DNA of 64,000 bases from positions 7,540,001 through 7,604,000 of the forward strand of contig NZ_CP045740.1 of NCBI RefSeq assembly GCF_009650765.1. Reading direction: 5' to 3'. Made by a program: the position numbers and the translations under genes. Position 1 is the stretch's first letter. Every line of letters starts with the position of its first letter. Source of the stretch: Streptomyces sp. SUK 48. GTDB taxonomy: Bacteria; Actinomycetota; Actinomycetes; Streptomycetales; Streptomycetaceae. The notes under the pieces are model-generated. The model saw nothing but the letters and a program-made list of their open reading frames with translations, ran no database searches and was not told the origin of the DNA. Positions 1-64,000 of the stretch are shown in pieces.

Positions 1-1
1 C

Positions 2-1021
2 GTCCCGGACCCGGGGATCAAGGAGCCGACCGACGCCGTCGTGAAGGTCCGGGCGGTCACGATCTGCGGCACCGACCTGCACATCCTCAAGGGCGATGTG
101 CCGGAGGTGCGGCCGGGCACGGTGCTGGGCCACGAGGCCGTCGGGGAGGTCGTCGAGACCGGTGGCGACGTGCGCACCGTGCGCCCCGGCGACCGGGTGC
201 TGCTCTCCTGCGTCACCTCCTGCGGCCGCTGCCGCTACTGCCGGGAGGGCGTCTACGGCCAGTGCCTGGGCGGCGGTGGCTGGATCCTCGGCCACCTGAT
301 CGACGGCACGCAGGCCGAGTACGTCCGCGTCCCGTACGCCGACCTGTCCGTGCACCCGCTGCCCGGCACCCTGGCGAGCGAGGACGCCGTCCTGCTCGCG
401 GACATCTTCCCCACCGCCTACGAGGTGGGCGTGCTCAACGGGCGGGTGCGGCCCGGCGACACCGTCGTGATCGTCGGCGCCGGTCCGATCGGGCTCGCGG
501 CGATCGCCACGGCCCGCCTGTTCTCGCCGGAGCGGATCATCGCCGTCGATCTGGCGCCGGCCCGTCTGGAGGCCGCCCGGCGGTTCGGCGCCGACGCGGT
601 CGCGGATGCGCGCGAGGCCCCGCACCAGCTGGTCGCGGACCTCACCGGCGGGCTCGGCGCGGACGTGGCCATCGAGGCTGTCGGCCTGCCGGACACCTTC
701 GAACTGTGCACCCGCGTGGTGCGCCCCGGCGGACACGTGGCCAACGTCGGCGTGCACGGCGGACCCGCCACGCTGCACCTGGAAGGCCTGTGGATCAGGG
801 ACGTCACCATCACCACCGGCCTGGTGGACACCTGCTCCACGCCGACCCTGCTGAAGATGGCCGCGGCCGGCCGGCTGCCGACGGGCCGACTGGTCACCCA
901 CACCTTCCCGTTGGACCAGATGGAACGGGCGTACGACGTCTTCGCCCGCGCCGCCGAGACCGGCGCCCTCAAGGTCGTCCTCGGCGGGGAGCGCCACGAA
1001 CTGGCCGTCCCCACGGCCTGA
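2..1021 (+). CDS. Zinc-dependent alcohol dehydrogenase, 5'-truncated by window edge
   Basis: Medium-chain dehydrogenase/reductase that would oxidise an alcohol with NAD(P). The reading frame is open from base 2 with family-typical residues (VPDPGIKEPTDAVVKV) before the first in-frame GTG at 41, so the true start lies left of the window. Catalytic zinc motif TICGTDLH and GHEAVGEV, the four-Cys structural zinc loop (CVTSCGRCRYC plus a further Cys), and Rossmann VIVGAGPIGLAA are all present. The C-terminus looks complete. Its place beside a DevS-like kinase and CBS-BON proteins resembles actinobacterial dormancy loci, where such a dehydrogenase is usual; that role is inferred. The physiological substrate cannot be told. 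Confidence 0.93.
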   Translation, partial: VPDPGIKEPTDAVVKVRAVTICGTDLHILKGDVPEVRPGTVLGHEAVGEVVETGGDVRTVRPGDRVLLSCVTSCGRCRYCREGVYGQCLGGGGWILGHLIDGTQAEYVRVPYADLSVHPLPGTLASEDAVLLADIFPTAYEVGVLNGRVRPGDTVVIVGAGPIGLAAIATARLFSPERIIAVDLAPARLEAARRFGADAVADAREAPHQLVADLTGGLGADVAIEAVGLPDTFELCTRVVRPGGHVANVGVHGGPATLHLEGLWIRDVTITTGLVDTCSTPTLLKMAAAGRLPTGRLVTHTFPLDQMERAYDVFARAAETGALKVVLGGERHELAVPTA

Positions 1022-1225
1022 TCCGGACGGCGGGCGGTGCGCGTACGGCCGTACACGCACTGCCTGGTCCATGTCCTCCGGCGGCGCCCAGGGGTGCGAC
1101 AGCGCCCGCAGCCGGGCCAGTTCGGCCGGATCGGTGACCAGCCGGGCGTACCTCGTCGCCACGACGCTCCAGCCGGGACGGAAGGGAGCGGCACCGCGGG
1201 GGATCGGTGCCGCTCCTGAGGACAT
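1022..1225 (-). pseudogene. Remnant of a pyridoxamine-5'-phosphate-oxidase-family protein (C-terminal part only)
   Basis: Read on the minus strand from about 1225, the frame gives PGWSVVATRYARLVTDP followed by AELARLRALSHPWAPPED and then VRVRPYAHRPP. This matches the C-terminal half of small PPOX/flavin-binding proteins (GWSVVVTGxARLVTDPxE, then a WxP motif and a final xVRIxPE strand), which often sit in actinobacterial dormancy clusters. The N-terminal beta-barrel half is missing upstream, where nothing recognisable remains, and the frame runs on antisense into the dehydrogenase without a family-like end. I infer a decayed gene. A short, fast-evolving intact gene is the less likely alternative. 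Confidence 0.55.
1037..1060. terminator. 24-bp near-perfect palindrome after the dehydrogenase
   Basis: The arms GTGCGCGTACGG and CCGTACACGCAC are complementary except at one position. It begins 15 bp after the dehydrogenase stop, so it could be a terminator hairpin. With no loop it would serve equally well as a dimeric-protein binding site. Confidence 0.4.
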
Positions 1226-1274
1226 TCTCGCCCAGGCCGTACGACTCTCCACAGTGCCGTTCGGACCCGCCCCG

Positions 1275-1288
1275 GGGCCGTACGGCCC
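1275..1288. promoter_or_regulatory. DevR/OsdR-like palindrome upstream of the GAF kinase
   Basis: GGGCCGTACGGCCC is a perfect 14-bp palindrome, 151 bp before the kinase GTG. It fits GGGNC-N4-GNCCC, the core of the mycobacterial DevR/DosR site (GGGACTWWAGTCCC). Similar sequences occur at 5920 and 6172 in the same locus. Binding is inferred, not shown. Confidence 0.5.
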
Positions 1289-1439
1289 AGCCCGCGCCCT
1301 GGGGGCACATGCCCCCGGCATGCCGAGGATCACAGGGCGCGGAAGCGACGGCCGCGTATCCCCGCCCTGCTCCGAGCGGCTACCGTGTCCTTCGGAACCC
1401 GTCGTCCGAGGCATGGCCCGACGGGAGGTGGAGGACGTG

Positions 1440-3158
1440 GTGACCGGAACGGAGGGGCCCGGCGTGCGGCTGCCGCAGCTGAAGCTGGACGAGCTGCTGG
1501 AGGAACTGCAGGCCAGGATCGACGCGGCCCGCGGTACCCGGGACCGGGTGCACAGCCTGCTGGAGGCGGTCCTCTCCGTCGGCCGCGAGCTGGAGCTGGA
1601 GCAGGTCCTGCACTCCATCGTGGAGGCCGCGGCGGCGCTGGTGGACGCGGAGTACGCGGCGCTGGGCGTCATCGGCCCGGACGGCACGACCCTCGCCGCG
1701 TTCCACACCGTGGGCCTGTCCGAGGAGCGGATCGCCGACATCGGCCCCTACCCGGAGGGCCACGGCATCCTGGGCGAGCTGATCCGCCACCCGGAGCCGC
1801 TGCGCCTTCCGAAGCTCTCCGCCCACCCCTCGTCGTACGGCTTCCCGGCCGGGCACCCGCCGATGAACACCTTCCTCGGCGTCCCGATCCGCGTCCGCGA
1901 CCAGGTCTTCGGCAATCTGTACCTCACCGAGAAGCGCGGTGGCGCCGACTTCGACGAGGAGGACGAGTCGGTCCTCGCCACCCTCGCCGTGGCCGCGGGC
2001 GTCGCCATCGACAACGCCCGCCTCTACGAGGACTCCCGGCTGCGCGAACGCTGGCTGCTGGCCAACGCCGAGATCAGCCACAGCCTGATGTCCGGCAGCG
2101 AGCGCGCCGAGGCCCTGGACCTGATCGCCGAACGCGCCCGGGAGATCACCGGCTCGGCGCTCGCCGCCGTCGCGATGCCGATGCCGGACACCGAGGCGCT
2201 CGGCGTGGAGATCGCGGTCGGCGCCCAGGCCGACGCCCACCGCGGACTCGTCCTGCCGCTGGACCACAGCCTGATGGGCCTGGCCTTCGCCGCCGCCGCG
2301 CCGGTCACCAGCGACGACGTCGCCCATGACCTGCGCGTCGGCCAGGACCCGCCCCGCTTCGAGGGCCTCGGCCCCGCCGTCGCCGTCCCGATCGGCACCG
2401 CCGAGGGCGGCGCCCGCGGTGTGCTGCTGCTGGCCCGCGAGAGCGACCGGCCGGCGTTCTCCGGCAAGGAGACCGAGATGCTGCGGGGCTTCGCCGCGCA
2501 GGCCGCGATCGCCATGGAGCTCGCCGAGCGCCGGCAGGCCGCCCAGCAGATCGCCCTCCTGGAGGACCGCGACCGCATCGCCCGGGATCTGCACGACCTC
2601 GCCATCCAGCGGCTGTTCGCCACCGGCATGACCCTGCAGAGCGCGGGCCGCTTCATCGAGCACCCCGAGGCGTCCGAGCGGGTCCTGCGCGCCGTGGACG
2701 ACCTGGACGAGACCATCAAGATCATCCGGTCGACCATCTTCGGGCTGCGCGCCCGCGAGGGCACCGCGGCCGGCGGGCTGCGCGCCCGCGTGGTCCGGGT
2801 GGCGGGCGAGGCCGCCCCGGTGCTGGGCTTCGCGCCGAGCGTGCGCATGGAGGGCCTGGTCGACACCGACGTACCGGGCGAGATCGCCGACCACGTGGTC
2901 GCCGTCCTCTCCGAGGCCCTCACCAACATCGCCCGGCACGCCCACGCGGACCGCGCCGAGGTGCTGCTCACCGCCGCCGGCCGCGAGGTGCGTCTGCGGG
3001 TCCGCGACAACGGCGTCGGCATCCCCGCCGGCGGCCGCCGCAGCGGGCTGCGCAACATGGCGGAACGCGCCGAGCGGCTCGGCGGCCGGCTCGACGTGAC
3101 GAAAAGCGAAGGGGGCGGGGCCACACTGGAGTGGCGGGTCCCGCTGCCCGCCTCGTAA
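1440..3158 (+). CDS. GAF-domain sensor histidine kinase, DevS/DosS-like
   Basis: Membrane-free sensor kinase of 572 residues, close to the 578 of M. tuberculosis DevS. Two GAF domains (about 50-200 and 225-365), a HisKA_3 dimerisation motif RIARDLHDLAIQRLF with phospho-acceptor His at 385, and a C-terminal ATPase (NIARHAHA, DNGVGIP, GLRNMAERA). In GAF-A, His139 (in GHPPM) and Tyr161 (in NLYLTEK) are 22 residues apart, as are the haem-ligating His149 and distal Tyr171 of DevS, so haem-based O2/NO/CO or redox sensing is likely. The start is GTG 1440 after GGAGG; ATG 1413 in the same frame is an alternative. No response regulator adjoins it here. Confidence 0.9.
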   Translation: MTGTEGPGVRLPQLKLDELLEELQARIDAARGTRDRVHSLLEAVLSVGRELELEQVLHSIVEAAAALVDAEYAALGVIGPDGTTLAAFHTVGLSEERIADIGPYPEGHGILGELIRHPEPLRLPKLSAHPSSYGFPAGHPPMNTFLGVPIRVRDQVFGNLYLTEKRGGADFDEEDESVLATLAVAAGVAIDNARLYEDSRLRERWLLANAEISHSLMSGSERAEALDLIAERAREITGSALAAVAMPMPDTEALGVEIAVGAQADAHRGLVLPLDHSLMGLAFAAAAPVTSDDVAHDLRVGQDPPRFEGLGPAVAVPIGTAEGGARGVLLLARESDRPAFSGKETEMLRGFAAQAAIAMELAERRQAAQQIALLEDRDRIARDLHDLAIQRLFATGMTLQSAGRFIEHPEASERVLRAVDDLDETIKIIRSTIFGLRAREGTAAGGLRARVVRVAGEAAPVLGFAPSVRMEGLVDTDVPGEIADHVVAVLSEALTNIARHAHADRAEVLLTAAGREVRLRVRDNGVGIPAGGRRSGLRNMAERAERLGGRLDVTKSEGGGATLEWRVPLPAS

Positions 3159-3198
3159 CCCGGGTTCCCGGGGCGCGGGTCCGGTGGGCACCCGAACG

Positions 3199-3212
3199 GG
3201 TCCGGTCGGCCC
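3199..3212. promoter_or_regulatory. Weak DevR/OsdR-like palindrome upstream of CBS-BON gene
   Basis: GGTCCGGTCGGCCC matches GGGNC-N4-GNCCC with one mismatch and lies 68 bp before the CBS-BON start. In such GC-rich DNA it could be chance. Its placement matches the better sites at 1275, 5920 and 6172. Confidence 0.3.
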
Positions 3213-3279
3213 GTGACAGCGGCCGGGCGGCGGCGCAGGCTGAACGTGCGGCGCGGTACCAGAGCCCCTGGAGGAAGCC

Positions 3280-3981
3280 ATGGACGGCACTCCGACCACC
3301 GTGGACGACGTGATGACCCGCAGGGTGCTCGCCCTGCGCACCGGCGCGGGCTTCAAGGACATCGTGCAGGCCATGCGCGAGTGGCGGGTCGGCGCCGTGC
3401 CCGTACTGGACGACGCGGGGCACGTGGTCGGCGTGGTCTCCGAGGCGGATCTGCTGCCCAAGGAGGAGTACCGCGACCGCGATCTCGACCGGTACGGCAG
3501 GATGCGCCACCTCGCCGAGCTGACCAAGGCCGAGGCGGCGGGCGCGGAGGCGCTGATGACCACCCCGGCGGTCACCGTGGCGCCGGACGCCACCCTCGGC
3601 CACGCCGCGCGCGTCATGGCCCGCGCCCGTGTCAAGCAGCTCCCGGTCGTGGATGCCGAGGGCACCCTGCTGGGCATCGTGAGCCGTTCCGACCTGCTGA
3701 AGGTGTTCCTGCGCGGCGACGCGGAGATCGCCGACGAGGTCGGCGGCGACGTCGTCACCCGGCTCTTCGGCGCTGAAGCGGCCGGGATCCGGGTGGAGGT
3801 GCACGATGGTGTCGTGACGCTCAGCGGCCGGGTCCGGGAGACCGTGCTCGTCCCGCTCGCCGCGCGCCTCGCGCGGGCCGTGCCCGGTGTGGTGGACGTG
3901 CGGTGCGCGCTGGCCGGGCCGCCGCGCCACCCGGATCTGGACCCGGACCTGCCGGACGCCGAGTCGGCCCGCACCCGCTGA
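3280..3981 (+). CDS. CBS-pair plus BON domain protein
   Basis: Cytoplasmic 233-residue protein with two CBS modules (about 8-62 and 85-140; DVMTRRVLALRTGAGFKDIV and ALMTTPAVTVAPDATLGHAA) and a C-terminal BON domain (about 150-215; VEVHDGVVTLSGRVRE). CBS pairs bind adenosyl nucleotides; BON domains are thought to bind membranes or ligands. A GGAGG site lies 6 nt before the ATG. It is a paralogue of the minus-strand gene at 4707-5381, including a shared SEADLLPKEE motif. Proteins of this kind belong to hypoxia/dormancy regulons in actinobacteria; the exact role is unknown. Confidence 0.9.
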   Translation: MDGTPTTVDDVMTRRVLALRTGAGFKDIVQAMREWRVGAVPVLDDAGHVVGVVSEADLLPKEEYRDRDLDRYGRMRHLAELTKAEAAGAEALMTTPAVTVAPDATLGHAARVMARARVKQLPVVDAEGTLLGIVSRSDLLKVFLRGDAEIADEVGGDVVTRLFGAEAAGIRVEVHDGVVTLSGRVRETVLVPLAARLARAVPGVVDVRCALAGPPRHPDLDPDLPDAESARTR

Positions 3982-4013
3982 GGGGCCGCCGGGCGCGAGA
4001 GGAGGCGGTGACG

Positions 4014-4616
4014 ATGACACGGACACCTGCCACGACGGTCAGGCCGGTACGGCTGTGGCGGTGGCGGCGCAATCCGCTGCGGCGGCACAGCGATGTCGTC
4101 GAGGCATGGATCGTCCTCGCCACCTGGGTGCTCGTCCTCGTCTGCGGCGTGGCCGCCGGTCTGCTCGCGGCCCGGGCGTCCGCCGCCTCGTACGCCGCCC
4201 GGCTCGCCCAGGTGCACCCCGTCACGGCGGTGCTCACCGACCCGGCCCCCACGACCCCGGCCGCCGGCACCGGCTACGACGACGGGCGGGTGTGGGCGAG
4301 CGTGCGCTGGACCGACGCGGACGGCTCGGTGCACACCGACCGGGCGAAGGCCGCCTCCGGCGCCCCCGCGGGCAGCAGCGTCACGGTCTGGGCGAACCGC
4401 GCCGGCCATGTGGTCGCCCCGCCGGTCACCGGCGCCTCGGCCGACCTCCAGGCGGCCCTCACGGGCGTCCTCGTCGGCCCCTCGGCAGGCGCGGCCGTGT
4501 GGTGCGCGGGCCGGCTGGTCCGGGGCCGGCTGATCCGGCGCAGGATGGCCGAGTGGGACGAGGAGTGGAAGCAGATAGGGCCGCGCTGGGGGAACCTCAG
4601 CGGCGGGCGCGGGTGA
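4014..4616 (+). CDS. Rv1733c-like membrane protein
   Basis: 200-residue protein with an Arg-rich N-terminus, one clear membrane helix near residues 27-50 (AWIVLATWVLVLVCGVAAG), an extracytoplasmic domain of about 100 residues containing a VWASVRWTDADG strand, and a second hydrophobic stretch near 150-170 followed by a basic tail. This layout matches the Rv1733c family of DosR-regulated mycobacterial membrane proteins. GAGAGGAGG precedes ATG 4014 by 9 nt; the in-frame GTG at 4008 would be too close. It follows the CBS-BON gene by 32 bp and is probably cotranscribed. Function unknown. Confidence 0.82.
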   Translation: MTRTPATTVRPVRLWRWRRNPLRRHSDVVEAWIVLATWVLVLVCGVAAGLLAARASAASYAARLAQVHPVTAVLTDPAPTTPAAGTGYDDGRVWASVRWTDADGSVHTDRAKAASGAPAGSSVTVWANRAGHVVAPPVTGASADLQAALTGVLVGPSAGAAVWCAGRLVRGRLIRRRMAEWDEEWKQIGPRWGNLSGGRG

Positions 4617-4706
4617 ACGACGACACCGGACCGAGGGGCTACGACGATCCCGGTCCATGGGGCCGCGGGCGTCTTCCGTGGGGCCGCGGGCGTCCTCCGC
4701 CGGTGC

Positions 4707-5381
4707 TCAGCCCTCCGTCAGATGGCAGTCCACCCCCACCACGCCCTCCACACCCCGCACCATGCGCACCGCGAGCGGGATGCGCGTACCGTCCGTGACC
4801 TTCCCGGTCAGCGTCACGACCCCGTCCACCACCACGACGTGCACCGGCTCGACCGGCGCCGGGAACAGCACGTCCAGCACCTCGCGCCGGATCTCGTCGG
4901 CCAGTTCACGGTCCTCGCGCAGGAACACCTTGAGCAGGTCGCCCCGGCTGACCACGCCCTCCAGCACCCCCTCCGCGGTCACCACCGGCAGCCGCTTGAC
5001 GCGCTTGAGCGCCATGATGCGCGCCGCCTCCGCGAGCGTGGCGTCGGCGTGCACGGTGACGGCGGGCGTGCTCATCAGGTCCCCGGCGGTCAGCCCGCCC
5101 GCCTTGGCCAGGTCGTCCAGCCGGCGCCGCTGGGTGAGCCGGTCGGGATCGCTGTCCCGGAACTCCTCCTTGGGCAGCAGATCCGCCTCGGAGACCACGC
5201 CGACCACCCGGCCGTCGCCCTCCAGGACGGGCAGGGCGCTGACGTTCCACTGCTCCATCCGCGCCACGATGTCCTTGAACAGGGCCGTACGGCCCACCGC
5301 CACCGCGGCGCGCGTCATCACGTCGCCGACCCGGCTCGGGCCCCCGGTCCCGGCCTCCCTGACGGGCGGGCGGGCGGTCAC
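4707..5381 (-). CDS. CBS-pair plus BON domain protein (second paralogue)
   Basis: 224 residues: CBS1 about 18-72 (DVMTRAAVAVGRTALFKDIV), CBS2 about 97-150 (DLMSTPAVTVHADATLAEAA), BON about 160-222 (VVVVDGVVTLTGKV). The GTG start at 5381 overlaps the TGA of the upstream cyclic-nucleotide-binding gene (GTGA), which implies translational coupling of a nucleotide-binding pair. It is convergent with the Rv1733c-like gene. Inferred role: an energy-state sensor in the same stress regulon. The ligand is not evident. Confidence 0.9.
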   Translation of the reverse strand: MTARPPVREAGTGGPSRVGDVMTRAAVAVGRTALFKDIVARMEQWNVSALPVLEGDGRVVGVVSEADLLPKEEFRDSDPDRLTQRRRLDDLAKAGGLTAGDLMSTPAVTVHADATLAEAARIMALKRVKRLPVVTAEGVLEGVVSRGDLLKVFLREDRELADEIRREVLDVLFPAPVEPVHVVVVDGVVTLTGKVTDGTRIPLAVRMVRGVEGVVGVDCHLTEG

Positions 5382-5836
5382 TCGGCGCTCCCGCTGCCGT
5401 AGGGCGCGTAGAGGTCGAGCAGCCGGACCCGGGAGGCGTGCAGCCGCTGGGCGACCACGCGGCCGACCCAGAGCGCGATCGCCCGCCCGAACTCCGGGTC
5501 CTCGTCGCACAGCCCGAGCACGGGACCGGCGTCGAACTCCCAGGCCCGTACCGGGCTCGTCGCCTCGGCGCCCAACTGCCAGATGTGCGGCGGGAAGTGC
5601 CAGGACCAGCCGACCAGTTCGCCGTGCCCGAGGGTCTCGATGACGGCGGGCCGGCGGCCGGGTACCCGCAGGTCGAGGGCGATCGTGCCGGTGCGCACGA
5701 TCCAGAAGCGGTCGGCGCGCCGCCCCTCCTCGAACAGCCGGGTGCCGGCCTCGAAGGAGACCTCGCGGGCGAGGCTCATCAGCCGTTCGCGCCGCACGGG
5801 GTCGAGCGCCGTGGTCATGGTGGTCGCGGAGGTCAT
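5378..5836 (-). CDS. Stand-alone cyclic-nucleotide-binding domain protein
   Basis: 152 residues, covering a Crp-type cNMP-binding beta-roll (about 15-130; SFEAGTRLFEEGRRADRFWI, GTIALDLRVPG, LGHGELVGWSWHFPP) but ending before any helix-turn-helix. It therefore cannot be a normal Crp-type DNA-binding regulator. ATG 5836 has GGGAG upstream (GGAAGGGAGCCGGTGCG). Lead gene of a coupled two-gene unit with the CBS-BON protein, with a DevR-like palindrome 84 bp upstream. It may bind cAMP or another ligand, or simply act as an adaptor. Confidence 0.85.
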   Translation of the reverse strand: MTSATTMTTALDPVRRERLMSLAREVSFEAGTRLFEEGRRADRFWIVRTGTIALDLRVPGRRPAVIETLGHGELVGWSWHFPPHIWQLGAEATSPVRAWEFDAGPVLGLCDEDPEFGRAIALWVGRVVAQRLHASRVRLLDLYAPYGSGSAE

Positions 5837-5919
5837 CGCACCGGCTCCCTTCCTGGGGTGGTGATCCCAGCGTGGGCGCGTCCGCCCGGCGCCGCCACAG
5901 GTCACCCGGACCCGGGCGG

Positions 5920-5933
5920 GGGCCTTTCGGCCC
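5920..5933. promoter_or_regulatory. DevR/OsdR-like site upstream of cNMP/CBS-BON unit
   Basis: GGGCCTTTCGGCCC fits GGGNC-N4-GNCCC. It is 84 bp upstream of ATG 5836 on the minus strand, a usual distance for an activator site. It closely resembles published DevR sites that have a TTT centre and a GGCCC right arm. Confidence 0.5.
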
Positions 5934-5968
5934 AGGGGCGGGCACCCGGCCGCGGCGGAGCCGGAACG

Positions 5969-6010
5969 CGAAGGGCGTGAGGCGCGAGGGGCAACGAAGG
6001 GCGTGAGGCG
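5969..6010 (+). repeat. 16-bp direct repeat in intergenic region
   Basis: CGAAGGGCGTGAGGCG occurs at 5969-5984 and exactly again at 5995-6010, followed by degenerate GAAGGGCG units to about 6030. It lies in the 454-bp gap between divergent genes at 5836 and 6291. No function is evident; the gap otherwise holds the palindromes at 5920 and 6172. Confidence 0.7.
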
Positions 6011-6171
6011 TGAAGGGCGGGAAGGGCCACCCGCTTCTCGCGGATCCGGATTGCGCGGTGCGCGGCTCCCGGCCGCTTCTCCGCGTCTCAACGGCTCTTC
6101 CCGCCACTACCAGCACACCACGAGAACCGCCGGCGCACCAGTGCCGTCCGGTCCGGGGCGGTCAGGCGGCA

Positions 6172-6185
6172 GGGCCGTACGGCCC
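6172..6185. promoter_or_regulatory. DevR/OsdR-like palindrome upstream of small gene
   Basis: GGGCCGTACGGCCC, identical over 14 bp to the palindrome at 1275, sits 105 bp before the small gene at 6291. An identical 14-mer also occurs inside the CBS-BON coding region (5282-5295), so part of the match may be chance. Confidence 0.45.
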
Positions 6186-6290
6186 CGGTCGTATCCCGCC
6201 CCGATGGCGCACTATGGATGACAAGCGTACGGGGATATAAACACGCAAACCCGTCATGGGGGCGTGGAGCGGAGAAGAGAGGCTGAGAGC

Positions 6291-6584
6291 ATGGTCTTCG
6301 CATCGTGGACCACCCCCGGGGTCTTCACCGGCCGGGGCGGCGCGCGCACCGTGGAGGCGGGCGTCCTCACCGGCGACCTGACCGTCCACACCACCTGGGA
6401 CGGCCGCAGGGCCGATGTGGCGGTGCAGTACAGCGGCACCTCCCAGTGGTTCACGCTCAGCGGCAGCCCGGTGTCCTGCCGCTCCGAGCGGGCCAGCCGG
6501 GACCTGCACCAGGAGGTCGTCGAGTCCATCAGGGCGGGCGCCGAGGCCACCGTTCCCCGGTTCCACCAGACCGCCACCCCGTAG
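6291..6584 (+). CDS. Small hypothetical protein
   Basis: 97-residue soluble protein with no recognised family motif. It starts VFASWTTPGVFTGRGG after the Met and has beta-strand-like segments (DLTVHTTWDGRRADVAVQYS; QWFTLSGSPVSC). ATG 6291 is preceded by AGAGG about 10 nt upstream; an in-frame ATG at 6264 has no better site. A DevR-like palindrome upstream suggests it belongs to the same stress regulon. No membrane segment or signal peptide. Confidence 0.7.
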   Translation: MVFASWTTPGVFTGRGGARTVEAGVLTGDLTVHTTWDGRRADVAVQYSGTSQWFTLSGSPVSCRSERASRDLHQEVVESIRAGAEATVPRFHQTATP

Positions 6585-6608
6585 CGGCACGGCGCCGTCA
6601 CGCCCGGG

Positions 6609-6980
6609 TCAGGCGTCCAGCGCCGCGTCCACGCTCGGATAGCAGTGGATCAGGCCGGTGAGCCCGACCATCTCCAGGGTGCGCAGCACGGGTCTGCGCA
6701 CCCCGGCCAGGCGCAGCCAGCCGGCCGGCTCATGGGCCTGGTGGGCGGCGATGAGCACGTTGATGCCGCTGGAGTCCATGAACCCCACCCCGGTGAGGTC
6801 GGCGACCGTGCGCGGGGCGTCCGTCATGGCCGGGGGCATCAGCGCGCGCCGCAGGGCACCGGCGGTCTGGTGGTCGACCTCGCCCGTCACCGCCACGACG
6901 ACGGCCCCGCCGCGCGGCGTGCGGCCGATCGCCAGCCCACCCGGCTCCACTGTTTCGTCGATGCTCACGCTGTCCGTCAC
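6609..6980 (-). CDS. STAS-domain anti-sigma factor antagonist
   Basis: 123 residues, the usual size of SpoIIAA/BldG-type antagonists. The STAS fold is visible as VVVAVTGEVDHQTAGALRRA, then TVADLTGVGFMDSSGINVLI with the phosphorylatable Ser in DSSG. In such modules the unphosphorylated form binds an anti-sigma kinase and frees a sigma factor; PP2C phosphatases reset it. No anti-sigma kinase adjoins it, though PP2C-like proteins occur at 37-41 kb. It converges on the small gene at 6291. Confidence 0.88.
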   Translation of the reverse strand: MTDSVSIDETVEPGGLAIGRTPRGGAVVVAVTGEVDHQTAGALRRALMPPAMTDAPRTVADLTGVGFMDSSGINVLIAAHQAHEPAGWLRLAGVRRPVLRTLEMVGLTGLIHCYPSVDAALDA

Positions 6981-7031
6981 CCGTACCTCGGCCCTGTTCG
7001 AAGGTTCCTCAAGTCCTTGTTCGGCCCCCGC

Positions 7032-7970
7032 TCACAGGCCGTCTGCCCCGATTTCGCCGGACGATGCCGACCCGTTTCCGTCCGGCAGCGGCTCCCGGCG
7101 CTCCAGCCAGGCGCGCGGCACGGCCGCGACGCCGGTGCGCGCGGCCACGATGCCCCCGGCGATGGCACACGTGGTGTCCACGTCGCCGAACCCCTCCGCC
7201 GTGGTCCACAGGGCGGACACCAGGTCACCGGGGTGGCGGGCGGCGCACCACACGGCGAACGGCACCGTGTCGTCGGCCCGGACCCGCTGCCCGCTGCCGA
7301 GCAGGTCCGCGGCGCGCCGCGGCTCGGTGGCGAAGGGCACCCCGGCGGCGCGGACCAGGCCGTCCCGGACCGTGCCGTCCGGCGTCAGGGCCGCCACCTC
7401 GGCGACGCTCGGCGTGCCGCGCACGGACAGCGCGGCCGCCACCGCCACGGCGACCGCTCCCGCGATGCCCTCGGGATGGGCGTGGGTGACCTCGGCGGAG
7501 CGCGTCGCCTCCGCCACGACCCGGGGGAGGCTGCCGTGGAAGAACGCGCCGAGCGGTGCCACCCGCATCGCCGAACCGTTGCCGAGACTGCCCTCGCCGC
7601 CGAACAGCTCGCGCGCGAACTCCCGCCACCGGTCCGGCAGTGCGAGCAGGCGGGGCAGCAACTGGCGCATGCCGTGGCCGTATCCCCGGGCGGGGTCGGC
7701 GTCGTAGCCGCGCGCGAAGGACAGGGCCAGCTCGCGCGGGCGGATCTCGCCGTGCTCGTCCAGCACCCGCAGCACGGCAAGGGCCATCGCCGTGTCGTCG
7801 GTCCAGTGCCACGGCGATTCCTCGGGGGCCTGCCGGGCGCGTATCTCCCGCAGGGCCCGGCGGGGTTCGCGGAAGAGCGGGAACCAGCGTTCGCCGAAGG
7901 CGTCGCCGAGCGCCAGGCCCTCCAGGCTGCGGCGGGCGGCGGCACGGTCCGTGGTCGCGGTGACGGTCAT
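7032..7970 (-). CDS. ADP-ribosylglycohydrolase family protein
   Basis: 312-residue enzyme of the DraG/ARH type, which removes ADP-ribose from proteins or small molecules using two Mg2+ ions. Metal-site motifs are seen in order: LEGLALGDAFGE near residue 16, WTDDTAMALAVL near 56, GNGSAMRVAPLGAFFHG near 130, and GDVDTTCAIAGGIVAA near 265. Start ATG 7970. It lies 22 bp downstream of the M56 protease gene on the same strand and may be transcribed with it. The target is unknown. Confidence 0.92.
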   Translation of the reverse strand: MTVTATTDRAAARRSLEGLALGDAFGERWFPLFREPRRALREIRARQAPEESPWHWTDDTAMALAVLRVLDEHGEIRPRELALSFARGYDADPARGYGHGMRQLLPRLLALPDRWREFARELFGGEGSLGNGSAMRVAPLGAFFHGSLPRVVAEATRSAEVTHAHPEGIAGAVAVAVAAALSVRGTPSVAEVAALTPDGTVRDGLVRAAGVPFATEPRRAADLLGSGQRVRADDTVPFAVWCAARHPGDLVSALWTTAEGFGDVDTTCAIAGGIVAARTGVAAVPRAWLERREPLPDGNGSASSGEIGADGL

Positions 7971-7992
7971 GGTCCCGATTCTGCCCGGCGGG

Positions 7993-8928
7993 TCACAGCG
8001 GTGTGGCGGCGTGCAGCAGAAACGCCAGGGTGAGCGCGGAGTTGGCCGAGAACATCGCGGACAGGGCGGCCCCGGTGGCCGCGGTCCACACCGCGAGACC
8101 GGCCGTGGTGAACAGGGACGGCCAGGCGCGGGTGGCGGGTTCGGGGCCGAGGAGGGCCGCGACCCGGCGGGGGAGCGGCCCCGGCGCGGCGAGCGCGGGC
8201 AGCGTCGGCGCGGGCGCGGCAGCGGTGGCGGCCAGCGCCGCCCTGCCGATCGCGCGCGCCACCACCCGGCGGCTGCCCACGGCCCGCGCGGCCTCCTCGT
8301 CCGCCCACCGCTCCGCCGTGTACGCCACCGCCGTGCGCAGCGGCAGCAGGAACGGGTTGGCGCAGGCGGCGAGTCGGACCAGCAGCAGATGGCGGTGGTG
8401 CCGGGCGGCGAGATGCGCCCGCTCGTGCGCGAACAGCGCGCGCCGCTCCCGCGCGGCCAGCGATCCGAGCATCCCCCGGGACACCACGATCCGGTCCCGC
8501 CGCCCGCCCGGCAGCGCGTAGGCGTACGGCGCCCGGTCGGGCAGCACGGCCACCTCGGTGCCCGGTAACCCGGCCAGCGCCCGATGGGCCCGCCGCCGTA
8601 CCCGCACATGACGCGCCAGGGTACGGCCGCACGCGCCGAGGACGACGAGCAGCGCGGGGATCGCGGCCTTGCCCGCGATCTCGTGCCGGGGCACGCTCTC
8701 GCGCACCTCGGGGTCGGACCAGCCGTCCGGCAGCGGATTGCCGGGCAGCTGGGCGGTGCCGACCACCATCAGCAGGGCCAGGCACACCGCGCTGCACAGC
8801 GCCAGCACGGTGGAGACCGAGGTCAGCAGCACGGTCGCGGTGCGCGGGTGCAGCCGCTGTTCGGCCAGCCGGGCGATCGGCCAGGCCGTCAGCGGCAGGA
8901 CGAGGGGCAGGAAGACGAAGATTCCCAT
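7993..8928 (-). CDS. M56-family membrane metalloprotease (BlaR1/MecR1-like)
   Basis: 311 residues with hydrophobic N-terminal helices (about 1-22, 33-58, 88-105), the gluzincin HEXXH zinc motif HERAH at 168-172, a second acidic helix (ERWADEEAAR), and a C-terminal hydrophobic segment. It lacks the penicillin-sensor domain of true BlaR1, so it is a shorter actinobacterial form. It starts 6 nt after the BlaI-type repressor gene. The likely role is signal-triggered cleavage of that repressor; the inducing signal is unknown. Confidence 0.88.
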   Translation of the reverse strand: MGIFVFLPLVLPLTAWPIARLAEQRLHPRTATVLLTSVSTVLALCSAVCLALLMVVGTAQLPGNPLPDGWSDPEVRESVPRHEIAGKAAIPALLVVLGACGRTLARHVRVRRRAHRALAGLPGTEVAVLPDRAPYAYALPGGRRDRIVVSRGMLGSLAARERRALFAHERAHLAARHHRHLLLVRLAACANPFLLPLRTAVAYTAERWADEEAARAVGSRRVVARAIGRAALAATAAAPAPTLPALAAPGPLPRRVAALLGPEPATRAWPSLFTTAGLAVWTAATGAALSAMFSANSALTLAFLLHAATPL

Positions 8929-8934
8929 GGGCGC

Positions 8935-9312
8935 TCAGTCGCCGCCGGGTTCCAGCAGCGCCCGCAGCAGCCGCTCGTCGCCCTCGGGCAGCGCGGTGAT
9001 GAAGCTCGCCAGCACCGCGTGCCGGTCCTGCTCGCCGTCCAGGACCCGGCGCATCTTCAGCGCGGCCAGGCCCGCCTCGTCCGCGGCCGGCAGCCACACG
9101 AAGGAGCGCCCCTCCCGCCTGCGGGTGACGGCGTTCTTGGCCAGCAGCCGGCCGAGGACCGTCATCACGGTCGTATAGGCGAGCCCGGCGGCCAGATGGT
9201 CGCGCACCCAGCCCGCGGTCACCGGACCGCCGGCCGCGTGCAGCGCCCCGAGCACCCGTGTCTCCAACGCCCCCTGCGCCCTGCGCCGACGGTGCGCGTC
9301 CGGCTCCGCCAC
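8935..9312 (-). CDS. BlaI/MecI/CopY-type repressor
   Basis: 125-residue winged-helix repressor. The DNA-binding region is GALETRVLGALHAAGGPVTA to GLAYTTVMTVLGRLLAKNAV, and the dimerisation region follows (LASFITALPEGDERLLRALL). Start GTG 9312 has GGGAG 8 nt upstream. It heads a blaI-M56(-ADP-ribosylglycohydrolase) unit and is divergent from a terD gene. The palindrome at 9418-9433 between them is almost certainly its operator, so it may control both directions. Confidence 0.92.
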   Translation of the reverse strand: MAEPDAHRRRRAQGALETRVLGALHAAGGPVTAGWVRDHLAAGLAYTTVMTVLGRLLAKNAVTRRREGRSFVWLPAADEAGLAALKMRRVLDGEQDRHAVLASFITALPEGDERLLRALLEPGGD

Positions 9313-9417
9313 CCGCGTTCTCCCTTCCCTGCCTGCCGCCCGTGTGCCTCTGTGTACCTCAACCCCTCGTGCCGAAGGAGCGTCACATCGTACAGAGCGG
9401 ACCTGCGGCGGCTTTCT

Positions 9418-9433
9418 TCTACAGTGTTGTAGA
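9418..9433. promoter_or_regulatory. BlaI-type operator
   Basis: TCTACAGTGTTGTAGA is a perfect 6-4-6 inverted repeat with TACA/TGTA half-sites typical of BlaI/MecI-family operators. It lies between the divergent blaI-like and terD genes, 106 bp from the repressor start and 49 bp from the TerD GTG. Confidence 0.75.
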
Positions 9434-9481
9434 TTCGCACCGGCGAACCGGTGAGGGCGACGAGAGCAAGGGAGCGGACCC

Positions 9482-10066
9482 GTGTCGGTCAACCTGAGCA
9501 AGGGTCAGCGGATCAGTCTGGACAAGGCGGACGGCGGCGCGCTGGACGCCGTGCGGATGGGCCTCGGCTGGCGGGCCGCGCCGCGCAAGGGGTTCCTGGC
9601 CAAACTGGCCGGCGCCCGCGAGATCGACCTGGACGCCTCCGCGCTGCTGTTCGCGGGCGGGCGGCTCGCGGACGTCGTCTTCTTCCAGCATCTGGCCAGC
9701 GACGACGGGTCGGTACGGCACCTCGGCGACAACCTGGTCGGCGGCGCGGGCGCCGGCGGCGACGACGAGGTCATCCTGGTGGACCTGGCGCGCGTCCCCG
9801 GCCACGTGGACCAGATCGTGTTCACCGTCAACTCCTTCACCGGGCAGACCTTCGGCGAGGTGCAGGACGCTTTCTGCCGGCTGGTCGACGAGCGGACCGG
9901 CGCGGAACTTGCCCGCTACACCCTCAGCGGCGGCGGCGCGTACACGGCGCAGATCATGGCGAAGCTCCATCGCACCGGCACCGGCTGGCAGTTGCAGGCC
10001 CTCGGCGCACCGGCCTCGGGCCGCACCTTCCAGGACCTGCTGCCCGCGATCTCCGCGCACCTGTGA
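9482..10066 (+). CDS. TerD-family stress protein
   Basis: 194-residue TerD/calcium-binding-type protein: MSVNLSKGQRISLDK, GLGWRAAP, DLDASALLF, VFFQHLASDDGSVRH with acidic Ca2+-site residues, and TFGEVQDAFCRLVDE. Such proteins form intracellular complexes linked with tellurite, phage or oxidative-stress responses; the biochemical role is unsettled. GTG 9482 fits the family N-terminus. The upstream region holds the BlaI-like operator, so BlaI control is possible. A second terD lies 101 bp downstream, apparently in the same direction of transcription. Confidence 0.9.
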   Translation: MSVNLSKGQRISLDKADGGALDAVRMGLGWRAAPRKGFLAKLAGAREIDLDASALLFAGGRLADVVFFQHLASDDGSVRHLGDNLVGGAGAGGDDEVILVDLARVPGHVDQIVFTVNSFTGQTFGEVQDAFCRLVDERTGAELARYTLSGGGAYTAQIMAKLHRTGTGWQLQALGAPASGRTFQDLLPAISAHL

Positions 10067-10167
10067 CCCTTCTTGATCAAATCATTGCGCGCGCGTGGAA
10101 CCGGTGACGGGCGGAACACGTTGATCAACATGGACGCGGACTCCCGCGGTGTCTCTGGAGGACATGC

Positions 10168-11409
10168 ATGAGCACGACCCTGGCCAAGGGCGGCAATGTG
10201 TCGCTGAGCAGGCAGGCCCCCGGCCTGACCGCCGTGACGGTCGGGCTGGGCTGGCAGGCCGGGAACGGCTACGAGCCGGACGGCAGCGCGCTGTTGTGCG
10301 ACGCCGACGGACGGGTGCTCTCCGACGAGCACTTCGTCTTCTTCAACAACCCGAGCAGTCCCGACGGTTCGGTGCGGCACGAAGGCCAGGGCCGGCCCGC
10401 CGGCGAGGACGACCAGCGGATCCGGATCGACCTCACCCGGCTCCCGGACGCCGTGGAGAAGGTCGCCTTCCCCCTCTCCCTGTACGAAGCGGCAGGCCGC
10501 GGCCACACCTTCGGACAGGTGCGGCGCGTCCACATCCGCGTCCTCGACCAGGACGGCGGCACCGAACTGGCCCGCTACGAGGTGGCCGGCGGCGCCCTCG
10601 GGCACGAGACGGCACTGGTCCTCGGCGAGCTGTACCGGCACGGCGCGGAGTGGAAGTTCCGCGCCGTGGGCCAGGGTTACGCCTCCGGCCTCGCGGGCGT
10701 CGCGAGCGACTACGGAGTGACGGTGCCGGGGGAGGCGGCGGCACCCGAACCGGCGCCGCCCAAGTCTTCGGCGGCACCGGAACCGTCGCCGTACAAGGCC
10801 CCGGCGGCGCCTGAACCGGCGCCGCACAAGCCTTCGGCGGCGCGCGAACCGATGCCCCACCAGGCCCCGGCCCCGCCCGCCGCCCCGCTGCCGCCCGCCC
10901 CGCCGCCGGCGCCCGCCCCGGCCCCGCCCGCCCCCGTGTCCGCCGTATCCGCGCATCCCACCGGGAGTTCCGCCATGACCTGTTTCTTCGACCCCAACCA
11001 CGGCCCCGGTGTGACCACCGTGAGCTGGTCCCCGCAGTGGGGCGTGCCCCGGCCCGTCCAGACCTGCGGCGGCTGCGCCCAGCGCGTGCAGACCACGGTC
11101 CCGCCCTTCTACACCCCGCCCCAGCAGGGCTACCCCCAGCCGGTGGCCCCGGGCTACCCGCAGCAGGGCTACCCCCAGGGCTATCCCCAACAGGGCTACC
11201 CGCAGCAGGGGTACGGGCAGCCGTACGACGACCGTGCGCACGAATACCGCCACCACGACCACGACCACGACGAGCACGGCGGTGGCCGCCGGTTCGGCAC
11301 GGGCGCGCTGATCGGCGCCGGCGCGGCCGGACTCATCGGCGGCGCCCTGCTGAACGAGGCGTTCGACGACGACGAACCGGACGTCGTCAACAACTTCTAC
11401 GAGGACTGA
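10168..11409 (+). CDS. TerD-domain protein with long low-complexity tail
   Basis: 413 residues. The N-terminal TerD domain occupies about 1-185 (NVSLSRQAPGLTAVTVGLGW, DSDG-like acidic sites, TFGQVRRVHIRVLD). Then come Pro/Ala repeats (about 190-270; units like AAPEPAPPKSS), a small domain with HPTGSSAMTCFFDPNHGPG and TCGGCAQR, QGYPQ repeats (about 315-355), a His/Asp-rich stretch (HHDHDHDEHGG), a Gly-rich hydrophobic helix (ALIGAGAAGLIGGALL) and an acidic end. The His tract may bind metal and the QGYPQ tract may drive self-association; both are inferred. ATG 10168 follows GGAGGACATGC. Confidence 0.88.
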   Translation: MSTTLAKGGNVSLSRQAPGLTAVTVGLGWQAGNGYEPDGSALLCDADGRVLSDEHFVFFNNPSSPDGSVRHEGQGRPAGEDDQRIRIDLTRLPDAVEKVAFPLSLYEAAGRGHTFGQVRRVHIRVLDQDGGTELARYEVAGGALGHETALVLGELYRHGAEWKFRAVGQGYASGLAGVASDYGVTVPGEAAAPEPAPPKSSAAPEPSPYKAPAAPEPAPHKPSAAREPMPHQAPAPPAAPLPPAPPPAPAPAPPAPVSAVSAHPTGSSAMTCFFDPNHGPGVTTVSWSPQWGVPRPVQTCGGCAQRVQTTVPPFYTPPQQGYPQPVAPGYPQQGYPQGYPQQGYPQQGYGQPYDDRAHEYRHHDHDHDEHGGGRRFGTGALIGAGAAGLIGGALLNEAFDDDEPDVVNNFYED

Positions 11410-11424
11410 CGCCCGTCCCGGGCA

Positions 11425-11453
11425 GGGTGCGCCGCGCCCCGCCCGGCGCACCC
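11425..11453 (+). terminator. Terminator hairpin after TerD gene
   Basis: GGGTGCGCCG pairs with CGGCGCACCC around a 9-nt loop, 16 bp after the stop codon. No U-tract follows, as is common in Streptomyces. Confidence 0.6.
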
Positions 11454-11565
11454 CCGCCCCGGGGGGCGGTCCGTTCCCGGCGCCGGACCGCCGCCGGGGC
11501 GGACGCCTACACTGGGTCGGCGCATCCGCGTTCGGCTGTGCTGAGGGCGGGGACGGGAGAGGACC

Positions 11566-11928
11566 GTGACGGACAACGCCGGGGGGTACGACGATCCGCC
11601 CGCCGAGGTGCTGACCGAGGCCGCCGCCGCGTTCGGACTGCTCGCCTCCTCCGCCCGGCTCCATCTGATGTGGGCCCTGTCACAGGGTGAGAGCGATGTC
11701 ACGCACCTCGCCGACCGGGTGGGCGGCGCCCTGCCCGCGGTCAGCCAGCACCTGGCCAAGCTGAAGCTCGCCGGGCTCGTCCGCGCCCGCCGCGAGGGAA
11801 GACGACAGGTCTATTACATCGACGACCCGGACGTGGTGACCCTCGTGCGTGTCATGGTCGGGCAACTGACCGCCCGCTCCCGGCAGACCGCCGCCCCCGT
11901 TCGCCGGCTGCACGGAATCGGCGGCTGA
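11566..11928 (+). CDS. ArsR-family winged-helix regulator
   Basis: 120 residues with an ArsR-type HTH: LLASSARLHLMWALSQGESD, VTHLADRVGGALPAVSQHL, LKLAGLVRARREGRRQVYYI. There are no cysteines, so it is not a classical thiol metal sensor and may respond to another signal. GTG 11566 is the only reasonable start. Not in an obvious operon; its target could be its own promoter. Confidence 0.88.
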   Translation: MTDNAGGYDDPPAEVLTEAAAAFGLLASSARLHLMWALSQGESDVTHLADRVGGALPAVSQHLAKLKLAGLVRARREGRRQVYYIDDPDVVTLVRVMVGQLTARSRQTAAPVRRLHGIGG

Positions 11929-12115
11929 GCGTCACCGGCCCTCCCGGTCACCGGGCATCCGGCCCAGGTAAGAGCGCTCGCCTGTACGCTCCGCTCACAG
12001 ACGGGGCGCGTAGACTCCGGCTGCCGTACCACCCCCCAGGGCCCGCCGGTGCCATGAGGTGCCTCACCTGTGAATCTCGTGTGCATCACTGCTGTTCCGG
12101 GGCATTTGTTTGTTA

Positions 12116-12135
12116 GATTGCGCAACTACGCAATC
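12116..12135. promoter_or_regulatory. Inverted repeat upstream of LCP gene
   Basis: GATTGCG and CGCAATC form a perfect 7-6-7 inverted repeat within a T-rich stretch unlike its GC-rich surroundings. It is about 93 bp before the LCP start and is a likely regulator site. I cannot name the regulator. Confidence 0.5.
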
Positions 12136-12227
12136 GAGATGGGGCGGTACGCCAGCGCCTCGTACACCACCGCGCAAGCCAGGCCGCAGTGTCGACGGCC
12201 CGGCCCAACCGTTCAGGGGAGTGGGAG

Positions 12228-13961
12228 ATGAGCGACCCGTGGGACGGGCCGGCCGGCCAGACCACGCGCCGCCGTGATCGTCGGGTGCCCGGCCAGCGGG
12301 CCCCCGAGCCGGACGCGGCACGCGCCGAGGCGGCCCCCTCCGAGGGCCGCGCCCAGGGCGGCCGGGCCGCGGCCCGCGAGGCCGCCCGCGCCCGCGGCGC
12401 GAAGCGCGCCCGCAGGGGCCGGGCCCGCCCGGTGCCGCGCGCCAGGCGCGTGCTGAAGATCGCGGCGATATCGCTGTCGACGCTGATCGTGGTCACCGCC
12501 GGCGCCGGCTGGTGGTTCTACGACCATCTGAACGGCAACATCCACAGCCTCTCCCTCGACGGCAAGGGCGGCACCGAGAAGCCCGACGCCTTCGGCCGTA
12601 CCCCGATCAACATCCTGGTGATGGGTTCGGACGGGCGCACCAACGCGGCGGACTGCAAGCTCGGCGGCGGCTGCTCCCACACCGGGGTGCAGACCGGCAG
12701 CAACGCGGACGTGGAAATGGTCGTGCACATATCCGCCGACCGCTCCAACGCCACCGTGATGAGCATCCCGCGCGACACCATGACGCAGGTGCCGGCCTGC
12801 AAGAACACCGAGAACGGCCAGTCCACCCCGGGCTACTTCGGCCAGATCAACAGCGCCCTCCAGTACGGCCCCGCCTGCCAGGTGGAGACCGTCCACCAGC
12901 TCACCGGCATCACCATCGACCACTTCGTCAAGCTGGACTTCTCCGGCGTGGTCAAGATGTCCGACGCGGTCGGCGGCGTCCCCGTCTGCGTCAGCGACAA
13001 CGTGTACGACACCTACTCGCACCTGAAGCTGTCCAAGGGCACCCACACCCTCAAGGGCGTCGCGGCCCTGGAGTTCGTGCGTTCCCGGCACGGCTTCGGC
13101 GACGGCAGCGACCTGGGCCGCACCATCTCCCAGCACATCTTCCTCAGCTCGATGATCCGCAAGTTCAAGAGCGCGGGCACCCTCACCGACCCCGGCGCGG
13201 TCTACGACCTCGCGGACGCCGCCACCAAGGCGCTCACCGTGGACGACGGCCTCGACACGGTGAAGAAGCTGATAGGGCTCGCCTCGGACGTGAACAAGGT
13301 CCCCACCAAGCGGATGACCTTCACGACCATGCAGACCGCGGCCGACCCGGCCAACGACAACCGCGTGGTGGTGGGCCCCGGCGCCAAGACGCTCTTCGCC
13401 ACCATCGCCGGCGACCAGGCCCTGACCACCGGGTCCGGCGGCAAGAGCGCGGCGGCCTCCGCCACCAAGAAGGCCACCACGCCGAGCGTGCCCGCCGCGC
13501 GGATCGCCGTGACGGTGGAGAACGGCACCGCCGTCACCGGCCGCGCCTCCGCCATCGCCACCGCGCTCACCGACCAGGGCTTCAGCTCCGGCACCACCAC
13601 GGCCAACGCGCCGAGCCCGTCGGCGACCACCACCCTCACCTACGGCGACGGGCAGAAGGGCGAGGCCCAGACGGTCGCCAAGGCGCTCGGGCTGTCCGGC
13701 TCGCACCTCAAGCAGGGCACCGGCACCGGCCTGACCCTGGTCATCGGCGGCGACTGGGCCTCCGGCAACAGCTTCCCGGGCGGCTCGGCCGGGAGTGCCG
13801 ACACCAAGGCGGCGGTCTCCAACGCCCATGCCTCCACGGCCGACCAGGCCAAGGCGTGCGCGAAGGTCAGCCCCTACAAGACCGTCACCCTGAACGGGGT
13901 GTCCCTGACGCCCTCCGAGGCGTACGCGGAGGCCAGGGACAAGCCGGACTCGGACTCCTGA
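12228..13961 (+). CDS. LytR-CpsA-Psr family cell-wall ligase
   Basis: 577-residue membrane protein: basic, disordered N-terminus (1-73), one membrane helix (about 75-97), an extracellular LCP catalytic domain (about 120-300; INILVMGSDGR, VMSIPRDTMTQ, AVGGVPVCV, ALEFVRSRHGFGDGSDLGR) and a C-terminal LytR_C domain (about 425-515). LCP enzymes move polyprenyl-linked glycopolymers onto peptidoglycan, using the conserved Arg and Asp residues seen here. ATG 12228 follows GGGGAGTGGGAG. Streptomyces have many LCP paralogues, so the polymer is not known. Confidence 0.93.
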   Translation: MSDPWDGPAGQTTRRRDRRVPGQRAPEPDAARAEAAPSEGRAQGGRAAAREAARARGAKRARRGRARPVPRARRVLKIAAISLSTLIVVTAGAGWWFYDHLNGNIHSLSLDGKGGTEKPDAFGRTPINILVMGSDGRTNAADCKLGGGCSHTGVQTGSNADVEMVVHISADRSNATVMSIPRDTMTQVPACKNTENGQSTPGYFGQINSALQYGPACQVETVHQLTGITIDHFVKLDFSGVVKMSDAVGGVPVCVSDNVYDTYSHLKLSKGTHTLKGVAALEFVRSRHGFGDGSDLGRTISQHIFLSSMIRKFKSAGTLTDPGAVYDLADAATKALTVDDGLDTVKKLIGLASDVNKVPTKRMTFTTMQTAADPANDNRVVVGPGAKTLFATIAGDQALTTGSGGKSAAASATKKATTPSVPAARIAVTVENGTAVTGRASAIATALTDQGFSSGTTTANAPSPSATTTLTYGDGQKGEAQTVAKALGLSGSHLKQGTGTGLTLVIGGDWASGNSFPGGSAGSADTKAAVSNAHASTADQAKACAKVSPYKTVTLNGVSLTPSEAYAEARDKPDSDS

Positions 13962-13973
13962 CCCCGGACGCCG

Positions 13974-14843
13974 TCAGGAGGGCCGCTGCGAGGCGGCCGC
14001 GTCGGGGCGCAGGTCGGCGAGGGTGAGCGGATGCGCCGGCGGGTCGGGCAGCGCGATGCGGGACGTGACGCCGAGGTCGCGGTCCACGTGCAGCAGTTCG
14101 CCGGGCGCCAGCGGCCGCCAGTGCGGGCTCTCGTCCAGGGGCTCGCTGGCCACGACGACGGACGACAGGCCGGCCAGCGCCGCCGAGTGCACCCGCAGCC
14201 GTCCGTGCCGGCCGGTGTGGTCCAGATGACGTGAACCGTGATGGCCGCCCGCGGGCCGCTCCAGGACGTACAGCTCATGGGTGTCCGGATAGCGCAGCGC
14301 CCACAGCTCGTCGGCCGTGACGAGGATGACGTTCAGCGCGAACAGCGGCAGGTTCCCGGCGACCCAGCGGGCCGCCGTCACGAGTCCCGCGGACACGTCA
14401 CCGCCGCTCGCCCCGGTCTCCCGCGTGACGAGGGCGAAGAACCGCTCGGAGTCGGTGTCGCCGTGCACCAGGGCCCGGTCCGCGCCCAGGTGACGGTCGA
14501 GCAGGTCGAGCCCCTCGATCACCCCGTTGTGCGCGAACAGGCGCCCGCGCTGCTCGAAGGGGTGCGTGTTGCGCACGTCCAGGCCGCCGGTGGAGGCGTA
14601 CCGGATGTGCGCGAGGAAGGTGGCCGACTCCACCTCGCGGGCCTCCTCGGCGAAGGCCCGGTCCTCGTAGGCGGCGATCGGCGCCTTGTGCACCTCCGGC
14701 GTGCCGTCGGCCGCGTAGTACCCGAGACCGGTGCCGTCCGGTTCGCGGTGGCTCTGCGCGCTGAGGCTGTCGGGCGCCTCCAGCAGCCAGAAGGTGGCAC
14801 GGGTGCGCCGGGGAGCGCTGGTCAGTCCGAACAGGCGGCACAC
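13974..14843 (-). CDS. Class II glutamine amidotransferase (YafJ-like)
   Basis: 289-residue Ntn-type amidohydrolase. The GTG start at 14843 is chosen because it puts the catalytic Cys at position 2 (V/M-C-R-L-F-G), with GGAGG about 5 nt upstream; earlier starts would bury the nucleophile. Other motifs: HIRYASTGG, NTHPFEQRGRLFAHNGVI, DTDSERFFAL. It lacks a synthase domain, so it resembles YafJ/EgtC-type stand-alone amidases, though no ergothioneine genes adjoin it. Convergent with the LCP gene (12-bp gap). Confidence 0.9.
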   Translation of the reverse strand: MCRLFGLTSAPRRTRATFWLLEAPDSLSAQSHREPDGTGLGYYAADGTPEVHKAPIAAYEDRAFAEEAREVESATFLAHIRYASTGGLDVRNTHPFEQRGRLFAHNGVIEGLDLLDRHLGADRALVHGDTDSERFFALVTRETGASGGDVSAGLVTAARWVAGNLPLFALNVILVTADELWALRYPDTHELYVLERPAGGHHGSRHLDHTGRHGRLRVHSAALAGLSSVVVASEPLDESPHWRPLAPGELLHVDRDLGVTSRIALPDPPAHPLTLADLRPDAAASQRPS

Positions 14844-15076
14844 GGGGTCCTCCGAGGTGTCGGCTCCTCCGAACACAAGGTCAATCCGTTCATACCCCAG
14901 GCAAACGGAAGATACCGGCAAGAGGGAGTAAGAGTCATGGGAACCTGAAGGAAGCGCAATGCATGACGTTTTCCACCCGGAATCCCCCGAAGCGCTGCAC
15001 AGTGTGGGGGTGCGGTCACCCGGCCGTCACCAGCACTACGCACCCTGCACAGCACCATGTACAAAGGGGGACCTCT

Positions 15077-15580
15077 GTGTCCGTTTCTGTTCTCACGACC
15101 GTCCGTCGGCTGAGCGCCGCCACCGCCGTGGCCGCCGCCGTCGTCGGCGCCGCCGCGCTGCCCGCCGCGGCCGCCGGCCACCACTCGGGCCGCTCGCACG
15201 GCGTGGTGTACATCAGCAATGTGCGGTACGACAGCACGGGCCGGGGGGCCCGTACCAACGTCGCCCTGAACCAGCAGTGGGTGGCCGTCACCAACGAGTC
15301 GCGCCGGGCGGTGAACCTCGACGGCTGGAGGCTGTCGGACGCCGCCGGGCACACCTTCACCTTCCACCACTACTCCCTCGGCGCCCGCGCCACGGTCCGC
15401 GTCCACACCGGCATCGGCCGGGACACCAGGTCCGACCTGTTCCAGGACCGCCGGTCCCAGGTCTGGGACAAGTCCGACACCGCCAAGCTGCGCAACGACC
15501 GCGGGCGCCTCGTCGACCAGGTCTCCTGGAACCAGCACCGCGCCACGGGCCACCCGCGCCAGGGCGGCGGCCGCCACTGA
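15077..15580 (+). CDS. Secreted lamin-tail-domain protein
   Basis: 167 residues with an N-terminal signal peptide (TTVRRLSAATAVAAAVVGAA, cleavage near AAAA-GHH) and a lamin-tail (LTD) Ig-like fold: GVVYISNVRYDSTG, WVAVTNESRRAVNLDGWRLS, then RLVDQVSWNQH. LTD proteins often contribute to extracellular nucleases or cell-surface binding, but no nuclease domain is fused here. GTG 15077 has AAGGGGG upstream; a longer frame from 14963 would add residues before the signal peptide. Confidence 0.85.
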   Translation: MSVSVLTTVRRLSAATAVAAAVVGAAALPAAAAGHHSGRSHGVVYISNVRYDSTGRGARTNVALNQQWVAVTNESRRAVNLDGWRLSDAAGHTFTFHHYSLGARATVRVHTGIGRDTRSDLFQDRRSQVWDKSDTAKLRNDRGRLVDQVSWNQHRATGHPRQGGGRH

Positions 15581-15659
15581 ACGCCGACCGGCTGAGGTGA
15601 ACGGCGCGGGCGGTGCGCGGCTCTCGGAGCGGCGTACCGCCCGTCGCTGCGACGGCGGT

Positions 15660-16553
15660 TCAGAGCACGGAGCCCAGGGCCTGTTCGAAGGTGGGGTGGC
15701 GGAAGGCGAAGCCCGCCTCGGTCAGCGCCGCCGGGACCGCGCGGGTGCTGCACGTGAGGGTCGTCGCGAACTCCCCGAGCGCGGCGCGCAGCGCGAAGGC
15801 GGGGGCGGGGACGACGGCCGGGCGGTGCAGGAGGCGGGCCATCACCCGCGAGACCTCACGTTCCGGCAGGGGCTCGGGGGCCGTGAAGTTGACCGGCCCC
15901 GACAGCGCGTCGGTGTCCAGGGCGAACCGCAGCGCCGCGAGGTGGTCGGTCAGCGAGACGAACGGCCAGTACTGGTCGCCCGATCCGATCCGCCCGCCCA
16001 GCCCGAGCCGGAACAGCGGCATCATCCTGCCGAACGCCCCGCCCTCGCCCGCGACCACCAGCCCGGTCCGCGGATGCACCACCCGGATTCCCGCCGCCCG
16101 GGCCGGCTCGGCCGCGGCCTCCCAGTCGGCGCAGACGGACGCCAGGAAGTCGTCACCGGCGGGTGCGCTCTCGTCCACGATCCGCTCACCGGTGTCCCCG
16201 TAGTACCCGGTCGCGGACGCCGACACGAGGACCCGCGGTGGCACCTCGGCGTCGGCGCAGGCCCGTGCGATCGCCCGGGTCCCCCGCACCCGGCTCTCCC
16301 GGATCTCCCGCTTGTACGACACGCTCCACCGGTGGTCCCCGACCCCGGCCCCCGCCAGATGCACCACCGCGTCCACCCCCGCCAGCCGCACCCCGTCCCC
16401 GGCCGGGTCCCAGGTCACCGTCTCGCTCCCGTCCCCCGGAGCGCGATCCGCCCCCTGTCGGACGAGCCTGACGACCTGATGCCCGTCCTTGGACAGGGAG
16501 CGGACGAGAGCGGAACCGATGAGCCCATGGGACCCGGTGATCGCGACGCGCAT
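15660..16553 (-). CDS. TIGR01777-family NAD(P)-binding epimerase-like protein
   Basis: 297 residues: Rossmann MRVAITGSHGLIGSALVRSL, VDAVVHLAGAGVGDHRWS, VSASATGYYGDTGE, and a C-terminal DUF1731 segment (PAFALRAALGEFATTL). This atypical extended SDR family (YfcH/SulA-like) is widespread, with no defined substrate. ATG 16553. Monocistronic, transcribed away from the TetR gene. Confidence 0.9.
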   Translation of the reverse strand: MRVAITGSHGLIGSALVRSLSKDGHQVVRLVRQGADRAPGDGSETVTWDPAGDGVRLAGVDAVVHLAGAGVGDHRWSVSYKREIRESRVRGTRAIARACADAEVPPRVLVSASATGYYGDTGERIVDESAPAGDDFLASVCADWEAAAEPARAAGIRVVHPRTGLVVAGEGGAFGRMMPLFRLGLGGRIGSGDQYWPFVSLTDHLAALRFALDTDALSGPVNFTAPEPLPEREVSRVMARLLHRPAVVPAPAFALRAALGEFATTLTCSTRAVPAALTEAGFAFRHPTFEQALGSVL

Positions 16554-16781
16554 GGCGTCCTCCTGAGGCGGCGGCGAGTTGGTGCGATGTCTGTCCCGAT
16601 TCAAACCCGAACCGGCGCGGTTCGCGGCGTACGCCATGTGTTTTCCCGTGCGCGTTCCCGGTTCCGTTTCCCCGGCCCGTTCCCGCTGGCCCGGACTTCC
16701 CAACGGCCCGCGCGGACCGGGTGGTAGAGAGGCTGTGGGGTAGGCTACGGATTGGTTTAACGTTCAGCTTGGGGAGGGTCC

Positions 16782-17447
16782 ATGGCTCAGCAGGAGCGAG
16801 CTGTGCGGACCCGGCGGGCTGTTCTGGAGGCCGCCGCCGGGGTGTTCGCCGAGCGTGGGTATGCCGCGGCGACCATCGCCGAGATACTGAACCGGGCCGG
16901 TGTCACCAAGGGCGCCCTCTACTTCCATTTCGACTCCAAGGCGGCCCTCGCCCGGGGTGTGCTGGAGGAGCGGATATCGGGCGAGTACCACGTCCCCCGG
17001 GAGCTGAAGCTCCAGGAGTGGGTGGACGCCGGGATGACGCTCGCCGACCGGCTGCCGCGCGAACCCCTGTTGCTGGCCGCGGTCCGGCTCTCGGCCGACC
17101 TCCAGGGGCGGGACGTCTTCGGCAGCGCCTGGCCGGCCTGGGCCGAACTCACCGCGTCCCTGCTGACCGAGGCCAAGGCCAGGGACGAAGTGCTGCCGCA
17201 CGTGGTGCCGGAGGAGACCACGCAGGTCTTCCTCGGGGCGTGGATAGGAGTGCAGTTCGTCTCGCAGGCCGTCGCCGACTGGGCCGATCTGGACCAGCGG
17301 ATGTCGGCGCTCTTCGGCCATCTGCTCCCCGCCATCGCCACCCCGTCCGTCCTCGTCCGCCTCGACACCGCCCCGGACCGCGGCGCGCGGGTGATCGCCG
17401 AGGCCCGACGCCGCTCGCGCGCCGCGCTGGCCGGCGCCTCCAGCTGA
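16782..17447 (+). CDS. Gamma-butyrolactone-receptor-like TetR regulator (ScbR/ArpA type)
   Basis: 221-residue TetR protein whose N-terminus (ERAVRTRRAVLEAAAGVFAE, ATIAEILNRAGVTKGALYFHF) is characteristic of ArpA/ScbR/CprB autoregulator receptors. The ligand-pocket region has the expected LLLAAVRLSADLQ and FGSAWPAW Trp-containing segments. GGGGAGGG precedes the ATG by about 5 nt. No AfsA/ScbA butenolide synthase lies in this window, so it may be an orphan or pseudo-receptor that answers antibiotics or foreign signals. The methyltransferase gene follows by 40 bp. Confidence 0.88.
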   Translation: MAQQERAVRTRRAVLEAAAGVFAERGYAAATIAEILNRAGVTKGALYFHFDSKAALARGVLEERISGEYHVPRELKLQEWVDAGMTLADRLPREPLLLAAVRLSADLQGRDVFGSAWPAWAELTASLLTEAKARDEVLPHVVPEETTQVFLGAWIGVQFVSQAVADWADLDQRMSALFGHLLPAIATPSVLVRLDTAPDRGARVIAEARRRSRAALAGASS

Positions 17448-17487
17448 GACGTCACAGCCCGAACCGCCCCCGCAGGAAGGCCGTCAT

Positions 17488-18327
17488 GTGACCTGGGAGT
17501 GGGACGAGACCCTGTTCGCCGGAGCGGCCGAGCACTACGAGCGCGGCAGGCTGCCGTACGCCCCCGGCCTGGTACCCCTGCTCGCCCAGGAGCTGTCCGC
17601 CGACGGACGGGGCCGGCTGCTCGACGTGGGCTGCGGTCCGGGCACCGTCACCGTGCCGCTGGCCCCGCTGTTCCATGAGGCCGTCGGCGTCGACCCCGAC
17701 CCGGGGATGCTCCGCGCGGCCGAACGCCGGGCCGCCGCCGCGGGGGTGGCCCGGCGGGTCCGCTGGGCACGGCTGCGGGCCGAGGAACTCCCGGCCGGAC
17801 TCGGCCTGTTCGACACCGTGGTCTTCGCGCAGTCCTTCCACTGGACCGACCGCGCCCGGGTGGCCCGCACCGTCCGCGCGATGCTGCGGCCCGGCGGCAC
17901 GCTGGTCCACCTCGCCGACCTGAAGGGGGAGCGCCGGACGGCCGGGGGAGCGGCTTACCCCGCCGTGCCCCACGAGAGCATCACCGCGCTGGTCAAGGAG
18001 TACCTCGGGCCCGTCCGGCGCGCGGGCCGGGGGCTGCTGCCCCAGGGCACGCCCGGGGGCGAGGCCCGGATCCTGGCGGAGGCCGGATTCCTCGACCCCG
18101 AGCGCCGTGTCGTACCCGGCGGCGCGGTGCTGGAGCGCACCGCCGACGACGTCGTCGTCTGGACCTTCTCGCACTCCTTCGCCGCCCCGCACCTGTTCGG
18201 CGCGCGTCTGGACTCCTTCGAGGCGGAGCTGCGCGGGCTGCTCGCCGAGGTCTCCCCAACGGGGTGTTTCGCCGAGCGAGCCCCCAGTACCGAGGTGTTC
18301 ATCTGGCGGAATTCCGGACCGGTTTGA
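17488..18327 (+). CDS. SAM-dependent methyltransferase
   Basis: 279-residue class I methyltransferase: motif I RLLDVGCGPGTVTVPL, acidic loop AVGVDPDPGMLRAA, VVFAQSFHWTD, RPGGTLVHLAD. It resembles UbiE/SmtA-type small-molecule methyltransferases. The start is GTG 17488, set just after AGGAAGG. It follows the GBL-receptor-like gene closely and may be cotranscribed. The substrate is unknown. Confidence 0.88.
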   Translation: MTWEWDETLFAGAAEHYERGRLPYAPGLVPLLAQELSADGRGRLLDVGCGPGTVTVPLAPLFHEAVGVDPDPGMLRAAERRAAAAGVARRVRWARLRAEELPAGLGLFDTVVFAQSFHWTDRARVARTVRAMLRPGGTLVHLADLKGERRTAGGAAYPAVPHESITALVKEYLGPVRRAGRGLLPQGTPGGEARILAEAGFLDPERRVVPGGAVLERTADDVVVWTFSHSFAAPHLFGARLDSFEAELRGLLAEVSPTGCFAERAPSTEVFIWRNSGPV

Positions 18328-18510
18328 TCCGCTTGAGGCACGGTACCGGCCACCGGGAATTCGGTGCGAAAAACGTATCGTCGGTCACTACGATGTGATC
18401 CCTCAGACAACCATTCGACCGGCCCCTCGGACTGGGCCGGTCGGGGTCGCCGATGCCAGGGACCGCTCCCCGGGCTGCGGTGATCTTCCTGTACAGGAGG
18501 ACCCTCCCGC

Positions 18511-20667
18511 ATGTTCCGACGTATTGGCGCTGCCGTCGTACGGCACCCGGTCTGGACGATCGTGGCATGGCTGATCGCCGCGGTGGCGATCGTCGCCACC
18601 GCCCCAGGCTTGCCCTCCAACAGCGACGAGAGCAGTTTCCTGCCCAAGAGTTACGAGTCGATCCAAGCCGCGGATCTCCAGCAGAAGGCGTTCCCCAGTG
18701 CCTTCACCCCGTCCGCGATCGCGCTCTACCAGCGCACCGACGGCGGCCGGCTGACCGCCGCCGACCAGAAGGACATCGCCCGGATCACCACCGAGCTGGG
18801 CGAGAAGAAGATCGATCAGGTGCAGAAGGTGGTCCCCGGCCCGCCGTCGAAGGACGGCAGGTACTCCCTGACCCTGGTCCAGATGGACAGCAAGAACGCC
18901 GGCCAGCCCAAACAGGCCGACGCGGCCAAGACCCTGCGCGCCGACGTCAGACAACTGGCCCGGGGCACCCATCTCGACGTGCAGCTCGGGGGTTCCGCCG
19001 CGCAGGCCCTCGACCAGCAGGACTCCTCCAAGCGCGGCCAGGCGCTGATCGGCATCGGCACCTTCGTCATCATCCTGGTGACCCTGCTGATCATCTTCCG
19101 GGCGCCGATCCTGGCCATCCTGCCGCTGATCCTCATCGGCCTGGTCTCGGCCGTCGCCAACGGCCTGATCGCCTACGCCACCAAGCTGTTCGGGCTCCAG
19201 GCCAACAGCTCGATCTCGTCCATCCTGATCGTGGTGCTCTTCGGCGTGGGCACGGACTACTTCCTGTTCCTGATGTTCCGCTACCGCGAACGCCTCAGGG
19301 CCGGTGACGAGTCCAAGGAAGCCATGATCAACGCGGTCGGCCGGGTCGGCGAGGCCATCGCCTCGGCCGCCGGCGCGGTCATCATCGCCTTCCTCGCGCT
19401 GGTCCTGTCCACCCTCGGCTTCCTCAAGCAGATGGGTCCCGCGCTCGCCATCGCGGTCGCCGCCACCCTGGTCGCGGGCCTCACCCTGATCCCGGCCGTG
19501 GTCTCGCTGATCGGTCCCAAGGTCTTCTGGCCGTCCAAGTCCTGGCAGAAGGAGCCGGAGAACGCCCGGTTCGCCGCGCTCGGCCACGCGGTGCGCCGCC
19601 GCCCGGCACTGGCCGCCGTCGCCTCCGGCCTGGTCCTGCTCGCCCTGTCGGCCGGCACCCTCGGCTACCAGGCCACCTTCGACCTGGCCTCGGGCTCGAT
19701 GCCCAAGACCAAGGAGTCCATGGTCGTCCAGGACCGGATGCAGCAGGCGTACTCCGCGGGCGCCGCCGCGCCCACCGACGTCTACCTCTCCAGCACCGAC
19801 GGCAAGCCGCTCGACAAGAGCGGATTCGCCGGCTACGCGCGCAAGCTCGGCGCGGTCGACGGCGTCGCGAGCGTCCGGATGAGCCAGCTCGACAAGGGCG
19901 GCACCACCGCTGACTTCACCGTCACCCTGAAGTACGAGGCGTCCACGGACCAGGCGCTCGACGCCGTGCGGCGGGTGCGCGACACCGCCCACGCGGACGC
20001 GCCCGCCGGCACGAAGGCGCTGGTCGGCGGCATGTCCTCGATCTACAAGGACATCGACACGGCGGTCGACCACGACTACCGCACGGTGTTCCCGGTCGCG
20101 GCCCTCCTCATCATGATCATCCTCGGCCTGCTGCTGCGCAGCGTCGTGGCGCCCTGGTACCTGATGGCCTCGGTGGGCCTCGGCTTCGGCGCCACCCTCG
20201 GCGCCACGGTGTGGATCTTCCAGAAGGGGGAGGGGCACTCCGGCCTGATGTTCATGCTCCCGGTGATCATGTATCTCTTCGTGGTCGCCATCGGCACGGA
20301 CTACAACATCCTCATGATCGCCCGGCTGCGGGAGGAGGCCCGCGAGGGCCGCGATCCGCGCGAGGCGGCGGGCCAGGCCCTGCGGCACGCCGGTCCGACC
20401 GTGGCCGCGGCCGGATTCATCCTGGCGGCGACCTTCGCCACGATGATGCTGGCCGGGAACGCGCTGCTCACGGAGATGGGCTTCGCGGTCTCCTTCGGCA
20501 TCGCGATCGCCGCGTTCGTCATGGCGATGTTCTCCACGCCGAGCCTCACCGCGCTCATCGGGCACGCGGCCTGGTGGCCGGGCCACGGCGACCGGGCGAC
20601 GGAGACCCCCGGCACCGTCCCCGCGCGGGCCGCGGACGAACGTGACCCGGCGGGCCACGGCCGCTGA
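18511..20667 (+). CDS. MMPL-family RND-type transporter
   Basis: 718-residue membrane transporter with two repeated halves. Each has one helix, a periplasmic loop and a five-helix bundle; the proton-relay motifs are GVGTDYFLFLMFRYRE (about 247-262) and AIGTDYNILMIARLRE (about 592-607). Mycobacterial MmpL proteins export lipids; Streptomyces copies may export lipids or antibiotics. AGGAGG is 8 nt before the ATG. A 12-bp hairpin follows the stop. Confidence 0.93.
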   Translation: MFRRIGAAVVRHPVWTIVAWLIAAVAIVATAPGLPSNSDESSFLPKSYESIQAADLQQKAFPSAFTPSAIALYQRTDGGRLTAADQKDIARITTELGEKKIDQVQKVVPGPPSKDGRYSLTLVQMDSKNAGQPKQADAAKTLRADVRQLARGTHLDVQLGGSAAQALDQQDSSKRGQALIGIGTFVIILVTLLIIFRAPILAILPLILIGLVSAVANGLIAYATKLFGLQANSSISSILIVVLFGVGTDYFLFLMFRYRERLRAGDESKEAMINAVGRVGEAIASAAGAVIIAFLALVLSTLGFLKQMGPALAIAVAATLVAGLTLIPAVVSLIGPKVFWPSKSWQKEPENARFAALGHAVRRRPALAAVASGLVLLALSAGTLGYQATFDLASGSMPKTKESMVVQDRMQQAYSAGAAAPTDVYLSSTDGKPLDKSGFAGYARKLGAVDGVASVRMSQLDKGGTTADFTVTLKYEASTDQALDAVRRVRDTAHADAPAGTKALVGGMSSIYKDIDTAVDHDYRTVFPVAALLIMIILGLLLRSVVAPWYLMASVGLGFGATLGATVWIFQKGEGHSGLMFMLPVIMYLFVVAIGTDYNILMIARLREEAREGRDPREAAGQALRHAGPTVAAAGFILAATFATMMLAGNALLTEMGFAVSFGIAIAAFVMAMFSTPSLTALIGHAAWWPGHGDRATETPGTVPARAADERDPAGHGR

Positions 20668-20684
20668 CACCGGGCACCGCTCCA

Positions 20685-20722
20685 CGGGGGCGCACCAGGG
20701 CACGGGCCCCGGTGCGCCCCCG
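20685..20722 (+). terminator. Terminator after MMPL gene
   Basis: CGGGGGCGCACC pairs with GGTGCGCCCCCG (12 bp) around a 14-nt loop, 17 bp after the MMPL stop. Confidence 0.7.
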
Positions 20723-20810
20723 CTGCCTCCGGCGGCCCGCCCGTGGTGCATGATCGGGAGCGCACGCGGGGAGCGTGCGTTCCAACTCCATATCCCGCGG
20801 GGGAATTGAG

Positions 20811-21524
20811 ATGAGACGACGCTGGGTGAAGGTGCTGGCGATCACGGTCGTGGTCCTGGCCGTCCTGTTCACCGTCGCCGACCGGGTCGCCGTGCACTAC
20901 GCGGACAAGGAGGCCGCGCGGCTCGCCGAGCAGAAGTACGGCTACGGCAACTCCACCGACGGCGGTGTCGACGTGTCGATCAAGGGCTTTCCCTTCCTGA
21001 CGCAGGCGTTCGCCCGGGACTTCGACCATGTAGCCCTGACGGCCGAGAACTTCACCGTCGACACCACGGGCAACGCGCAGGGCGGCTACCTGAGCGTCCA
21101 GCGGCTCCGACTCGACCTGCACGGCGTGACGGTGACCTCACTGACGGCCCGCAGCGCCGAGGCGGACCTCGTCACCGGCACACTGACCCTGTCCTACGAC
21201 CAACTGTCCGGCGTGCTCACGCGGTTGGCGGGCAGCGGTGGTCCCGTCAAGGTGTCGCAGGCGCCGGGCTCGGACGGTCAGGCGGCGCGGGTCGGGATCA
21301 GCGGCACCGTCGGCGGCCGGCAGGCCGACGGCACCGGCACGCTGCTCGCCCAGGGCAACGAACTCTCCCTCAGCGCGCCCGGCGCCGCACAGGCCGCGGC
21401 CACCTGGCGCGTCGAACTCCCGGAGAACGTCGGCTTCAGCGCCGCCCGCGCCACCCCGGACGGCGTCCGGATCGACCTGGTCGGCCACCTGGTGAACCTG
21501 GGCACCTCGCGCTTCTCCCGCTGA
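20811..21524 (+). CDS. DUF2993 family secreted/anchored protein
   Basis: 237 residues: basic start MRRRWVKVLAIT, one membrane helix or uncleaved signal (about 6-25), then a DUF2993 (LmeA-like) domain (GVDVSIKGFPFLTQAFAR, VTVTSLTARSAEADL, LVGHLVNLG end). LmeA in mycobacteria is a lipid-binding protein needed for mannan maturation; the same role here is inferred only. ATG 20811 follows GGGGGAATTGAG. Confidence 0.85.
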   Translation: MRRRWVKVLAITVVVLAVLFTVADRVAVHYADKEAARLAEQKYGYGNSTDGGVDVSIKGFPFLTQAFARDFDHVALTAENFTVDTTGNAQGGYLSVQRLRLDLHGVTVTSLTARSAEADLVTGTLTLSYDQLSGVLTRLAGSGGPVKVSQAPGSDGQAARVGISGTVGGRQADGTGTLLAQGNELSLSAPGAAQAAATWRVELPENVGFSAARATPDGVRIDLVGHLVNLGTSRFSR

Positions 21525-21528
21525 GCGC

Positions 21529-21566
21529 CCGGGGCCGCCGCTCCGTCAGGGAGGCGGCGGCCCCGG
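21529..21566. terminator. Bidirectional terminator between convergent genes
   Basis: CCGGGGCCGCCG pairs with CGGCGGCCCCGG. An inner CTCC/GGAG pair can extend the stem. It sits in the 48-bp gap between DUF2993 (+) and the coiled-coil gene (-). Confidence 0.7.
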
Positions 21567-21572
21567 AGAGGT

Positions 21573-21923
21573 TCAGAGGAGCAGCAGCAGCGTCACCGCC
21601 GCCACCAGTCCCACGCACACGCCCAGCGTCCAGCCCACGCACCGCCGGCGCAGCTCCCGGTACCTGTTCTCGTACTCGGCGCGCAGCGAGGCGCAGCGGC
21701 CGGCGATGCGCTCCAGGTCCTTCCGGGCGCGGCGCAGCGCGTCCTCGACGTAGCTCCGCTCGATCTCCGTGCGCTGGGCGGTCGTCAGCCAGTCCATGGG
21801 CCGGACGAACTCCTGGGCACGCTGCTCGGCCTCCGCGACACGGGCCTGCCAGAGCAGGTACCCCTCCACCTCGTTGCCCAGCGCCCCCTCGGTGGCCCCC
21901 TGCCGCAGACTCGGGTCGCTCAT
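21573..21923 (-). CDS. Tail-anchored coiled-coil protein coupled to ctaD
   Basis: 116 residues: helical, charged body ([20 protein letters not shown] and [19 protein letters not shown]) and one C-terminal membrane helix ([19 protein letters not shown]) ending at the C-terminus. No known family recognised. Its ATG overlaps the TGA of ctaD (ATGA), so the two are translationally coupled. A small accessory subunit or assembly factor of this oxidase is a fair inference. Confidence 0.8.
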
Positions 21924-23608
21924 ACCGCGCTGTGCGCCTCGGCCTCGGCCAGCGCGATGTCCGGGTGGTGCAGGTCGAACGCGGGGGACTCGCTGCGGAC
22001 GCGGGGCAGGGTCAGGAAGTTGTGCCGCGGCGGCGGGCAGGAGGTCGCCCACTCCAGCGAGCGGCCGAAGCCCCAGGGGTCGTCCACACCGACCGGCACC
22101 CCGAACCGGGCCGTCTTCCAGATGTTGTAGAGGAACGGCAGCATCGACAGGCCCAGCAGGAACGAACCGATCGACGAGACCGTGTTCAGGGCGGTGAACC
22201 CGTCGGCGGCCAGGTAGTCGGCGTACCGGCGGGGCATCCCCTCGGCGCCCAGCCAGTGCTGCACCAGGAACGTGGTGTGGAAGCCGATGAACAGCGTCCA
22301 GAAGGTGATCTTGCCGAGGCGTTCGTCCAGCATCTTGCCGGTGAACTTGGGCCACCAGAAGTGGAATCCGGCGAACATGGCGAACACGACCGTACCGAAG
22401 ACCACATAGTGGAAGTGGGCCACCACGAAGTACGAGTCGGAGACGTGGAAGTCCATCGGCGGCGAGGCCAGGATCACGCCGGTCAGACCGCCGAAGAGGA
22501 AGGTGACGAGGAAGCCGGTCGCCCAGAGCATCGGCGTCTCGAAGGACAGCGAGCCCTTCCACATGGTGCCGATCCAGTTGAAGAACTTCACCCCCGTCGG
22601 CACCGCGATCAGGAAGGTCATGAAGGAGAAGAACGGCAGCAGCACACCGCCGGTCACGTACATGTGGTGCGCCCACACGGTGATGGACAGCCCCGCGATG
22701 GAGATGGTCGCCGCGATCAGACCCATGTAACCGAACATCGGCTTGCGGGCGAAGACCGGGATGATCTCCGAGACGATGCCGAAGAACGGCAGCGCGATGA
22801 TGTACACCTCTGGATGGCCGAAGAACCAGAAGAGGTGCTGCCACAGCAGCGCCCCGCCGTTGGCCGAGTCGTAGATATGGGCGCCGAACTGGCGGTCCGC
22901 CTCGATGGCGAACAGCGCGGCGGCCAGGACCGGGAAGGCCAGGAGCACCAGGACGGCGGTCAGCAGGACGTTCCAGACGAAGATCGGCATGCGGAACATC
23001 GTCATGCCGGGCGCGCGCATGCAGATGATCGTCGCGATGAAGTTGACCGAGCCGAGGATCGTCCCGAAACCGGAGAAGGCCAGACCCATGATCCACAGGT
23101 CGGAGCCGACATAGGGCGAGAACACCTCGTTGTGCAGCGGGGCATAGGCGAACCAGCCGAAGTCGGCCGCGCCCTCGGGGGTGAGGAAGCCGCCCACCGC
23201 GATGAGCGAGCCGAACAGGTACAGCCAGTAGGCGAGCATGTTCAGCCGCGGGAAGGCGACATCGGGCGCGCCGATCTGGAGCGGCATGATCCAGTTGGTG
23301 AACCCGGCGAACAGCGGCGTCGCGAACATCAGCAGCATCACGGTGCCGTGCATCGTGAACAGCTGGTTGTACTGCTCCTTGGAGACGATCTGCAGCCCCG
23401 GGCGGGCCAGCTCGGCGCGGATGATGAGCGCCATGACTCCGCCGATCAGGAAGAACGCGAACGACGTCGCCAGGTACAGCGTGCCGATCGTCTTGTGATC
23501 GGTGGTCGTCAGCCACTTCACCACGACATTGCCGGGCTGCTTGCGCCGTACCGCCACCTCGGTGTCGTAGGCGTCGGCCGGCCCCTTGGGCTCGTTCAGA
23601 ATGCTCAC
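21920..23608 (-). CDS. ctaD: Cytochrome c oxidase subunit I, isolated copy
   Basis: 562-residue haem-copper oxidase subunit with about 12 helices. Visible ligands: [10 protein letters not shown] (haem a His), [14 protein letters not shown] (CuB His and cross-linked Tyr), WAHHMYVTG (CuB His pair), and HFHYVVFG (haem a3 and a His). K-pathway and other conserved segments are intact. Start GTG 23608 with GGGAGG about 10 nt upstream. Unlike the usual actinobacterial ctaCDFE/qcr cluster, no subunit II, III or IV gene adjoins it, so this is probably a second copy that borrows partners encoded elsewhere or is used under particular conditions. Confidence 0.95.
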
Positions 23609-23646
23609 AGCTGGTACGCCTCCCGGCGCTCGCAGACGTCAGTCAT
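23605..23646 (-). CDS. Possible 13-residue leader peptide for ctaD
   Basis: ATG 23646 with GAGG 7-8 nt upstream opens a 13-codon frame ([13 protein letters not shown]) whose TGA overlaps the ctaD GTG (GTGA). Coupled short leaders can regulate translation of the following gene. It might equally be chance in GC-rich DNA. It contains one Cys and no repeated regulatory codon. Confidence 0.35.
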
Positions 23647-23798
23647 CCGACATCCTCGCGGCACCGGGCTCGCCGCCGGAGCCCTCGAGGGCCGGGACAC
23701 GGCCGAACGGCTGACGCTCGCACCCGGACGGAGCAGCCGGACACCCCGTTCGGAGCAACGGGCGGCCGGGGCGCGGGGGCGCCGGGGCGGGCCGGGGC

Positions 23799-24998
23799 TC
23801 AGGGGGAGTGGTTGGCGAAGGTCGCCAGATACGTGCCGTAGAGCAGCGAGAAGGCGGCGAGGTACCCGCACAGCCTGCGGGTGGTGTCGGGGTCGGTGCG
23901 CCACCGGTGGACCAGCGCCTGCGCCGCCGGGATGAGCAGCGGGAACGCCGGCAGCAGGAAGCGCGGCTTGGACTCGAAGGGGCCCGAGACCAGCACGACC
24001 GGCAGCAGCAGCGCGGCGGTGTACAGCAGCAGCGCCAGCGGGACGCGCTCCTGGCACAGCCGGACGAACAGGTACACGCCGACCGCCACGACCACCAGCG
24101 CCACCGGGTAGACGACGCCGTCGGTGAGCGGCACCGTCGCGAGGAAGCGAAGGGTGCCGAGGCCCCCGTCGAAACGCGACTCCCAGGCGCTCTGCACCTG
24201 GAAGTAGCCGTGCAGCAGGTCGCCCGTGCGGTGCCCCACCAGCAGCAGGTACGCCGTCCAGCCGAGCGGGGCGGCGAGGGCACCGGCCCACAGACCGAAC
24301 GGCACGCGCCCCCGGCGCCGTACGGCCTCGAAGGCCGCCACGCCGAGGACGGCCGCGGCGGCGGCGTAGCCGTTCGGCCGGGTCAGACCCGCGAGCGCGG
24401 CGAGCGCGCCGGCCGTCAGCCAGCGCTCGTCCAGCAGCGCGTACAGGCACCACACGGCGAGCGCGATGAACAGCGGCTCGGTGTAGGCGAGCGTCAGGAC
24501 GACCGAGTGCGGCAGTACGGCCCACAGGGCCACCATCGCGGTGGCCACCGCGCGGCCGTACAGCCGGTGCCCGATCGCGTAGACGCCGACGGCGGCCAGC
24601 GCGGTCGCGGTCCAGGCGATCAGCAGCGCCGCCACGCCCGGGGTCAGCAGGGGGATCCAGTCGAGGACCCGGACCAGTCCCGGGTACAGGGGGAAGAACG
24701 CCCAGTCGGTCTGCACCGCGCCGGAGCTGGTGATGTGCATCCGGGTGCCGTAGCCGTGCGTGGCGATGTGCAGGTACCAGACGGAGTCCCAGGAATGGGC
24801 CAGGCCCTTGAGTATCGAACGGCCGGTGAGCAGGTTCACCACGACGACGAGGACCGCCCCGGCCAGCCGGACGGCACCGAAGAGGACGAGCGCCCGCTGC
24901 ACCCCGGGCGGCCACGTCCGCCGCTCGCGCCCCTCCAGGGGCGGACCGGGCCGTTCGAGGGCGGAGGCGGCACCGTGCCGCGGGGAGAACGTACTCAC
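23799..24998 (-). CDS. GT-C membrane glycosyltransferase, PIG-V/mannosyltransferase type
   Basis: 399 residues with about 9-10 hydrophobic helices. An early extracytoplasmic loop carries the GT-C-like motif SWDSVWYLHIATHGY (about 69-83). FFPLYPGLVR, TEPLFIALAVWCLYALL and LTRPNGYAAAA are PIG-V-family features. Such enzymes use polyprenyl-phosphate mannose to glycosylate on the outer face of the membrane. Monocistronic; the acceptor is unknown. Confidence 0.85.
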   Translation of the reverse strand: MSTFSPRHGAASALERPGPPLEGRERRTWPPGVQRALVLFGAVRLAGAVLVVVVNLLTGRSILKGLAHSWDSVWYLHIATHGYGTRMHITSSGAVQTDWAFFPLYPGLVRVLDWIPLLTPGVAALLIAWTATALAAVGVYAIGHRLYGRAVATAMVALWAVLPHSVVLTLAYTEPLFIALAVWCLYALLDERWLTAGALAALAGLTRPNGYAAAAAVLGVAAFEAVRRRGRVPFGLWAGALAAPLGWTAYLLLVGHRTGDLLHGYFQVQSAWESRFDGGLGTLRFLATVPLTDGVVYPVALVVVAVGVYLFVRLCQERVPLALLLYTAALLLPVVLVSGPFESKPRFLLPAFPLLIPAAQALVHRWRTDPDTTRRLCGYLAAFSLLYGTYLATFANHSP

Positions 24999-25195
24999 CC
25001 CCTGACCTTCATCGGAGCCGGACGTCCACGCAATGGGACCACGCCGATCCGGCCAGTTCTGTCTTGTTTTATCTGCTGGTCAGAGCGTTGTACACGGGAA
25101 AACACAAGACCGGACGCACCTACCGGTCCCGGTGCGCGCGGGTCATCCTGGAACGGCGGGCCCGCCCGGGGCCGCGCCCCGCGGAAGGAGTCCCT

Positions 25196-26065
25196 GTGGA
25201 CGGCTGGTACGTCGACGACCGCTGCACCAACTGCGACGTCGCCCGGCAGCTGGCGCCGGACCTGATCGACGAGGAGAACGGCACCTCCCGGATCGTGCGG
25301 CAGCCCGGGACCGAGGAGGAGAACCGGCGGCTGCACGCGGCCGTCTTCGCCTGCCACACCCGTTCGATCCGCCCCACCACCGGACAGCCCGACCAGGCGC
25401 TCGACCCGTTCCCCCTGGCCCTGGACGACGGTGTGCTGCTGTGCGGCCACAACTCGCGGCACACCGCGGCCGCCAACGCCTACCTGCTGCGCCGGCCCGA
25501 CGGCACCCAGATGATGATCGACACCCCCCGCTGGAGCCCCGCCCTGGCCGACCGGTACACGGCCCTGGGCCGGATCACGGACGTGCTGCTCACCCACCGC
25601 GACCACGCGGCCCACGGCCGCCGCTGGGCCGACCACCTCGGCGCCCGGCTGTGGATCCACGAGGGCGACCTCGACGCGGCGCCCGACGCGGACCGGGTGA
25701 TCCGCGGCCTCGACCCGGTGGAGATCGGCGCGGGCGTCACCGTGCACCCGCTGCCCGGCCACACCCGGGGCAGCGTGCTGTATCTCGCGGACGACCGGTA
25801 CTGCTTCACCGGCGACAGCTTCTACTGGTCGCGCGCGCTGGGCGATCTCGCCGTCGCGGACAGCGTGACCTGGTACTCCATCGAGGAGTTGGCCGCCTCC
25901 CTGGCGCGTACGGCGGACCGGCTGCGCTTCGAGTGGGTCCTGCCGGGCCACGGCGACCGCAGGCACCTGCCGGCCGACGAGATGTCCCGCCGGCTGCGTG
26001 AGCTGACCGGGCGCACCCGCTCGCTGCGCCCGCGTCCCGTCGACTTCACGGCCGTACGGTGGTGA
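25196..26065 (+). CDS. Ferredoxin-like / metallo-beta-lactamase-fold fusion hydrolase
   Basis: 289 residues. The N-terminal 4Fe-4S-type domain has YVDDRCTNCDVARQLAPDLI and a later FACHTRSIRP Cys, the layout of ferredoxin-MBL fusion proteins. The C-terminal MBL fold (about 90-275) has LLTHRDHAAHGRRW, PLPGHTRGSVLYL, CFTGDSFYW and VLPGHGDRR metal-site motifs. GTG 25196 is preceded by GGAAGGAG at good spacing. Only three N-domain Cys are clear, so cluster binding needs proof. Possible redox-linked hydrolase; the substrate is unknown. Confidence 0.85.
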   Translation: MDGWYVDDRCTNCDVARQLAPDLIDEENGTSRIVRQPGTEEENRRLHAAVFACHTRSIRPTTGQPDQALDPFPLALDDGVLLCGHNSRHTAAANAYLLRRPDGTQMMIDTPRWSPALADRYTALGRITDVLLTHRDHAAHGRRWADHLGARLWIHEGDLDAAPDADRVIRGLDPVEIGAGVTVHPLPGHTRGSVLYLADDRYCFTGDSFYWSRALGDLAVADSVTWYSIEELAASLARTADRLRFEWVLPGHGDRRHLPADEMSRRLRELTGRTRSLRPRPVDFTAVRW

Positions 26066-26159
26066 GGAAAGCGGTGTGCGGGAGCGGGCGGCCGGAGCCG
26101 GGCCGAGCCCGGGACCGCCCGGGGACCGCACGGTGGCGAGTCCCCGCGCCGGGGGCGCT

Positions 26160-26849
26160 TCACTGCCCGTGCGTCTCCAGTTCCCGCTCCTGTTCCTCCT
26201 CCGTGGCCCGTAGCCGCTCGTCGCACCACCGCCTGGCCGCGGCGGAGACCTGGGCCAGCGCGCGCGGGTCCTCGAAGAGATGGGTGGCGTCGGGGACGAC
26301 GTGCAGGGCGTGCGGGGCCCGCAGCCGCCGGGCCGCGTCCTGGTTGAGCCGCAGGATCTCGTGGTCCTGCCCGCCGACGACCAGCAGCACCGGCGCCCGG
26401 ACCCGCTCCAGCGCCTCGCCCGCCAGATCGGGCCGTCCGTCCCGGGAGACCACGGCGAGGACGCGGTCGGGCCGCTCGACGGCGGCCGTCAGCGCGGCGG
26501 CGGTGCCGGTGCTCGCGCCGAACAGCACCACCGGGGTGCCCCGGGTGTCGGGCTGCTCCGCGAGCCAGTCGATCGCCCCGACCAGCCGGTGCGCGAGGAG
26601 CGGGATGTCGTAGCGGTGCTCGCCGTTTCGCGCGTCGTGCCGTTCCTCCCGCTCGTTGAGCAGATCGAGCAGCAGCGTGCCGTACCCGGCCGTGCGCAGT
26701 TCGGCGGCCACGGTCCGGTTGCGGGTGCTGTGCCGGGAGCTGCCGTTGCCGTGGGCGAAGAGCACCACCGCACGCGAGGGTGCCTGGACCACGAGGTCGC
26801 CGTGGAGCGCGGCGTCGTCCATGCGGACGAGAACCATCTCGGAGATCAT
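26160..26849 (-). CDS. Alpha/beta hydrolase (dienelactone-hydrolase-like)
   Basis: 229 residues: VVLFAHGNGSSRHSTRNR oxyanion strand, VVLFGASTGTAAAL nucleophile elbow (Ser in GASTG), Asp in VVGGQDHEILRL and His in DATHLFEDP. This type is often fused or adjacent to phosphoribosyltransferase domains in actinobacteria; none lies here. ATG 26849 is used; an ATG four codons later is also possible. Confidence 0.88.
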   Translation of the reverse strand: MISEMVLVRMDDAALHGDLVVQAPSRAVVLFAHGNGSSRHSTRNRTVAAELRTAGYGTLLLDLLNEREERHDARNGEHRYDIPLLAHRLVGAIDWLAEQPDTRGTPVVLFGASTGTAAALTAAVERPDRVLAVVSRDGRPDLAGEALERVRAPVLLVVGGQDHEILRLNQDAARRLRAPHALHVVPDATHLFEDPRALAQVSAAARRWCDERLRATEEEQERELETHGQ

Positions 26850-26972
26850 CGGCCTCAACCCTTCCCGGGGCGCCGTTCCCGCCGAGCGATACGGCCCGGA
26901 TGTCCACCTCCCATGATGCCCACGGGAGGCGGCCCCCGGCACCCGCAGGACCGGGGCCGTCGCCGGTCACCC

Positions 26973-28355
26973 TCACCAGCCGGTCAGCAGCAGATGATTG
27001 AGGAGCAGGGCGAGCACCGCCTGGGCGGCGAGCCAGGGGCGCGGGCGGGGGAGCAGCGCGCAGGCGGGCAGCAGCCACAGCGCGAAGGGCAGCCAGATCC
27101 GCTCGGTCTCGGCCTTGCTCATGCCGGACAGGTCGGCCACCAGCAGGGCGAGCAGCGCGGCCCCCACGAGGAGGGCGAGCCGCGCCCGGGAGCCGGTGCG
27201 GCGGCTCAGGAGTACGGCGCCGGTGCGGCGCAGGCCCGCCGCGGTGGCCGGGCCGGTGATCAGCGCGGCGCACGCGAGATTGGCCCACACCCAGTAGCCG
27301 TAGGGGCGGATGCCGCCCACGCCTTGGTAGTAGCGGATCGTCAGGAGCTGGTAGCCGTGCCACCAGTTGAAACCGGCGAGCGTGAACACCAAGGGGAAGA
27401 CGGCGAGTCCGGCGAGCAGGGGCAGCAACAGGATGGGGCGGGCGCGTAGTTCGCGGCGGGCGAGGAAGAGCACCGCCGCGCCGACGAGGGCGAAGAGCGT
27501 GAGGCCGTAGGAGAGGTAGCAGGTCAGCCCGAACAGCAGGCCCGAGCCGGCGGCCGCCCAGGGGGAGGGGCGGGTCAGGGCGAGGGCGAGCAGGGCCACC
27601 GACCAGGCGGCGACCGCCGCGAAGTAGCCGTCGGCGGAGACGCCCTGCCACACCGCGGCCGGGGCCAGCACCATGAACGGCGCCGCCCGCCGCGCGAGCG
27701 CCTCCCCGGCCAGGGCGCGCACGGCGATCAGCACCGCCACGCATCCGCTCGCGGCGGCCACCACGCAGAACATCCCGGCCCAGCCGCCGCCCCGCAGCCC
27801 GATCCGGTCGAGCAGGACGAAGGTCAGCGTGGCCGCCGGGGGATGCCCCGCGACATGGGCGGGCCACGGGTTTGGGGAGCCGCTGACGATGTGGTGCGTG
27901 AAGCCGCGCAGGGCGGCCGGGACGTCGGGGAAGCGGCCGATCACCCGGAGGTACTCCTCACGGGTGGTCAGCCGGCCCGCGACACCCCGCTGCCAGCCGT
28001 CCACCAGCGCCAGCGAGACGATCCACGCCAGCGCGCTCGCCCAGGCCGCCGCGAGCAGCCCGCGCCAGGGCAGCCGGGCCGCCGGCACGGGGCCCCAGGC
28101 CGCGATCGCCGCGGCCACGGCCAGTGCGGCGGGGGTGCCGGGGCCGAGGTGCGGGTCCCAGTCGGCGAACAGCGGGGGCCAGTGCACGAACAGTGTGCGG
28201 TGGACGGCCTGCACATGGCGGCCGGCCAGGACCGCCGCCGTCACGAGCAGGGCGGCGGCAGCGGCGGCGTACAGATCGCGGCGGGTGGCGCGGGAGGCGC
28301 CGGCGCGATCCGGGGCACGCTCGGGGGCGAGGTCTCGGTGGAGGGAACGGGTCAC
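26973..28355 (-). CDS. Polytopic membrane protein, probable GT-C glycosyltransferase
   Basis: 460 residues with about 11-12 helices. The first extracytoplasmic loop has LFADWDPHLGPGTP, an acidic motif like GT-C active sites, then GHPPAATLTFVLLDRIGL and FNWWHGYQLLTIRYYQGVGG. GTG 28355. Divergent from the molybdoenzyme gene by 113 bp. Family assignment is by architecture; the donor and acceptor are unknown. Confidence 0.75.
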   Translation of the reverse strand: MTRSLHRDLAPERAPDRAGASRATRRDLYAAAAAALLVTAAVLAGRHVQAVHRTLFVHWPPLFADWDPHLGPGTPAALAVAAAIAAWGPVPAARLPWRGLLAAAWASALAWIVSLALVDGWQRGVAGRLTTREEYLRVIGRFPDVPAALRGFTHHIVSGSPNPWPAHVAGHPPAATLTFVLLDRIGLRGGGWAGMFCVVAAASGCVAVLIAVRALAGEALARRAAPFMVLAPAAVWQGVSADGYFAAVAAWSVALLALALTRPSPWAAAGSGLLFGLTCYLSYGLTLFALVGAAVLFLARRELRARPILLLPLLAGLAVFPLVFTLAGFNWWHGYQLLTIRYYQGVGGIRPYGYWVWANLACAALITGPATAAGLRRTGAVLLSRRTGSRARLALLVGAALLALLVADLSGMSKAETERIWLPFALWLLPACALLPRPRPWLAAQAVLALLLNHLLLTGW

Positions 28356-28468
28356 ACCAAGACGCTAGGGCGGGCGGGCGGCCCCGGGCCGCCGTCCGGG
28401 CCGGACGTCAGGGTTTCGTCACCTGTCGTACCGCCTGTTCCGGACCTCTCGCGGCTTACGGTCGGGCC

Positions 28469-29752
28469 ATGCGCGACCAAGACCGCCTCCCCACCTCACC
28501 GGGTTTCTGGCGCAGCCCGCTGCGCGGCCCGTGGTTCACCTCGGTGCTCGGCCTCGTCCTCCTCGTCGGCGTCACCGTGCTGTTCGTGACCGGCCTGGTG
28601 TCGTACGCCGCCTACAACCCGGGCCTGTCCCGGGTCAATGACACGACCCCGGACAAGGGATTCCTGGGCTTCTACCTCTTCGCGTGGCCGACCGGCCCGG
28701 TGTGGCTCTACCGCCTCACCCAGGGCGTCCATGTCACCCTGGGCATCACCCTGATCCCCGTCCTGCTGGCCAAGCTGTGGTCGGTGGTGCCGAGGCTGTT
28801 CACCCTGCCGCCGGCCCGCTCCGTCGCCCACGCGCTGGAACGGATCTCCCTGTTGCTGCTGGTCGGCGGCGGCCTGTTCGAGTTCACCACCGGCGTGCTC
28901 AACATCCAGCTGGCCTACGTCTTCCCGGGCTCCTTCTACCCGCTGCACTTCTACGGCGCCTGGGTGTTCTTCTCGGCCTTCGTCGCCCATGCCGCGCTGA
29001 AGACGCCCACCGCGCTGCGGACCGTACGACGGCGGCTGCGCGGCGAACCCGAGGAGGTGCCCGAGGAGCGACCCGAGGAGAGCGGCGTGCCCGGACCGGG
29101 CACCCTGGTCGCCCCGCGCCCCGACCGGCCCACCGTCTCCCGGCGCGGCGCCCTCGGGCTGGTCGGCGGCGGCTCGCTGCTGCTGTTCCTGACCACGGTC
29201 GGCCAGAGCCTCGGCGGACCCCTGCGCCGTACCGCCCTGCTCGCCCCGCACGGCACGGCCGATCCGAACGGCGGCCCCAACGGCTTCCAGATCAACAAGA
29301 CCGCCGCGTACGCCGGGATCACCGCGGCCGACACCCACGAGGACGCCTGGCGGCTCGTCGTCACCGGCCGGACCGGCACCGTCCGCCTCAGCCGCGCCCA
29401 GCTGCTCGAACTCCCCTTGCACAGCGCCTCGTTGCCCATCGCCTGCGTGGAGGGCTGGTCGACCGCCGACCAGTGGTGGCGCGGGGTACGGCTGCGCGAC
29501 CTCGCCGCGCTGGTCGGCCACGACGGTGATCCGCCGGACGTGCTCGTGGAGTCCCTGCAACGGCACGGCGCCTTCCGCCGGGCCGCCCTGCGCGCCAACC
29601 AGGTGGCCGATCCGCGCACCCTGCTCGCCCTGTATGTCAACGGCGAGGAACTCTCGCCCGATCACGGCCATCCGGCGCGGGTCATCGTGCCCGCCGCACC
29701 CGGTGTGCTCAACACCAAATGGGTGGCCCGGCTGACCTTCGGAGCCCTGTGA
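28469..29752 (+). CDS. Molybdopterin-dependent oxidoreductase fused to membrane cytochrome-b-like domain
   Basis: 427 residues. The N-terminal part (about 20-190) has four or so helices with His residues suited to b-haem ligation (GVHVTLG, YPLHFYGAWVF). A Ser-Arg-Arg segment (TVSRRGALGLVGGGS) near 225 resembles a Tat-like or membrane-insertion signal. The C-terminal part (about 290-427) has the sulfite-oxidase-like Moco domain with SLPIACVEGWST, where the Cys would ligate Mo, then GHPARVIVPAAPGVLNTKWV. YedY-like periplasmic reductases are the nearest analogues. ATG 28469 is 6 nt after TACGGT and may be leaderless. Confidence 0.88.
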   Translation: MRDQDRLPTSPGFWRSPLRGPWFTSVLGLVLLVGVTVLFVTGLVSYAAYNPGLSRVNDTTPDKGFLGFYLFAWPTGPVWLYRLTQGVHVTLGITLIPVLLAKLWSVVPRLFTLPPARSVAHALERISLLLLVGGGLFEFTTGVLNIQLAYVFPGSFYPLHFYGAWVFFSAFVAHAALKTPTALRTVRRRLRGEPEEVPEERPEESGVPGPGTLVAPRPDRPTVSRRGALGLVGGGSLLLFLTTVGQSLGGPLRRTALLAPHGTADPNGGPNGFQINKTAAYAGITAADTHEDAWRLVVTGRTGTVRLSRAQLLELPLHSASLPIACVEGWSTADQWWRGVRLRDLAALVGHDGDPPDVLVESLQRHGAFRRAALRANQVADPRTLLALYVNGEELSPDHGHPARVIVPAAPGVLNTKWVARLTFGAL

Positions 29753-30219
29753 TGATGCCCCGACGACTGCGCGTCGCGCTCGGCAGCCCCTTCCAACTGC
29801 TGCTGCTCGCCTGCTCGTTCGCGCTCGCCGCGTACGCCGGGATCAGGCTGCTGGCCGGTGACTGGTTCGCGGTGGCGCTGTGGATCGTGGGCGCCGCCCT
29901 GCTGCACGATCTGGTGCTGGTGCCCCTGTACGCGGCGGCCGACCGGGCGGTGATCCACGGCCTCGCGGCAGCCGGACGGCGCGCCTGGACCCCCTTCGTG
30001 CGGGTCCCGGCCGCGCTGTCCGCCCTGCTGCTCCTCGTCTGGTTCCCGCTGATCAGCGGCATGGCCGCCGAGCGCTACCGGTCGGCGACCGGTCTGTCCC
30101 CGGACGGCTTCCTCGCCCGCTGGCTGCTGATCAGCGCGGCGCTCTTCGGCGGCTCCGCCGCGCTGCTGGCGTGGCGGGTGCGCAGGGCGGCGAAGCACCG
30201 GCCGCCGGCGCCCCACTGA
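29752..30219 (+). CDS. Small membrane protein coupled to the molybdoenzyme
   Basis: 155 residues with about four helices (LQLLLLACSFALAAYAGIRL, FAVALWIVGAALLHDLVLV, ALSALLLLVWFPLI, LLISAALFGGSAALLAW). The start overlaps the preceding TGA (GTGATGATG; GTG 29749, ATG 29752 or 29755 possible). Likely cotranslated partner of the oxidoreductase. Its 3' end overlaps the convergent methyltransferase gene by 145 bp. Confidence 0.82.
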   Translation: MMPRRLRVALGSPFQLLLLACSFALAAYAGIRLLAGDWFAVALWIVGAALLHDLVLVPLYAAADRAVIHGLAAAGRRAWTPFVRVPAALSALLLLVWFPLISGMAAERYRSATGLSPDGFLARWLLISAALFGGSAALLAWRVRRAAKHRPPAPH

Positions 30220-30911
30220 GCGACCCGCCGCAGCCCGGCCCCGCGGGCGTGGCGCAGCAGGGCCGGGGTGCCGAGCCGGGCCCACGGGAACGGGGTGCCG
30301 CGGGTGCCCGGCCCCGCGGTCACGTCCTCCGGGCCCGCGGTCATGTCGTCCGGGCCCGCGGTCATGTCGTCCGGGCCCGCGGTCATGTCGCCCGGGCCCG
30401 TGGTCACGTCGACCACCTCGACCTGGGCGCGTTCGTCGATGTCGACCGGCGCGGTCTCCGCGATCAGCAGGCCGCCCGGCCGCAGCAGCGCGGCCACCCG
30501 CCCCAGCAGCGCGACCGGGTCCCCGCCGATGCCGATGTTGCCGTCCATGAGCAGCACGGTGTCCCAGCGGCCCTCGCCGGGCAGCGCCTCGAACACCGAG
30601 CGGCGCAGCACCGGACCGCCGAGCCCGGTGGTGTGCGCGACCGCCGCGTCGCTGACATCGATGCCGAGCACGGTACGGCCCCGGGCGGCGAGTTCCGCCA
30701 CCAGCCGGCCGGGGCCGCAGCCGACGTCCAGCACGGAGCCCTCGCAGCGGTCCAGCACCGCGAGGTCGACCAGGTCGGCCCGGCCGCACCAGCGCTCCAC
30801 CTCCAGGGGCAGCAGCCAGCCGTCGGCGCGGCGCAGGAACAGCGGGCCCCGGCCGGTGCGCAGCGCGGTGGCGTACGGGTCGGCGGCGGCCCAGGCGACC
30901 GAGCCGCTCAT
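30075..30911 (-). CDS. SAM-dependent methyltransferase with 7-residue tandem repeats
   Basis: 278 residues: SVLDVGCGPGRLVAELA, VLGIDVSDAAVAHT, TVLLMDGNIGIGGDP, GGLLIAETAPVD. Between about 166 and 200 lie five degenerate 7-residue units of the kind TAGPDDM, encoded by a 21-bp tandem repeat. The C-terminus runs about 30 residues past the usual end and lies antisense to the convergent membrane gene. ATG 30911 overlaps the stop of the DUF2064 gene (ATGA): third gene of a coupled three-gene operon. Confidence 0.87.
   Translation of the reverse strand: MSGSVAWAAADPYATALRTGRGPLFLRRADGWLLPLEVERWCGRADLVDLAVLDRCEGSVLDVGCGPGRLVAELAARGRTVLGIDVSDAAVAHTTGLGGPVLRRSVFEALPGEGRWDTVLLMDGNIGIGGDPVALLGRVAALLRPGGLLIAETAPVDIDERAQVEVVDVTTGPGDMTAGPDDMTAGPDDMTAGPEDVTAGPGTRGTPFPWARLGTPALLRHARGAGLRRVAQWGAGGRCFAALRTRHASSAAEPPKSAALISSQRARKPSGDRPVADR
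30310..30414 (-). repeat. Five 21-bp tandem repeats inside the methyltransferase
   Basis: Unit GGGCCCGCGGTCATGTCGTC plus C, five copies with the outer ones diverged. 21 bp keeps the frame, so copy number can change by slippage without breaking the protein. Confidence 0.85.
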
Positions 30912-31525
30912 CGGGGCAGCCCCGCGGCGCAGCGGGCCAGCCGGGCGGCGAACCGGCCGTGCGGAACCAGCTCGGCCACCGCCCGGGCGTCGGCGGCGAC
31001 ATCGACGTCCCGCAGCCGGGGCAGCTCCCGCACCCGCAGCCCGGCGGCGGTCAGCCGGGCCCGCTGCGCGGCCCCGGTGCCGGGCGTCGACATGGGCACG
31101 CCGCGCAGCAGCGCCGGGTCGGGCTCGGCCAGCCCCAGCGCCCAGAACCCGCCGTCCCGCGCCGGGCCGAACCACGCGTCGCAGTCCGCGAAGTCCACGG
31201 TCAGCAGTTCCGGCGTCACCTGCGGGGTGTCCATGCCGATCAGCAGCGCGGGTCCGGCGCAGTGCGCGAAGGCGTCCGCCAGCCGCTCGTCCAGGCCGCC
31301 CGCGCACTGCGGTACGACCTCGAAGCCGGGCGGCAGCCAGGCCCCCGGCGTCCCGTCCAGCACCAGGACCCGCCGGGAGGCGGGTGTCCGCGCCACCGTG
31401 TGCAGGGTGTCGGCGAGCGCCGCCTCGGCGAGCCCGGCCGCCTCCCTCGGGGTGAACGGCGGTGTCAGCCGGGTCTTGACCCTTCCGGGGCGGGGCTCCT
31501 TGGCGATCACGAGCAAGGTGGTCAC
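30908..31525 (-). CDS. DUF2064 / TIGR04282-family glycosyltransferase-like protein
   Basis: 205 residues: TTLLVIAKEPRPGRVKTRLT, ALLIGMDTPQVTPELL, DAWFGPARDGGFWALGL. The nucleotidyltransferase-like GT-A fold resembles CofC/MobA. This family is nearly always beside a GT2 gene, as here. GTG 31525 overlaps the TGA of that GT2 gene (GTGA). It probably modifies a nucleotide sugar or phosphosugar; the reaction is not established. Confidence 0.9.
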   Translation of the reverse strand: MTTLLVIAKEPRPGRVKTRLTPPFTPREAAGLAEAALADTLHTVARTPASRRVLVLDGTPGAWLPPGFEVVPQCAGGLDERLADAFAHCAGPALLIGMDTPQVTPELLTVDFADCDAWFGPARDGGFWALGLAEPDPALLRGVPMSTPGTGAAQRARLTAAGLRVRELPRLRDVDVAADARAVAELVPHGRFAARLARCAAGLPR

Positions 31526-32214
31526 TGTGCCGCCCTCTCCCGGGCCGGGGACGCGGTCAGCACCCGGCGCATGTCCCGCACCGCGTGCCAGGTACCGGCC
31601 CAGGTGCCCGTCACCTTGGACGTACCGGTGCGCGGGAGGTACGGCACGTCGTACTCGGCGACCCGCCAGCCCGCGTCGGCGGCCCGTACCACCATCTCCA
31701 GCGGGTACCCGCTGCGCCGGTCGGTGAGACCCAGCCCGAGCAGCGCCTCGCGCCGGGCGGCACGCAGGGGCCCCAGGTCGTGCAGCCGCAGACCGGTGCG
31801 GCGGCGCAGCATCCGCGCCAGCGCGAGGTTCCCGGCCCGGGCGTGCACCGGCCAGGTGCCCCGGGCCACCGGGCGCCGCCTGCCCAGCACCAGATCCGCC
31901 GTCCCCTCGTGGATGCGCTGGACGAAGGGCGCGAGCAGCGCCGGGTCCAGCGAGGCGTCGCAGTCGCAGAAGCACACGATGCCGGCCGTGGCCGCGGTCA
32001 GCCCGGCATGGCATGCGGCGCCGAAGCCGCGGCGCGGCTCGTCCACCACGGTCGCGCCCAGGGCCCGGGCGATCCGGGCCGAGCCGTCCCGGGAGCCGTT
32101 GTCGACGACGAGAGCCCGCCAGCCCGCCGGAATCCGGCCGAGCACCCAGGGCAGGGCCTCGGCCTCGTCCAGACAGGGCAGCACCACGTCGACGTCCGAA
32201 GAAGAGATCGTCAT
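31522..32214 (-). CDS. Family 2 glycosyltransferase
   Basis: 230 residues: VDVVLPCLDEAEALPWVLG, ALVVDNGSRDGSA, VCFCDCDASLDP (the metal-binding DXD-like motif), GRRRPVARGTWP. Dolichyl-phosphate-sugar-synthase-like GT-A without membrane helices. First gene of the coupled operon with DUF2064 and the methyltransferase. ATG 32214 is used; GTG 32223 in frame is possible. Divergent from the response-regulator gene by 113 bp. Confidence 0.88.
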   Translation of the reverse strand: MTISSSDVDVVLPCLDEAEALPWVLGRIPAGWRALVVDNGSRDGSARIARALGATVVDEPRRGFGAACHAGLTAATAGIVCFCDCDASLDPALLAPFVQRIHEGTADLVLGRRRPVARGTWPVHARAGNLALARMLRRRTGLRLHDLGPLRAARREALLGLGLTDRRSGYPLEMVVRAADAGWRVAEYDVPYLPRTGTSKVTGTWAGTWHAVRDMRRVLTASPARERAAQ

Positions 32215-32327
32215 GGCTCTCACCCTACGAACGCGAACCGGGCATAACGGACTTCCGGTCCTTACGAAACGCGGACGCCGAACCCGCCGCCGTACCCGGG
32301 GACCGCGGGCGGTGGGACGCTTGAGGC

Positions 32328-33122
32328 ATGCGATCGCCGTACGAGCCCCACCGGGCCGTCACCCCCGACGACCTGGCACGAGACCGGGACCTGGCACGAG
32401 ACCGGGACCGAGACCCAGACCGGGACGGAGCCCGCGCCCGGGTCCTGGTCGTGGACGACGACCCCACCGTCGCCGAGGTGGTCGCCGGATACCTGGACCG
32501 GTCCGGTTACGCGGTGGACCGCGCCGACGACGGCCCGGCGGCGCTCACCCGCGCCCGCGCCCGGTGGCCCGACCTCGTCGTGCTCGACCTGATGCTGCCC
32601 GGCATGGACGGCCTGGAGGTGTGCCGGCGGCTGCGGGAGCACGGACCCGTGCCGGTCATCATGCTGACCGCCCGGGGCGACGAGGAGGACCGCGTCCTCG
32701 GCCTGGAGGTCGGCGCGGACGACTACGTCACCAAGCCCTTCAGCCCCCGGGAACTCGTCCTGCGCGTCGAGTCCGTGCTGCGCCGCAGCCGCCCCGCCGC
32801 CGACGGCGGCCACCGGCTGGCCGCGGCCGGTCTCTCGGTCGACCCGAACGCCCGCCGCGCCACCAAGAACGGCGGTGAACTGGCCCTCACCCTCAGGGAG
32901 TTCGACCTGCTCGCCTTCTTCCTGCGCCATCCCGGCCGCGCGTTCGGCCGGGAGGACCTGATGCGGGAGGTGTGGGGCTGGGACTTCGGAGACCTCTCGA
33001 CGGTCACGGTGCATGTGCGCCGGCTGCGCGGCAAGATCGAGGACGACCCGGCCCGGCCCCGGCTGATCCAGACGGTGTGGGGCGTCGGTTACCGCTTCGA
33101 GCCCGGCGGGGCGGTGGACTGA
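32328..33122 (+). CDS. OmpR-family response regulator
   Basis: 264 residues. Receiver: VLVVDDDPTVAEVV, VVLDLMLPGMDG with phospho-Asp at 87, IMLTARGDEEDR, VTKPFSP. Trans_Reg_C winged helix: ELALTLREFDLLAFFL, STVTVHVRRLRGKIED, VWGVGYRFEP. An unusual charged N-terminus (DLARDR repeats, about 15-32) precedes the receiver. The paired kinase starts 2 nt after the stop. Confidence 0.93.
   Translation: MRSPYEPHRAVTPDDLARDRDLARDRDRDPDRDGARARVLVVDDDPTVAEVVAGYLDRSGYAVDRADDGPAALTRARARWPDLVVLDLMLPGMDGLEVCRRLREHGPVPVIMLTARGDEEDRVLGLEVGADDYVTKPFSPRELVLRVESVLRRSRPAADGGHRLAAAGLSVDPNARRATKNGGELALTLREFDLLAFFLRHPGRAFGREDLMREVWGWDFGDLSTVTVHVRRLRGKIEDDPARPRLIQTVWGVGYRFEPGGAVD
32370..32423 (+). repeat. 18-bp tandem repeat at 5' end of response regulator
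   Basis: GACCTGGCACGAGACCGG occurs twice exactly (32370, 32388) and a third time diverged (32406). It encodes DLARDR-DLARDR-DRDPDR ahead of the receiver fold. Confidence 0.85.
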
Positions 33123-33124
33123 CC

Positions 33125-34234
33125 GTGCACGCCACCCTCCTCATCGCCCTCTACGCCTTCGCCGGCGCCGCCGCGACCGGTGTCGCCGGGGCCTGCGTCC
33201 TGCGGCTGATCCGGCGCCGCTCGCTCACCGCCTCCCTCGCCGTGGTCGCGGCCGTCGGAGTCGTCGCCATGCTCGCCGGCACGCTCGCGGTCGCCTGGGC
33301 GATGTTCCTGTCCCCGCACGACCTGTCCGTGGTCACCACCGTCGTCGCCATGGCGGCCGTGGTCTCCCTGGCGACCGCCCTGCTGATGGGTCGCTGGGTG
33401 GTCGCCCGCAGCCGTGAACTCGCCGTCGCGGCCCGCTCGTTCGGGGACGGCGGGGCCTTCGCCGCGCCGGACGGGCCCGCGACCGCCGAACTGGAGGACC
33501 TCAGCAGGGAGTTGGCCGCGACCAGCGCCCGGCTCGCCCAGTCCCGGGAGCGGGAGCGGGCGCTGGAGGCATCGCGGCGTGAGCTGGTCGCCTGGATCTC
33601 GCACGACCTGCGTACCCCGCTGGCCGGACTGCGGGCCATGGCGGAGGCCCTGGAGGACGGCGTGGCCGCCGACCCCGACCGCTATCTGAAGCAGATCCGC
33701 GCCGAGGTGGAACGCCTCAACGACATGGTCGGCGACCTCTTCGAACTCTCCCGGATACACGCGGGCACCCTCTCCCTGAGCCTCGCCCGGATCTCCCTGT
33801 ACGACCTGGTCGGCGACGCGCTGGCCGGAGCCGACCCGCTGGCCAGGGAACACGGGGTGCGGCTGGTGGGGGAGCGGGTCGAGCCGGTGCCGGTGGAGGT
33901 CGACGGCAGGGAGATGAGCCGGGTGCTCGGCAATCTGCTCGTCAACGCCATCCGCCGCACGCCCGCCGACGGCACGGTCGCGATCGCCGCCGAGCGCACC
34001 GACACCGGTGTGGTGCTGTCCGTCACCGACGGCTGCGGGGGCATCCCGGAGGAGGATCTACCGCGGGTCTTCGAGACCGGCTGGCGCGGCACCGACGCCC
34101 GGACACCCCCGGCGGGCGCGGGACTCGGCCTCGCCATCGTCCGGGGCATCGTGGAGGCCCACCGGGGCCGGGCCACCGTCCGCAACATCCCCGGCGGCTG
34201 CCGTTTCGAGGTCACGCTGCCCACCGCGCGATGA
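33125..34234 (+). CDS. Sensor histidine kinase, partner of the OmpR regulator
   Basis: 369 residues: three membrane helices (about 4-27, 36-60, 67-88), a HAMP-like linker, HisKA with ELVAWISHDLRTPLAGLRA (His160), and an ATPase domain (LGNLLVNAIRRTP, DGCGGIPEEDL, GAGLGLAIVRGIVEAHRG). GTG 33125 lies 2 nt after the regulator stop. The small sensor region suggests an intramembrane-sensing kinase. Stimulus unknown. Confidence 0.92.
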   Translation: MHATLLIALYAFAGAAATGVAGACVLRLIRRRSLTASLAVVAAVGVVAMLAGTLAVAWAMFLSPHDLSVVTTVVAMAAVVSLATALLMGRWVVARSRELAVAARSFGDGGAFAAPDGPATAELEDLSRELAATSARLAQSRERERALEASRRELVAWISHDLRTPLAGLRAMAEALEDGVAADPDRYLKQIRAEVERLNDMVGDLFELSRIHAGTLSLSLARISLYDLVGDALAGADPLAREHGVRLVGERVEPVPVEVDGREMSRVLGNLLVNAIRRTPADGTVAIAAERTDTGVVLSVTDGCGGIPEEDLPRVFETGWRGTDARTPPAGAGLGLAIVRGIVEAHRGRATVRNIPGGCRFEVTLPTAR

Positions 34235-34245
34235 GGTGAGGGAGT

Positions 34246-35247
34246 TCAGTCCGCGCTGAGCCCGGCCCGCGCGAACTCCCGCATGCCGTCCGCGAAATCG
34301 ACCTGCGGCTTCCATCCCAGCGCGGCCCGCAGCCGGGCGGAGTCCGCGGTGATGTGCCGTACGTCCCCCAGCCGGTACTCCCCGGTGACCACCGGCTCCG
34401 GGCCGCCGCACGCCTCGGCGAGCGCCCGCGCCAGTTCGCCGACGGTACGGGGCTCGCCGCTGCCGGTGTTGTACGCGGTGAGCGCGCCCGGCGCGGACTC
34501 CGCTTCCAGCGCGGCCACGTTCGCCGCGGCCACGTCCCGCACATGCACGAAGTCCCGCCGCTGGCCGCCGTCCTCGAAGACCCGGGGCGCCTGTCCGCGG
34601 GCGAGCGCGGAGCGGAAGAAGGAGGCGACCCCGGCGTAGGGGGTGTCACGGGGCATCCGCGGACCGTACACGTTGTGGTAGCGCAGGGACACCGCCGTAC
34701 CGCCCGCGGCCCGGGCCCAGGCGGCGGCCAGGTGCTCCTGGGCGAGCTTGGTCGCCGCGTACACGTTACGGGGGTCGGCCGGGGCGTCCTCCCCGACCAG
34801 GCCGGGGGACAGCTCCGCCCCGCACGCCGGGCACCGGGGCTCGAACCGGCCCGCGTCGAGGTCGGCGACGGCGCGCGGGCCCGGCCGGACGACGCCGTGG
34901 CGCGGGCAGGTGTACCGGCCCTCGCCGTAGACGACCATGGACCCGGCGACCACCAGACGTCCCACGCCCGCCTCTGCCATCGCCGCGAGCAGCACGGCCG
35001 TACCCAGGTCGTTGCGCGAGACGTACTCCGCGGCGTCGGCGACGCCGTCGCCGAGTCCGACCCTCGCCGCCTGATGGCATACGGCGTCCACCCCGGCCAG
35101 CGCCCGCGTCACCGCCGCCGCGTCCCGCACGTCCGCGCCCGGCTCCGTACGGACGTCGTACACCAGCGGCTCGTGGCCGCGCGCCCGCAGCGCCTCGACG
35201 ACATGGGAACCGATGAAACCGGCACCGCCGGTGACCAATACGCGCAT
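34246..35247 (-). CDS. NAD-dependent epimerase with zinc-ribbon insert, dTDP-L-rhamnose 4-epimerase-like
   Basis: 333-residue extended SDR: MRVLVTGGAGFIGSHVVEAL; catalytic YAATKLAQEH; GSMVVYGEGRYTCPRHGVV. The insert of about 40 residues with CPRH and CPAC metal-type pairs, followed by a normal SDR core, is typical of dTDP-L-rhamnose 4-epimerases (WbiB-like). The enzyme would invert C4 of a dTDP-6-deoxyhexose for a cell-surface glycan. Convergent with the kinase (11-bp gap). Substrate inferred from the insert only. Confidence 0.85.
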   Translation of the reverse strand: MRVLVTGGAGFIGSHVVEALRARGHEPLVYDVRTEPGADVRDAAAVTRALAGVDAVCHQAARVGLGDGVADAAEYVSRNDLGTAVLLAAMAEAGVGRLVVAGSMVVYGEGRYTCPRHGVVRPGPRAVADLDAGRFEPRCPACGAELSPGLVGEDAPADPRNVYAATKLAQEHLAAAWARAAGGTAVSLRYHNVYGPRMPRDTPYAGVASFFRSALARGQAPRVFEDGGQRRDFVHVRDVAAANVAALEAESAPGALTAYNTGSGEPRTVGELARALAEACGGPEPVVTGEYRLGDVRHITADSARLRAALGWKPQVDFADGMREFARAGLSAD

Positions 35248-35419
35248 ACGGCCACGCTAGACGCGCCCCGCGCCGCGCAGCCGGAACGCGCGGGTCACGT
35301 CACGGCTCCGTAAGACATGGGCGGGGGCTCAGCCGGTGCGGGGGCGAAGACGCCCGTGGCGTCCCGGAGCGGGCGACGGGCCCCGGTCCGGTGGACGTCC
35401 ACCGGACCGGAGGCGCCGG

Positions 35420-37071
35420 TCAGCCGGTCGTCAGCAGGCGTCGTACGACATAGCCGGCGGAGTCCACGCCGGAGGCGCCGCCCTCGACCAGGGCCGCGAC
35501 CGCGATGTGCGCGTTGTAGGCGGTCAGCCAGCCGTTGGTGTGGTCGCCCTCCTCGGCGGTGCCCGTCTTGGCGCCGACACCGGCGAGTCCGGCCAGGCGC
35601 GGCGCGGCGGTGCCACCGGTGGCGGTCGCGCGCATCATCGACCGGAGGTAGCCCGCGGTACGGGGCGTGATGGGCCGCGGCGCGTTCATCTGCTGCTGCC
35701 CCGGCACGATGACGGGCTGCCGGAAGCCGCCGGCCCGCACCGTCGCCGCCACCGACGCCATGAACAGCGGGGTGGCGGAGACCCGGCCCTGCCCGATGAA
35801 CTGGGCGGCCTGGTCGCCGCCTTGGGCGTCCACCGGGATGCTCGGGTCGGTGGTGGCGACCCCGCCCCCGATGGACCAGCTGCCCATGCCGAAGACGCTC
35901 ACCGCCTCGTCGTGCAGGGCGGAGGCGTCACCGTCGTGCACGAGGTAGTGGAAACCGTCCTTGATGAAGGAGGTGTTGCACGACACGGCGAACGCCCGCG
36001 CCAGATCGGATCCCGGATTCGCCTTCACCCCGGGGTCGTTGTGGAACGACTGGCTGTTGGCGGTCAGGGAGTCGGTGCACGGCGCCGGACTGGCCGGGGT
36101 CAGGCCCGCCTTGTCGAACAGGGCCGCCGACGTGATGATCTTCATCGTGGAGCCGGGGGACTTGATGCCGTTGATGGCGATGTCCCCGTCCGTGCCCGTG
36201 TGCGCGACCGCCAGGATGTGCCCGTTGCTCCAGTCGACGGCCACCGAACCCGCGGGCCTGCCCCCGAGATGCGCGTCCTTCACCGCCTGCTCGGCCGCCG
36301 TCTGGAGCCGCGTGTCGATGGTGGTCCTGATGACCGGCGCAGTGCCCTTCTTGAACGTCTTCAGCGTCTTCACGCCCGCCCCGTCGGAGTCCACGACGGC
36401 CACTCCGGTGCCGGGCCGGCCGCCGGTGGCCTCGCCGTTCTGCCGGATCGTGGCCGCGATGTCCCGCAGCGAGCCGAACCCCGACAGATCCGTCTTCCCG
36501 TCGGCGGCCACCACCTTGGCGTCGCTCGAACCCGCGGGCAGGGTGCCCGCGGTCAGCGACTGGTCGTCCCCGAGCCCCGGGTACAGCACCGAGTTGTTCC
36601 AGTGCACGGCCGTCGCGCCGTTGTCGCTCTTGCGCACGGCCACCGCGCTCGGGTAGCTCCAACTGCCGCCCGCCACCTGCGCGGTGACGGTGAAGGTGAC
36701 CTTCGTCGCCCCGGCGGTCACGGTCGAAGGACCCGCCGAGAGAACGTTGTCGAACGTCACCTTCGCCAGATGCAGCCCGTCCTTGTACCGCCGCAGCGCC
36801 AGGGCGGCCGCGTCCGGCTCGTCGGTCCCGGCGGCCGCACCGCCGAGGTTCTGCCCGGCCCAGTGGTCCAGGAATGCCCGGGCCGACTTCACCGCCTCGG
36901 TTCCGGAGGGCGGCGTGGTCGAGGCCGCCGACGGATCAAAACCCGTGTCCTGCGCCCGGTCCCCGGCCCTGCCGCCGGTCAGCCCGTGCAGGAGGTTGTA
37001 GGTGCCTATTCCCCCAGAACGAGCAGGGCGGTGGACGTACCGGCGATGCCGATCTTCACAGCTCTGTTCAT
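35420..37071 (-). CDS. Penicillin-binding protein (MecA-N/transpeptidase type), apparent 1-nt frameshift near N-terminus
   Basis: D,D-transpeptidase: NTF2-like MecA_N domain (about 60-170), then transpeptidase with GSTMK active-site Ser (near residue 320), SCN, and KTGTAEEG. The main frame is open to ATG 37096, but its first 28 codons are AT-rich at third positions and give no membrane anchor. In the next frame ATG 37071 gives MNRAVKIGIAGTSTALLVLG, a proper signal-anchor start with high GC3. It would join the main frame (GIGTYNLLHGL) if the C5 run at 37011-37015 were C6. The total would then be 550 residues. Either a sequencing slip, phase variation or a broken gene. Confidence 0.82.
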
Positions 37072-37219
37072 GCGCCGGATCGTATGTACGTTCCATGAAG
37101 TGACGAGACGGCTACGGCGGGATCGTTACCGGAATGTCAAGACGGACCGCTCAAAAATCCGGCGTGGGCGCACGTGCCGGCCCCGGCGGTGCCACCGTCC
37201 CCGGCCATCGGACGATTAA

Positions 37220-37235
37220 ACCAGTCGATACTGGT
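37220..37235. promoter_or_regulatory. Inverted repeat before PP2C gene
   Basis: ACCAGT-CGAT-ACTGGT is a perfect 6-4-6 repeat ending 15 bp before ATG 37251. It could block the promoter or ribosome access. Regulator unknown. Confidence 0.45.
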
Positions 37236-37250
37236 GTAAAAGTGAGACTG

Positions 37251-39764
37251 ATGGAACCAGCGCGCGAGAGCGACACCGCAGCCACGTCCGTGGGGTCGGC
37301 GGACCTCTTCGACGCGTCCACGGACGCGGCCGCGGTGATCGCGCAGGACGGTGCGGTGATGGGCTGGACCCGCGGCGCGCAGGCACTGCTCGGCTACTCC
37401 GCGCCGGAGATGGTCGGCACCTCCGCCGGGCGCCTGCTCGCCGGGCCCGGGGACCCCGCCCGGATCGGCGGCATCGCGGCCCGCTGCCGCGCCGGAAACG
37501 GCTGGAGCGGCATGATCCGGGTGCGGCACCGCGACGGCCGCCCGATCGACGTCCTGCTGCGGGTCTCGGCCGCCTTCCGCATGGCCGGCCGGGACTGCTT
37601 CCTGCTGTCGGCGCGCGAGGAGCGCGAGCGGTGGACGATCGCCCAGTCCGTCCTCGACGGCTTCCTCACCCGCTCACCGGTCGGCATGGCCGTCCTCGAC
37701 CGCGACCTGCGCTACGTCTGGCTGAACGGCACCCTGGAACACCTCGGCGGGGTGCCCCGGGAGGAGCGGCTCGGCCGGCGCCTGAGCGAACTGCTGCCGG
37801 GGTTGCAGGGCGAGGCCCTGGAGAAGCTGATGCGCAAGGTGCTCGCCACCGGCGTGCCCGTCACCGACTACGAGTACGACGGCTGGAGCTGGGCCGACCC
37901 GCACCGCAGGCACGCCTACTCGGCGTCGTTCTTCCCCCTGGTGGACGCCGGCGACACCGTCACCGGCATCTGCTACATGGTCCTGGACGTCACCGAACGC
38001 TGGGCCGCCCGCCGGATCCTGTCCATGGTCAACGAGGCCGGCACCAGCATCGGCACCACCCTCGACGTGCTGCGCACGGCCGAGGAACTGGCCGACTTCG
38101 CCGTCCCGCGCTTCGCCGACTTCGTGGTCGTGGACCTGCTCGAACCCGTGGTCGGCAGCGAGAGCCACGAGGCGCTGCTCGGCGACGCCGGCCCGCCGCC
38201 CGCCCGGCCCGCGCTGCGCCGCGCCGCCCTGCGCTCGGTGCGCGAGGGCTGCCCCGAGGCCGTCTACCGGGTCGGCGAGCGGGTCGGGTTCCTCGGCCCG
38301 CCGCACGACGCCAGGACGCTCATCACGGGCGATCCGCTGTTCATCCCGGTCCTCGACGCGGATCAGGGCCCCTGGGTCGCCGCCGAGCCGCGGCGCGCCG
38401 ACCGCATCCGCGAGTTCGGCATCCACTCGCTGATCTCCGTCCCCATGCGGGCCCGCGACACCACCCTCGGCCTCGCCACCTTCGCCCGTACGACCAACCC
38501 GGAGCCCTTCGGCTCCGACGACGTGCTGCTGGCCCGGGAACTGGTGGCACGGGCCGCGGTCTGCCTGGACAACGCCCGCCGCTACACCAGGGAGCACACG
38601 GCCGCCCTCACCCTCCAGCGCAGCCTGCTGCCCCCGGCCCTGACCGGCGGCACCGCGCTGGACGTGGCCTCCTCCTACCTCCCGGCCGACTCGGCGGGCG
38701 GCGTCGGCGGGGACTGGTTCGACGTGATCCCGCTGTCCGGGGCGCGGGTCGGGCTCGTCGTCGGCGATGTGGTCGGCCACGGGATCAGCGCCGCCGCGAG
38801 CATGGGACGGCTGCGCACCGCCGTACAGACCCTCGCCGACATGGAGCTGCCCCCGGACGAGCTCCTCGCCCATCTGGACGACCTCGTGCTGCGCCTCGGC
38901 GGCGAGGAGACCGTCTCCGGCGCCGACGCCCGGGGCACCGCCGCCCTCACCGGAGCGACCTGCCTCTACGCCGTGTACGACCCCGTCTCCCGGCGGTGCA
39001 CCATGGCCCGCGCCGGCCATCCGCCGCCCGTCGTCGTCCCCCCGGACGGGCCCGCCTACTTCCCGGAGATCGCCGCGGGACCCCCGCTGGGCCTGGGCGG
39101 CATGGCCTTCGAGGCCACCGAGATCGAGCTGGCCGAGCACAGCCTGTTCGGCCTGTTCACCAACGGCCTCATCCAGGCATGCGACGACGTCGAGCGCGGC
39201 ATGACCCGGCTCGCCGAGGCACTCGCCCGCCCCGAGCCGGACCTGGAGCGGCTGTGCGCCGCCGCCGTGCACGACCTCGTCCCCGGGCCGCAGCCCGACG
39301 ACATCGCGCTGCTGCTGACCCGCACCCACGTCCTCGGCGCCGACCACGCCGTCTCCTGGGACGTCCCCGACGACCCGGCCGCCGTCGGCGAGATCCGCAC
39401 CCTGGCCGCCCGCCAGGTCACCGAATGGGGCCTCGGGGAACTGGCCATGACGACGGAACTCCTGGTGAGCGAGCTGGTCACCAACGCGATCCGCTACGCC
39501 GCCCCGCCCATCCGGGTACGGCTCCTGCGCGACTCCCGGCTGACCTGCGAGGTCGCCGACGCCAGCAGCACCGCACCCCGCCTCAGGCACGCCCGCAGCA
39601 CCGACGAGGGCGGCCGGGGACTGTTCCTCGTCGCCCAGATGTCACTGCGCTGGGGCGCCCGCTACACCGGCGAGGGGAAGATCATCTGGGCCGAGCAGAA
39701 GATCCCCGCCGAGCAGCAGCTCTCGGCGGACTACCGGATCCCCGACGACCGGGGAACCCCGTAG
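37251..39764 (+). CDS. PAS-GAF-PP2C (SpoIIE)-HATPase multi-domain regulator
   Basis: 837 residues: two PAS domains (about 18-120 and 135-260), GAF (about 270-440; GIHSLISVPMRARDTTLG), a SpoIIE-type Ser phosphatase (about 460-660; GGDWFDVIPLSG, VVGDVVGHGISAAA, PQPDDIALLL) and a C-terminal anti-sigma-kinase-like ATPase (about 690-820; LLVSELVTNAIRYA, DEGGRGLFLVAQ). Such proteins both dephosphorylate and phosphorylate STAS antagonists. ATG 37251 has a poor ribosome site; GTG 37242 in frame is possible. It could act with the STAS protein at 6.6 kb. Confidence 0.9.
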   Translation: MEPARESDTAATSVGSADLFDASTDAAAVIAQDGAVMGWTRGAQALLGYSAPEMVGTSAGRLLAGPGDPARIGGIAARCRAGNGWSGMIRVRHRDGRPIDVLLRVSAAFRMAGRDCFLLSAREERERWTIAQSVLDGFLTRSPVGMAVLDRDLRYVWLNGTLEHLGGVPREERLGRRLSELLPGLQGEALEKLMRKVLATGVPVTDYEYDGWSWADPHRRHAYSASFFPLVDAGDTVTGICYMVLDVTERWAARRILSMVNEAGTSIGTTLDVLRTAEELADFAVPRFADFVVVDLLEPVVGSESHEALLGDAGPPPARPALRRAALRSVREGCPEAVYRVGERVGFLGPPHDARTLITGDPLFIPVLDADQGPWVAAEPRRADRIREFGIHSLISVPMRARDTTLGLATFARTTNPEPFGSDDVLLARELVARAAVCLDNARRYTREHTAALTLQRSLLPPALTGGTALDVASSYLPADSAGGVGGDWFDVIPLSGARVGLVVGDVVGHGISAAASMGRLRTAVQTLADMELPPDELLAHLDDLVLRLGGEETVSGADARGTAALTGATCLYAVYDPVSRRCTMARAGHPPPVVVPPDGPAYFPEIAAGPPLGLGGMAFEATEIELAEHSLFGLFTNGLIQACDDVERGMTRLAEALARPEPDLERLCAAAVHDLVPGPQPDDIALLLTRTHVLGADHAVSWDVPDDPAAVGEIRTLAARQVTEWGLGELAMTTELLVSELVTNAIRYAAPPIRVRLLRDSRLTCEVADASSTAPRLRHARSTDEGGRGLFLVAQMSLRWGARYTGEGKIIWAEQKIPAEQQLSADYRIPDDRGTP

Positions 39765-39789
39765 GGGACGGATGGCCCGGCCAGGACAC

Positions 39790-40956
39790 TCACGGCCTGT
39801 CCACGGCGCGGATTCCGTCGTCGGCGAGCAGGCACGCCGCGAGCGCCGCCGTGTCGTCCTGGAGGTTGTCGCCGCTGTACTCCAGGAGATCGTGGTGCAG
39901 CCGTTCCAGCAGTTCGTGCGGGGGCAGCGGGCCGAAGGAGCGCAGGCGCCGCACCAGCGGGTAGAAGGTGCCGGACGCGTCCCGGGTCTCGGTCACGCCG
40001 TCCGTGTACAGCAGCAGCTGCTCGCCCGGTTCGAAGGGGTAGCTGTCGACGTGGTGCGGGTCCGGCAGCAGCACGCCGAGGTTGAGCGGGGGACCCGAAC
40101 ACCCGCTGTCCAGCTCCAGGACCTCCTCGGCACGGATCAGCAGCGGCGGCGGATGACCGCAGTTGACGACCCGGATGATCCGCCCGTCGGCCGGGATCTC
40201 GGCGAAGACCGCGGTCACGAACCGCTCGCCGATCTCGCTGCCGCCGAGGTGCTCGGCCCGGCGCGTCATGCTGCGCTCCATGCGCAGGGCCAGGGCGGCG
40301 AGATCGGGCTCGTCGTGCGCGGCCTCACGGAACGCGCCGAGCAGCGCCGCGGCCGTCTCCACCGCGAGCAGTCCCTTGCCGCGCACATCGCCGATGAGCA
40401 GCCGTACCCCGAACGCGGTGGGCACCGCTTCGTAGAGGTCGCCGCCGATGCGCGCCTCCGCGGCGGCGGACAGGTAGAGGCTCTCCAGGAGCAGATTGCC
40501 GATCCGCTGCGGAAGCGGTCGCAGCAGCACGCGCTGCGCGATCTCGGCCACGAACCGCACGTCGGCCAGGGTGCGTTCACGGCGGATGCGGTGCGCGGCG
40601 AGGATCGTGCCGAGCGCGCCGACCAGGGCCGTGCAGACGTAGTCGGCGACGTAGTGGCGGTCCCACAGATAGCCGACCGGGCGGCCCGCGCAGCACGGCG
40701 TGCCCGCCAGGACCGCCTCTATGACGACCGCGAAGACCGTGGCGCCCGCGACCGCGCGCGGCCCGTGTGCGAACGCGGCCACCAGTGGCAGGGCGACCAG
40801 CAGAAAGCTCACGGGCCAGTCGACGGGGGTGATCGGTTCGAGGATCAGTACGGCCGCGACGTAGAACACCGGGAGCCAGCGCATCCACCTCGGAGGCGCC
40901 GGCGCTCCGATGCGCGTGGCGGCACCGACCTCCGGCTGGCGACGTGGACTGCGCAC
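39790..40956 (-). CDS. Membrane-anchored PP2C (SpoIIE)-type phosphatase
   Basis: 388 residues: four or so N-terminal helices (about 25-125; LPVFYVAAVLILEP, FLLVALPLVAAFA) then a SpoIIE phosphatase domain (about 150-380; EARIGGDLYEAVPT, LLIGDVRGKGLLAVE, VNCGHPPPLLI, LLLYTDGVTE). The motifs carry the metal-binding Asp residues. GTG 40956 follows AGGAGT. Convergent with the PAS-GAF-PP2C gene (25-bp gap), an unusual pairing of two phosphatases of one pathway type. Confidence 0.9.
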   Translation of the reverse strand: MRSPRRQPEVGAATRIGAPAPPRWMRWLPVFYVAAVLILEPITPVDWPVSFLLVALPLVAAFAHGPRAVAGATVFAVVIEAVLAGTPCCAGRPVGYLWDRHYVADYVCTALVGALGTILAAHRIRRERTLADVRFVAEIAQRVLLRPLPQRIGNLLLESLYLSAAAEARIGGDLYEAVPTAFGVRLLIGDVRGKGLLAVETAAALLGAFREAAHDEPDLAALALRMERSMTRRAEHLGGSEIGERFVTAVFAEIPADGRIIRVVNCGHPPPLLIRAEEVLELDSGCSGPPLNLGVLLPDPHHVDSYPFEPGEQLLLYTDGVTETRDASGTFYPLVRRLRSFGPLPPHELLERLHHDLLEYSGDNLQDDTAALAACLLADDGIRAVDRP

Positions 40957-41107
40957 ACGGGACTCCTGTCACACGGGCTGGACGAAAATCCAGCCTGGTG
41001 TGCGGGTCCACGCCGCACCGGTGATTGCTCCACTCAGCGGCATGTTCCGGTACCCGGGGGCCAACGGGCCCTACCGGGGGGCCGGGACGCCCGGCCGGGG
41101 GAACGGA

Positions 41108-41263
41108 TCACCAGTAGTGCCGGCGGCCTCCGACCGCGTGTCCCATCGAACCGAGGATCCACAGCACCGCGCCGACCACCAGAAGGATGATTCCGATGGT
41201 CCACAGAATGGATATCCCGGTGAGGAATCCGACGATGAGCAAGATGATGCCGAGGGCGATCAT
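41108..41263 (-). CDS. Small hydrophobic protein (DUF6131-like)
   Basis: 51 residues, almost all membrane: MIALGIILLIVGFLTGISIL, then a second helix IGIILLVVGAVLWIL and a short Gly-His-Arg tail ending in RRHYW. AGGAGG lies 7 nt before ATG 41263, strong evidence for translation. Matches small two-helix actinobacterial proteins of unknown role. Confidence 0.85.
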   Translation of the reverse strand: MIALGIILLIVGFLTGISILWTIGIILLVVGAVLWILGSMGHAVGGRRHYW

Positions 41264-41387
41264 GGCCCGCCTCCTGTCGACGAACGTTCCTGGTGGACGG
41301 GTGCCCCGAAGTACGCCGAGTCATCATCCGGGATGCGAAATTCTGACCGGATATCTTTCGGGACGCCGTTTTCCCGGGAATCGCGGC

Positions 41388-41957
41388 TCAGTTCCCGGGC
41401 GCGCCCCGGCGCAGGCCGTCCATCACCAGGTCCAGCAGCCGGGTGGCGCGCGGGCGCCAGTCCTCGCGGGGGTCGAGCTGCCACAGGCCGGCGATGGCGA
41501 GCATGAAGTCGTCCGCGGTGACGCCGGGCCGGATGGTGCCGGCCTCCTCGTTGGCCCGCAGCAGGAGCGCGGCCGCGTCGGTCACCGGGGTGTGGGCGGG
41601 CTTGGCCGGACCGCCCGGCGCGCCGGTGACCTGCCGGATCGCGCCGGCCAGGCCGGCCTTGGTCATGGCGAACTCGGAGAGCCGGTCCATCCAGGCGCGC
41701 AGGGCCTGCGCGGGCGGCCGGGTGTCCAGCAACTGCGCCGCGCTGTCCGCGACATGCCCCATCTCATGGCGGTAGATCTCCAGGACCAGCGCGTCGCGGC
41801 CCGGGAAGTTGCGGTAGAAGGTCCCCTGGCCGACGCCCGCCTTGCGGGCGATGACGCTCAGCGGGACGTCCGGGCAGCGCGACAGCTCGGCCAGGGCCAC
41901 CTCCAGGATGCGCTCCCGGTTGCGCTGCGCGTCCGAGCGCCGTGGTGAGTCCTTCAT
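41388..41957 (-). CDS. TetR-family repressor of the aldehyde oxidoreductase operon
   Basis: 189 residues from ATG 41957 (an ATG three codons earlier is also in frame): HTH RERILEVALAELSRCPD to SVIARKAGVGQGTFYRNFPG, then a TetR_C_33-like core (LRANEEAGTIRPGVTADDFM). Divergent from the pao-like operon, with two perfect palindromes between. It likely represses that operon and itself, and is released by an aldehyde or aromatic ligand (inferred). Confidence 0.9.
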   Translation of the reverse strand: MKDSPRRSDAQRNRERILEVALAELSRCPDVPLSVIARKAGVGQGTFYRNFPGRDALVLEIYRHEMGHVADSAAQLLDTRPPAQALRAWMDRLSEFAMTKAGLAGAIRQVTGAPGGPAKPAHTPVTDAAALLLRANEEAGTIRPGVTADDFMLAIAGLWQLDPREDWRPRATRLLDLVMDGLRRGAPGN

Positions 41958-42009
41958 GTGTGGCACTCGTCCTCCCCGAGGGTCGTGGCCGAACCTCGCC
42001 CTTGCTAAG

Positions 42010-42054
42010 CGGACAGGTGTCCGTTACGTTTCCGGAGTAACGGACAGTTGTCCG
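42010..42054. promoter_or_regulatory. Paired TetR operators
   Basis: CGGACAGGTGTCCG (42010-42023) and CGGACAGTTGTCCG (42041-42054) are perfect 6-2-6 palindromes with centres 31 bp apart, about three helical turns. They lie between the divergent TetR gene and the oxidoreductase operon. Confidence 0.8.
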
Positions 42055-42245
42055 GTTGACTCCACGATAGCCGCGGAGCCGTCGCCGCGGCACCCATCGG
42101 GCCGCCGCCCCCCACCACGGCGGTCCGCGTCGGCCCCTTCACCGCGATCCGGACCGGCTCCGCCGGTCACCCCTCCGCACACCAACGGCTCGGCATACAA
42201 CGGTTCTGCACCCCCTGTGTTTCTGGAAATGCGAAAGAAGCTGCC

Positions 42246-42815
42246 ATGGCCTCCTCGACGTCCAGTGTCATCACCCTGCACATCAACGGCGAGAAGTTCA
42301 CACTGCCCGTCGACCACCGCACCACCCTGCTCGACGCGCTGCGTGAACGCCTCGCCCTGACCGGCACCAAGAAAGGCTGTGATCAAGGGCAATGCGGGGC
42401 CTGCACCGTCCTGGTGGACGGGCGCAGGACGGTCTCCTGTCTGCAACTGGCCGTGGCGGCCGAGGGGCGGGAGATCACCACGATCGAAGGCGTCGCGGAG
42501 GGGGACCGGCTGCATCCCGTGCAGCAGGCGTTCCTCGAACTCGACGGCTACCAGTGCGGTTACTGCACCCCGGGGCAGATCTGTTCGGCGATCGGGGTGC
42601 TCCGGGAACACGCGGCGGGCCTGCCGAGCGCCGTCACCGACGACATCCGGCCCGAGGCGGGACCGCCCCCGCTGACCGCCGAGGAGATCCGGGAGCGCAT
42701 GAGCGGCAACCTGTGCCGGTGCGGCGCCTACGTCGCCATCGTCGAGGCCGTGGCCAGGGCGGCGGACGGCGCGCGCACCGGTACCGCGACCGAGTCCGAG
42801 GAGGCCATGGCATGA
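42246..42815 (+). CDS. Aldehyde oxidoreductase [2Fe-2S] subunit, PaoA/YagT-like
   Basis: 189 residues. Plant-type 2Fe-2[17 protein letters not shown] plus a later Cys; helical 2Fe-2S: GYCTPGQI and NLCRCGAY. These two clusters pass electrons from Mo to FAD. Unlike E. coli PaoA, no Tat signal is seen before [13 protein letters not shown], so the enzyme is probably cytoplasmic. ATG 42246 follows GAAAGAAG. Its stop overlaps the FAD-subunit ATG (ATGA). Confidence 0.93.
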
Positions 42816-43804
42816 GGGAGTTCGACTACCGGCGGGCCACCGACGTCGCGGGCGCCGTCGCCCTGCTCGGCGCCGACCCGGACACCCGCTACCTCGGCGG
42901 CGGCACCAATCTCGTGGACCTGATGAAGACCGGCGTCGAGCGCCCCACCCGGCTGGTCGACATCCGTGAACTCCCGCTGGACCGGATCGAGTCCACGCGG
43001 GACGGCGGCCTGCGCATCGGCGCCACCGTCACCAACGCCGACCTCGCCGCCCACCCCGAGGTGCGCCGCCGCTACCCGGCGCTCGCCCAGGCCGTGCTGG
43101 CCGGTGCCTCCGGGCAGCTGCGCAACATGGCCACGGTCGGCGGGAATCTGCTCCAGCGCACCCGCTGCGGCTACTTCACCGATGTCACCCGGCCCTGCAA
43201 CAAGCGGATTCCGGGCAGCGGTTGCCCCGCCGTCGAGGGCGAGCACCACAACCACGCGATCCTCGGCGCCTCCGAGCACTGCGTGGCCGTACACCCCTCG
43301 GACATGGCCGTCCCGCTCACCGCCTTCGACGCCGTCGTCCACTACGAGACCGCCGACGGGCCGGGCGAGTCGCCGCTCGCGGACTTCTATCTGCCGGTGG
43401 GCGAGACCCCGCACCTGGAGACCGTCCTGCCGTCCGGCGCGCTGATCACCGGTGTCGTCCTGCCGCCCGCGCCCGTCGCGGCCCGCTCCCGCTACCGCAA
43501 GGTGCGCGAGCGCGCCTCGTACGCGTTCGCCATCGGCTCCCTCGCGGCCGCGCTCGACGTCCGGGACGGAGTGGTGCACGAGGCGCGGCTGGCCCTCGGC
43601 GCCGTCGCCTCCCGGCCCTGGCGGGCCCGGGCCGCCGAAGAGGTGCTGACCGGGGCACCGGCCGTACCCGAGACCTACGCCGCCGCGGCCGAGGCCGAAC
43701 TGGCCGCCGCCCGGCCGCTGCCGCACAACGGATACAAGGTGACCCTGATGCGCAACCTCGTCGTGGCCGTGCTCACCGAACTCGCCGAGGAGGCCACCCG
43801 ATGA
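42812..43804 (+). CDS. Aldehyde oxidoreductase FAD subunit with extra Fe-S cysteines, PaoB/YagS-like
   Basis: 330 residues: FAD-binding YLGGGTNLVDLMK and NMATVGGNLLQRTRC. Four Cys in TRCGYF, RPCNK, GSGCPA and EHCVAVHPSDMAV match the [4Fe-4S] insert of PaoB-type subunits. CO_deh_flav_C end. Start and stop both overlap neighbours by ATGA, so the operon is tightly coupled. Confidence 0.93.
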   Translation: MREFDYRRATDVAGAVALLGADPDTRYLGGGTNLVDLMKTGVERPTRLVDIRELPLDRIESTRDGGLRIGATVTNADLAAHPEVRRRYPALAQAVLAGASGQLRNMATVGGNLLQRTRCGYFTDVTRPCNKRIPGSGCPAVEGEHHNHAILGASEHCVAVHPSDMAVPLTAFDAVVHYETADGPGESPLADFYLPVGETPHLETVLPSGALITGVVLPPAPVAARSRYRKVRERASYAFAIGSLAAALDVRDGVVHEARLALGAVASRPWRARAAEEVLTGAPAVPETYAAAAEAELAAARPLPHNGYKVTLMRNLVVAVLTELAEEATR

Positions 43805-45936
43805 CCACCGTCACCACCACCGGGACGGCCACCCGCGCGCCGTCCGTCGGCACCGCCCGCACCCGCGTGGAGGGCGTGGAGAAGGTCACCGGCACCGCGC
43901 GGTACGCGGGCGAGATCCCCTTCGCCGGCCTCGCCCACGGCTGGCTGGCCCTCTCCACGGTCGCCCGCGGCCGGATCAGTGCCCTCGACACCGACGCGGT
44001 GCTCGCCATGCCCGGCGTCCTCGCGGTCCTCGACCACCGCAACGCGCCGCGCCTGAACACCGACTTCGCCGGCCTGCTGGGCATGCGGCCCGACCCGACC
44101 TGCGCGGTCTTCCAGCACGACCAGGTGCCGCACCTGGGCTGGCCGGTGGCGCTCGTCGTGGCCGAGACCTCCGAACAGGCCCGGGAGGCGGCCGAGTCGC
44201 TCGTGGTGCACTACGAACCCGAGCCGCACACGACCGACTTCACCGCGGACACCCCCGACGCCTACCCGCTGGACGGGGTCATGCCGGCACTGACGGAGAA
44301 GGGCGACATCGAGGCCGAACTCGCCGCCTGTGCCGTGGTGTCGGACGCCGAGTACACCACCCCCGAAGAGCACCACAACCCGATGGAGCCGCACGCGGCC
44401 ACCGCCCTGTGGGACGAGGGCCGCCTGGAGGTGGTCGACTCCAACCAGGGCGCCACCTGGGTCGGGGGCGACCTCGCCAATCTCTTCTCGATCGACCCGG
44501 CCGCCGTACGGGTGCGCTCCGAACACGTCGGCGGCGGCTTCGGCAGCAAGGGCGTGCGGGCCCACCAGGTGGCCGCCGCGATGGCCGCGAGCGTGCTGAA
44601 GCGCCCGGTGCGCGTGGTCATGACGCGGCGTCAGATGTTCACGCTGGCCGGTCACCGCAGCCCCACCGTCCAGCGGGTCAGGCTCGGCACCGACGCGGAG
44701 GGACGGCTGCGCGCCCTGGAGCACCGCGCCCTCAGCCACACGTCCACCGTCTACGAGTTCGTGGAGCCGAGCGCCGGGGTGGCGCGGGTGATGTACGACG
44801 CCGACGCCCACCGCACCGAGAACCGCGTGGTACGGCGCGACGTGCCGAGCCCGACCTTCATGCGTGCCCCGGGCGAGGCACCGGGCTCCTTCGCGCTGGA
44901 GTCCGCGCTGGACGAACTCGCCGTCGCCTGCGGGCTCGACCCGATCGAACTGCGGTTGCGCAACGACGCCGAGCGCGGGCCGGTCTCGGGCCTGCCGTTC
45001 GCGGGCCGGCGGCTCGCCGACTGCTTCGAGGAGGGCACCCGCAGGTTCGGCTGGGCCGGCCGCGACCCGCGCCCGGGCATCCGCCGGGACGGCCGCTGGC
45101 TGCTGGGCACCGGCACCGCCGCGGCCTCCTTCCAGGCGGGCGCGGCGCCCTCCACCGCGACCGCGACCGCCCACCCGGACGGCGGCTTCACCGTCCGGAT
45201 CGCCGCCGCCGACATCGGCACCGGAGCCCGTACGGCCCTCACCCTGGTCGCCGCGGACGCGCTGGGCGTGGCACCCGAGCGGGTCCGGGTCCGCATCGGC
45301 GACAGCGCCTTCGGACCGGCGATGATCGCCGGCGGCTCCATGGGCACCCGCTCCTGGTCCTGGGCGGTCAAGCTCGCGGCCGAGGAACTGCGCGAGCGGC
45401 TCGCGCTCGGCGCCGACATCCCGGCCGACGGCATCACCGTACGCTCCGACACCACCGCGGCCATCGGCGCCCTCGCCGCCGCCGAACGGCACTCCTTCGG
45501 CGCGCAGTTCGCCGAGGTGGCCGTGGACGTCACCACCGGCGAGGTACGGGTGCGCCGGATGCTCGGCATCTTCGCGGCGGGCCGGATCATCAACCCGCTC
45601 ACCGCGCGCAACCAGTTCCTCGGCGGCATGACCTGGGGCATCTCCATGGCCCTGCACGAGGAGGCGCTGCGCGACCGCGCCTCGGGCGGCCTCGTCGGCG
45701 CCGATCTCGCCGGGTATCACGTCGCGACCCACGCCGATGTCCCGCGCATCGAGGCCGACTGGATCGAGGACCCCAGCCCGGACGACCCGGTCGGCATCAA
45801 GGGCATCGGCGAGATCGGCATCGTGGGCGCCGCCGCGGCCGTGGCCAACGCCGTCTGGCACGCGACCGGCGCCCGCCACCGCGACCTGCCGATCAGTCCC
45901 CGGCGCGTCCTGATGGCGGGGGCGCCGGATGCTTGA
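43801..45936 (+). CDS. Aldehyde oxidoreductase molybdenum subunit, PaoC/YagR-like
   Basis: 711-residue xanthine-oxidase-family large subunit: RVEGVEKVTGTARYAGEI, EHVGGGFGSKGV, PGEAPGSFALESALDELAV, and GIKGIGEIGIVGAAAAVANA, which holds the catalytic Glu. It would bind molybdenum cytosine dinucleotide and oxidise aldehydes with water as the O donor. The PaoC-type length (about 730) is matched. ATG 43801 overlaps the upstream stop; the XdhC gene starts 8 nt before its own stop. Confidence 0.93.
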   Translation: MTTVTTTGTATRAPSVGTARTRVEGVEKVTGTARYAGEIPFAGLAHGWLALSTVARGRISALDTDAVLAMPGVLAVLDHRNAPRLNTDFAGLLGMRPDPTCAVFQHDQVPHLGWPVALVVAETSEQAREAAESLVVHYEPEPHTTDFTADTPDAYPLDGVMPALTEKGDIEAELAACAVVSDAEYTTPEEHHNPMEPHAATALWDEGRLEVVDSNQGATWVGGDLANLFSIDPAAVRVRSEHVGGGFGSKGVRAHQVAAAMAASVLKRPVRVVMTRRQMFTLAGHRSPTVQRVRLGTDAEGRLRALEHRALSHTSTVYEFVEPSAGVARVMYDADAHRTENRVVRRDVPSPTFMRAPGEAPGSFALESALDELAVACGLDPIELRLRNDAERGPVSGLPFAGRRLADCFEEGTRRFGWAGRDPRPGIRRDGRWLLGTGTAAASFQAGAAPSTATATAHPDGGFTVRIAAADIGTGARTALTLVAADALGVAPERVRVRIGDSAFGPAMIAGGSMGTRSWSWAVKLAAEELRERLALGADIPADGITVRSDTTAAIGALAAAERHSFGAQFAEVAVDVTTGEVRVRRMLGIFAAGRIINPLTARNQFLGGMTWGISMALHEEALRDRASGGLVGADLAGYHVATHADVPRIEADWIEDPSPDDPVGIKGIGEIGIVGAAAAVANAVWHATGARHRDLPISPRRVLMAGAPDA

Positions 45937-47068
45937 CCTGGCCACCGAGCTGACCCGATGGCTGGCCGAGGGGCGGGAGTTCGCGGTCGCCACCGTGGTG
46001 TCCGTCGGCGGCAGCGCCCCGCGCGATCCCGGCGCCGCCCTCGCGGTCGACCGCGCGGGCACCGTCATCGGATCGGTCTCCGGCGGCTGCGTCGAGGGCG
46101 CGGTCTACGAGCTGTGCCAGGAGGCCCTGGAGAGCGGCCGGAGCGTCGTCGAGCGGTTCGGGTACAGCGACGAGGACGCCTTCGCCGTGGGGCTGACCTG
46201 CGGCGGAGTGATCGATGTCCTGGTCGTGCCGGTGGGCGCGCAGGCGCCCGCCCGGCCGGTCCTCGCCGCGGCCCTCACGCTGGCCGCCGGGGGCGAGCCG
46301 GCGGCCCTCGCCCGGGTCGCCCGCGGCCCCGGCGAACTTCTGGGCCGGACCCTGCTGGTGCGGCCCGACGGCACCCACGAGGGCACGCTCGGCGGCCACG
46401 CGGACCTCGACCGGACGGCGGTGGCCGAGGCGAGCGCCCTGCTGGAGGCGGGCCGCACCGGGACGGTCGAGATCTCCGCGGACGGCTCGCACTGCCCCGG
46501 CGGCCTCACCCTGCTGGTCGAGTCCGATGTGCCGCCGCCCCGCATGATCATCTTCGGTGCGGTGGACTTCGCGTCGGCGCTGGCGCGGGCCGGGAAGTTC
46601 CTCGGCCACCAGGTGACCGTCTGCGACGCCCGTCCCGTCTTCGCCACCCCGGCCCGCTTCCCCGACGCCGACGAGGTGGTGGTCGACTGGCCGCACCGCT
46701 ATCTGCGGCGCACCGCGACCGACGCGCGGACCGTGCTGTGCGTGCTCACCCATGACGCGAAGTTCGACGTACCGCTGCTCAAGGTGGCTCTCGGCATGCC
46801 GCTGGCGTTCGTCGGCGCGATGGGCTCCCGGCGCACCCACGAGGACCGGGCGCGGCGGCTGCGCGCGGAGGGCGTGAGCGAGCGCCAACTGGCCCGGCTG
46901 CGCTCGCCGATCGGCCTCGACCTGGGCGCGCGTACGCCCGAGGAGACCGCGCTGTCCATCGTGGCGGAGATCGTCGCCGCCCGGCGGGGCGGCAGCGGGA
47001 CGCCGCTGACCGGTGGCCGGGCGCCGATCCACCGGGAGCGGCCGCCCGCCGTGGCGGCGGGCTTGTGA
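45929..47068 (+). CDS. XdhC/PaoD-like molybdenum-cofactor insertion chaperone
   Basis: 379 residues: XdhC N-domain (ATVVSVGGSAPRDPGAAL, GSVSGGCVEGAVYEL) and C-terminal Rossmann domain (MIIFGAVDFASALARAGKFL, VGAMGSRRTHEDRA, LGARTPEETALSI). Such proteins hold sulfurated Moco and pass it to the large subunit. ATG 45929 overlaps the large-subunit gene by 8 nt. Fourth gene of the operon. Confidence 0.93.
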   Translation: MLDLATELTRWLAEGREFAVATVVSVGGSAPRDPGAALAVDRAGTVIGSVSGGCVEGAVYELCQEALESGRSVVERFGYSDEDAFAVGLTCGGVIDVLVVPVGAQAPARPVLAAALTLAAGGEPAALARVARGPGELLGRTLLVRPDGTHEGTLGGHADLDRTAVAEASALLEAGRTGTVEISADGSHCPGGLTLLVESDVPPPRMIIFGAVDFASALARAGKFLGHQVTVCDARPVFATPARFPDADEVVVDWPHRYLRRTATDARTVLCVLTHDAKFDVPLLKVALGMPLAFVGAMGSRRTHEDRARRLRAEGVSERQLARLRSPIGLDLGARTPEETALSIVAEIVAARRGGSGTPLTGGRAPIHRERPPAVAAGL

Positions 47069-47146
47069 AGCGGGGACGGTGGGTAGCGGAGGACCAGGAT
47101 ATTCACCGTTCGATGAATTGCTGCTCCGGCGAAGGGCGGGACCGCG

Positions 47147-48457
47147 ATGGACACGGTGGACGCGGCGAGCACGGGGGGCGCCGTCGAACGGACCATGTGC
47201 TGTGTGGTGGGCGGCGGCCCGGCGGGCATGGTGCTCGCCCTGCTGCTGGCCCGCTCCGGCGTGGCGGTGACGGTGCTGGAGAAACACGCTGATTTCCTGC
47301 GCGACTTCCGCGGCGACACCGTGCACCCCTCCACCCTGGCGCTGCTGGACGAACTGGGCCTGGCCGAGCGGTTCGCCCGGCTGCCGCAGCGCCGGGTGCG
47401 CACCGTGCGGCTGCCGGTCGACCCCGGCCGGCCGCAGGTCACCGTCGCGGACCTGTCGGTGCTGCGCGGCCCCTACAACTACGTGGCGATGGTGCCCCAG
47501 TGGGACCTCCTCGACCTGCTCGCCGACGAGGCCCGCCGCGAACCCTCCTTCCAGCTGCGGATGAACACGGAGGTCACCGGCTTCCTGACCGAGGCGGGAC
47601 GGGTGACCGGGGTGCGCTACCGCACCGCCGACGGCCGCACCGGCGAACTGCGTGCCCTGCTCACCGTCGCCTGCGACGGCCGGGGCTCGCTCGCCCGCGC
47701 CCGGCGGGAGCTGGGGCCGCGCTCCTTCGACTGCCCGATGGACGCCTGGTGGTTCCGGCTGCCGCGCCGCGCGGGCGATCCGAACGGGCTGGTCGGCGGC
47801 GCCGGCGACCGCTTCCTCACCGCGATGATCGACCGCGGCGAGTACTGGCAGTGCGCCGCGCTCATCCCCAAGGGCACCGACGAGAGCCGTCGCGCCGCCG
47901 GACTCGACCGGTTCCGGGCCCAGTTCACCGCCGCCGTGCCCTGGCTCGGCGACCGCGCCGACGCCCTGCGCTCCTGGGACGAGGTCAAGCTCCTCGATGT
48001 ACGCCTGGACCGGCTGCGCCGCTGGCACCGCCCCGGGCTGCTGTGCATCGGCGACGCGGCCCATGCCATGTCCCCGGTCTTCGGGATCGGCATCAACCTC
48101 GCGGTCCAGGACGCCGTGGCCACCGCCCGCCGCCTCGCCGGACCGCTGCGCCGGGGTGCGGTGGGCGAGCGCGAGCTGCGCGGGGTGCAGCGTCGGCGCC
48201 GGCCCACCACGGTGGCCACCCAGACGCTCCAGCGGCTGGCCCACGCCCGCCTCATCCGCCCCGTGCTGGAGGGCCGGCCCCCGCTCGGCAACGCGGACCG
48301 GGCCCGGCGCGTCGCCCATCTGCTGGCCGGCTCCCGGCGGTTGCGCAGGCTGCCCGCCTACTTCATCGCGTACGGCGCCCGGCGCGAGCGGCCACCCGCG
48401 GCGGCGGTCCGCAAGGGCGCCCGAGCCGGTGCGGGGGGTCCGGGCGAGGCGTCGTAG
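47147..48457 (+). CDS. FAD-dependent aromatic-type monooxygenase
   Basis: 436 residues of the PHBH fold: MCCVVGGGPAGMVLALLLAR, the DG motif ACDGRGSLARA and the GD motif LCIGDAAHAMSPVFGIGINLAV. Flavin hydroxylase of the UbiH/PhzS kind. It follows the XdhC gene by 78 bp and could belong to the same catabolic unit (inferred). The Arg-rich tail (VRKGARAGAGG) is odd and likely disordered. Substrate unknown. Confidence 0.88.
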   Translation: MDTVDAASTGGAVERTMCCVVGGGPAGMVLALLLARSGVAVTVLEKHADFLRDFRGDTVHPSTLALLDELGLAERFARLPQRRVRTVRLPVDPGRPQVTVADLSVLRGPYNYVAMVPQWDLLDLLADEARREPSFQLRMNTEVTGFLTEAGRVTGVRYRTADGRTGELRALLTVACDGRGSLARARRELGPRSFDCPMDAWWFRLPRRAGDPNGLVGGAGDRFLTAMIDRGEYWQCAALIPKGTDESRRAAGLDRFRAQFTAAVPWLGDRADALRSWDEVKLLDVRLDRLRRWHRPGLLCIGDAAHAMSPVFGIGINLAVQDAVATARRLAGPLRRGAVGERELRGVQRRRRPTTVATQTLQRLAHARLIRPVLEGRPPLGNADRARRVAHLLAGSRRLRRLPAYFIAYGARRERPPAAAVRKGARAGAGGPGEAS

Positions 48458-48565
48458 AAGCGGGGAAAACCTACTGACGGGGTGTCGTCCGGACAGGAAA
48501 TTCCCAGTGGATGGACAGGTAACCGCGGGTAAGCGGGGTAATCCATAACGATCTTGGCGCAGACC

Positions 48566-48599
48566 TTGCGCAAGGGACGAACACCCCTAGCCTCCCCCC
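48566..48599 (+). promoter_or_regulatory. Probable leaderless promoter
   Basis: TTGCGC, 16-nt spacer, TAGCCT, then six C residues directly before ATG 48600. No Shine-Dalgarno sequence is present, so transcription likely starts at or next to the ATG. Confidence 0.6.
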
Positions 48600-49556
48600 A
48601 TGGCTTTTCTTTCAAGTCGCCGCAGGAGAACGCGTCTGGCCCCGGAGCTGGACGACCAGGAGCTGGGCAGACTTCTCAAGTCCCTGCGGGCGACGACCCG
48701 GACGGGCACGATCGCGACGACCGACCTCTGCGCGGCGCAGATCACCCGCCTGCTCGACCAGGACCCGGGTGACTGGGACCGCCGTACCCACCGCATGGAC
48801 GTCCTGGCGGACTTCCTGACGGCGTCGCACCTGCCGCGCTCCTGGGCCGCGCGCGAACCGCGCAAGGCCGACGCGCTGGTGCTGCACGCCTGGACCCTGG
48901 TCGCCGACGCCCGCGCCCAGGGCCGCCCGGAGGACGCCGCCGAGGCCACCGACATCTGTCTGCGGGCCGCCGAGATCGCCCCCGACGACCCCACCCCCTG
49001 GATCGCCCTGCTGGCCGTGGCCCGCCTCCAGCGCTGGGCGCAGCCCCAGGCGTTCGGCGTGTGGAACGAGGTGCTCGCCCGCGACCGCTGGAACCGCGAG
49101 GCATACCTGTGCATGCTCGGCTACCTCAGCCCCGAGGAGGGCGGCTCGCGCATCCAGGTCCTGGAGTTCGTGGACACCCTGTCCGCCCGGATGCCGGCGA
49201 ACGCCCCCTGCGCGGGTGTCGAACTCACCGCCCAGGTCCTCCAGTACCACTCCGTCCTCGGCCGCGGCGGCTTCGAGGCGCTGGTGGCCCGCAACCACTG
49301 GTCCCACGCCATGGCCGCCCAGGCCCTCGACCGCGTGGCCCACACCTGGCCCCAGCCGGGATTCCTCCGCCACGCCAGGGCGCTCGCCGATCTCAATCTG
49401 CTCGCCTACGCCCTGATGGCCGCCGACCGCCGTCGCGACGCCGCGCCCGTCTTCGAGGCCCTCGGCGGCGTCGTCACCTCCTGGCCCTGGAACCTCGGCG
49501 GCGAGGCCCTCGCCGAGTACGACCAGGCGCAGCGCAGGGCCACCGTCGGTCTGTGA
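48600..49556 (+). CDS. Helical-repeat hypothetical protein
   Basis: 318 residues, nearly all helical, with TPR-like helices (AAEATDICLRAAEIAPDDPTPW, RWNREAYLCMLGYLSPEEGG). No enzyme motif, signal or membrane segment. Members of this family are common in Streptomyces without known function. The mRNA appears leaderless. Confidence 0.75.
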   Translation: MAFLSSRRRRTRLAPELDDQELGRLLKSLRATTRTGTIATTDLCAAQITRLLDQDPGDWDRRTHRMDVLADFLTASHLPRSWAAREPRKADALVLHAWTLVADARAQGRPEDAAEATDICLRAAEIAPDDPTPWIALLAVARLQRWAQPQAFGVWNEVLARDRWNREAYLCMLGYLSPEEGGSRIQVLEFVDTLSARMPANAPCAGVELTAQVLQYHSVLGRGGFEALVARNHWSHAMAAQALDRVAHTWPQPGFLRHARALADLNLLAYALMAADRRRDAAPVFEALGGVVTSWPWNLGGEALAEYDQAQRRATVGL

Positions 49557-49742
49557 CGGCGCCGCTGTCGGCCTGGGGCGGCGTCACCGTCGGCCGGTGA
49601 CGACGGAGCGCCGGGACCCGCTTCCGGGGGCTCGCCGGTGCCGGAATATCGGGGGTGGGGGTCCCGTTGACGTGACCTGATTGGCATGCCCGGAACACAG
49701 AGCCCGACCAGGGCGAGCGAGGGCCGGGCGGAAAGGCATCTC

Positions 49743-49907
49743 ATGGCACGCAGCACCGCGCGTCCCGTCGTCAGGCTGAGGTCGACGGCCGGGACCGGCG
49801 TCACCTACGTGACGCGCAAGAACCGTCTCAACGACCCCGACCGCCTCGTGCTGCGCAAGTACGACCCGGTCGCCGGGGCGCACGTCGCGTTCCGCGAGGA
49901 GCGCTGA
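49743..49907 (+). CDS. rpmG: Ribosomal protein L33, zinc-free paralogue
   Basis: 54 residues: [24 protein letters not shown], then [20 protein letters not shown]. The usual length is matched. It lacks the CXXC pairs of zinc-binding L33 (C-minus form). In Streptomyces such copies normally replace the zinc form under zinc starvation and are Zur-regulated; no clear Zur box is visible upstream. GGAAAGG 6-12 nt before the ATG. Confidence 0.92.
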
Positions 49908-50044
49908 GCCCACGGGGGCGACCCCGTGACCCCGGACTCTCCGATGATCGACCGGCCCGGTTCCGCGTGCGGCGGCACCGGGCCGGCCGCCGTCCGGGGC
50001 CGCGCCGGCCCGCTGCGATGCCCTGTGATGTCCCCCACCCACCC

Positions 50045-50074
50045 TTGTCGTGGCGTGCAAGGGCTACCTAAGTT
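50045..50074 (+). promoter_or_regulatory. Probable leaderless promoter of small gene
   Basis: TTGTCG, 18-nt spacer, TAAGTT, then 7 nt to ATG 50082; no ribosome site. Confidence 0.4.
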
Positions 50075-50081
50075 CGTATGT

Positions 50082-50339
50082 ATGTCCGCTTATGACCCCA
50101 CCCCGTCCGCCCAGCCGGTCGAGTTCTCCGTCGACCTCACCGCCCACGAAATGCTCCGGCGTGCCCACGTCATGGACGCCGTCGGCCCCACGTGGGACCC
50201 CGTCAAGGCGCTGCGGGACGAGGACGCGGCCCGGGACCTGCTCTACTCCGGCCTCGACGAGGAGCAGCAGCGCATCTACGACGAGCTGGTCGCCGCCGGT
50301 GTGCTGCCCCGGCGCGGAGACGGCCGTGCTGCCGCTTGA
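50082..50339 (+). CDS. Small acidic protein (DUF6400-like)
   Basis: 85 residues: PVEFSVDLTAHEMLRRAHVM, GPTWDPVKALRDEDAARDLL, YSGLDEEQQRIYDELVAAGV. Matches short Streptomyces proteins of unknown function. No ribosome site precedes the ATG, so it may be leaderless. It overlaps the next small gene by 14 nt. Confidence 0.75.
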   Translation: MSAYDPTPSAQPVEFSVDLTAHEMLRRAHVMDAVGPTWDPVKALRDEDAARDLLYSGLDEEQQRIYDELVAAGVLPRRGDGRAAA

Positions 50340-50574
50340 TCCGCAGGCGGACATCGGTAGGCGCGCCTGGGTGACCTGCCCGAACTGCTCGGACCACCAG
50401 GACTGCGCCACCTGCGGGGAACGCCGCAGGTGCACCCGGCACTGGCGCTATCTGCTGTCGAACACCGGCAGCACGCTCCACCTCCAGTGCCCGACCTGCA
50501 CCCACGTCTGGGACCACGAGACGGGCTTCGGCGCGAGCCGCGGCCGCCCGAACCGGGCGTCGGACGACCGCTGA
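50326..50574 (+). CDS. Small zinc-ribbon protein
   Basis: 82 residues with Cys pairs WVTCPNCSDHQDC, ATCGERRRCTRHW and LQCPTCTHVWDHE, enough for one or two zinc-ribbon knuckles. GTG 50326 has GGAG 6 nt upstream, inside the 3' end of the previous gene. No family recognised; it may bind nucleic acid or protein. Confidence 0.7.
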   Translation: MLPLDPQADIGRRAWVTCPNCSDHQDCATCGERRRCTRHWRYLLSNTGSTLHLQCPTCTHVWDHETGFGASRGRPNRASDDR

Positions 50575-50601
50575 GCCCTGCCTGACCGAGGGCGCCCGGT
50601 C

Positions 50602-51408
50602 TCAGGCCGCGCGCGTGAACAGCGGCAGGTAGCCGAGGATCTGCCCGTTGGCGTTCGGGTGGTACGACTCGGTGAGGTCCAGCACCTCGACGCTGCGCAG
50701 CCACGGCCCCGCCGAACAGATCTCGTGCCCGTCGAACGCGGTCCGGGCGTCCGCGAACGCGAACCCGTGACCGGTCGCATGCCGGGCGATCACGCCGTCG
50801 AGGTGGTCGATGGCCGCGTTGAGCGCCGCCCGCTCCGAGTCCTCCAGGCCCCGCGAGCAGGAGCCGTGGAGCTGGTAGAAGTGCGGATAGCCGAGCACCA
50901 CGACGCGGGCGCCCGGCGCCTTGCCCCTGATCGCCGAGTAGAGCCGGTCCAGATTCGCGGGCAGCGTCTTGTCGACGTAGGCGCGCGCGGTGTCGACGGC
51001 GCCGAGGCACGCCTTGGTGCCGGGCAGCGCGCAGAGCCCCATCACCTTGGCCCAGCTCGCGTCACTGCCGCCGACGGTGACGCTGACCAGGTTGGTACGG
51101 CCGCTCAGCGCCCCCAGCTGCTTGTCCAGCACGTCCCCGGTCTTGGCGCCGTTGCAGGCGGCGAAGGCGAAGGACGAGGCGTGCGTCGAGGCCCACAGCG
51201 CGGGGTACGCCCGGCTGCTGCGCAGACAGCTCGCGCCCTCGGGGAGGTAGTCGCCGGCGCCGACACCGGCCGAGTAGGAGTCCCCGAGCGCCACGTAGTC
51301 CAGGGCCGAGCGGTTCGGCGCCGCCGGCGCGCTGGCGGGACCGGCGAGGGTGCAGGCGCCCGCGAGGGACACGGCGGCGGCCCAGGACTGGATGCGGAAC
51401 GGTCTCAT
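50602..51408 (-). CDS. Secreted SGNH/GDSL esterase
   Basis: 268 residues: signal peptide (about 1-30), GDSYSAG with nucleophile Ser44, oxyanion Gly/Asn in CNGAKTGDV, SVTVGGSD, and catalytic His in YHPNANGQ near 250. Cys residues could form disulfides as in Streptomyces scabies-type esterases. Extracellular lipase/esterase; substrate unknown. Divergent from rox. Confidence 0.9.
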   Translation of the reverse strand: MRPFRIQSWAAAVSLAGACTLAGPASAPAAPNRSALDYVALGDSYSAGVGAGDYLPEGASCLRSSRAYPALWASTHASSFAFAACNGAKTGDVLDKQLGALSGRTNLVSVTVGGSDASWAKVMGLCALPGTKACLGAVDTARAYVDKTLPANLDRLYSAIRGKAPGARVVVLGYPHFYQLHGSCSRGLEDSERAALNAAIDHLDGVIARHATGHGFAFADARTAFDGHEICSAGPWLRSVEVLDLTESYHPNANGQILGYLPLFTRAA

Positions 51409-51597
51409 GCCCCGTTTATCGCGGACCCCCGACGCCCCCGCCTCGTCACGGTCCGCGACGTTGACAATCCGCTCCGTCGATGCCCCAATGGCCGGAACTC
51501 GGGGCAAAAGGCATCGGGCGCGACGCCGCCGGGCCGCCGCCCCGCCCGGTGTTCACCCGGACGGACGTCACCCGCACGGGCGAACGGAAACAGAAAG

Positions 51598-51621
51598 GGC
51601 AAGGAGTGCGTACTCCTTGCC
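51598..51621. promoter_or_regulatory. Strong inverted repeat upstream of rox
   Basis: GGCAAGGAGT and ACTCCTTGCC pair perfectly around GCGT (10-4-10). It is 22 bp before the rifamycin-associated element and could be an operator or attenuator hairpin. Confidence 0.55.
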
Positions 51622-51636
51622 ACTCTCAACTTATAG

Positions 51637-53169
<1,533 letters not shown>

Positions 53170-53233
53170 GGCCTGTCGTCGGGATCAGGCCGGATCAGGG
53201 CGCGGGGTCCGGTCCCCGCAAGGGGGTTCCGCA

Positions 53234-53277
53234 GGGCGGCGGCCCGGCTGCGCTCGCGCGCGCCCGGGCCGCCGCCC
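53234..53277. terminator. Bidirectional terminator after rox
   Basis: GGGCGGCGGCCCGG pairs with CCGGGCCGCCGCCC (14 bp, 16-nt loop) between convergent genes. Confidence 0.75.
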
Positions 53278-53285
53278 CCCCCGTG

Positions 53286-54215
53286 TCAGACGGCGCTGTC
53301 CTCGGCGGTCCGGAAGTAGTGGCCCTCCTCCAGGTCGGCGACGAGGCTCGGTCCGGTCGGGTCCCAGTCGAGCAGGGCGCGGGTGGCGGTGTTCGACGCG
53401 GGGGCGTCGAGGCCGACGAAGCCGCTCAGCCAGCCGAAGTGCCCGGCCAGGTCCTCGGCGGCCACCGACGCCGTCGGCAGCTTCAGCTGGCGGCCGATCA
53501 CCTCGGCGATCTCGCGGAGCGGCACACCCTCCTCGGCGACGCCGTGCAGCACCGTGCCTGCCGGGGCCTTCTCGAGCGCGAGCCGGAACAGCCGCGCCGC
53601 GTCCAGCCGGTGGACGGCCGGCCAGCGGTTGGCGCCCGCACCGGGATAGCCGGAGACGCCCTTCTCGCGCGCGGTGCCGATCAGCGAGGTCATGAAGCCG
53701 TTGTCCCCGTCGCCATGGCAGGTGGGGGAGAGCCGTACCACGGACGACCGCACGCCGCGCTCCGCACTCGCGAGGACGGCCTGTGCGGTGACGGCACGCA
53801 TCAGGATCGGCGAGCCGCCCTCGACCACCGGCACGTCCTGCTCCGTCGCCACCCGCCCCGGCTTGAGCCCGGCCAGCCCGGAGGCGAGCACGAACGGGCG
53901 GTCGCTGCCGGCGAGCGCCTCGATGAGCACGTCGACGGCCCTGCGGTCGGCCTCCGCGGCGCTCTGGAAGCTGACGGAGAAGGCCACGTCGTGCTTGAAG
54001 GCGAGGTGGATCACCCCGTCCGCGCCGGCGGCCGCGGCACGCAGTACGTCCAAATCGTCCAGGCTGCCCCGGACGACCTGGGCGCCGGCCGCGGTCAGCG
54101 CCTCGGCGGAGGCGTCGGAACGGGCCAGGCCGACGACCTGATGGCCCGCGCCGATGAGCTCCGGAACGACGGCCGAACCGATCCAGCCCGATGCCCCGGT
54201 CACGAAAACACGCAT
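53286..54215 (-). CDS. NAD(P)-dependent epimerase/reductase-like protein
   Basis: 309 residues: MRVFVTGASGWIGSAVVPEL, GADGVIHLAFKHD, SVVRLSPTCHGDGDNG, PAVHRLDAARLFRLALE. Extended SDR without a clear Tyr-x3-Lys, so an NmrA/dihydroflavonol-reductase-like member. Divergent from a TetR gene with two operators between; likely its target. Confidence 0.9.
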   Translation of the reverse strand: MRVFVTGASGWIGSAVVPELIGAGHQVVGLARSDASAEALTAAGAQVVRGSLDDLDVLRAAAAGADGVIHLAFKHDVAFSVSFQSAAEADRRAVDVLIEALAGSDRPFVLASGLAGLKPGRVATEQDVPVVEGGSPILMRAVTAQAVLASAERGVRSSVVRLSPTCHGDGDNGFMTSLIGTAREKGVSGYPGAGANRWPAVHRLDAARLFRLALEKAPAGTVLHGVAEEGVPLREIAEVIGRQLKLPTASVAAEDLAGHFGWLSGFVGLDAPASNTATRALLDWDPTGPSLVADLEEGHYFRTAEDSAV

Positions 54216-54235
54216 GAGAGATCCCCAGACAGTGC

Positions 54236-54285
54236 GATGTCAGTTACTGACATCAACGCTAGCACTGATGTCAGTCGCTGTCATC
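54236..54285. promoter_or_regulatory. Paired TetR operators
   Basis: GATGTCAGTTACTGACATC (54236-54254) is a perfect 9-1-9 repeat. GATGTCAGTCGCTGTCATC (54267-54285) is a weaker copy. Centres are 31 bp apart. Confidence 0.78.
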
Positions 54286-54302
54286 GCTGTAGGATGTGGA
54301 CC

Positions 54303-54890
54303 ATGGGCAGATGGGAGCCGAACGCGCGCGAGCGCCTGGCGAAGGCGGCGCTGGACCTGTACGGCGAGCGTGGGTACGAGCAGACCACCGTGGCGGAGAT
54401 CGCCAGGAGCGCGGGACTCACCGAGCGCACGTTCTTCCGGCACTACGCCGACAAGCGTGAGGTGCTGTTCTCCGGCGCGATCGAACTCGAGCAGCTGTTG
54501 ACGCGGGCGGTCGCCGACGCCCCGCCGTCCGCCGCACCCATCGACGCGGTGGCGTCGGGCCTGGACGCGATCTGTGCGGAGTTCGAGGAACGGCGTGACT
54601 TCGCGCGCAAGCGCCAGGCCGTGATCTGGGCGACCGCGGAACTCCGTGAGCGCGAACTGATCAAACTCGCCTCCCTCGCCGCCGCCTTCACCGAGGCCCT
54701 CCGCGCTCGCGGTGTCCCGCCCTCGGCCGCCGGCCTCACCGCCGAGGCCGGTGTCGCCGTCTTCAAGGTGGCCTTCGAACGCTGGATCGCCGCCGACGAG
54801 AGGCGCTCGCTCACCCGGCTCGCGCGGGAGTCGCTCGACGAACTCAGGACCGTCGCCATGGGCGGCCACACTCCGATGAATGAGGTGTGA
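54303..54890 (+). CDS. TetR-family regulator
   Basis: 195 residues: ARERLAKAALDLYGERGYEQ, TTVAEIARSAGLTERTFFRH, then a ligand domain (VIWATAELRERELIKLASLA). ATG 54303 is used; ATG 54294 in frame is possible. It overlooks paired palindromes shared with the divergent SDR gene and very likely represses both. Confidence 0.9.
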   Translation: MGRWEPNARERLAKAALDLYGERGYEQTTVAEIARSAGLTERTFFRHYADKREVLFSGAIELEQLLTRAVADAPPSAAPIDAVASGLDAICAEFEERRDFARKRQAVIWATAELRERELIKLASLAAAFTEALRARGVPPSAAGLTAEAGVAVFKVAFERWIAADERRSLTRLARESLDELRTVAMGGHTPMNEV

Positions 54891-54993
54891 CGGGTGGGGT
54901 AGGCGCCCCCACCGGCCGGTCGAGCGGCAAAGTCGGGCAATCCGTTACATGGTGCCCGGGGCTCGTCACCGGCCGTACAGGAAGGAGAAGAAC

Positions 54994-55305
54994 ATGATCA
55001 AGCTGGCACGGCACGCGGGTACGGTCGGAGCCTCGGCGGCGCTGGTCGGTGGGGCCCTGCTCGCCACCGCCGGGACCGCGACGGCGGCCCCGCAGAGCAC
55101 CGCGCACCTCCCCGCCCGCACCACCGCGAGCCAGACCGCAGTGCCCGGCGGCACCGCTCACCGCGGCGGGCACCGGCTCGACCCCTGGATCGAGGGACAG
55201 CTGGCGCAGTTCGACCCCGCGGCGGCGCGCCGTCTGGCCGTGTTCGACCCGTGGGTGAAGGACCAGCTGGCCCGGTACGCGCCCGCCTCCCTCGGCCAGG
55301 GCTGA
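54994..55305 (+). CDS. Small secreted protein with DPW repeat
   Basis: 103 residues: signal peptide (HAGTVGASAALVGGALLATA, cleavage near ATAAP), a Thr/Ala-rich linker, then two copies of a motif, LDPWIEGQLAQFDPAA and FDPWVKDQLARYAPAS. Function unknown. GAAGGAG about 7 nt before the ATG. Confidence 0.8.
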   Translation: MIKLARHAGTVGASAALVGGALLATAGTATAAPQSTAHLPARTTASQTAVPGGTAHRGGHRLDPWIEGQLAQFDPAAARRLAVFDPWVKDQLARYAPASLGQG

Positions 55306-55341
55306 CCCGGGCCCGCCGCGCGCCCGCTCCCGTCGGCGTCC

Positions 55342-56616
55342 TCAGTCCACGAACTCCATGGCCGGATATATCGGCGACGGCCTCTCCAGCAGCCGTCCGT
55401 CGCCACCGCGCAACCAGTGGTCGAAGTAGGCCGCCACATACGCCTCGGTCGTACGGATCGCCGTGGCCGGAGCGATCGTGCCGAGGTCGCCGGTCAGGAC
55501 GGACGCCGGCAGACCCAGCTGCGGGAGAAGGGCCTCCGCGTCGGTGAACGAGGCGTGTTCCGAGCCGCGCAGGGTGAGTTGACGCGTCCACCCCGGGGTG
55601 TGGGCCCGGAACGCCCGCCAGCCGGGTCCGGTGTCCGTCTCGCCGTCCTTTCCCAGCAGCAGGAACGGGCGGTCGAGACCGTGCCGGGCCACCGGCATCG
55701 GTGAGCCGTCCAGGTAGGTCAGATTGCCGTCCATGTCGATACCGGCGGTGATCCTGTCGTCGGCGTCCATCGCCAGCGCGGCCGCGCTGCCGCCCATCGA
55801 GTGGCCGAACATGCCCACCCTCGACAGGTCCAGCGCACCGGCCAGCCCCCGGGGCGGGCGCCGTCCGTCCGCGTCGGGGCTGTGCCCGCTGCCGAGCAGG
55901 CGGAGCTGGTCCAGTACGAAGCCGGTGTCGGCGACCCGGACCGCCAGTGCCTTGCGGACGAAGGCGTCGGGGTCGCCGGGCGGCACCATGGTGGCGAGCG
56001 AGCCGTCCGGGAACTGGACCTCGGGTGACTCGTAGGTGTGGTCGACGGTCACCACGGCATAGCCGCGGCCGGCCAGGTCCGCCGCCAGCGTGGTGTCCCA
56101 GGTGCGGGGTTCGCCGAGTCCGGGGGAGTAGAGCACCACGGGGAGCCGTCCCCCTCGCCCCCGGGCCACGGGGGCGTCGCGGGTCACGTGGGTGACCACG
56201 CCGGCCCAGTCGGCCCGGCCCGCCGGGGTCCCGAGCCGGAGATAGCCGTTGGCGGTGACCCGGTCGAAATGGGCGGCCGCCGCGGGCAGCATGTACGGAG
56301 CCGGCGGCCGGTGGGCCGTGTGCGTCGCCGGATAGAACACGCTGACCATCAACTCGCGGTGTATCCGGCCCGATTGCCAGGGATCGGTGCGCGTGCGGTC
56401 CACCAGGTGCAGCGTCGTCTCGCCGACGGGGTGCGGTCCTGTGGGGGAGGGCAGCGTCAGGCGGTGCGTGGGCGGCGCGGCGGGGGCGGCGCCGGTGGGC
56501 GTGGTGGCTCCGGCCGGGAGGGCCGCCGCGAGAGTGCAGAGCGCGGCGACCGCGCAGGCGAGGAGCGCTCGTAGCCCCGTCGTCCCGCGGCGGAGGCGCG
56601 GGTGGTCATCGGTCAT
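55342..56616 (-). CDS. Secreted alpha/beta hydrolase (PAF-acetylhydrolase-like lipase)
   Basis: 424 residues: signal peptide (about 15-40), LPVVLYSPGLGEPRTWD, nucleophile GMFGHSMGGSAAAL, MDADDRITAGIDMDG, and His in GSEHASFTD. This is the layout of Streptomyces extracellular platelet-activating-factor-type lipases. It starts 20 bp after the protease stop, so the two are probably cotranscribed. Confidence 0.9.
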   Translation of the reverse strand: MTDDHPRLRRGTTGLRALLACAVAALCTLAAALPAGATTPTGAAPAAPPTHRLTLPSPTGPHPVGETTLHLVDRTRTDPWQSGRIHRELMVSVFYPATHTAHRPPAPYMLPAAAAHFDRVTANGYLRLGTPAGRADWAGVVTHVTRDAPVARGRGGRLPVVLYSPGLGEPRTWDTTLAADLAGRGYAVVTVDHTYESPEVQFPDGSLATMVPPGDPDAFVRKALAVRVADTGFVLDQLRLLGSGHSPDADGRRPPRGLAGALDLSRVGMFGHSMGGSAAALAMDADDRITAGIDMDGNLTYLDGSPMPVARHGLDRPFLLLGKDGETDTGPGWRAFRAHTPGWTRQLTLRGSEHASFTDAEALLPQLGLPASVLTGDLGTIAPATAIRTTEAYVAAYFDHWLRGGDGRLLERPSPIYPAMEFVD

Positions 56617-56636
56617 GCTCCAAGGGTGACGGCCCG

Positions 56637-57821
56637 TCACCAACCGCACATCGGGGACGAACCCCGGTCTTTTCCCTCGGGGTATCCGTAGGGGATGCGG
56701 GATGTGGGGTGCGGCAGGCCGGGTGCGGGGCCGGATGTGGCGCGGTGGGTCGTGAACGCCGGGTCCCGGATTCCCGGCGCCCGGCCAGCGTCACCCCCGT
56801 ACGCCACCCGCCCCGCGGGCGGCGCCCCGGTGACGGCGGCGTCGTACAACGCGCGCGTCGCGGAGCCGAAGTACGCGCTGTACGAGACCTGCGCGGTGTT
56901 GCCGCCGGTGTGGTAGCCGCCGATCACGCCGACGACCGCCCACCCGTCGACCCACGGCACGAGCATGGGGCCGCCGCTCGTCCCACCGACGAAGGCGTCG
57001 CAGGCGATGCGCGGGAACGTCCCCGGGTCGGCCGGATCGTCGCTGGCCCACCTCGTGGTCCGGCTCCAGCACTCCAGTGGTTCGTCCGCGCCCGCCGGAT
57101 AGCCGATCATCCGTACCGGCGCGTGGTGGTACCCCGCCCCCGTGAGCAGCCGTACTCCGCCGACCGCGTCCTGCAAGGAGGTTCCGTCCTGGTCGGGTTC
57201 CGTCACCGCGAAGCCGAAATCGTAGGCCGCGCCTGCGTGTTCGCCCAGGTCGTAGTACTGCTGCGGCACGTAGACGCCGTTGGTTCCGACCGGGAAGACC
57301 CCGTAGGGCTTGATCCCGTCGTGGTACCCGGGGACGAAGGCCAGCCGGCGCTGCGGGGCGGTACCGGAGTACCCCTTCAGGCAGTGGCCCGCGCTGAGGA
57401 CCAGGTCGCGCCCGGGGCTGCGGACGACCGAACCGCTACAGGTACGCCCGGTGCCCTGGGTGTCGGTCCAGAAAAAGGTGCCGGCCTGTGGGATGCCGCC
57501 GAAGCTGTGGCTGGGCGGAATGTACTCGCCCGGCCGGGGGCCGTCCACCGCTGGGGAGACGGCCGGGCCCGTCTCGGAACCCTTCGTGCCGGCGGGCAGG
57601 GCGGCCGTCATGCGGGCCGCCGTCCAATAGGCGTCGAGCCGGGCGGCGACCGGATTCGGCCCGGCCGTCGCCCCCTTCGCCGCACCCGTCGGAGCCGGCC
57701 GAGCGGACTGGGCCGCCGACCGGGCCGGCGAGGCCGAAGCCGCCGCGGCCGGGGCGCCCGCCAGCAGCAGAGCGGCCGCGCAGACGGCGAGGTGACGTAA
57801 GCCCGGGATTCTACGCACCAT
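56637..57821 (-). CDS. Secreted trypsin-like serine protease
   Basis: 394 residues: signal peptide (about 1-30), S1-type core with His in LVLSAGHCLKG, Asp in AAYDFGFAVTEPD and Ser in FVGGTSGGPML. Disulfide Cys at TCSGSV and IACDA. Pro/Ser-rich C-terminal tail. Glutamyl-endopeptidase-like V8 family. ATG 57821, followed by GTG. Confidence 0.9.
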   Translation of the reverse strand: MVRRIPGLRHLAVCAAALLLAGAPAAAASASPARSAAQSARPAPTGAAKGATAGPNPVAARLDAYWTAARMTAALPAGTKGSETGPAVSPAVDGPRPGEYIPPSHSFGGIPQAGTFFWTDTQGTGRTCSGSVVRSPGRDLVLSAGHCLKGYSGTAPQRRLAFVPGYHDGIKPYGVFPVGTNGVYVPQQYYDLGEHAGAAYDFGFAVTEPDQDGTSLQDAVGGVRLLTGAGYHHAPVRMIGYPAGADEPLECWSRTTRWASDDPADPGTFPRIACDAFVGGTSGGPMLVPWVDGWAVVGVIGGYHTGGNTAQVSYSAYFGSATRALYDAAVTGAPPAGRVAYGGDAGRAPGIRDPAFTTHRATSGPAPGLPHPTSRIPYGYPEGKDRGSSPMCGW

Positions 57822-58035
57822 CAGTTCCCTTCGCGGCAGGGGTACCTGACGGCTCACCCTAGGCCCGGGGCCGACGCGGCGGAAGAACGCACCACGGCGG
57901 CGGGCGGCCCCGGCGCGCCGCGGAGTGGTCACGGCGACGGCCCCGCACCGCTCCGGCACCGCTCGGCCGACGAAGTGGGGCGGCGTCAGCGGCGAAGTCG
58001 TACGAGACGCACATGCTATGAAGCGGGGTAAATGG

Positions 58036-58048
58036 GTACATTCTGTAC
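58036..58048. promoter_or_regulatory. Inverted repeat upstream of transporter
   Basis: GTACA-TTC-TGTAC, a perfect 5-3-5 repeat in an AT-richer stretch (about 58010-58070) of the 349-bp gap between the divergent protease and acetate-transporter genes. Nothing else is recognised in the gap. Confidence 0.45.
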
Positions 58049-58170
58049 AGGTGTATCTACGTGGCACGCGAGTGTCACAGCCCGCCTCGGGGGCACTGAC
58101 CAGCATGTTTGCGGGCTCGGCGAGCAAGGGCCTCCGGCCCTGCTGACCACTGGTCGAAGGGATGCCGGTT

Positions 58171-58884
58171 ATGAACGAGGACATGAGGAGCCCGCACCCG
58201 GAGCAGCCGCCGCCCGGGGCGGTTCCGCCCAGGGCCGCCGCGCCCGAGGCGGCCCCGCGCGCGGCGGCCTGGGCCGATCCCGCCCCCCTGGGCCTGGCCG
58301 GCTTCGCCCTCACGACTCTGCTGCTGTCGATCATCAACACCAATCTCCTGAAGGAGACCGCGGGCATCCTGCCCGTCCTGGGTCTCGCCTTGTTCTACGG
58401 CGGCCTCGCCCAGTTCGCCGCGGGGCTCATGGAGTTCCGCCGGGGCAACACCTTCGGCGCGACGGCGTTCGTCTCCTTCGCCGCGTTCTGGCTGTCCTAC
58501 TGGTGGATCGCGCCACGCGTGGCGCTCGCCGGTGACGCGCACAACGCGCTGGGCCTGTTCCTGCTCGGCTGGGCGATCTTCACCGCCTACATGACCATCG
58601 GCGCCCTGCGGGTCAGCCTCCCGGTGCTCGCGGTGTTCGTGCTGCTGACCCTGACCTTCCTCTTTCTGGCCATCGGGTCGTTCCAGGGCGGCGCCGGGCA
58701 CGTCATGACCGAGGTGGGCGGCTGGTTCGGCATCCTCACGGGGCTCGCCGCCTGGTACGCGTCGGCGGCCGGTGTCATCAACGCGGCGCACGGGCGCACC
58801 GTGGTGCCGCTCGGCTCGCTTCCGGGCCGGGCCGAGCCGGGCGAACGGGTGCGCCACGACGAGCGATCCGGGCGATCCGTCTGA
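58171..58884 (+). CDS. GPR1/FUN34/SatP-family acetate transporter
   Basis: 237 residues with six helices and the family signature near the start (DPAPLGLAGFALTTLLLSI), FYGGLAQFAAGLMEFRRGNT, FGATAFVSFAAFWLSYWW. It imports acetate/succinate with protons. The N-terminus is Pro/Ala-rich. ATG 58171 fits the AAGGG spacing better than ATG 58162. Confidence 0.9.
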   Translation: MNEDMRSPHPEQPPPGAVPPRAAAPEAAPRAAAWADPAPLGLAGFALTTLLLSIINTNLLKETAGILPVLGLALFYGGLAQFAAGLMEFRRGNTFGATAFVSFAAFWLSYWWIAPRVALAGDAHNALGLFLLGWAIFTAYMTIGALRVSLPVLAVFVLLTLTFLFLAIGSFQGGAGHVMTEVGGWFGILTGLAAWYASAAGVINAAHGRTVVPLGSLPGRAEPGERVRHDERSGRSV

Positions 58885-58977
58885 CGGGGGCGGCGCGACC
58901 GCCGTACCGTCCCGTCCGTCCCGCCGCCTCCTCCCGCACCCGCACCCGCGCACCCCCATGCCCCCGCGCCCGCGACA

Positions 58978-59724
58978 ATGTCCGGCATGAGCGAGGACAT
59001 GGACGACGCCGACGGACGCCTGGCCAGGATCGAACGGCTGCTCCAGAGCGGTGAGCGCGGACTTCAGCCGGCCTGGCGCCGGGCGACCCGGGGCGAGACG
59101 CGCTGGGCCGTGACCACCGTCATGCTGGCGGCGGTCGCCCTGCAACTGGTCCTGCCGCACCGGCTCGTGCTGCTGCGTCCGGTCTGGGTCCTGCCGGTGC
59201 TGGAACTGGTTCTGCTGGCCGCCCTGGTGGCGAGCAACCCCCGGCGGGTGGAGCCCAGTACGGTGTGGTGGCGGTGGCTGGGGCTGCTCCTGATCGGCGT
59301 CATCAGCCTGGCCAACGGCTGGTCGGCGGCCCAGCTCGTCTGGGACCTGGTGCACGGCATCGGCGGCCAGGACGCGGTGCCGCTGCTGCGGGCCGGAGCC
59401 GTCATCTGGTTCACCAATGTCATCGTCTTCGCCCTCTGGTACTGGGAGTCGGACCGCGGCGGCCCGATGGCGCGGGTGCGCGGGCGGCAGCAGTACGCCG
59501 ACTTCCTGTTCGTCCAGATGCAGAGCCCCGACATGGCGCCCCCGGACTGGGAACCGGAGTTCCTCGACTACCTGTACCTCTCGTTCACCAACGCCACCGC
59601 CTTCAGCCCCACCGATGTGATGCCGCTGTCCAGGTGGGCCAAGATGCTGATGATGCTCCAGTCGTCGGTGTCCCTGGTGACCGTCGGCCTCGTGGTGGCC
59701 CGCGCCGTCAACGTGCTCAGGTAA
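58978..59724 (+). CDS. Integral membrane protein with ion-channel-like end
   Basis: 248 residues: helices near 43-60, 68-85, 98-118, 131-150 and 218-245, and a segment YLYLSFTNATAFSPTDVM before the last helix that resembles a potassium-channel pore region without the GYGD filter. Matches an uncharacterised actinobacterial family. ATG 58978 or 58987; no ribosome site. Confidence 0.78.
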   Translation: MSGMSEDMDDADGRLARIERLLQSGERGLQPAWRRATRGETRWAVTTVMLAAVALQLVLPHRLVLLRPVWVLPVLELVLLAALVASNPRRVEPSTVWWRWLGLLLIGVISLANGWSAAQLVWDLVHGIGGQDAVPLLRAGAVIWFTNVIVFALWYWESDRGGPMARVRGRQQYADFLFVQMQSPDMAPPDWEPEFLDYLYLSFTNATAFSPTDVMPLSRWAKMLMMLQSSVSLVTVGLVVARAVNVLR

Positions 59725-59735
59725 CGGTCAGGCGG

Positions 59736-60125
59736 TCAGGCGGGCGGGGCGTCGGACCGACCGGCCCCGGCGGGCTCCGGGTCGGTGGCCAGCCGGGCGT
59801 GCGTCTCGACGCCGTGGCGCACCCCGTCGTACTCCAGCACTGCCTTAGCAGGACACCCAGCCCGTCGAGTGGCGCCGGTCGATCGCGCTCACGGCCACCT
59901 GACCGAGGACCTCGTCCCGCTCGTCCACGACAGCGAACGCGAAGGCCGTTCCCGCCCCGCCACCGCTCGTCCTGCCCGGCGAGCCGGCGCCCCGCGTCCC
60001 CCGGCGAGGCCACCGGGTCCCTGCTCTGTCCCCGCATCAGCTGGTCCGCGAACGCCGTCAGGACCGCCCGCGCATCGCCCTCCGCCCAGCTCACCCGATC
60101 GGTGGACGGTTCGATTCGCGCTGTC
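59736..60125 (-). pseudogene. GNAT acetyltransferase pseudogene (frameshift and internal deletion)
   Basis: The minus strand starts with RIEPSTDRVSWAEGDARAVL and QLMRGQSRDPVASPGD to QDERWRGG. It shifts frame near 59950 to FAFAVVDERDEVLGQVAVSA, IDRRHSTGWVSC and a stop (TAA near 59846). A third segment in another frame, VLEYDGVRHGVETHARLATDPEP, is the normal C-terminus of this GNAT family. About 45 residues with the acetyl-CoA motif are lost. Confidence 0.75.
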
Positions 60126-60297
60126 CGGGGAGAGTGGGGTGGGGCACATGATCCGTACGGGTCCCCGCGCGGCCTCCGAGTCCCCGCGCGGCCACCGGGC
60201 CGGCGCCGCCCGGTGGGTGGAGCGATGCCGCACAGCCGTGAACGCGAAGGTGAACGCCGTACACCGGCGGAAAGCCAGAATTGCATCGTTCGTTTTA

Positions 60298-60327
60298 TTG
60301 AATCCTTCGTGTTTGTGAGAGTAGGTT
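60298..60327 (+). promoter_or_regulatory. Probable leaderless furA promoter in AT-rich stretch
   Basis: TTGAAT, 18-nt spacer, TAGGTT, then 7 nt to ATG 60335. The AT-rich tract from about 60277 is likely the FurA-type operator. Confidence 0.55.
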
Positions 60328-60334
60328 CGGCGCC

Positions 60335-60772
60335 ATGACCGCCTCCCCGACTCCGACCACCGCCGAGGAACTCCGCGGTGCCGGCCTGCGCGTGACGGCG
60401 GCTCGCGTCGCGCTGCTGGAGACGGTCCGGGACGGCGACCACCTCGGTGTCGAGGCGATCGCCTCCGGGGTCCGTGACCGCGTAGGCCATATATCCCTGC
60501 AAGCCGTCTACGAGGCTCTGCACGCGCTCACCGCGGCGGGGCTCGTGCGCCGTATCGAGCCGGCCGGTCATCCGGCCCGGTTCGAGGGGCGCGTCGGCGA
60601 CAACCACCACCACCTCGTGTGCCGGTCGTGCGGGGCCGTCGCCGACGTCGACTGCGCCGTCGGCGAGGCGCCCTGCCTGAGCGTCGCCGACGACCGCGGC
60701 TTCGCCATCGACGAAGCCGAGGTCGTCTACTGGGGCGTGTGCCCCGACTGTTCCACCGGCCGCAGTTCCTGA
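60335..60772 (+). CDS. furA: Fur-family redox regulator of katG (FurA/CatR/FurS type)
   Basis: 145 residues: HTH GLRVTAARVALLETVRDGDH, HISLQAVYEALHALTAAGLV, zinc/metal motifs NHHHLVCRSCGAV and VCPDCSTG. It lies 33 bp upstream of katG in the order typical of actinobacteria, where it represses the pair with a thiol switch. Its own mRNA seems leaderless. Confidence 0.93.
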   Translation: MTASPTPTTAEELRGAGLRVTAARVALLETVRDGDHLGVEAIASGVRDRVGHISLQAVYEALHALTAAGLVRRIEPAGHPARFEGRVGDNHHHLVCRSCGAVADVDCAVGEAPCLSVADDRGFAIDEAEVVYWGVCPDCSTGRSS

Positions 60773-60790
60773 GCACCTGGTTCCGCATAG

Positions 60791-63031
<2,241 letters not shown>

Positions 63032-63040
63032 TCCGCCGGC

Positions 63041-63082
63041 ACGATGTCCGGGCCGCCCCTCGGCGGGCGGCCCGGACATCGT
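63041..63082 (+). terminator. Strong terminator after katG
   Basis: An 18-bp perfect stem (left arm 63041-63058, right arm 63065-63082; ACGATGTCCGGGCCGCCC) with a 6-nt loop, 9 bp after the stop. Confidence 0.9.
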
Positions 63083-63089
63083 CGTCTCA

Positions 63090-63134
63090 TCAGCGCGGTG
63101 GGAATCAGCGCGTCGGGAGTCAGCGCGGTGGGAA
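63090..63134. repeat. Three 15-bp tandem repeats
   Basis: TCAGCGCGGTGGGAA, TCAGCGCGTCGGGAG, TCAGCGCGGTGGGAA; noncoding, between katG and the convergent hbpS-like gene. Confidence 0.8.
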
Positions 63135-63196
63135 CGAGCGGTTACGGCATCCCCGGCGCGACGAACGGTGACGACGCCCCGGCGCGCGCCGGACCG

Positions 63197-63763
63197 TCAG
63201 CGGTTAAGCGCCGCCGCGCCCGCCCGCGCGTACCTCTCGTCCAGGTCGCCGGAGGGGGCGCCCGCGACGCCGATGCCCGCGACCGGGGCGCCCTTGGCGG
63301 TCACCGGGGTGCCGCCCGCGAGGAACAGCGTCCCCGGGATGTCCTTCAGGGTCGGCGCCTGCGCCAGCCGCCCGGTCAGCTCCGAGGTGGGCGCGTTCCA
63401 GGACACCGCCGTGAACGCCTTGCGCTCGGCGGACTCGTACGACTGCGGGCCCGCGCCGTCCCCGCGCAGCGTGACCAGCGTATTGCCGTCGCGGTCGACC
63501 ACGGCCACGGACACCTGCCGGCCGTCCCTGACCGCGGCGTCCAGCGCGGCCCGCGCCGCCCTCTCCGCGCCCTTCACGGTCAGGTGCGCGCTCTGGGTGA
63601 GATCGCCGGAACGTACGGCGGCGGGCGCGGCGGCCGGGGCGGCGCCGGCCGCATCGGCGGCCTGGGCGGCGACGGTGCCGGCGACACCCGCGCCCACGAC
63701 GGCCAGCGCGGCACCACCGACGAGGACACGGGTACGGCGGGACGGCTTCCTACGGCTGGACAT
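63197..63763 (-). CDS. HbpS/GlcG-type secreted haem-binding protein
   Basis: 188 residues: signal peptide or anchor (TRVLVGGAALAVVGAGVAGT), then the GlcG/HbpS fold (SVAVVDRDGNTLVTLRGDG, KAFTAVSWNAPTSEL, FLAGGTPVTAKGAPVAGIGV). In S. reticuli HbpS degrades/binds haem and signals through SenS-SenR to furS-cpeB; here it is convergent with the furA-katG homologues. No SenS/SenR is in view; one could lie to the right. Confidence 0.88.
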   Translation of the reverse strand: MSSRRKPSRRTRVLVGGAALAVVGAGVAGTVAAQAADAAGAAPAAAPAAVRSGDLTQSAHLTVKGAERAARAALDAAVRDGRQVSVAVVDRDGNTLVTLRGDGAGPQSYESAERKAFTAVSWNAPTSELTGRLAQAPTLKDIPGTLFLAGGTPVTAKGAPVAGIGVAGAPSGDLDERYARAGAAALNR

Positions 63764-63934
63764 GACGGGCAACCTTCCGGTGGCGGTGGGGCCGCGGCCG
63801 AGGTGCGGCCGGGCCGAGGCGCGGTCGCCTCGGTACCGATCCTCGGGCCGCCCTCCGCCGTCTCCCGTCGGTGGACCGGTGGTCCCCGGGGTCATCCGAT
63901 CGGACGACCCCGCGCGCCCGGGGCCGGGGCACAA

Positions 63935-64000
63935 TGGACTTGGTTCGCCCAGTTCGTTTGCCCAGTTCAGCGCGGTGATGCGGGAGGTGGTGGCGGTGCC
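63935..64000. other. Right-edge region with direct repeat; possible promoter of a gene off the window
   Basis: GCCCAGTTC occurs at 63947-63955 and 63960-63968. A GGGAGG-like site near 63981 followed by in-frame GTG/ATG codons could begin a plus-strand gene divergent from the hbpS-like gene. Too little is visible to name it. Confidence 0.3.

Follow-up and report, generated by a model that had tools for sequence, protein, structure and literature searches.

Analysis of the window, the 64,000-nucleotide stretch of Streptomyces sp. SUK 48 DNA studied here, revealed that its first 6.6 kb very probably (probability about 0.92) make up the right-hand part of a regulon of the OsdR/DevR type (Table 1). 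The repeated DNA signal in this part is, judging from sequence, most likely where a nearby-encoded regulator of the OsdR/DevR type would bind. The locus is well supported as a further case of a low-oxygen switch already described in bacteria, the Streptomyces OsdR regulon, and differs from the known layout in that the kinase gene is detached from osdR. Its newer part comprises predicted targets: the arginine deiminase operon, phosphoketolase and a 97-residue protein without known function. The original prediction of a DevR/OsdR-like regulon around a DevS-like kinase is supported, as the expected regulator, a bias of the boxes towards promoters and their conservation were all found.

A mechanism is proposed where the GAF-GAF histidine kinase, which has a DevS/DosT-like heme pocket, would sense falling oxygen or NO and, once activated, phosphorylate the OsdR-like regulator. 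Phosphorylated OsdR dimers would then bind 16-bp boxes near AGGGCCGNNCGGCCCY, often probably as a pair of dimers separated by about two turns of the helix, approximately 80-120 bp before start codons (139-184 bp for the two kinase boxes). Bound OsdR is predicted to activate the ADH, universal stress protein (USP), CBS-BON, Rv1733c-family, cNMP and small-protein genes, and also osdR and the kinase gene, which would create positive feedback. Heme binding, phosphotransfer, DNA binding, activation and hypoxia as the signal are all expected here by analogy with relatives.

Table 1. Genes and predicted OsdR boxes of the locus (window positions unless marked as genome positions).
Feature	Position	Strand	Size or score	Remarks
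OsdR/DevR-like response regulator	genome 7533702-7534403	-		REC + LuxR HTH; 5.6 kb left of window edge
osdR box AGGGCCGACCGGCCCC	genome 7534483-7534498, outside window		18.4 bits	80 bp before start codon
ADH OsdR box CGGGCCGAACGGCCCA	genome 7539838-7539853, outside window		14.9 bits	
Zinc-type alcohol dehydrogenase (ADH)	1..1021	+	355 aa	Pfam ADH_N, ADH_zinc_N; start at genome 7539954, 47 bases left of window
Secondary OsdR box AGTGCCGTTCGGACCC	1253..1268		12.2 bits	21 bp before main kinase box
Main kinase OsdR box GGGGCCGTACGGCCCA	1274..1289		15.7 bits	
DevS/DosT/OsdK-like sensor kinase	1437..3158	+	573 aa	Pfam GAF-GAF-HisKA_3-HATPase; earlier ATG start possible at 1413
Weak OsdR box GGGTCCGGTCGGCCCG	3198..3213		11.3 bits	82 bp before CBS-BON 1
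CBS-BON protein 1	3280..3981	+	233 aa	Pfam
Rv1733c-family protein	4014..4616	+	200 aa	NCBIfam NF050032, E 8e-53, above cut-off
CBS-BON protein 2	4707..5381	-	224 aa	Pfam; GTG start overlaps cNMP gene stop
Coding palindrome copy	5281..5296			taken as a coincidence of codons for VGRTAL
cNMP-binding-domain protein	5378..5836	-	152 aa	Pfam
OsdR box GGGGCCTTTCGGCCCA	5919..5934		12.5 bits	83 bp before cNMP gene
OsdR box AGGGCCGTACGGCCCC	6171..6186		19.2 bits	120 bp before small gene
Small conserved protein, no assigned family	6291..6584	+	97 aa	61 database relatives

Kinase, regulator and neighbouring genes

The kinase has the two GAF domains, HisKA_3 and HATPase_c that mark the DevS/DosT/OsdK type, and its His140, Tyr162 and His386 are conserved in 80/80 relatives. 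We take its pocket His and Tyr to be the equivalents of DevS H149 and Y171. Alignment to 2vzw and 2y8h revealed that GAF-A retains the proximal His and distal Tyr of the heme pocket found in M. tuberculosis DevS and DosT, a check that covers these two of the 18 residues counted in PMC5069765.

A shared kinase-regulator operon, a common but not defining trait, is absent. Unlike OsdK/OsdR of S. coelicolor and S. lividans, the kinase gene lies about 7 kb from osdR on the opposite strand, divergently oriented, with its own double box; since the two genes do not share an operon, they are paired by homology. The kinase could instead be a regulon target that signals to a different regulator, with the local OsdR driven by another kinase. 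We consider this improbable. The distance and orientation of the two genes would suit it, as would the rarity of the osdR-kinase operon (an osdR-like gene of at least 55% identity, on the same strand and within 1.3 kb upstream), which occurs in only 10 of 78 classifiable relatives, and a one-GAF kinase at 6283758 whose match is 42% over GAF-A and 34% over the kinase core. However, this kinase finds no full-length match elsewhere in the genome, where the best other hit covers GAF-A alone (52%), and operon-type kinases are scattered over several branches of the kinase tree.

The expected cognate regulator is encoded 5.6 kb beyond the window edge, and a box precedes it too. It combines a receiver with a LuxR-type HTH, and its closest solved structure is M. 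tuberculosis DevR (3c3w, E 4e-72; next match 1e-40), the alignment covering nearly its whole length. The phospho-acceptor Asp is present in 43/43 aligned loci and the KTVKN recognition-helix residues in 41/43, the other two not being covered there. By comparison with DevR, the KTVKN residues other than K182 are presumably DNA contacts. Asp54 and K182 themselves are named for DevR in the literature.

A rival reading, in which genuine boxes serve mainly a different response regulator of this type, is very unlikely. Candidates would be a regulator at 6284905 beside a second GAF kinase and the counterpart of the orphan SCO3818, which is phosphorylated in vitro by S. coelicolor OsdK (PMC9739842); at least a dozen regulators in the genome share 36-44% identity with the OsdR-like one. 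Against this, the OsdR-like regulator has no close paralogue (the next best, the one at 6284905, is 44% identical) and has DevR as its best solved match, a comparison made for this regulator alone. It also lies among the clustered boxes, and a strong box stands in its promoter in 40/41 testable relatives (median position -99.5), a count that is partly circular because the published motif was derived from osdR promoters. OsdR is the preferred reader; as in an OsdR regulon, matches to the published box are enriched and promoter-placed, and one precedes osdR itself.

The earlier gene calls were confirmed by Pfam for the kinase, the two CBS-BON proteins, the cNMP-binding protein and ADH, and by NCBIfam for the Rv1733c-family protein, which has no Pfam match. 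Pfam detected no DNA-binding domain in the cNMP protein. The small gene at 6291 matches neither Pfam nor NCBIfam; none of its 61 relatives has a precomputed Pfam domain or offers a functional clue, and every relative for which an organism is given is a Streptomyces hypothetical protein. Comparison of proteins P0005 and P0004 revealed no relation.

Sequence, placement and conservation of the boxes

The GGGNC-N4-GNCCC palindromes reported at 1275, 5920 and 6172 and the coding copy at 5282 are exact matches, the copy at 3199 has one mismatch when read off the sequence, and boxes do lie before the kinase, first CBS-BON gene, cNMP/CBS-BON pair and small gene. A second, weaker kinase box at 1253 (AGTGCCGTTCGGACCC) had been overlooked, as had a formal pattern match at 1302 (GGGGCACATGCCCC), for which the OsdR matrix gives a 16-mer score of -7.8 bits. 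That matrix was built from 25 sites published for S. coelicolor OsdR, most of them predictions, and discriminates better than the loose pattern, which is not enriched across the window (14 seen, 13.97 expected). At 11 bits or more, it finds 10 sites in 13.8 kb, whereas the 400 kb of control sequence yield 11 (Poisson 1e-11). Within the window, six sites of such a score, including the coding copy, fall in the first 6.6 kb, where the control density predicts 0.18, and four in the remaining 57.4 kb. Of the four copies of the exact 14-mer GGGCCGTACGGCCC in the 8.34 Mb genome, for which base composition predicts about 0.9, three stand here within 5 kb.

The proposed comparison of promoter and coding hits across the genome revealed that GGGCCGNNCGGCCC sites of at least 13 bits are intergenic in 12/14 cases, compared with 4/18 at lower score (Fisher p 0.001). 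This promoter bias is confined to the high-scoring subset; GGGCCGNNCGGCCC as a whole is not enriched genome-wide (32 sites, 44 for the reversed control), nor are GGGMCSNNSGKCCC (120 and 222) and RGGGMCSNNSGKCCCY (23 and 31). A TANNNT -10 hexamer at fixed distance downstream of the boxes is not enriched beyond the box edge; the small excess at 10 bp (12/618 flanks) overlaps that edge. A rise in AT content 31-36 bp past the box centre, to 0.44-0.47 at three positions, was observed in 183 gene-oriented promoters, several of which are homologous to one another; this could reflect a -10 region and is suggestive, not decisive.

Among the four nearest relatives, the 14-base core of the 1274 box is intact in the alignment of all four, and the 1253 box, which deviates from the consensus in both arms, aligns at 10.8 bits or more in 4/4. 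The small-gene box reaches at least 13 bits in 4/4 relatives that have the gene inside the fetched locus. The CBS-BON 1 and cNMP boxes are weak and patchy among near relatives: the 3198 box scores 11.2 bits in three of four and 5.3 in the remaining one, and the 5919 box 6.7, 11.6 and 11.4 bits in three, being unaligned in the fourth. The coding copy at 5282 was judged to have no function, since 4/4 nearest relatives keep VGRTALFKD with the palindrome broken by one base (11.8 bits), which bears out the earlier caution, prompted by this 14-mer, that chance matches occur.

Boxes recur across related Streptomyces loci and move with the transcription unit. The loci of kinase relatives contain 351 sites of at least 13 bits in 1.667 Mb, compared with one in 400 kb of control DNA. 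In 10/10 osdR-kinase operons a box precedes osdR and none precedes the kinase. The predicted conservation is borne out in the non-operon relatives, 44 of 68 of which have a box of at least 10 bits within 420 bp upstream of the kinase, compared with 20 of 940 control windows; the other 24 have none of that strength before the kinase. One locus (L031) has a box pair about 3.9 kb upstream. The ADH box is found in 29/42 testable loci and, over all relatives, boxes of at least 13 bits precede 9/34 testable cNMP genes and 10/28 testable Rv1733c-like genes. Box pairs spaced 20-22 bp apart number 86 around 330 anchors; random places average 1.85. That the boxes are chance GC-rich palindromes in 73% GC DNA, as the chance-level loose pattern and the three stricter patterns rarer than their reversed controls would allow, is extremely improbable given the score-dependent promoter bias, local density, conservation and phasing, and is already refuted for the strong boxes.

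Candidate targets and relation to known systems

A broader reading, to which we give rather less than even odds, is that in this lineage OsdR drives a wider low-oxygen energy programme than has been recorded, comprising, in addition to stress genes, the arginine deiminase operon, phosphoketolase and a VKOR/SseB/cytochrome-oxidase-I neighbourhood, and that it also responds to a helical-phase code, with dimers spaced by two, three, four or five turns acting together. If true, output could be predictable from box spacing. An 18.0-bit box lies 139 bp upstream of the permease gene in the arginine deiminase operon, and the VKOR/SseB/cytochrome-oxidase-I neighbourhood has two 18-bit boxes. Among five same-genus full-length permease orthologues, three have a box of at least 13 bits (own, G003 and G062) and two do not (G068 and G069); all three from another genus lack an upstream box of 11 bits or more. 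A partial match (L208) has a box about 0.9 kb before its presumed start. Of 27 homologues with 52-57% identity (L209-L235), L218 alone has an upstream box of at least 11 bits, about 1.1 kb off, strand being taken into account. Phosphoketolase, which lies here inside the cluster after two USP genes, the first of them preceded by boxes, has its own box of at least 13 bits in 3/25 testable loci. The hydrogenase genes at 7511-7525 kb are not claimed as targets because their box is weak (11.7 bits at 7524965).

The box consensus is the same as that of OsdK/OsdR (DevS/DevR, SCO0203/SCO0204) in S. coelicolor and S. lividans, and the autoregulatory osdR box lies at -80 here and at -81 in the S. coelicolor OsdR system (PMC5069765). 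ADH, USP, CBS-annotated and Crp-like genes are likewise among the OsdR targets or co-expressed genes in PMC5069765 and PMC6302529. In an S. lividans strain that produces a foreign protein, these gene classes go up along with osdR (PMC6302529 Table 2); we read the S. lividans entries named cystathionine beta-synthase as CBS-domain proteins. In contrast to these systems, phosphoketolase is here within the cluster, and the predicted arginine deiminase target does not appear in Table 1 of PMC5069765. Adjacent boxes also occur in M. tuberculosis, where DevR/DosR binds several cooperatively (PMC3029386), although the host here is Streptomyces, not Mycobacterium, and the target sets overlap only partly. 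The NF050032 and Pfam matches link the locus to the dormancy-type Rv1733c, CBS-BON and USP families, membership of which is by itself uninformative on regulation.

These results extend one published S. coelicolor regulon to a quantitatively supported promoter rule of sequence, distance and phase across many Streptomyces. They also name new candidate targets serving fermentation and anaerobic ATP supply, in bacteria usually regarded as obligate aerobes. Kinase and regulator genes are apart in most relatives examined, while the kinase often retains its own box, consistent with selection for feedback regulation of the kinase.

Box density and placement

The locus is very likely (roughly nine chances in ten) an OsdR/DevR-type regulon. 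The palindromes that the original prediction had reported upstream of the kinase and its neighbours are all present in the window where it placed them. In DNA of 73% GC their loose form, GGGNC-N4-GNCCC, carries no information: the window has 14 matches where shuffles lead one to expect 13.97. The 8.34 Mb genome has the exact core GGGCCGTACGGCCC four times (about 0.9 expected from base composition), three of them in the window at 1275, 5282 and 6172. The sole exact 14-mer outside the cluster (L008, 3432554-3432569; 17.8 bits) stands some 20 bp ahead of a predicted start.

Sites were scored with a symmetric matrix of 16 positions built from the 25 distinct OsdR sites (26 printed) in Table 1 of PMC5069765 (S. 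coelicolor); that paper describes most as predicted, derived from the osdR promoters of 12 Streptomyces, and part as confirmed by EMSA. A scan of 204 kb around the window returned seven sites of at least 13 bits, five of them within 7534483-7546186, versus one in 400 kb of control sequence (20 stretches of 20 kb, same genome). Lowering the threshold to 11 bits gives ten sites within 7532432-7546186, compared with 11 across the entire 400 kb control (Poisson 1e-11). Nine of these ten are intergenic by our own gene models, the tenth being the coding copy at 5281. Seven are 80-120 bp upstream of a predicted start; for the two kinase boxes the distance is 139-184 bp, depending on the start chosen. 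The top four entries of the PMC5069765 table are at -81, -100, -99 and -102, within a full range of -391 to +36. Immediately downstream of the kinase boxes, at 1301-1316, is another 16-bp palindrome, GGGGGCACATGCCCCC. It scores -7.8 on the OsdR matrix and is retained in part by two of the four near relatives; it may be a hairpin or the site of a different regulator.

All 32 genome-wide places of GGGCCGNNCGGCCC were classified with gene models that are our own codon-usage calls rather than curated annotation. The promoter bias expected in the original prediction is found at 13 bits or more, where 12 of 14 places are intergenic (11 of them no more than 350 bp from a predicted start) and the two coding places are 5282 and 6804388; it is lost below 13 bits, where 4 of 18 are intergenic, a proportion near the 19% of the examined stretches that is non-coding (Fisher p 0.001 for the two classes). 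The earlier warning that the match at 5282 could be due to chance is borne out by the four nearest relatives, all of which align there at 11.8 bits with residues VGRTALFKD unchanged, the palindrome being broken by a glycine codon that reads GGG instead of GGC. On this codon evidence the copy is judged a coincidence of conserved codons, although it may be a site gained in this one strain.

Kinase and regulator

In the DevS/DosT/OsdK-like kinase P0001, HisKA_3 and HATPase_c accompany two GAF domains. Aligned with the heme-domain structures of DosT (3e-47) and DevS (2e-42), GAF-A retains the HPPM histidine and LYLT tyrosine, which we take to be the heme ligand and distal residue (DevS H149, Y171). 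Both residues and the phospho-accepting histidine are present in all 80 relatives (best 80 of 325 loci). Heme sensing of oxygen and NO has been proposed for S. coelicolor OsdK (PMC9739842). Elsewhere in the genome, 2194780-2196183 (L109:4780-6183) encodes a protein with a DevS-like GAF-A (52% identity, with HPFM and LYLSE motifs) and, by eye, an apparent SpoIIE-type phosphatase after it, making it a possible heme-sensing phosphatase.

No DevR-like regulator was seen inside the window, where the best regulator match is partial (48 bits at 7572436); one is encoded nearby (Table). Its closest solved structure is DevR (3c3w, E 4e-72), followed by VraR (1e-40), and its next relative in its own genome shares 44% identity. 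The box AGGGCCGACCGGCCCC, 80 bp before its start, is close to the S. coelicolor osdR box AGGGCCGGTCGGCCCC at -81 (PMC5069765). At 6283758-6285519 (L110, L138) that closest paralogue stands directly behind a second GAF histidine kinase.

Table. Coordinates of the regulator gene and of the second box cluster
Feature	Genome coordinates	Strand	Setting
OsdR/DevR-like regulator, 233 residues, receiver-LuxR	7533702-7534403 (L006:13702-14403)	minus	left flank of window
Second cluster, setting one	7182944-7191706		before pyridoxamine-oxidase-like gene
Second cluster, setting two	7182944-7191706		between divergent oleate hydratase gene and arginine deiminase run
Second cluster, setting three	7182944-7191706		between universal stress gene and PAS-SpoIIE gene

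Conservation and spacing of the boxes

One scan of genome contigs confirmed 325 loci, of which the best 80 (L029-L108) served as relatives; by title they are 79 Streptomyces and one Actinobacteria bacterium, with L033 and L039 from one strain. They hold 351 sites of at least 13 bits in 1.667 Mb, or 21 per 100 kb versus 0.25 in the control, a contrast that could partly be genomic background because the control was drawn from one genome. Excluding L044 and L103, whose upstream sequence is too short, the kinase is immediately preceded by a same-strand osdR-like gene in 10 of 78 loci. In all ten a strong box stands upstream of osdR, and the 420 bp leading up to the kinase contain no box of at least 10 bits. 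Among the other 68 such a box precedes the kinase in 44 (at least 13 bits in 37), compared with 20 of 940 control windows (at least 13 bits in one). The box thus tends to follow the transcription unit (44/68 vs 0/10, Fisher p 1e-4). Some of the 24 loci without a box (L051, L053, L077, L106) have a same-strand osdR roughly 1.9-2 kb ahead of the kinase and might form operons of greater length. Operon-type kinases fall on several branches of a quick tree.

Among the four nearest relatives, the osdR box is intact in all three that align, the kinase box pair aligns in four (in L031 about 3.9 kb from the kinase), the small-gene box core is found in four, the CBS-BON 1 box in three, and the ADH box core aligns in three, L032 being the exception. 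The cNMP box is weak (6.7, 11.6 and 11.4 bits; the fourth not aligned). The small gene, behind the window's strongest box, encodes a 97-residue protein (window 6291-6584) without known domains; 61 relatives were found, the named ones in Streptomyces.

Spacing was analysed for 330 non-redundant boxes of at least 13 bits (the same 80 loci, window and L006), with companions of at least 6 bits. Companions at 20-22 bp number 86 versus a mean of 1.85 (largest 5) across 20 sets of random positions, with lesser excesses at 32-33, 42-43 and 54-55 bp; the best period tried was 10.5 bp, and the signal persists without the 20-22 peak (n 97, p about 2e-4, the period having been chosen after looking). Boxes 1253 and 1274 are 21 bp apart. 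Such pairing fits two predicted dimers on one helix face. DevR sites are described as cooperative and closely packed in PMC3029386, and the words helical, spacing and tandem are absent from the main text of PMC5069765. A further OsdR-like double box (L167, 1785586-1785623; 11.1 and 19.7 bits, 22 bp apart) lies between two genes, past the 3' end of the first and some 250 bp ahead of the second.

Candidate targets beyond the cluster

More speculatively, the regulon may be wider than the osdR cluster. A second strong cluster has boxes of 20.4, 18.0 and 16.4 bits (Table). Its arginine deiminase run encodes an antiporter-like protein (an assignment below its NCBIfam cut-offs), arginine deiminase, ornithine carbamoyltransferase and carbamate kinase; of five same-genus full-length orthologues, three carry the permease box. 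An SseB-like and a VKOR-family gene, next to one for cytochrome oxidase subunit I, have 18-bit boxes in front of them (3925355 and 3926296). A phosphoketolase gene (7537434-7539812) is flanked by USP and ADH genes that have boxes, and our literature search found no report joining OsdR with phosphoketolase. OsdR/DosR control of arginine deiminase or hydrogenase in Streptomyces was not described in the consulted parts of the matches listed. Genes for both subunits of a [NiFe] hydrogenase (large and small), together with apparent hyp maturation genes, lie at 7511515-7524777 (L205), roughly 10-20 kb to the left of the osdR cluster; the only OsdR-like box there is weak (7524965), and these genes are not counted as targets. 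Beyond the known OsdR/DevR system, the split kinase, the phasing rule and the added candidate targets are extensions.
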